A DNA stretch of 23,582 nucleotides from a bacterium (lineage in GTDB: Bacteria > DYJV01 > JALVYZ01). The DNA is taken from positions 1 to 23,582 of the forward strand of contig JALVYZ010000341.1 in assembly GCA_027037705.1 (NCBI GenBank). Reading direction: 5' to 3'. The stretch's first letter is position 1; every line of letters starts with the position of its first letter. Position numbers and translations under genes: made by a program. Shown here piece by piece: positions 1-23,582 of the stretch. The notes under the pieces were generated by a model, which saw nothing but the letters and a program-made list of their open reading frames with translations, was not told the origin of the DNA and made no database searches.

Positions 1-476
1 GTTACTTTATGTTCATATTTTAAAGTTTCTTGTGAAGTATCATAAACTCCAAGAGTTAAAATTTTATATATTGTTTTTTTTATGCCAGTAGAAGTTTCCA
101 TTAATTGAACAAGAATAGGACGATATAGGAACAAAATTTCTAAGATTAAAACTATTCCATAAAGGGAATAAACAAAGCCAAAACCAGCCATTGCAGAAGT
201 TGGGTGTGGAGTAAGCATGATATTAAAAGCTCTATCTGGTCGTCCAAGATGATTTAATAAAGGAACTGTACAGAAAAACCAGAATGAAAGTGCAAATATT
301 AAAGAAAATCTTGCCACAGGTTGTAATGTTTTTATTCCAAAAACATGATATAATGAAGATACAATAAAAGCCCCAGCAATTAAGCCAGTAATATATGGAT
401 AAGTAACAATCATTAATGACCACCATACTCTATCATTAGGAAAAACATAACCTACTGTTTGTATAACTTCATGCAT
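1..476 (-). CDS. NrfD/PsrC-type membrane subunit, C-terminus beyond window
   Basis: Reading the minus strand from the ATG at 476 gives 158 codons with no stop up to the window edge, so the gene is partial at its 3' end. The protein has hydrophobic spans near residues 20-44, 54-76 and 96-118. It contains LGRPDRAFNIM at 77-87, a signature of the NrfD/PsrC/DsrP family of quinol-interacting membrane proteins. The start codon overlaps the stop of the upstream ferredoxin gene by one base (TAATG), so translation is probably coupled. Family members exchange electrons between menaquinone and a periplasmic iron-sulfur partner; with the ferredoxin and tetraheme cytochrome before it, this is likely the quinone-side subunit of a periplasm-facing respiratory complex. 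The terminal enzyme or partner is not visible, and assignment to Nrf, Dsr, Qrc or Psr types cannot be made. Confidence 0.85.
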   Translation of the reverse strand, partial: MHEVIQTVGYVFPNDRVWWSLMIVTYPYITGLIAGAFIVSSLYHVFGIKTLQPVARFSLIFALSFWFFCTVPLLNHLGRPDRAFNIMLTPHPTSAMAGFGFVYSLYGIVLILEILFLYRPILVQLMETSTGIKKTIYKILTLGVYDTSQETLKYEHKV

Positions 477-1237
477 TAGACCACCTCCTGCCTTAGATTT
501 TTGTATCTTAGTCTTGGATATGTCCCCATATCGGGTTTTAACATGAAAAGAGGTGCTCCACTTTTAACAATTTTGTAAACATCTGAATTTTTATCCTTTA
601 AATCGCCAAATTTCCTTGCTTTTGTTGGGCAGGCATTTACACATGCAGGAAGGAGTCCTCTTCTAACTCTATGATAACACCATGTACATTTATCAGCAGT
701 GTGAGTTTTAGGATTTAAAAATCTTGAGCCATAAGGGCAGGCTTGAATGCAATACATACAACCTACACATCTTTTATAATCAATTAAAACAAACCCGTCA
801 TCGGTTTTAAATGTTGCACCTGCAGGGCAAACCTGCACACATGCAGGTTCTTTACACATATTGCATAATTTAGGTACAAAAAATGAATCTCTAATTGGTT
901 TGTTCACTTTTCTTGGTTCGTTATAACCATCAACTGCTCCATTTGGAGAATCAATAAATACTTCTCCATCTTCTGTTATTATGTATCTTTCTACCCAGGT
1001 TCTATAGTATCCATCTGGGACATTGTATTCTCTTTTATCAGCTACACAACATGAACCACAGCCAATACATTTATTAATGTCTATTATAAATACATATTCA
1101 TGATTAGCTGGATTGTAATTTTTTTCTGTTTTTAACTGTTTTTTAATAAACGATGGCATGGGTATAACCATGTAAGCTGCTCCAACTGATGCTGCTTGTG
1201 ATAAAAATTTTAAAAATTCTCTTCTATCTATGCTCAT
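476..1237 (-). CDS. Tat-exported DmsB/NrfC-like [4Fe-4S] ferredoxin subunit
   Basis: A 253-residue protein that should carry electrons between the cytochrome and the NrfD-type subunit on the periplasmic face. The N-terminus has a twin-arginine signal (DRREFLKF, residues 4-11) followed by a short hydrophobic stretch. Sixteen cysteines fall in four groups: C57/C60/C63/C64, C125/C128/C133/C137, C157/C160/C163/C167 and C184/C187/C199/C203, the pattern of four [4Fe-4S] clusters in DmsB/NrfC/PsrB-type proteins. The first group is odd: the usual CxxCxxCxxxC here reads CIGCGSCCVAD, with Asp at position 67 where the fourth Cys is expected and an extra Cys at 64. The ATG overlaps the cytochrome stop by one base, and the stop overlaps the NrfD start. 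Assignment to the family is firm; the redox partner is inferred from context. Confidence 0.9.
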   Translation of the reverse strand: MSIDRREFLKFLSQAASVGAAYMVIPMPSFIKKQLKTEKNYNPANHEYVFIIDINKCIGCGSCCVADKREYNVPDGYYRTWVERYIITEDGEVFIDSPNGAVDGYNEPRKVNKPIRDSFFVPKLCNMCKEPACVQVCPAGATFKTDDGFVLIDYKRCVGCMYCIQACPYGSRFLNPKTHTADKCTWCYHRVRRGLLPACVNACPTKARKFGDLKDKNSDVYKIVKSGAPLFMLKPDMGTYPRLRYKNLRQEVV

Positions 1238-1779
1238 TAAAAACCCTCCTTTTCAAAAAATTTTTTAACATGTTTGATATTTTTTAGAGGAGCATGAACA
1301 ATATGACATTGGTCACATGTGTGCGAAAGACTCACTTTCATATTTTTTAAATGATCTGGATAGAGAATTGTTTTAACAACATTTCTAATTCTTCTTGCTG
1401 GGATAATTCCATTATGGCATCTTAAACATTGATTAATTAAGTCTTTTTTCTTTACTACAATTGCTTTTCCTATATATTTACCATTTTCATCTATATGAGA
1501 AGCAGCTGCACCATGACAAAATTCACAGGAAACAGATTTGTGGACACTGAATGACTGCATTTTTGATTCATTTGGATGGCATTTTATGCAAGAGGAGTTA
1601 GTAAAATGTTTTATTGGTCTTTTAAGTTCATCATCAATAGCTGAAAGTCTGTAAAATTTGTAAAATAAGCTCCCATGATTGCCAAAATCTTTTGGAGTAA
1701 AAATAAATTTTGCAATTCCACCAATAATTATTATAATTGCAAGTATTAAAATAACTCTAATTAAATATTTACTTTTCAC
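1237..1779 (-). CDS. Membrane-anchored tetraheme cytochrome c
   Basis: A 180-residue protein with an uncleaved-looking N-terminal membrane helix (about residues 6-27) followed by a periplasmic part with four c-type heme sites: CIKCH (64-68), CEFCH (85-89), CLRCH (118-122) and CDQCH (155-159). Extra histidines, such as H80, H95, H143, H153, H162 and H170, could serve as distal ligands. Size, anchor and heme number recall the NapC/NrfH or class III-like small cytochromes, but I do not recognise a specific family. Translation starts at a GTG, supported by an AAAAGGAGG Shine-Dalgarno five bases upstream. It is the first gene of a three-gene operon with the ferredoxin and NrfD proteins and lies just downstream of a fourfold 11-bp repeat that may control the operon. 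Likely role: electron transfer between the quinone module and a periplasmic acceptor or donor. Confidence 0.87.
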   Translation of the reverse strand: MKSKYLIRVILILAIIIIIGGIAKFIFTPKDFGNHGSLFYKFYRLSAIDDELKRPIKHFTNSSCIKCHPNESKMQSFSVHKSVSCEFCHGAAASHIDENGKYIGKAIVVKKKDLINQCLRCHNGIIPARRIRNVVKTILYPDHLKNMKVSLSHTCDQCHIVHAPLKNIKHVKKFFEKEGF

Positions 1780-1805
1780 TTTAACCTCCTTTTCAGGGTT
1801 AATTA

Positions 1806-1860
1806 CATATAACTAATTTAATGTAAAAAGTGTGTAAAAATTCTGTAAAATTTGTGTTAA
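1806..1860 (-). promoter_or_regulatory. Putative OmpR/PhoB-class operator and promoter: four 11-bp direct repeats
   Basis: On the minus strand, hexamers TTAACA, TTTACA, TTTACA, TTTACA occur at 1860-1855, 1849-1844, 1838-1833 and 1827-1822, each separated by exactly 5 bp, so the period is 11 bp throughout. About 9-10 bp after the last hexamer lies a -10-like TTATAT/TATATG (1812-1806). No -35 hexamer sits at the normal 17-bp distance. The layout matches the known architecture of PhoP-type boxes (TTWACA direct repeats with 5-bp gaps) where an OmpR-family response regulator replaces the -35 contact. Identity of the regulator is inference. Confidence 0.55.
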
Positions 1861-1873
1861 TTTTTAAAAGAAA

Positions 1874-4387
1874 TTATTTTTCTGGACCAAAAGGTTTGAA
1901 TGTTACAATTAATGCAGGTAGGAGAAATAGATCTGCTAAAAGAGCTATAATCATTGTAATTCCAGTTAATAGTCCAAAATAAATAGTTGGAATGAAATTA
2001 GAGAAAACAAGAATTGAAAATCCTACAGTAATAACAAGAGTTGTATAAAACATTGCAAAAGCAATTGTTTGACCACATTTAAACATTGTTTCTTTGTAAT
2101 TTCCAATTATTTTAAATTCTTGATGAAATCTGTGAATATAATGAATTGTATTATCAACAGCTATTCCCATACTAATTGCTGCAATTGTTATTGTCATCAT
2201 ATCTAAATGAATATTATTCCAGCCCATAAATCCTAAAATAAAAAATACTGGAAAAACATTTGGGAATATAGCTAATAAAGAAACTTTTAGAGATCTTAAT
2301 AACAAAAGGAACATCACAAAAAGAAGTATTGCGGTATAACCTAATGTTAAAATTTGTGATTTAAATAAACTTTGTAAAATCTGATTGTATAAAACAAGTA
2401 TCCCAGTTATATGAAACTGATCTTTTTCTATATGTAATTTCTTTACAAAATCATTTTTAATTCTTTTTAAAAGTTCATTTCTTCTTAAGTCTTTATCTGA
2501 GTCTTTGACTCTTGCAACTATATGTGCTTCGTTGTCTTTAATTGATACATAGGGTTTAATTATCATATCTTTAGCTTTTTTAGGCAATTCTTTGTATAGT
2601 AATGCTAACTCAAAATTATCTAATTCTCTACCGTTATTTAATTTTTCAGCTATTTGAATAAAAGTTGCAAGGGATAAAACTTTACCAATATGTGGAAGCT
2701 CAGATAAATAATTATGAACTTTTTTTATTAAATCTATTTTATCAACAGTAAACCAGTATTCAGGACCTGTTTTTTTTGTTTCTGTTGTCTCTTCCAATTC
2801 TTCAAGCATATCATCTTGAGAATTATCAATACTACTTTCCACTTCCATTTTATTATTTTTATTCTCTTTAAATTTTAAAATAACATCAAATGGAGTTGTC
2901 CCTCCTAAATTTCTATCAATGAATTTTAAACCCTGATAAATTTCTGTTGTATGTTTAAAATAATCAATAAAACTATTTTCAACTTGAAGTCGTGAAATTC
3001 CTATAAAACTTAAAATAATCACTATAACACTGATAATTATAATATATTTTTCTCTTGAGGCAATAATCTTTGGAACTTTTGTTAAAAAAGCAAAAAAAGA
3101 TTCTCTATTTTTCATTGGTGCTGATTTTTTTAATAACATAACTTGAGCTGGGAAAAATATAAAAGTTAATAATAATGAAATAATTAATCCTACAGACATC
3201 ATCCAGCCAAAAGTTCTTACAGGCTTTAAATTACATAGAAGCAATGATGAGAAACCAACTATGGTAGTAATAGTAGTATATAAACATGGTATAAATTTAT
3301 CCTGAATAGTGTTTTTGATTAATTTTCTGTGTGATATTTCTGGATGTATTGAATTAAATTCTTCATATCTAACAATTAAATGTATTGCTATTGCCATTGT
3401 TAATATAAGTTGTAGCGAGACAAAGTTTGATGAAATAACAGTTACTTCCCAATCAAACATTCCTAAAATCCCCATCATTACTGTAACAGCAAAAGCACAG
3501 CATAACATTGGAAGCACAATCCATCTAATTTTCCTGAATGAATAGATTAAAGTGATTAACATAAAAATAAAAACACCAATGCCAAAAACTTCTAAATCAT
3601 TTTTTATAAATAAAATTAAATCGTCAGCAATAATAGGGACACCACCAAGAATAATTTTGGCATTATTTTGATATTTTTTCACTATTTTTCTAATTTTTAG
3701 AATATCGTTATGACGCTGGTCATTAATCCTGTCTAACTCTTTCCTGATTTTTTTATTTAATTCTTTGTATCTCTTTTTTTCTGCAGGTGTTAATTTTGAA
3801 GAATGTTTTTTATCAATTAGTTTTTGTCTTTCTTCAATTAATCTATCATAATTTTTATTCTGTTTGAATATAACTTCAATTGCAGTAGCTTTTAAATCTG
3901 GACTAACAATTAAATTTTTATATAATGGGCTATTTTTAAATTCTTCTTTAGCTTGATTAATATCAATTCTTGGATCTTCAAGTGTAGGAATTTTTTTTGT
4001 AATATCAATTTTCATTTTATGTGCTGTTTCGATTAATGGGACATCAAGAATTGAAATTACACCATCAACATTTTTTATTTTTTTAACTTCATTTGATAAA
4101 TTTTTTATATTTGATAGGATATTTTTAGAAAATAGGTCATCTTTTATCGGCTTATATGTAATTACAATAAAATCTTTTGATTCATATTTTCTTGCAACAG
4201 CTCTGTAAAACTTTAATTCTTTACTATTTTCATTTAAAAGAGTTTCTGCAGATGCATCAATCCTGAAATCAGCTGCATGGAATGAAAAAAATGCGATCAT
4301 TGCAAGGAAAAGAACTATAGTAATAACAGGGTGGCCTAATATTAATTTGTCAAAAAGCTCTATACTTTTATTATAGTATTTTCTCAT
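1874..4387 (-). CDS. RND (MMPL/HpnN-like) lipid exporter
   Basis: An 837-residue inner-membrane protein with RND superfamily layout: one transmembrane helix (about 18-38), a large periplasmic loop, a block of helices from about 265 to 425, a helix near 447-465, a second large loop, and a final helix block. It resembles the two-half MMPL/HpnN group (sterol-sensing-like helices), not the three-component drug pumps. The first loop contains a highly charged, probably coiled-coil stretch at about 182-240, and the second loop a very acidic run near 512-535. Its ATG overlaps the end of mlaC by 4 bp, and mlaA precedes mlaC, so it very likely works with them in moving lipids between inner and outer membranes. 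Substrate (phospholipid, hopanoid or other) and direction are unknown. Confidence 0.85.
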   Translation of the reverse strand: MRKYYNKSIELFDKLILGHPVITIVLFLAMIAFFSFHAADFRIDASAETLLNENSKELKFYRAVARKYESKDFIVITYKPIKDDLFSKNILSNIKNLSNEVKKIKNVDGVISILDVPLIETAHKMKIDITKKIPTLEDPRIDINQAKEEFKNSPLYKNLIVSPDLKATAIEVIFKQNKNYDRLIEERQKLIDKKHSSKLTPAEKKRYKELNKKIRKELDRINDQRHNDILKIRKIVKKYQNNAKIILGGVPIIADDLILFIKNDLEVFGIGVFIFMLITLIYSFRKIRWIVLPMLCCAFAVTVMMGILGMFDWEVTVISSNFVSLQLILTMAIAIHLIVRYEEFNSIHPEISHRKLIKNTIQDKFIPCLYTTITTIVGFSSLLLCNLKPVRTFGWMMSVGLIISLLLTFIFFPAQVMLLKKSAPMKNRESFFAFLTKVPKIIASREKYIIIISVIVIILSFIGISRLQVENSFIDYFKHTTEIYQGLKFIDRNLGGTTPFDVILKFKENKNNKMEVESSIDNSQDDMLEELEETTETKKTGPEYWFTVDKIDLIKKVHNYLSELPHIGKVLSLATFIQIAEKLNNGRELDNFELALLYKELPKKAKDMIIKPYVSIKDNEAHIVARVKDSDKDLRRNELLKRIKNDFVKKLHIEKDQFHITGILVLYNQILQSLFKSQILTLGYTAILLFVMFLLLLRSLKVSLLAIFPNVFPVFFILGFMGWNNIHLDMMTITIAAISMGIAVDNTIHYIHRFHQEFKIIGNYKETMFKCGQTIAFAMFYTTLVITVGFSILVFSNFIPTIYFGLLTGITMIIALLADLFLLPALIVTFKPFGPEK

Positions 4388-4977
4388 TTAACTTTATCGC
4401 TATTACTTTCTAATTTTTTTAATAGATCGTCAATGGTCCCTTTTGATAATATTTGATTAAATTGTGATTTGTATGTTCTAATAATACTTACACCTTCAAT
4501 TTCTACATCATAAATTTTCCATCCTTTTTTAGATTTCCAGAACTTGAAAAGAGTTGAGTAATCTTTTCCTTCAGAGGTAAAAATAGCTGGAACAAAAATT
4601 ATTCTTTTTTTCTTCTGTATTGCAGGTTTAATTTTATAAGTAACTTCTTTTAAGGTTACTCTATCAAGATATACCATTCTTATTCTTTTTTTAAAAAGTT
4701 TTAAAAATTTTTCTTTTTGTTCAGGTGTCATTTTATTCCAGTATTTTCTACCTAAAGTAAGTCTTGCCATTATATTAAAATCAAAAAGAGGATTTACTAA
4801 TTCATAAATTCTATCTTTTTTTTCTTTTTCTGTAAGCTTTTTATCTTTTAAAATAGAGATTGCTTTTTGAGTTGTATTTTTTAAAAGATTTTCAACGAAA
4901 GATTTATCATCTGTTTGTGCATATAATGAAAAAGATAAAAAAAGAATCCAACAAATTAAAATTGTTATTTTTCTCAT
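4384..4977 (-). CDS. mlaC: MlaC-like periplasmic lipid-binding protein
   Basis: A 197-residue secreted protein with signal peptide (residues 1-20, cleavage likely after LYAQ). The mature part matches the MlaC/Ttg2D family: the segment NPLFDFNIMARLTLGRKYW followed by the helix TPEQKEKFLKLFKKRI, then beta strands ending in the typical W-x-I-Y-D-V-x-I-E-G-V-S motif. MlaC shuttles phospholipid across the periplasm. Here it sits between mlaA (3-bp gap) and an RND transporter gene (4-bp overlap) rather than next to mlaFEDB, and HpnM-type MlaC homologues are also known beside HpnN RND proteins. The family call is secure; the cargo is not. It has no strong Shine-Dalgarno of its own beyond weak A/G stretches, consistent with coupling to mlaA. 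Confidence 0.88.
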   Translation of the reverse strand: MRKITILICWILFLSFSLYAQTDDKSFVENLLKNTTQKAISILKDKKLTEKEKKDRIYELVNPLFDFNIMARLTLGRKYWNKMTPEQKEKFLKLFKKRIRMVYLDRVTLKEVTYKIKPAIQKKKRIIFVPAIFTSEGKDYSTLFKFWKSKKGWKIYDVEIEGVSIIRTYKSQFNQILSKGTIDDLLKKLESNSDKVK

Positions 4978-4980
4978 TTT

Positions 4981-5709
4981 TTACTCCTTAATTAATTTTA
5001 TCCTGTTTTGTTCATACATATCTCTAATGAATGAATAAAAATCAAGGGATTCTCTTCTAAATTTTTCGTATTCTCCTATATGTAAAGATGTATAGTTCAT
5101 TTTCTTAAATGTATATATAGCTCCTGCAATCCAGAGATTTGGTATATAACTTATTGGGTTTAAAAATAAATCTCCAACAAAGCCTATGGTGTCTCTGATA
5201 TTTGAAGGTCCAATAAATGGCCATTCAAGATGAATTGTATTATTCAAATGATAAAAACCTAATGTTTGTCCAAAGTCTTCATCATGAGGTTTTAAATGAA
5301 ATTTCCAATAAGCAACATCAGAGAAACCCACAACTCCAATGGTAGAATTTAAAATAAATCTTGCAGTTTCTATCCCAGCTCCTTTGAATTTAAATTGTAG
5401 AATATTATTGACAAATCTAATTGGAAAAAGTAAATTTTTAAAGAAATTATTAAACCAATGTCTTATTTTCTTGGGAAAAATTTTAGAGTATCCTTTTGCT
5501 GATGGTTCCAAAAACCATGTATAAACTTTGTCATTAAAAGCAAAAATACCTCTATTAAATGGCTGGAGAGGATCACAAACTATATATGATGTGTTTTGTT
5601 CAAATTGTTCTGAAATATCAGATGGGAAATTATCACTATCAGCAAATAAATTTAAATTAAACGATATTATTATAGTAATTATAAAAGGAATCACTTTAAA
5701 ATTTTTCAT
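4981..5709 (-). CDS. mlaA: MlaA/VacJ outer-membrane lipid protein, non-lipoprotein form
   Basis: A 242-residue protein of the MlaA (VacJ) family, which removes phospholipid from the outer leaflet of the outer membrane. Family motifs are visible: DPLQPFNRGIFAFND (residues 46-60), the amphipathic segment around FFKNLLFPIRFVNNILQ, and NSTIGVVGFSDVA. The N-terminus is a signal peptide (about 1-23) but has no lipobox cysteine, unlike the E. coli lipoprotein, so it is probably cleaved by signal peptidase I. A GGGAG Shine-Dalgarno precedes the ATG. It is the first gene of the mlaA-mlaC-RND operon. A few short overlapping frames on the plus strand here have no family content and are ignored. Confidence 0.9.
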   Translation of the reverse strand: MKNFKVIPFIITIIISFNLNLFADSDNFPSDISEQFEQNTSYIVCDPLQPFNRGIFAFNDKVYTWFLEPSAKGYSKIFPKKIRHWFNNFFKNLLFPIRFVNNILQFKFKGAGIETARFILNSTIGVVGFSDVAYWKFHLKPHDEDFGQTLGFYHLNNTIHLEWPFIGPSNIRDTIGFVGDLFLNPISYIPNLWIAGAIYTFKKMNYTSLHIGEYEKFRRESLDFYSFIRDMYEQNRIKLIKE

Positions 5710-5737
5710 TTTAAATCTCCCATTTAAACTTTAATTA

Positions 5738-5766
5738 AATTTAACAAAATGTGGTAAAAAAATCAA
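5738..5766 (-). promoter_or_regulatory. Possible sigma-70 promoter for mlaA operon
   Basis: Minus strand TTGATT (5766-5761), a 17-bp spacer and TAAATT (5743-5738), about 29 bp before the mlaA ATG. The -35 is good and the -10 only fair (4 of 6). Such matches are common in AT-rich DNA, so this is tentative. Confidence 0.35.
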
Positions 5767-5795
5767 AGCTTCTATTAAAAAGTGAAAATTTTATT

Positions 5796-6320
5796 TTAGA
5801 AACCAGCAAACATCCAATCGAATACATCTTCAGCTATTATAGAAGATAATTTTTTATAAATAATAGGCCTTAAATTTTCTATTATTCCAACATCTATATT
5901 AATATTTTTACCTTCAGATATCCCTGTCTTAAACTCTTTATATTCATAGAAATCTTTTGTTTTTAAAAGAACTCCATTTTTGTCAATCAGAGAAATTTCT
6001 ACAATCATTGAAGCTCTATATTCTAAACTTCTATCGGATGATAAGAAGGAAATTCCAGCATATTTAAAATTTTTAATTTTTCCTTTAATTAATAAATCAG
6101 CTTTTCCTAAGTCTGAAACTAATAGGGTGTCTTTTCTTTTTATAAATTGATTTTTTAAAGCCTCAGTAAAATAATCTTCAAGACGAGGTTCATCAGTATT
6201 ATTTTTTACATACTTTACATAAACTTTTACAGGCTTTTTCAACTTTGCTTGAGTATGTTTATATCCACAACCAACGACTAAAAATAATAAAGGTAATAAA
6301 ATAAATGAAAATTTTTTCAT
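5796..6320 (-). CDS. lptE: LptE-like LPS-assembly lipoprotein
   Basis: A 174-residue outer-membrane lipoprotein. The signal peptide ends in the lipobox LVVGC (residues 14-18), so Cys18 is the lipidated residue, directly followed by GYK as is common in LptE (SCGYxF/GCGYx). The mature domain has the alternating strand and helix pattern of LptE: a VYVKYVKNNTDEPRLEDYFTEAL segment, then a long region ending in a C-terminal helix. LptE plugs the LptD barrel and helps insert LPS in the outer membrane. The gene is divergent from the IscU-like gene (83-bp gap) and upstream of mlaA by 86 bp, so it may lead the envelope operon or stand alone. No clear Shine-Dalgarno precedes its ATG. Family sequence conservation is low, so the call rests on lipobox, size and pattern. 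Confidence 0.72.
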   Translation of the reverse strand: MKKFSFILLPLLFLVVGCGYKHTQAKLKKPVKVYVKYVKNNTDEPRLEDYFTEALKNQFIKRKDTLLVSDLGKADLLIKGKIKNFKYAGISFLSSDRSLEYRASMIVEISLIDKNGVLLKTKDFYEYKEFKTGISEGKNINIDVGIIENLRPIIYKKLSSIIAEDVFDWMFAGF

Positions 6321-6368
6321 GAAAATTAATTAGCATATTAATTATTAAAAATCAACATTATAAAATTT

Positions 6369-6397
6369 TTGACTTTTAATTAATTTTGAATTATAAA
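6369..6397 (+). promoter_or_regulatory. Sigma-70 promoter, predicted leaderless start
   Basis: TTGACT (6369-6374), a 17-bp spacer and TATAAA (6392-6397). The expected transcription start is around 6404, exactly the ATG of the IscU-like gene. No Shine-Dalgarno is present upstream of that ATG, which fits a leaderless transcript. Confidence 0.5.
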
Positions 6398-6403
6398 AAT
6401 TAC

Positions 6404-6799
6404 ATGAATGAAGAAAAGGTTTTAAAATATTTTATAGAAGCTAAAGATATAGGAAGAATTGAAAATCCTACATCTGTGGGGATTGGTGGGGATCCTGGTT
6501 GTTCTGATTATATAAAACTTTATTTAAAAATTGAAAATGATATAATAAAAGATGCAAAAGCAGAAGTATATGGCTGTCATATCGCAATAGCAGCCACAAG
6601 TGCTTTTATTCAATTAATTAAAAATAAACATTATAGAGATGCAATTAATATTAAACCTGATGATGTGTTAAATGAATTAGGTGGCTTACCAGAAGAAAAA
6701 ATTCATTGTACCAATTTAGGTCCAATGGCTCTTGAAAATGCTATTCAAGATTACATTTTAGAAATGCTATGTCAACAAGCAGAAAACGAAAATGATTAA
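6404..6799 (+). CDS. IscU/NifU N-domain-like Fe-S scaffold protein
   Basis: A 131-residue protein of the IscU/NifU-N family, on which [2Fe-2S] or [4Fe-4S] clusters are assembled before transfer. The three scaffold cysteines are present at C33 (GGDPGCSDY), C58 (VYGCHIAIAATSA) and C102 (KIHCTNLG), plus the conserved Asp35 and His101. The frame is open from a TTG at 6386, but I chose the ATG at 6404 because homologues begin about here (MxxEKVxxxF) and the -10 element overlaps the upstream TTG. There is no cysteine desulfurase gene beside it; it is followed by pgi with an 8-bp overlap. The motif reads CSD, where IscU has CGD. It could serve a specialised Fe-S target instead of general assembly. 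Confidence 0.82.
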   Translation: MNEEKVLKYFIEAKDIGRIENPTSVGIGGDPGCSDYIKLYLKIENDIIKDAKAEVYGCHIAIAATSAFIQLIKNKHYRDAINIKPDDVLNELGGLPEEKIHCTNLGPMALENAIQDYILEMLCQQAENEND

Positions 6800-8123
6800 A
6801 ATTGATTACAATTTTGCATTAAAAGATATAATTGGAGATAAAGGAATAAGCATAAATGAAATTGAAAAATTAAGAGGAAAAAGTTTAGAAGTTCATAAAA
6901 GAATAATTCAAGAAATTAACAATCAAAAGATAGGTTTTTATCAATTATTAAATCAAGACTTAGTCGAATTAAAAAATAAAGTAGATGTTTATAAGCAAAA
7001 ATTTAAAAATATGGTTATTCTTGGAATTGGTGGGTCCTCTCTTGGGGCTAAGGCTATTTACAATGCGTTGGATAAAAATAGTCCAAGAAATTTATTCATA
7101 TTAGATAACATTGATCCAGATTTTTTTATTGATTTTATAGAAAAATTAAATTTAGATGAAACATGTTTTACTGTGATCAGCAAATCTGGAACTACTACAG
7201 AAACTATTTCTCAATTCTTAATTATATTGGATAAGGTTAAAAATAGATTTCAACAAGACTTTAAAGAAAGATTAATAATAATAACAGATCCCTCAAAAGG
7301 AGGGTTAAGAGAATATGTAAATAATTTTAAAATAACTTCATTTGACATACCTCAAAATGTAGGGGGGCGTTTCTCAGTCCTATCTCCAGTAGGTTTAGTT
7401 CCATTATACTTTGTAGATATAAATATAGACAAACTTTTAGAAGGTGCAAAAGATTATAGTAAAATTTGTTTAAAAGAATCAATATTTGAAAATCCTTCAT
7501 ATTTAACAGCTCTAATTCAATTTATATCTTTTTTTAAAGGTAAAAATATTTCGGTACTTTTTGCATATTCAAAATTTTTAGAAAATTTTGTTGAATGGTA
7601 CAAACAATTATGGGCTGAAAGTTTAGGAAAAGAAGAAAAGTTTGGTTTTACTCCACTAAAGGCTATTGGAGTTACAGATCAACATTCATTATTGCAATTA
7701 TTTATGGAAGGACCAGATGATAAAATAATAACTTTTATAAAAATTAAAAATTATAAAAAATCATTGTCTATACCTAAAATAGATGAAACCAATTATTATT
7801 CATATCTTTTTGAACATAATTTAAATGAAATTTTTAATTATGAATTTGAATCAGTTAAAGTAGCTCTTGCTAAAAGAGGTAAGATAAATTATACTATTTA
7901 TATTGATATGTTAGATGAATATCATCTTGGGGCTTTAATTTTTTACTTTATGATTAAAACAGTTTTTACAGGGTATTTATTTAAAATAGATCCTTTTAAT
8001 CAACCAGGTGTTGAAGAAGGAAAGAATTTTACTTATGGTTTATTAGGAAGAAAGGGGTATGAAAATAAAAAGATTGAATTTGAAAATTTTATGAGTAAAA
8101 TTCGTCAACAATTTATTATATGA
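6792..8123 (+). CDS. pgi: Glucose-6-phosphate isomerase
   Basis: A 443-residue phosphoglucose isomerase that interconverts glucose-6-phosphate and fructose-6-phosphate in the cytoplasm. Recognisable segments are ILGIGGSSLGAKA (76-88), the sugar-phosphate site SKSGTTTET (130-138), GGRFSVLSPVG (191-201), the catalytic-Glu region WAESLGKE (about 275), and TDQHSLLQLFMEGP. The length matches the shorter bacterial form (about 450) instead of the 550-residue E. coli type. Its ATG lies inside the end of the IscU-like gene (8-bp overlap), so both are on one transcript, and the STAS gene follows after 25 bp. Confidence 0.96.
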   Translation: MIKIDYNFALKDIIGDKGISINEIEKLRGKSLEVHKRIIQEINNQKIGFYQLLNQDLVELKNKVDVYKQKFKNMVILGIGGSSLGAKAIYNALDKNSPRNLFILDNIDPDFFIDFIEKLNLDETCFTVISKSGTTTETISQFLIILDKVKNRFQQDFKERLIIITDPSKGGLREYVNNFKITSFDIPQNVGGRFSVLSPVGLVPLYFVDINIDKLLEGAKDYSKICLKESIFENPSYLTALIQFISFFKGKNISVLFAYSKFLENFVEWYKQLWAESLGKEEKFGFTPLKAIGVTDQHSLLQLFMEGPDDKIITFIKIKNYKKSLSIPKIDETNYYSYLFEHNLNEIFNYEFESVKVALAKRGKINYTIYIDMLDEYHLGALIFYFMIKTVFTGYLFKIDPFNQPGVEEGKNFTYGLLGRKGYENKKIEFENFMSKIRQQFII

Positions 8124-8148
8124 AATATGATTTCAGGAGGAATAAAAA

Positions 8149-8487
8149 ATGCAAATTGAGAAAAAAGTAAATGGTGATATAGTAATTTTTTCATTTTCTG
8201 GAAATTTAATTCTCTCAGAATTAGAATCTGTAAGAGAACAAGTTAGGGATACAATTGAGAAGGAAAATGTAAATAATATAATTTTTGATATGACTGATGT
8301 AGATTTTATTGATTCTGCAGGAATTGGATTTGTTGTTTCTATTTATAAAACTTTAAAAGGGAGAAATGGTAAGTTTGCTCTTTGTGGATTAAAAACAAAA
8401 CCAAAAGAAGTTTTTAGTTTAACAAGACTTGATAAAATTATTAAAATTTATGATGACTTAGAAACTGCTATAGAAAATTTTAAATAA
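8149..8487 (+). CDS. STAS-domain anti-sigma-factor antagonist
   Basis: A 112-residue single STAS domain of the SpoIIAA/RsbV family. The phosphorylation motif DFIDSAGIGFVVS (52-64) is intact with Ser56 as the expected phospho-acceptor. Such proteins bind an anti-sigma or switch kinase and release its target when unphosphorylated. A strong Shine-Dalgarno (CAGGAGGAAT) precedes the ATG, so it may be expressed more strongly than its neighbours. No HATPase kinase or PP2C phosphatase gene lies in the window. It is followed after 3 bp by a sigma-54 activator gene, suggesting, but not proving, a joint regulatory role. Confidence 0.92.
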   Translation: MQIEKKVNGDIVIFSFSGNLILSELESVREQVRDTIEKENVNNIIFDMTDVDFIDSAGIGFVVSIYKTLKGRNGKFALCGLKTKPKEVFSLTRLDKIIKIYDDLETAIENFK

Positions 8488-8490
8488 AAA

Positions 8491-9828
8491 ATGAAAATAG
8501 CACTTTATGGAATTAAAGATAATATTAATTTAGACTCTGAAATAAATTTAGTTAAAATAGATGATATCGAGGAATTAAAAAAAAACAATGATGTTAAGGT
8601 CTTAATTGCAAATGTAAAGAATATTGAATTATTAAATTCTATTGCGCAGCTATTAATTTTCAAACCAAATTTAATTTTTATTTCATTTATTGAGAAAAAA
8701 GATTATCAACTCATCCCTAAAGTACTTGCAGCTGGGGCCAAAACATTTTTTTTTCCACCATTTAATAAAAATTTTCCAAGAATATTAAGCTATTTAAAAG
8801 AAATTATAAACAAAAATAAAGAAGAATATGAACCTACAGAAAGTTTTTTAGGTATTGTTGGGAAGAGCAAGAAAATTTTAGAGGTTTTTAATATAATAAA
8901 GAATGTTGCTCCAACTGATTCAACGGTCTTAATAACAGGAGAAAGTGGAACTGGAAAAGAACTTGTAGCTAAAGCAATACATTCTTTAAGTAAAAGAAAA
9001 GATAAACCTTTTATCCCAATAAATTGTGGAGCAATACCAAAAGATTTAATAGAAAGTGAATTATTTGGTTATAAAAAGGGCGCTTTTACCGGTGCTAATA
9101 CAAATAAAGTAGGAAGATTCGAAGCCGCAAATAATGGAACTGTTTTTCTCGATGAAATTGGTGAATTACCACTTGATATGCAGGTAAAATTATTGAGAGT
9201 TTTACAGGAGAATGAAATTCAACCAATTGGTAGTAATTTACCGATTAAAATTAATGTTAGAATTATAGCTGCTACTAATAAAAATTTAGAACAATTAATT
9301 GAAGAAAATAAGTTTAGAGAAGATTTGTTTTATAGATTAAATGTTATTAATATACATTTACCTCCACTTAGAGAGAGAAAAGAAGATATAGATTTATTAA
9401 TTGACCATTATATTAAAATATTTTCAGAAAAACATGAAAAATCCGATAAAATATATGGTATGGCAGAGGAAACAAAATTTATTTTAAAAAATTACAGCTG
9501 GCCTGGAAATATAAGGGAGCTCAAAAATTGTATAGAAAGATTAGTTGTATTGAAGTCAGAGGGAATAATTTTACCATCAGATTTGCCTCCAAAATTTTTT
9601 GATTTAGATGACCTTGAGGATAATGTTTCTGATAAAGAATTTATGAATAATCTATTTCAATTGTCAGATGAAGGGGTTGATTTAAAATCTTTAATTGAGA
9701 ACATAGAGACTTCAATGATTATACAGGCATTAGAAAAGGCTGGTGGAGTAAAAGAGAAAGCAGCTAAATTATTAGGGATTAAAAGAACTACATTAATAGA
9801 AAAAATGAAGAGAAAAAACTTAATGTGA
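8491..9828 (+). CDS. Sigma-54-dependent activator with degenerate receiver domain
   Basis: A 445-residue enhancer-binding protein. Residues 1-105 fold-match a CheY-like receiver (VLIANVKN at 37-44 and LAAGAKTFFFPPF at 79-91) but lack the phospho-acceptor Asp and the conserved KP lysine, so it is probably not phosphorylated, as in FleQ-type proteins. The AAA+ domain is complete: Walker A GESGTGKE (150-157), GAFTGA (197-202) for sigma-54 contact, Walker B FLDE (219-222), sensor region and [11 protein letters not shown]. The C-terminus is a Fis-type helix-turn-helix (AAKLLGIKRTTLIEKMKR). It is in an operon with the STAS gene before it and the TPR gene after it (4-bp GTGA overlap). Its target promoters cannot be told; a role in surface or motility genes is only an analogy. 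Confidence 0.93.
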   Translation: MKIALYGIKDNINLDSEINLVKIDDIEELKKNNDVKVLIANVKNIELLNSIAQLLIFKPNLIFISFIEKKDYQLIPKVLAAGAKTFFFPPFNKNFPRILSYLKEIINKNKEEYEPTESFLGIVGKSKKILEVFNIIKNVAPTDSTVLITGESGTGKELVAKAIHSLSKRKDKPFIPINCGAIPKDLIESELFGYKKGAFTGANTNKVGRFEAANNGTVFLDEIGELPLDMQVKLLRVLQENEIQPIGSNLPIKINVRIIAATNKNLEQLIEENKFREDLFYRLNVINIHLPPLRERKEDIDLLIDHYIKIFSEKHEKSDKIYGMAEETKFILKNYSWPGNIRELKNCIERLVVLKSEGIILPSDLPPKFFDLDDLEDNVSDKEFMNNLFQLSDEGVDLKSLIENIETSMIIQALEKAGGVKEKAAKLLGIKRTTLIEKMKRKNLM

Positions 9829-12308
9829 AAATGAAAAAGATTTTTTTTTTACTTTTTTTTATAATAATTAATTTACTATATGGTGAAAATTTAAACTATA
9901 TTACAGCTATTAAATATAGAGACTTCCCTAAAAAAAATTTTGTTAGACTGGTATTATTTTTTGTATCTCCCCCTCCATTTTTTGAAATTAAAAAATTATC
10001 AGAGAAAAAATTAAAAATTATACTATATAATACTGATCTAACGAAATATGTGCCTATTGTTAAAGTCAAGTCTGAAATTTTATCAGAAATTATTCCTAAA
10101 CAAAATAAAGCAAATGTTGAGGTAACTTTTATATTTAAAAAAGATATTTATGATTATTCTTATATAAAATCAGTGGCACCAAATTTAATTTATTTAAAAG
10201 TAATTGTACATAAACAAAAAAAAATACCATTAGAGTCTGAAAATAAAACAAAAGAAAAGAAAATTACAAAAAAAGAAACTCTTAAAAAATTACAAAAAAA
10301 GGTAGCTCCAAAACAGGCCAAGAAAGTTAAACCTAAAATAAAACCTAAACCAAAACCAAGAAAGGTTGAGATCCCTGAAGTTAAAATAAATCAAGCAAAA
10401 AAGATTTATGATCTTGGACTGTATAAGATGTCAGAGGGAAAGTATTCAGAAGCTATTTCTATATTTAATCAAATTTTATCTCAATTTTCAAAGGATAATC
10501 CTTATTACATAAAGGCACAATTTAGAATTGCTGATTGTTATTATAAGACTATGGATTTAAAAGATCCTCATAGTGTGATGAATGTAGCAAAAATTTATTT
10601 TGAATTAGTTTCAAAATATCCAAAAAATCCTGAATCAAGTTGGGGAATGTTTCAAATAGGGAATTGTTATATGAAACTTGGTTTTTATGAAGAAGCATTA
10701 GCAGCTTTTAAATATGTTATAAAATATGCTCCTAAAACTCTCTATGTTAAAACTGCAAAATTTAATGTCGGTACAATACTATTAAAATTCAGAAAATACA
10801 ATGAGGCTATTAAATATTTTCAGGATATTATAAAAAATTATCCAAAAAGTCTTATATTAGAAAAGGCATATTATAAATTAGGTGATTGTTATGCTGCATT
10901 AAAAAAATATAAAAAAGCAATCAAGTATTATCAATACGCTGAAAAAAATTGGCCAGAACTTTTAAATGAGATGCCTGAAACATTATATAATATTGGAGAT
11001 ACTTATTTTCATTTAAAAAAATATGGAAAAGCAAGAGAGTATTTCTTAAAAATAAGATCTCTTTTTCCAAAAACAAACTATGTTAATATAGCACTTTTGA
11101 AAGTTGGAGAAACTTATTTAAAAGAAAATAAAATTGATAATGCTCTTTATGTTTTTAATAGAGTTATTCAAATATCAAAAGATAAAAATAATCAAATTAT
11201 TGCAAGAATAAGAATGGCAGAAATAGGATTTAAATATAATATTTCTCCTGAAATTAAAAAGGAATATGGATATCTTGTTAATCCAGAAAAAGGCTTTCTA
11301 TACATTATTAAAAATTATCCAGAAAATAAATTGACTCAAGTAGCATATTCTAAATTAGTAAAATATTACTTAAAAAAAGGGATTTATTCTAAAGCTGTTT
11401 ATTATTTAGAAGAATTTTTTAGAAAATTTCCTTTTTCAGAAATTGATGATTTAATGAAATCAAATTTAAAGCAAGCATTAAAAGGATATATTAATCTTTT
11501 ATTTCAAAATAAAAATTATTATAAAATCGCAGTTTACTATGAAAAATACAAAGAAGATTTATTTAATACCATATATAATCAGAATTTATTTTTACAAATT
11601 GCACTTAGTTTAAAAAATTTATTTTTAATTCAAGAGTCTACAACTCTTTTTAAAAAAATTTATAAAAAAACAAAAAAGAATAAAGATTTTATTGAGTACA
11701 ATATTATTGATAATGATTTTATATTAGGAGACAAAAATATTTTAAATAAAATCAATATATTTTTAAAAAAATATCCAAATTCTTTATATAAAAATGATTT
11801 ATTATTTTTAAAGGGAAAAATTATAGCTAAATCTGGGAATTTTTATGAATCTTTGAAAATATATCTAAAATTATTAAATTCAAATTATAAACCATTTTTA
11901 GTGACTTATGAAATTGCAAAACTTTATGAGAGTATTGGAGATTTAAAAAATGCTTACAAGCAGTATTCAATGTTAATTTCTTTTCCATATTCAGATAATA
12001 ATGTGAATTTTATAATTTCTGACATTTATTTTAAAAAAGGTTATTTAGACTTTAAATTAAAAAATTATGATTCTGCTATTAAAGAATTAGGTCAATTTAT
12101 AAAAAGATTTCCAAATGATAATAGAGTAGCTGAGGCATATTTCTATATTGGACAGTGTTATTTTCTAAAAGGAGATTATAAAAAAGCAAAAGAGAAATTT
12201 GATTTTATAATGAAAAGTTATAGTAATACATTCTGGGCAAAATCATCTTCTTATTATTTGCAGAAAATTAATTGGATAGAAAAACAAGAAAAAGAATTTA
12301 ACTTTTAA
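9825..12308 (+). CDS. Large secreted TPR protein with AMIN-like N-terminal domain
   Basis: An 827-residue protein with a signal peptide (MKMKKIFFLLFFIIINLLYG), a beta-rich N-terminal region (about 25-130) that may be an AMIN-like domain, a Lys/Pro-rich linker (about 133-188, with KPKIKPKPKPRK) and then tetratricopeptide-type repeats to the end. Clear repeat units include SEGKYSEAISIFNQIL, KLGFYEEALAAFKYVI, KFRKYNEAIKYFQDII and LKNYDSAIKELGQFI; the pattern resembles YbgF/CpoB/BamD-like outer-membrane TPRs. The linker suits spanning or binding peptidoglycan. The frame is open from GTG at 9825, which overlaps the upstream stop as GTGA; ATG at 9831 is an equally possible start. The stop overlaps the convergent leuD stop. 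Function unknown; likely an envelope scaffold controlled with the regulator before it. Confidence 0.82.
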   Translation: MKMKKIFFLLFFIIINLLYGENLNYITAIKYRDFPKKNFVRLVLFFVSPPPFFEIKKLSEKKLKIILYNTDLTKYVPIVKVKSEILSEIIPKQNKANVEVTFIFKKDIYDYSYIKSVAPNLIYLKVIVHKQKKIPLESENKTKEKKITKKETLKKLQKKVAPKQAKKVKPKIKPKPKPRKVEIPEVKINQAKKIYDLGLYKMSEGKYSEAISIFNQILSQFSKDNPYYIKAQFRIADCYYKTMDLKDPHSVMNVAKIYFELVSKYPKNPESSWGMFQIGNCYMKLGFYEEALAAFKYVIKYAPKTLYVKTAKFNVGTILLKFRKYNEAIKYFQDIIKNYPKSLILEKAYYKLGDCYAALKKYKKAIKYYQYAEKNWPELLNEMPETLYNIGDTYFHLKKYGKAREYFLKIRSLFPKTNYVNIALLKVGETYLKENKIDNALYVFNRVIQISKDKNNQIIARIRMAEIGFKYNISPEIKKEYGYLVNPEKGFLYIIKNYPENKLTQVAYSKLVKYYLKKGIYSKAVYYLEEFFRKFPFSEIDDLMKSNLKQALKGYINLLFQNKNYYKIAVYYEKYKEDLFNTIYNQNLFLQIALSLKNLFLIQESTTLFKKIYKKTKKNKDFIEYNIIDNDFILGDKNILNKINIFLKKYPNSLYKNDLLFLKGKIIAKSGNFYESLKIYLKLLNSNYKPFLVTYEIAKLYESIGDLKNAYKQYSMLISFPYSDNNVNFIISDIYFKKGYLDFKLKNYDSAIKELGQFIKRFPNDNRVAEAYFYIGQCYFLKGDYKKAKEKFDFIMKSYSNTFWAKSSSYYLQKINWIEKQEKEFNF

Positions 12309-12802
12309 ATAGCAATTTTTCCATGTTTCTTTATATGATTAACAAGTCCGCCATCGTTTAATATTTTCATCATAACATCAGGTAATGGGGGAAATTCAAA
12401 TTTAATGCCTTTTGTTTCATCAATAAGTATTCCTTTTTCAAGGTTTAATCTTAATATATCTCCTTCATCTATTTTGTCTGTATCACATATTACAACAGGC
12501 AGACCAACATTAATTGCATTTCTAAAAAATATTCTTGCAAAAGATTTTGCTATAACAGCACTTACTCCAGAAAGTTTTATAATAGTAGGAGCATGCTCTC
12601 TACTTGAACCAAGACCAAAATTCTTTCCTCCAACAACAAAATCTCCTTTTTTCATATTGTTAGCAAAATCTTCTCTTGCATCTTCAAGTACATGTTTTGC
12701 AAGTTCAGGCAAATTTGACCTTAAATGAAAATATCTACCAGGAGCTATATGATCAGTGCTAATATCGTCTCCAAATTTCCATGCTCTTCCTTTTAATTCC
12801 AT
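12305..12802 (-). CDS. leuD: 3-isopropylmalate dehydratase small subunit (LeuD-like)
   Basis: A 165-residue swivel-domain subunit of the LeuCD/HacAB family, which isomerises 2-isopropylmalate to 3-isopropylmalate in leucine synthesis. It shows FGDDISTDHIAPGRYF (10-25) and the active-site loop GLGSSREHAP (63-72), with Ser/Arg residues that bind substrate. The short length (160-170) fits the archaeal/bacterial stand-alone small subunit type. The specificity loop after GRY reads FHLRSN, unlike the commonest YLxT forms, so a homoaconitase or dimethylmalate dehydratase function is not excluded. The large subunit is not in the window. psd lies 1 bp upstream, ilvN and ilvC further upstream in the same operon, supporting a branched-chain amino-acid role. 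It converges on the TPR gene with stop codons overlapping by 4 bp. Confidence 0.83.
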   Translation of the reverse strand: MELKGRAWKFGDDISTDHIAPGRYFHLRSNLPELAKHVLEDAREDFANNMKKGDFVVGGKNFGLGSSREHAPTIIKLSGVSAVIAKSFARIFFRNAINVGLPVVICDTDKIDEGDILRLNLEKGILIDETKGIKFEFPPLPDVMMKILNDGGLVNHIKKHGKIAI

Positions 12803-12803
12803 T

Positions 12804-13442
12804 TTAGCTCTCCTTCAATTTTAATATTCCTAAAACAGTTTCACCAGCATAGACTTGCTGTTTTTCAGAAATTGATAACTCAATAATATCTTTGGGAATT
12901 ATTACTTCTGCTCTTGAGCCAAATCGAATCATTCCAATTTTTTGAGAAGTATCTATTTCATTTCCAATTTCAACATAAGATACAATTCTTCTTGCTATTA
13001 AACCTGCAATTTGAGTTAATTTATACTTAAATTCACCTGAATCTATAATATAATCCATTTTTTCATTTTCATCTGAAGCTTTGTCTAAAGAAGCATTAAA
13101 AAATTTCCCTTTTCTATAAATTTTATCAATAATCTTTCCTTTATAAGGTGCTCTATTGATATGAACATCAAATATAGTCATAAAAATTGAGATTTTATAA
13201 CAAATTTTATTTGTAAAATCAGGTGTTAATTCTTCTATTTTTAAAACTTTACCATCTGCAGGCGAGACAAAAAAATTGTCAATTTTAGGTTTAAATCTAA
13301 CAGGATCTCTGAAAAAATATGCAGAAAAAAGAAAAAGTAAAAAAAATATATAAGTTAAAAATTTAAAATGGGAAAAAATTGCAAGTATTGTTAAAATCCC
13401 TAAAACAATTAAAATTGGAAATCCTTCTTTTGTTATCTTCAT
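12804..13442 (-). CDS. psd: Phosphatidylserine decarboxylase proenzyme
   Basis: A 212-residue short-form (type related to archaeal/Geobacter) phosphatidylserine decarboxylase, making phosphatidylethanolamine at the inner membrane. Two N-terminal membrane helices (about 8-25 and 28-44) are followed by SPADGKV (60-66), DVHINRAP (92-99) and the self-cleavage motif RFGSR (173-177), where Ser176 would become the pyruvoyl group. No pssA gene is adjacent. It is in the tig-clpP-ilvN-ilvC-psd-leuD run, but a 209-bp short-repeat island separates it from ilvC. No obvious Shine-Dalgarno stands immediately before the ATG, which follows an A/T-rich stretch. Confidence 0.93.
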   Translation of the reverse strand: MKITKEGFPILIVLGILTILAIFSHFKFLTYIFFLLFLFSAYFFRDPVRFKPKIDNFFVSPADGKVLKIEELTPDFTNKICYKISIFMTIFDVHINRAPYKGKIIDKIYRKGKFFNASLDKASDENEKMDYIIDSGEFKYKLTQIAGLIARRIVSYVEIGNEIDTSQKIGMIRFGSRAEVIIPKDIIELSISEKQQVYAGETVLGILKLKES

Positions 13443-13456
13443 TTTAAAATAAATTA

Positions 13457-13647
13457 AGTGTTAGTGTTGGTGTTAGTTTTTGTAATTTATAGTTATTAAT
13501 TGTAATTAAGTTATTAATAGTTATTCGTTGTGTGAGCAATTTTTCATTATTAATTATTCATTAATTTTATTTGCTCCCGACTCCGTACTCACCACTTTGT
13601 TAATCTCACTAACTTCAACTAACATTAACTAACCTCTAACTAACCTT
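13457..13647 (-). repeat. Short-tandem-repeat island B (ilvC-psd gap)
   Basis: Read on the minus strand (the direction of transcription), the gap between ilvC and psd holds GTTAG-rich degenerate repeats (13647-13598), CGGAGTCGGGAG, then AATGAAT/AATAATG words, then an AATAACT-type block, then AACACC AACACT AACACT hexamers. The part at 13477-13528 matches 23262-23313 (opposite strand) over 52 bp with only 3 differences, all transitions. No coding frame is evident. This is one of three related islands in the window. Confidence 0.85.
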
Positions 13648-13651
13648 TAAA

Positions 13652-14671
<1,020 letters not shown>

Positions 14672-14684
14672 TTATCCTCCTATT

Positions 14685-15167
14685 TTATCTATTCGTTCTT
14701 TGCATTGCAAGGAGTCCTGTCCTTGCAATCTCTTTTAAACCATAAGGTTTTAACATATCTATGAATGCATTAATTTTATTTTCATCTCCTGTGATTTCAA
14801 TTATGAAACCATTTTTAGATGCATCTACAATTTTTCCTCTAAAAACATTTGTCAAGTTTATAACTTCAATTCTTTGATTTGGTTTCGGAGAAACTTTTAA
14901 AAGAACAAGTTCTCTTCCAACAAAATCTATAATTTCATTCATGTCAATAACTTTAATAACATTTATAAGTTTATTTAACTGTTTTTTTATTTGTTCAATA
15001 ATTAACTCATCACCTGTAGTTACTAAAGTAATTCTTGAAATTTTAGGATCTAAAGTTGGTGCTACATTTAAAGTTTCAATATTAAATCCTCTACCGCTAA
15101 ATAATCCAGCAACTCTTGATAACACCCCAAACTCATTTTGTACTAAAACTGAAATTACATGTTTCAT
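14685..15167 (-). CDS. ilvN: Acetolactate synthase small (regulatory) subunit
   Basis: A 160-residue regulatory subunit of acetohydroxyacid synthase. The N-terminal ACT domain (residues 3-75, HVISVLVQNEFGVLSRVAGLFSGRGFNIETLNV) binds valine for feedback inhibition; the C-terminal half has the usual ELVLLKV and RTGLLAMQR segments. The catalytic partner ilvB is not beside it; instead clpP ends 1 bp upstream. ilvC follows, so the function in branched-chain synthesis is well supported by context. Confidence 0.95.
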   Translation of the reverse strand: MKHVISVLVQNEFGVLSRVAGLFSGRGFNIETLNVAPTLDPKISRITLVTTGDELIIEQIKKQLNKLINVIKVIDMNEIIDFVGRELVLLKVSPKPNQRIEVINLTNVFRGKIVDASKNGFIIEITGDENKINAFIDMLKPYGLKEIARTGLLAMQRTNR

Positions 15168-15168
15168 A

Positions 15169-15753
15169 CTATTCCCTCTTTTTAAAAATTTTGTCTATTA
15201 TTCCATAATGGAGAGCTTCTTCTGACGACATAAAAAAGTCTCTGTCTGTATCTTTCCTGATTTTTTTAATTGATTGTCCTGTATGTTTTGAAAGAATTTC
15301 ATTTAATATTTCCTTCATTCTTATAATTTCTTTTGCATGAATTTCTACTTCACTTGCCTGACCACTGAAGCCTCCAAGTGGTTGATGGAGCATTATTCTT
15401 GAATTTGGTAAGGCAAATCTTTTCCCTTTTGTACCTGCTGCCAGTAAAATTGCTCCCATACTTGCTGCTTGCCCAATACAAATTGTAGAAACATCACATT
15501 TTATAAATTGCATTGTATCATAAATAGCAAGACCTGAAGTCACAACTCCACCAGGAGAATTAATGTATAAAAAAATATCTTTATCAGGATCTTCTGCTTC
15601 TAAAAAAAGCATTTGAGCAATAATAGCATTTGCAACATAGTCATTAATTTCTGAACCTAATAATATTATTCTATCTTTTAAAAGTCTTGAATATATATCA
15701 TAAGCTCTTTCACCTTTTGATGTTGTTTCAATAACAATTGGAGTCAGATTCAT
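15169..15753 (-). CDS. clpP: ATP-dependent Clp protease proteolytic subunit
   Basis: A 194-residue ClpP serine protease, forming the barrel degraded-protein chamber with ClpX or ClpA ATPases. The catalytic triad is visible as Ser98 ([14 protein letters not shown]), His123 ([12 protein letters not shown]) and Asp172 ([10 protein letters not shown]). The start residue overlaps the stop of tig at position 15753, so tig and clpP are coupled. The usual partner clpX is absent from the position after clpP, where ilvN follows instead. Confidence 0.97.
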
Positions 15754-17009
15754 TACTCATTTTCCTCCTTTTTTTCAGTTTCAATAACTTTTATATTTTC
15801 AAGAATATAGTTAATAGCTTTATCGTTAATTAAATCATCAAGTAATCTGTTGTAATCATCAGGCCTTGAATAATAAAATTTTTTAATATTCTCTACATCA
15901 AGATTGAACATTTCTGAAATTTTCTGAAATTTTTCTTCAATATCTTGGCTTTCTAACTTTATTCCTTCTTTTTCTATTATTTTATTTAATATTATTGCAT
16001 TTCTTATTTGTGTATCTGCCATCTTTTTTAATTCTTCTTCATCTGGTTTATTAGGACCTTTATATCCTTCTTGAAGCATCTTTACCTGTTTTTCAAGTAA
16101 GATTTCTGGATATTCAAATTTATTTATCTCTCTTAATTTTTCTAATGCTTTGTCTGTCAATATTCTTTTTTTCTTCTCTTCTAATTCTCTCTCAAGTTGT
16201 TCTCTCAATTTTTGTTTAAAATCTTCTACACTTTTATATTCTTCTCCAAATTGAGAAACAAATTCATCAGTTAATTCTGGCACAATAGGTTTTTTTATCC
16301 ATAAAACTTTTAACTTGAAATTTACTTCTTGTTCTTCACCATCTAAATTAACATTATGAGAGACTTCTGTTTCTTCATCTTTAGACAATCCTATAAAATA
16401 CTGATCAAAATCTGGAAGGAAAAAGTTCTGTCCTATTGTTAAAACCATTTCTTCACTTGAAAGTTTATCTATTTTTTCACCATCTTTGTTGAAAGCTTCT
16501 ATTTTAGCAACTATTTGATAGCCTTCTTTTACTGGTTCATCAATTGCATCTTCATATGAAGTAAATCTTTTTAAAACATTATCAAGAGCCTCATTAAACA
16601 TATCTTCTGTAACTTCTTCTTTTTCAATTTCTATTTCTAAATCTTTATATCCATTAACCTCAAAATCTTCAATTTTATAAAATTCTACACTGTATTTGAA
16701 TTCTTTATCTTCTTCAATTTCTGAGACTTCTTTTACTTTAGGTTCATCTACATATCTCAATTCTTTTTCTTCAATAATCTTTTTCAAAGAATCATTAACC
16801 ACATTTTCTAAAACATCAAATTTTATAGACTCTCCATATAATTTTTTAATATAACTGATTGGGACTTTGCCTTTTCTAAAGCCTTTGATATTTACTTTCT
16901 TCTTTAATTCCTTAAATTTTTCATTGAATTTTTTATTAACTTCTTCAGCAGGAATTGTTACATCTGCTTCAAGTTTTACTGGTGAAATTTCTTTTAATTC
17001 ATACTCCAT
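15753..17009 (-). CDS. tig: Trigger factor, ribosome-associated chaperone
   Basis: A 418-residue trigger factor. The N-terminal ribosome-binding domain has the signature GFRKGKVP (43-50); a FKBP-like prolyl isomerase domain follows (about 160-245, including [14 protein letters not shown] and [21 protein letters not shown]), and the C-terminal arm is long, helical and highly charged. It holds nascent chains at the ribosome exit. It is the first gene of the minus-strand operon and overlaps clpP by one base. A GAGAGGG Shine-Dalgarno precedes the ATG. No convincing promoter was found in the short region before it. Confidence 0.95.
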
Positions 17010-17136
17010 TTTAACCCTCTCTTTAATATTTTATAATAGTTTCAAGCAACTTAACAGATTGTAACTTAAAAATCAATAAAAAAATAATTTGTGTTATCGT
17101 TGGAATTAGTAAGAATTATAGAGATAGATGTTAATT

Positions 17137-17152
17137 TGGCATCTTAGTTGCA
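17137..17152 (+). promoter_or_regulatory. Sigma-54 promoter for acyl-CoA dehydrogenase gene
   Basis: TGGCATCTTAGTTGCA matches the -24/-12 consensus TGGCAC-N5-TTGCW with one mismatch. The predicted start is near 17163, about 59 bp before the ATG at 17222, leaving room for the AAAGGAGG ribosome site. The rest of the 212-bp gap after tig shows no gene. Confidence 0.8.
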
Positions 17153-17221
17153 TAAGTTTTAAGTTGAATTGTCAAATAAAATATTAAATGAGAATTAAGA
17201 ATATATTAAAGGAGGAATAAG

Positions 17222-18379
17222 ATGGATTTTGAATTTAATGATGATCTTAAGATGTTGCAGAAAATGGTAAGAGATTTTGTTCAAAAAGAGATAGCACCAT
17301 ATGCTGATGAATGGGATGAAAACCATGTTTATCCAAGAGAAATAATTAAAAAGATGGGAGAGCTTGGACTTTTTGGATGTACAATCCCTGAAGAGTATGG
17401 TGGAAATGGAATGGGTTTTTTGGCTCAAATGATAATTACAGAAGAGCTTGCTTATGGTTCGAGTGGTTTAAGAATTGCTGTAAATTGTAATGGCTTAGGA
17501 AGTGCATTTGAAATTTATAAATTTGGGACAGAAGAAGCAAAACAGAAATATATTCCCAAATTACTATCAGGTGAATTATTAGGTGCTTTTGCTATTACAG
17601 AACCAAATTCTGGTTCTGATGTTATGAGTATGAAAACTACAATTGAAGATAAAGGTGATTATTTGGTTCTTAATGGTCAAAAAATGTGGATTTCTAATAT
17701 CCCAGCTGCTGATATTGCAATAGTCTATGGATATTACGATAGGTCAAAAAGAGGAAGAGGAATGGCTGCAGTTATAATGGAAATGAATAGTGAAGGTGTT
17801 ACAGTTGGAGAAATAGATAAATTAGGGACACGATCTTTCCCAGCTGGCGAAATATCAATGGATAATGTAAAAGTTCCAAAAGAGAATCTTCTCGGGAATT
17901 TAGGTGATGGAGCAAAAATATTATTTTCATCATTAAATCAAACAAGATTATCTGCAGCAGCAGGTGGAGTTGGTGTAGCTCAAGCTTGTTTAGATGTTGC
18001 AACTCAATATTGTAATGAGAGAGAGCAGTTTGGACAATTAATAGGTAAATTTCAGATGAATCAAGATATGATAGCTGAAATGAGTGTAGAAATTGAATGT
18101 GCAAGATTGTTAGTATATAAAGCTGCTTGGCAGAAAGATCAGGGAAATATTAATAATACAAGAGAAGTTGCTTTTGCTAAATATATGGCTGGAAGAACTG
18201 CTCAAAAAGCTTCTCATTACTGTATGAAAATTTTAAGTGCATATGGTTATTCAACAGAATATCCATCTGCAAGATTATACAGAGATGCAGTCCTTTATCA
18301 GATTGTTGAAGGAACTGAAAGTGTTATGAAATGGATAATTGCTGAAGATAAATTAGGATATAGAAAATTGAATAAATAA
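17222..18379 (+). CDS. Acyl-CoA dehydrogenase
   Basis: A 385-residue FAD flavoprotein of the acyl-CoA dehydrogenase family, oxidising an acyl-CoA and passing electrons to an electron-transfer flavoprotein. The FAD segment GAFAITEPNSGSD (121-133), WISN (156-159), KLGTRSFPAGEISMDNVKVP, NEREQFGQLIGKFQ and the catalytic-base motif IVEGTES (Glu363) are all present. The residue before the catalytic Glu is Val, where Tyr is common. It lacks the Glu/Arg pair typical of glutaryl-CoA dehydrogenase. It has its own sigma-54 promoter and an AAAGGAGG ribosome site, and lies next to the aromatic-acid genes, so a ring or dicarboxylic acyl-CoA (for example cyclohexanecarboxyl-CoA) is plausible, but a general fatty acyl-CoA substrate is equally possible. 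Confidence 0.93.
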   Translation: MDFEFNDDLKMLQKMVRDFVQKEIAPYADEWDENHVYPREIIKKMGELGLFGCTIPEEYGGNGMGFLAQMIITEELAYGSSGLRIAVNCNGLGSAFEIYKFGTEEAKQKYIPKLLSGELLGAFAITEPNSGSDVMSMKTTIEDKGDYLVLNGQKMWISNIPAADIAIVYGYYDRSKRGRGMAAVIMEMNSEGVTVGEIDKLGTRSFPAGEISMDNVKVPKENLLGNLGDGAKILFSSLNQTRLSAAAGGVGVAQACLDVATQYCNEREQFGQLIGKFQMNQDMIAEMSVEIECARLLVYKAAWQKDQGNINNTREVAFAKYMAGRTAQKASHYCMKILSAYGYSTEYPSARLYRDAVLYQIVEGTESVMKWIIAEDKLGYRKLNK

Positions 18380-18384
18380 ATTTT

Positions 18385-18417
18385 ACCCGAGCACCTAAAT
18401 AATTTAGGTGCTCGGGT
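18385..18417. terminator. Bidirectional hairpin terminator between convergent genes
   Basis: A perfect inverted repeat: ACCCGAGCACCTAAAT (18385-18400) and its complement (18402-18417), with a one-base centre, so the real loop is an A/T-rich few bases. It sits between the ends of the acyl-CoA dehydrogenase (18379) and the regulator (18454), so it can end both transcripts. Uridine runs on either side are weak. Confidence 0.85.
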
Positions 18418-18453
18418 GTATTAAAAAATATACATTGTAAAGTAGAAATTTTT

Positions 18454-20142
18454 CTATATTTTAATTTTATATTTATTTAATTTTTTATGTAAACCAGTTC
18501 TATGAATTCCTAATAATTTTGCAGTCTTAGTTTTATTCCCTTTTGTTAATTTTAAAACTTTTATTATTATTTCCTTTTCTTTTTCTTCAAGTTCTTCTTT
18601 TAAACTTTTTACAGAATTTTCATCTTTATAATCTTCCTCTGTGTCATTTAATTCTAAAGTAATTTTAGGTTGTTCAATATATTCTGGAATATTTTCTATA
18701 CTTTCCAAAATATATGTTGGCAATGAAGAAGGTAATAAAATTTCCCCCTCTGTTCTGTAAACAGAAAGTTCAATAACATTTTTAAGCTCTCTTATGTTTC
18801 CAGGCCAGGAGTAGGCTTTTAAAATTTTAATATATTCTTTGCTAATCTCTTTTACATTTGTATCTTGTGCTATTAAAGAGAGAAAATGATAAGCAAATTT
18901 TTCGATATCTTCTTTTCTTTCTCTTAAAGGTGGTATCTTTATTGGAACAGCATAAATCCTATAATAAAGGTCTTCTCTAAATTGATTTTTTTCAACCATT
19001 TCTTTTAAATTTTTATTTGTAGCACATATTAATCTAAAGTCGACTTTTTTAGGCGTAGATTTTCCAAGTCTTTCAACTTCTTTTTCCTGAAGAACTCTTA
19101 ATAATTTAGCTTGTAGACTTAAAGGAAGGTCACCAATTTCATCTAAAAATATTGTTCCTTTATGGGCTAATTCGAATTTTCCAGGTTTACCACTCCTTAA
19201 TGCGCCAGTAAATGCTCCTTCTGAATATCCAAATAATTCACTTTCAGCAAGTTCTGCGGGAATAGAGGCACAATTTACTTTAACAAAAGGTCCATTTCTT
19301 CTCTGGCTTTCGAGGTGTATTGCATGAGCAAATAATTCTTTTCCTGTACCACTTTCACCTAAAAGTATAACTGTTGAATCTGTAGGAGCTATTTTTCTTG
19401 CAAATCTTTTTGCCTCCAAGAAATTTGGTGAGCTTCCAACCATATCATCAAAAGTATATTTTGCTTCATGGAGACTTGCTATATGATTTTTATATTTTTT
19501 AACTTCATTTTGAAGTTTGTTATATTCTCTTAAAAGCTCTTCTATTTCCCGTGTATTTCTAAAAATTATTTTACCTATTGCACCATAAACTTTATTCTTA
19601 TAAAGGACAGGAATTCTTGAAATAATTCTATTCTCTCCATTGATTTTTAGTAATTTACCTATTTCTTCTTTTCCCGTTTTAGCAGTTAAATGTAGGCCTG
19701 AGTTTGGTATAATTTCAGTGATATGTTTATTTTTAAAATCTTTTAATTTAATGTTAAAAAATCTTTGATTTAATGCATTAATATATTTAATTCTTCCATC
19801 TTTATCAACTAATATAACTCCTTCGTAAGGATTATTTATTAAAGTATGGAGAGATAAAACTCCTTCTATTGAAGAAAAAAGCTCTGATACTATCTCATTT
19901 TTTACAAAATCAATAACAAAACATATTTTATAGTCTTCATTAAAGAAACACTTTATATAAAATTTTATACCTCTCTCATCATAGAATCTGGTTTTTCCAT
20001 TGAAGACATATTGTATAATTTCTTCTTCGTTATCTTCAAAAATCTCTCTAAAATTAATATTTTTAAAAATAACATTATCTTTTTTAATAATAATTGCTGG
20101 TATTTTTATATAATCTAAAATAGATTTCAGTGTTTCAATCAT
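18454..20142 (-). CDS. PAS-AAA+-Fis sigma-54-dependent activator
   Basis: A 562-residue enhancer-binding protein. Residues 1-90 form an unassigned sensor-like domain, 95-195 a PAS domain ([19 protein letters not shown]), and 198-222 a coiled linker. The AAA+ domain has Walker A GESGTGKE (262-269), GAFTGA (309-314), Walker B FLDE (332-335) and [11 protein letters not shown]. The C-terminus is a Fis-type helix-turn-helix ([19 protein letters not shown]). An AGGAG ribosome site supports the ATG. It is divergent from the glutaryl-CoA-dehydrogenase-like gene and convergent with the acyl-CoA dehydrogenase gene; three sigma-54 promoters lie nearby, so it very likely activates this catabolic region in response to a pathway metabolite sensed by its N-terminal domains. 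The ligand is unknown. Confidence 0.94.
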
Positions 20143-20197
20143 TGTTTCACTCCTGAAGATTATTTACTACAATTTTTTTAAAAAAGCAATTTTTTTA

Positions 20198-20213
20198 TGG
20201 CATATATATTGCA
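20198..20213 (+). promoter_or_regulatory. Sigma-54 promoter, predicted start 2 nt before ATG
   Basis: TGGCATATATATTGCA fits the -24/-12 consensus with correct 5-bp spacing. With the C of the -12 GC at 20212, +1 falls near 20224; the ATG is at 20226. No Shine-Dalgarno lies between. It shares its sequence, including a preceding T run and ATGG, with the promoter at 21511. Confidence 0.85.
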
Positions 20214-20225
20214 AAACCATATTAC

Positions 20226-21392
20226 ATGCAAGATTATCTCATTGATTATATTAATCTTGATACCCTTTTAAAAGAAGATGAAATAAAGTTAAGAAATTAT
20301 GTAAGAGAATTTGTCCAAAAAGAGATAAATCCTGTCATTGATCAACATTATGTTAACGGTACATTCCCATTAGATCTTGTTAAAGAACTTGGAAAACAAA
20401 AGTTTATAGGTTCATTTATTAATGGTTATTCATGTGCAGGATTAAATGCAGTGAAGCATGGGATAATCTGTCAAGAGATAGAAAGAGGAGATGGAGGTAT
20501 TCGTAGTTTCTTAACAACTCAAGATTGTCTTTCTATGTTTGCGATTTATAAGTATGGAAATGATGTCCAAAAAAATAAATATTTGCCTAAAATGGCTAAA
20601 GGTGAACTCATTGGATGTTTTGGGCTTGTGGAGGAAAAAGCCACAAGCAATCCAATGCAAATGACCACTACAGCAATAAAAGATGGTAATAAATGGATTA
20701 TTAATGGCAAAAAGAAGTGGATAACCAATGCTGCAATTTCTGATATTTGTATTTTATGGGCAAAAACAAATGATGGGATAAAAGGTTTTATTGTTGAAAT
20801 GGATAAAGATGGAATTGAAATAGATAGAATAAATAGCAATATTTCACTACGTTCATTTATTACAGCAGGAATTTCTTTTAAAGATGTGGTTATTGATGAT
20901 TCAGATAGGCTTCCATTTGCTAATGGATTAAAAGCACCATTGGCATGCTTAACAGAAATAAGATATGGAATGGCATGGGGGGCGATTGGTGCAGCAATAG
21001 AATGTTATAACTTAGCTTTAAATTTTTCGAAAGAAGAAATTCTTTTTGGTAGACCTGTCGCTTCAAGTCAGCTTGTCCAGAGAAAACTTGTTAATATGCT
21101 TACTGAGATAACAAAAGCTAAAGCTATTACAATTCAAGTAGGCAGAGAAAAGGAAAAAGGTAAAAATTTCAGACATGAAATGGTTTCAATGGTAGCTTTA
21201 AATAATTTAACAAAAGCACTTGATATAGCAAGAGAAGCAAAAGAAATTTATGGTATTAATGGAATTTCTGTAGAGTCCAAAATTATCAGGCATCTTTTAA
21301 ATTTAGAATCAATAAATGCTTATGAAGGAATAAATGATATTTATATTTTGATTATTGGAAGAGATATTACAGGATTTCAAGCATTTTTCTGA
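20226..21392 (+). CDS. Glutaryl-CoA dehydrogenase-like flavoprotein
   Basis: A 388-residue protein closest to glutaryl-CoA dehydrogenase (GCDH), which converts glutaryl-CoA to crotonyl-CoA and CO2. Family hallmarks: INLDTLLKEDE start, Glu86 and Arg93 (IERGDGGIR) matching human Glu87/Arg94, EIRYGMAWGAIGAA, FGRPVASSQLVQRKLVNMLTEI and NLESINAYEGINDIY with catalytic Glu367 preceded by Tyr366, the residue of decarboxylating forms. Odd points: the FAD loop usually GLTEPxxGSDP reads GLVEEKATSNP (133-143), and YEGT is YEGI. So it may be a working enzyme with altered flavin contacts or a specialised relative. The start has no ribosome site and lies 2 nt after the predicted sigma-54 start; no other in-frame start lies near. 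The next gene is 161 bp downstream with its own sigma-54 promoter. Confidence 0.85.
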   Translation: MQDYLIDYINLDTLLKEDEIKLRNYVREFVQKEINPVIDQHYVNGTFPLDLVKELGKQKFIGSFINGYSCAGLNAVKHGIICQEIERGDGGIRSFLTTQDCLSMFAIYKYGNDVQKNKYLPKMAKGELIGCFGLVEEKATSNPMQMTTTAIKDGNKWIINGKKKWITNAAISDICILWAKTNDGIKGFIVEMDKDGIEIDRINSNISLRSFITAGISFKDVVIDDSDRLPFANGLKAPLACLTEIRYGMAWGAIGAAIECYNLALNFSKEEILFGRPVASSQLVQRKLVNMLTEITKAKAITIQVGREKEKGKNFRHEMVSMVALNNLTKALDIAREAKEIYGINGISVESKIIRHLLNLESINAYEGINDIYILIIGRDITGFQAFF

Positions 21393-21461
21393 TGATTTTT
21401 TTATACATCTTTATGTAGATTAAATAATACAAAAAACTGAGTATAAAATTATATACATCAA

Positions 21462-21485
21462 GGTTTGTTAAAAATCGTACAAACC
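21462..21485. promoter_or_regulatory. Inverted repeat, candidate activator (enhancer) site
   Basis: GGTTTGT (21462-21468), 10 bp, ACAAACC (21479-21485), a perfect 7-bp dyad centred about 63 bp before the predicted start of the SDR sigma-54 promoter. It fits the dyad shape of an enhancer-binding-protein site. No T run follows, so a terminator role is less likely. The same dyad was not found before the other two promoters. Confidence 0.4.
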
Positions 21486-21510
21486 TAAAGGGTTTATACA
21501 GTATTTTTTA

Positions 21511-21526
21511 TGGCATATACATTGCA
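21511..21526 (+). promoter_or_regulatory. Sigma-54 promoter for SDR-dch-had operon
   Basis: TGGCATATACATTGCA, near-identical to the promoter at 20198. Predicted start about 21537, just ahead of an AAAAGGAGGT ribosome site and the SDR ATG at 21554. It probably drives the SDR, hydratase and dehydrogenase genes together. Confidence 0.87.
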
Positions 21527-21553
21527 TAACTTATCACGAAAAAGGAGGTAGAA

Positions 21554-22300
21554 ATGTTAACACTTGGAGGAAAAGTTGCAATTGTAACAGGAGGAACAAG
21601 GGGTATAGGTAGAGCAATTGTTGAAACATTATTAAAATTAGGTGCGAAAGTAGCTTTAAATTACAGGAAAAGTTCAAAAGAAGCAGAAGAAATTATGGCA
21701 AAGTATAATAATGAAGAAAAAAATGTAATAGCTATTCAGGCAGATGTTTCAGATTATAATAGAGCTCAAGAATTTGTAAAACAGGTTATAGAGGAATTTG
21801 GGAAAGTGGACATTCTTATAACAAACGCAGGGGTTAATATGGACGGTGTTGTATGGAAAATGACAGAAGAGCAATGGGATAAAGTTATTGCAATAGATTT
21901 AAAAGGAACTTTCAATTATATTAGAGCTGTTGCTCCATATATGAGAGAACAAAAATATGGTAGAATTATTACAATTACATCAATAAATGGTTTAAGAGGA
22001 AAGTTTGGACAAACTAATTATTCTGCGGCAAAAGCAGGGGTTATTGGATTAACTAAAGCTACTGCAAAAGATTTAGGTAAGTATGGAATAACTGCAAATT
22101 CAGTTGCACCTGGATTTATATTAACAGAAATGGGTGAGTCAATGCCTGAAGAATTTAAACAACTTGCAATTAATGAAAGTGCATTAAAAAAAGCTGGCAA
22201 GCCAGAAGATATTGCTAATTTAGTTGCATTTTTGGCTTCAGATTTAGCTGGACATATAACAGGTGAAGTTATTAAAGTAGATGGAGGGCAGTATATTTAG
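21554..22300 (+). CDS. Short-chain dehydrogenase/reductase (FabG/BadH-like)
   Basis: A 248-residue SDR that oxidises or reduces a hydroxyacyl thioester with NAD(P). Motifs: TGGTRGIG (12-19), NAG (91-93), catalytic Ser143, Tyr156 and Lys160 (YSAAK), and PGFILTEM. The fourth catalytic residue, normally Asn in VNLKG, is Asp115 (IDLKG). It resembles FabG, but its placement under a sigma-54 promoter with dch and had favours a CoA-thioester role such as 3-hydroxyacyl-CoA or 2-hydroxycyclohexanecarboxyl-CoA dehydrogenase in aromatic acid breakdown. Substrate is inference. A strong AAAGGAGGT ribosome site supports the start. Repeat island C follows its stop. Confidence 0.92.
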   Translation: MLTLGGKVAIVTGGTRGIGRAIVETLLKLGAKVALNYRKSSKEAEEIMAKYNNEEKNVIAIQADVSDYNRAQEFVKQVIEEFGKVDILITNAGVNMDGVVWKMTEEQWDKVIAIDLKGTFNYIRAVAPYMREQKYGRIITITSINGLRGKFGQTNYSAAKAGVIGLTKATAKDLGKYGITANSVAPGFILTEMGESMPEEFKQLAINESALKKAGKPEDIANLVAFLASDLAGHITGEVIKVDGGQYI

Positions 22301-22301
22301 T

Positions 22302-22382
22302 CTGGAGTGCGGAGTTGGGAGTCGAGAGTGATTTAATGAAAAATTCAAAAATAACACCAACACTATCACTATCACTAACACT
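22302..22382 (+). repeat. Short-tandem-repeat island C (SDR-dch gap)
   Basis: Directly after the SDR stop come heptamers GGAGTGC GGAGTTG GGAGTCG AGAGTGA (22304-22331), a short AT spacer with TTTAATGAA, then hexamers AACACC AACACT ATCACT ATCACT AACACT (22353-22382). A ribosome site AAAGGAGG and the dch ATG follow. It is a shortened version of islands A and B, with the same order of modules. Confidence 0.85.
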
Positions 22383-22403
22383 TTAACATAAAAGGAGGCA
22401 AAT

Positions 22404-23174
22404 ATGGCATATAAATTTATAAAAACTGAAGTAAAAGATAACGTAGGATATCTCATTATTAATAAACCCCCTTATAATGTTCTTGATATACCAACAATGA
22501 AAGAGATGAATGAGGCTCTTGATGAATTTAAAGATAGGGATGATTTGAATGTACTTGTTTTAACAGCAGAAGGAGATAAAGCTTTTTCAGCTGGTGTTGA
22601 TGTAGCAGACCACACAGAAGATAAAGTGGATGAGATGATTGAAGTTTTCCACGGAATTTTCAAGAGATTAAATGAAATTCCATATATAACAATAGCTGCT
22701 GTAAAAGGTGCTGCTCTTGGTGGTGGATGTGAAGTTGCAATTTTTTGTGATATGATTTTTGCTGCAGATAATATAAAAATTGGTCAACCTGAGATTCAGC
22801 TTGCAGTCTTTCCCCCAATAGCACTTTTAGTGTTGCCTAAAATTATTCCTACTAAAAAAGCTTTTGAAATGATTCTTGGTGGAGGAACTTTTAGGGCAGA
22901 AGAAGCATTAAATATTGGACTTGTTAATAAAATTGTAGAATTAGATAAATTTGATGAAGAATTAAATAATTTCTTAAAGCAATTTTCAAAATTAAGTAGA
23001 AGTGCTCTCAAAGTAACTAAGAAAGCGTTTAGAAAAGTGGGATTATTGGAGTTTGAAAAGGGATTACCTTTGATTGAAGATATTTATCTAAATGAACTGA
23101 TGAAGCTTGAAGATGCTCATGAAGGTTTAACATCATTTTTAGAAAAAAGAAAACCAGTTTGGAAGCATAAATAA
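22404..23174 (+). CDS. dch: Cyclohexa-1,5-diene-1-carbonyl-CoA hydratase
   Basis: A 256-residue enoyl-CoA hydratase family protein with the hallmarks of dienoyl-CoA hydratase (Dch/BamR) of the benzoyl-CoA pathway: PPYNVLDIPTMKEMNEALDEF, FSAGVDVADHTEDKV (61-75) instead of the usual FSAGADIxE, GAALGGGCEVAIFCDM (102-117) for the oxyanion hole, and IGQPEIQLAVFPP (126-138). It adds water to the cyclic dienoyl-CoA to give 6-hydroxycyclohex-1-ene-1-carbonyl-CoA. The next gene encodes the dehydrogenase for that product, which strongly supports the call. A GGAGG ribosome site precedes the ATG. Confidence 0.9.
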   Translation: MAYKFIKTEVKDNVGYLIINKPPYNVLDIPTMKEMNEALDEFKDRDDLNVLVLTAEGDKAFSAGVDVADHTEDKVDEMIEVFHGIFKRLNEIPYITIAAVKGAALGGGCEVAIFCDMIFAADNIKIGQPEIQLAVFPPIALLVLPKIIPTKKAFEMILGGGTFRAEEALNIGLVNKIVELDKFDEELNNFLKQFSKLSRSALKVTKKAFRKVGLLEFEKGLPLIEDIYLNELMKLEDAHEGLTSFLEKRKPVWKHK

Positions 23175-23181
23175 CCTGTCA

Positions 23182-23370
23182 GGAGTCTGGAGTGTGGAGT
23201 GCGGAGTCGGGAGTTATTTAATAATGAACAGTGAATAGTGAAAAATGAACAATGAATAACAACAAATAACTACTAATAACTTAATTACAATTAATAACTA
23301 TGAATTACAAAAAAATAACACTAACACCAATAATTAATAATTTAAAATTCAAAATCCAAAATTTAAAATT
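23182..23370 (+). repeat. Short-tandem-repeat island A (dch-had gap)
   Basis: The 218-bp gap holds, in order, five GGAGTNN heptamers (23182-23216), five AATGAAN/AGTGAAN heptamers (23223-23257), an AATAACT-type block (23262-23313), two AACACY hexamers (AACACT AACACC, about 23317-23328), and four TAAAATT/CAAAATY heptamers (23343-23370). The had ribosome site GGAGG follows. No coding frame is convincing. Confidence 0.87.
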
Positions 23371-23392
23371 ATTAAAAAAATGGAGGTAAATC

Positions 23393-23582
23393 ATGAGTTG
23401 TGGAAAAGAGCATAAAGTACCAGATAAAATTAAAACCTGGCAGATGGTTGAGCCTGGAAAGTTAGAATTAACAGAAATACCTGTTCCAGAATTGGGAGAT
23501 AATGATGTTTTAGTTGAAATCGCTGGTTGTGGTGTATGTCATACAGATCTTGGTTATTTTTATGATGGAGTCCCTACAGTTA
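23393..23582 (+). CDS. had: 6-hydroxycyclohex-1-ene-1-carbonyl-CoA dehydrogenase, N-terminal part
   Basis: The first 63 residues of a zinc-dependent medium-chain alcohol dehydrogenase, cut by the window edge. The segment WQMVEPGKLELTEIPVPELG and AGCGVCHTDLGYFYDGV (44-60), with Cys49 as the expected catalytic zinc ligand, match the Had/BamQ enzyme that oxidises the product of Dch to the 6-oxo compound. Starting at the ATG at 23393 is supported by a GGAGG ribosome site. The Cys-rich N-terminus MSCGK and the placement right after dch add support. Only a quarter of the protein is visible. Confidence 0.82.
   Translation, partial: MSCGKEHKVPDKIKTWQMVEPGKLELTEIPVPELGDNDVLVEIAGCGVCHTDLGYFYDGVPTV

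Follow-up and report, generated by a model that had tools for sequence, protein, structure and literature searches.

Oriented, multi-module repeat islands in spacers between co-directional genes of an AT-rich bacterium

The G-rich heptamers of Xanthomonas and Nostoc (GGGAATC / GGGGA(C/T)T) are preferentially present in four units, lie between aligned ORFs and are rare between divergent ones, and occupy either the sense strand within 50 bp of a stop codon or, ahead of an ORF, the antisense strand; their mean distance in Xanthomonas is 28 nt to the 5' neighbour and 160 nt to the 3' neighbour (PMC4692102). TAACTGA direct repeats occur in intergenic regions of marine Beggiatoaceae, Cyanobacteria and some Bacteroidetes, and a role at the RNA level has been proposed for them (PMC4679880). 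For cyanobacterial STRRs, such as that of hupS-hupL, transcript stability or translational coupling has been suggested, according to the summary in PMC2670836.

The islands described here belong to an AT-rich bacterium with a draft assembly of 2.05 Mb in 496 contigs (92.8% complete), of which the window, the whole stretch of 23,582 nucleotides that was analysed, is one contig. Like the Xanthomonas and Nostoc heptamers (PMC4692102), they show a four-unit preference, placement between aligned ORFs and a sense-strand position within 50 bp of the stop, their median distances being 10 nt from the 5' neighbour and 104 nt from the 3' neighbour. Unlike the consensus GGGNATC / GGGGA(C/T)T, however, their GGAGT core holds GG rather than GGG or GGGG and alternates with variable two-base spacers, it shares an ordered island with modules rich in A/T or in C, of which several likewise peak at four units, and the orientation is far more one-sided. 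The TAACTGA repeats resemble the islands in that they are heptamers between genes, are patchily distributed across phyla and, in Beggiatoaceae, follow the orientation of the downstream gene, but TAACTGA is a single uniform heptamer adjoining the start codon, with the Shine-Dalgarno sequence usually missing (PMC4679880), whereas the islands are made of other modules, carry GGAGT on the stop side and show an unchanged Shine-Dalgarno frequency. STRRs are also seven-base tandem repeats between genes, some of them in hairpins, a likeness that need not mean common descent; as they are described in PMC2670836, they have no ordered set of several modules. REPINs (PMC3116915) are likewise dispersed extragenic repeats and are partly hairpin-forming, as is a subset of the islands, but they are palindromic doublets rather than tandem arrays, and no RAYT was found in the genome at its 92.8% completeness.

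Three islands in the window

The earlier note on this DNA, made from the sequence alone, had reported repeat islands at three gene junctions, and direct reading of the sequence finds all three where it put them (Table 1). The module order that it gave (GGAGT, AATGAA, AATAAC, AACAC) is correct for the modules it named; two others had been overlooked, namely a GTTAG array of four units beside the ilvC stop (island A) and an AAAATTY array (island C). Its statement that GGAGT adjoins the upstream stop holds for islands B and C but not for A, where the GTTAG array comes first and GGAGT second. Similarly, the block shared by the long islands A and C does contain three transitions, but it measures 55 bp and not 52 bp.

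Table 1. Repeat islands of the window and the modules within them (positions are those of the window).
Feature	Position	Strand	Remark
Island A, entire ilvC-psd spacer	13443..13651	-	209 bp; 8 bp in same-order relative
Island A, GTTAG array, four units	13607..13645	-	begins 7 nt past ilvC stop
Island A, GGAGTNN array, three units, two degenerate	13573..13591	-	
Island A, AATGAAN block	13539..13562	-	
Island A, AATWAC period-10 block	13477..13531	-	55 bp common with island C, 3 transitions
Island A, AACACY hexamers, three units	13457..13476	-	near psd start
Island B, spacer from FabG-type SDR gene to enoyl-CoA-hydratase-family gene	22301..22403	+	
Island B, GGAGTNN array, four units (last is AGAGT)	22304..22329	+	begins 3 nt past stop
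Island B, one AATGAA unit	22335..22340	+	
Island B, ANCACY hexamers, five units	22353..22382	+	
Island B, Shine-Dalgarno AAGGAGG of downstream gene	22392..22398	+	outside repeats
Island C, spacer upstream of 6-hydroxycyclohex-1-ene-1-carbonyl-CoA dehydrogenase-like gene	23175..23392	+	gene cut by window end
Island C, GGAGTNN array, five units	23182..23214	+	spacers CT, GT, GC, CG
Island C, AATGAAN block	23222..23259	+	
Island C, AATWAC block	23259..23313	+	homologous to island A block 13531-13477 (-)
Island C, AACACY hexamers, two units	23317..23330	+	
Island C, AAAATTY heptamers	~23341..23370	+	between AACACY tract and start

Intrinsic terminators (a GC hairpin followed by a T run) are absent from the window's two island regions, and no Rfam covariance model matched the window at its gathering score. 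A promoter inside the islands was rejected too, with 0 candidates against 1.8 in shuffles for island A and 7 against 6.0 for B-C.

Two observations concern the genes themselves. There is no Shine-Dalgarno-like site near the psd ATG (13443-13460), and a relative with the same gene order, G001, has AGGAGT there; the real psd start may lie elsewhere, or translation may be initiated in another way. The gene group around islands B and C (22404-23582) resembles part of an anaerobic benzoyl-CoA pathway; matches to the gene after B include cyclohexa-1,5-dienecarbonyl-CoA hydratase, and the best match to the gene after C is 6-hydroxycyclohex-1-ene-1-carbonyl-CoA dehydrogenase.

Abundance, orientation and internal order across the draft genome

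The survey covered 493 kb of readable sequence from the 2.05-Mb draft, many of whose short contigs read entirely as N (e.g. C1, C3, C306-C308; L069, L070, L089-L091), which limits a whole-genome count; gene calls came from a simple ORF-length heuristic. Island A has about 70 BLAST matches in its own draft genome. As a general caution, matches between AT-rich repeats overstate homology. The pattern (GGAGTNN)x3, searched as GGAGTNNGGAGTNNGGAGT with at most two mismatches, has 151 matches in the genome and its reversed control has 2, and the tandem modules were each observed 7 to 65 times on the sense strand in spacers where dinucleotide shuffles of the same spacers give 0 to 0.4. The module pattern is well beyond chance.

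The ratio of sense to antisense modules in the 493-kb sample is 65:10 for GGAGT, 53:4 for AACACY, 35:2 for GTTAG, 27:4 for GAAGG and 22:2 for ACGCATNN. When co-directional, island-bearing spacers are counted instead, 57 of 65 have the sense orientation (p = 3e-10); of the other 8, which are antisense, several are arms of hairpins or else spacers that are long and complex. Islands occupy 66 of 138 co-directional spacers against 3 of 37 divergent ones (Fisher p = 4e-6). The number of modules per kb is highest in co-directional spacers (14.4), intermediate in convergent ones (4.0) and lowest in divergent ones (1.3); these densities are biased estimates because the sample is enriched for contigs with island matches (among about 78 kb of readable contigs chosen independently of matches, a core module was found in only 1 of 10). 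Choosing contigs by matches should not affect orientation or order. The earlier note's view that the three islands are aligned with transcription between co-directional genes thus extends from the window to the sample, at 57:8 and with clustering in co-directional spacers. Random orientation or position, or a lack of further copies, had been set beforehand as grounds for abandoning a family reading; on the sample that reading held, with dozens of copies. The genome carries a real, oriented, lineage-specific repeat system.

Along transcription the order of modules is near-strict: GAAGG, GTTAG or GGAGT come first, followed by AATGAAN, then AATWAC and finally AACACY or ACGCATNN. Counted in pairs, GGAGT precedes AACACY 10:0 and AATGAAN 7:0, AATGAAN precedes AACACY 7:0, and GTTAG precedes AACACY 9:1. 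The first G-rich module (GAAGG, GTTAG or GGAGT) starts a median of 10 nt past the stop, the same value as for GGAGT arrays taken separately, and the last C-rich module (AACACY or ACGCATNN) ends a median of 23 nt ahead of the next start. From one end of the island spacers to the other, G drops from 30% to 7% and C climbs from 9% to 20%, a gradient found neither in non-island spacers nor in those of G001.

Within arrays, a period of 7 is common to GGAGTNN, GAAGGNN and AATGAAN. Core columns are 93-100% conserved and the two-base spacers near-random, as judged from 45 middle units not constrained by the search pattern, and identical spacers are neighbours 5 times against 12.4 expected (p = 0.007), or 6 times against 11.6 expected (p = 0.03) in unique arrays only. 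Four is the commonest number of units in GGAGTNN, GTTAG, GAAGGNN, ANCACY and ACGCATNN, families with unit lengths of 6, 7, 7, 8 and about 10, and it is the number in 26 of 47 GGAGT arrays; common ancestry of the copies may account for part of this peak.

The islands fall into two structural subclasses, open islands and hairpin islands, the latter consisting of a GGAGT array followed by an ACTCC array, mostly with four units each. Hairpin islands fold strongly compared with shuffles (z about -3.6 to -10.8), whereas the folding of open islands, among them B and C, does not exceed that of shuffles and island A is intermediate (z -2.3). An RNA hairpin as a property of whole islands is therefore rejected, the exceptions being island A, to a moderate degree, and the GGAGT..ACTCC subclass. 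In the eight spacers with both a GGAGT and an ACTCC array, facing two-base spacers form Watson-Crick pairs in 4 of 23 cases against 3.7 expected, and the stems are thus regularly broken by small internal loops. ACTCC arrays in short spacers of the sample occur almost only with an upstream GGAGT array able to pair with them, and the hairpin subclass probably functions, or is tolerated, as an mRNA hairpin between cistrons. The sequence directly 3' of island hairpins elsewhere in the genome is mostly A-rich.

Genes adjacent to islands have a GC content at codon positions 1+2 of 0.378, compared with 0.343 in other genes of the same contigs (p = 2e-7), and their GC3 is slightly above that of those genes; this difference might fit conserved or highly expressed genes. 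By eye, an island of ACGCATNN and GGAGT lies beside a putative tRNA gene on contig C282 of G000 (about 4934-5026; L006).

Origin of the islands and competing explanations

The relative G001, whose IlvC is 80% identical, has spacers essentially without modules. Nine junctions were taken as orthologous, both flanking genes matching G001 at about 50% identity or above; at these G001 has no modules, and the island spacers measure 85-298 bp (median 96) against 8-87 bp (median 18) in G001, being longer in eight of the nine. The ilvC-psd junction of G001 is a compact TAG-AGGAGTAG-ATG with its own Shine-Dalgarno sequence, compared with 209 bp in the source genome. Because junctions in G001 are without modules and usually shorter, the islands are lineage-specific insertions or expansions. 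In 61 of 66 islands, at least 40 bp is common to another spacer, the blocks in common measuring about 40 to 140 bp; pair matches between spacers number 1118 on the same strand and 240 on the opposite strand, and five island copies can be aligned all the way between GGAGT and AACAC, over about 110 bp. From the long shared blocks and the five-copy alignment, it seems that whole composite blocks have been copied around the genome. Of the slippage plus copying proposed earlier, dispersal by copying gains support from the long blocks common to spacers, but simple slippage fits poorly, since the two-base spacers vary between neighbouring units, the cores are constant and unit number peaks at four.

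The explanation I favour, and would give slightly better than an even chance, is that the islands are lineage-specific, non-autonomous dispersed composite repeats that were inserted or grew in seemingly co-transcribed spacers. They are best read as a family of repeats that the genome tolerates, or makes use of, solely as transcribed operon spacer. Co-transcription and action in the RNA are suggested by gene layout only, and on the sequence an RNA-level role is plausible. New copies would come from copying between spacers, through short-homology recombination or template switching and not through a dedicated transposase; selection on the mRNA would maintain orientation and position, and the family would persist only where transcription crosses in one direction. 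In the sense orientation, the Shine-Dalgarno-like GGAGT tract at the upstream stop would be harmless and the G-poor A/C tract would run into the next ribosome-binding site. A flipped open island would instead place a free ACTCC (anti-Shine-Dalgarno-like) beside the GGAGG of the next gene and could mask it, and ACTCC arrays in short spacers would be locked in a hairpin by the upstream GGAGT array. This masking account draws on few antisense arrays, and alone it leaves the orientation of modules without Shine-Dalgarno likeness (AACACY, GTTAG) unexplained, their linkage to GGAGT being assumed. Shine-Dalgarno-like sites are present at 43 of 66 island genes and 46 of 72 non-island genes, an equal frequency in which no effect on translation is visible.

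Alternatively, the arrays might be sites for a multivalent factor, binding RNA or DNA, that recognises four evenly spaced cores in the manner of a regulon or of operon punctuation. Near-invariant cores with variable two-base spacers and a fixed period suit such a factor, as do the four-unit peak in five families of different unit length and the deficit of identical neighbouring spacers in unique arrays, and CsrA is encoded in the genome. CsrA sites carry GGA, but CsrA prefers the ANGGA form, which rarely arises from GGAGTNN, and a separate reader would be needed for each of several different cores; I consider this explanation unlikely.

It seems unlikely, too, that the islands are a neutral by-product in which polymerase slippage expands heptamer and related repeats in unconstrained sequence and the base composition of transcribed spacers produces the strand bias. 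Most of the genomes that Mrazek et al. surveyed, as cited in PMC4679880, have heptanucleotides as their commonest class of long repeat, and (GGAGTNN)x4 arrays are present in 23 of 386 surveyed genomes (about 6%). However, slippage yields identical units and steadily falling copy numbers, whereas here the units differ and peak at four; nor would it predict a fixed order of unrelated modules, and the G-to-C gradient is lacking in non-island spacers and in G001.

More doubtful still is an operon-punctuation code of about four copies of a conserved core at even spacing, with variable spacers, G-rich on the stop side and C-rich on the start side, that multivalent RNA-binding factors would read on the transcript under a four-unit rule independent of unit length and sequence.

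A folded DNA or RNA element at gene ends, either a G-quadruplex or an imperfect hairpin as considered for the Xanthomonas and Nostoc repeats, is decidedly improbable. It would account for the strongly folding hairpin subclass and for the intermediate z of island A, and the placement rule and four-unit preference match those in PMC4692102, but open islands fold no better than chance, GGAGT has GG tracts only, and the peak at four also occurs in AACACY and ACGCATNN, both without G tracts. A REPIN-like miniature element mobilised by a RAYT transposase, or one spread through reverse transcription, would agree with dispersed, lineage-specific copies missing at orthologous junctions of G001, but is highly improbable given that the available contigs of the 92.8% complete genome have no Y1_Tnp (RAYT) or RVT_1 (reverse transcriptase) match and that the five-copy alignment shows no constant ends.

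Two further candidates were rejected. The earlier suggestion of Shine-Dalgarno-like signals, in the version where GGAG and an ATG begin a mini-ORF through the A/C hexamers, is not supported, as the distance from the last GGAG to ATG is near random (5-12 nt in 6 of 30 cases against 2.8 expected), no open frame is kept, and the peptides are short and unrelated, with broken frames. Rho is encoded, but Rho loading does not choose an orientation, since the islands run G-first and C-last on both strands.

Distribution in other genomes and significance

In named genomes of other phyla, (GGAGTNN)x4 arrays obey a placement rule like that of Xanthomonas and Nostoc: for sixty intergenic arrays the median distance is 29 nt on the 5' side and 142 nt on the 3' side, and 48 of the 60 are nearer the 5' neighbour (p = 3e-6). 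GGAGTNN arrays of Cyanobacteria, Verrucomicrobiota, Prevotellaceae, Thermoanaerobaculales and Campylobacteraceae begin 0-10 nt from a gene end on the coding strand (e.g. L174, L175, L176, L198, L224), and this stop-proximal start in several phyla suggests a very general rule. Sharing of the whole grammar by other GGAGT-bearing genomes is rejected, the other modules being rarely near their GGAGT loci. AACACY arrays number 65 against 1 in the control in the source genome and show no clear excess over control in 15 other GGAGT-bearing genomes, and ACGCATNN arrays number 84 against 31 in the control in the source genome, with 3 in one other; among the 16 genomes tested, abundant arrays of both kinds are found in the source genome only.

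I found no published account of a multi-module grammar, and what appears to be new here is the ordered multi-module set, the one-sided orientation, the C-rich modules on the start side and a four-unit peak without G tracts. The heptamer spacer repeats of Xanthomonas, cyanobacteria and Beggiatoaceae have so far no agreed function. In the present case, one small genome holds several repeat families under a single rule of position, orientation and order, and the four-unit preference, earlier tied to G-quadruplexes, is found also in families without G tracts. The islands thus add to a class of spacer repeats in bacteria that is still poorly understood, and they weaken one explanation proposed for that class.
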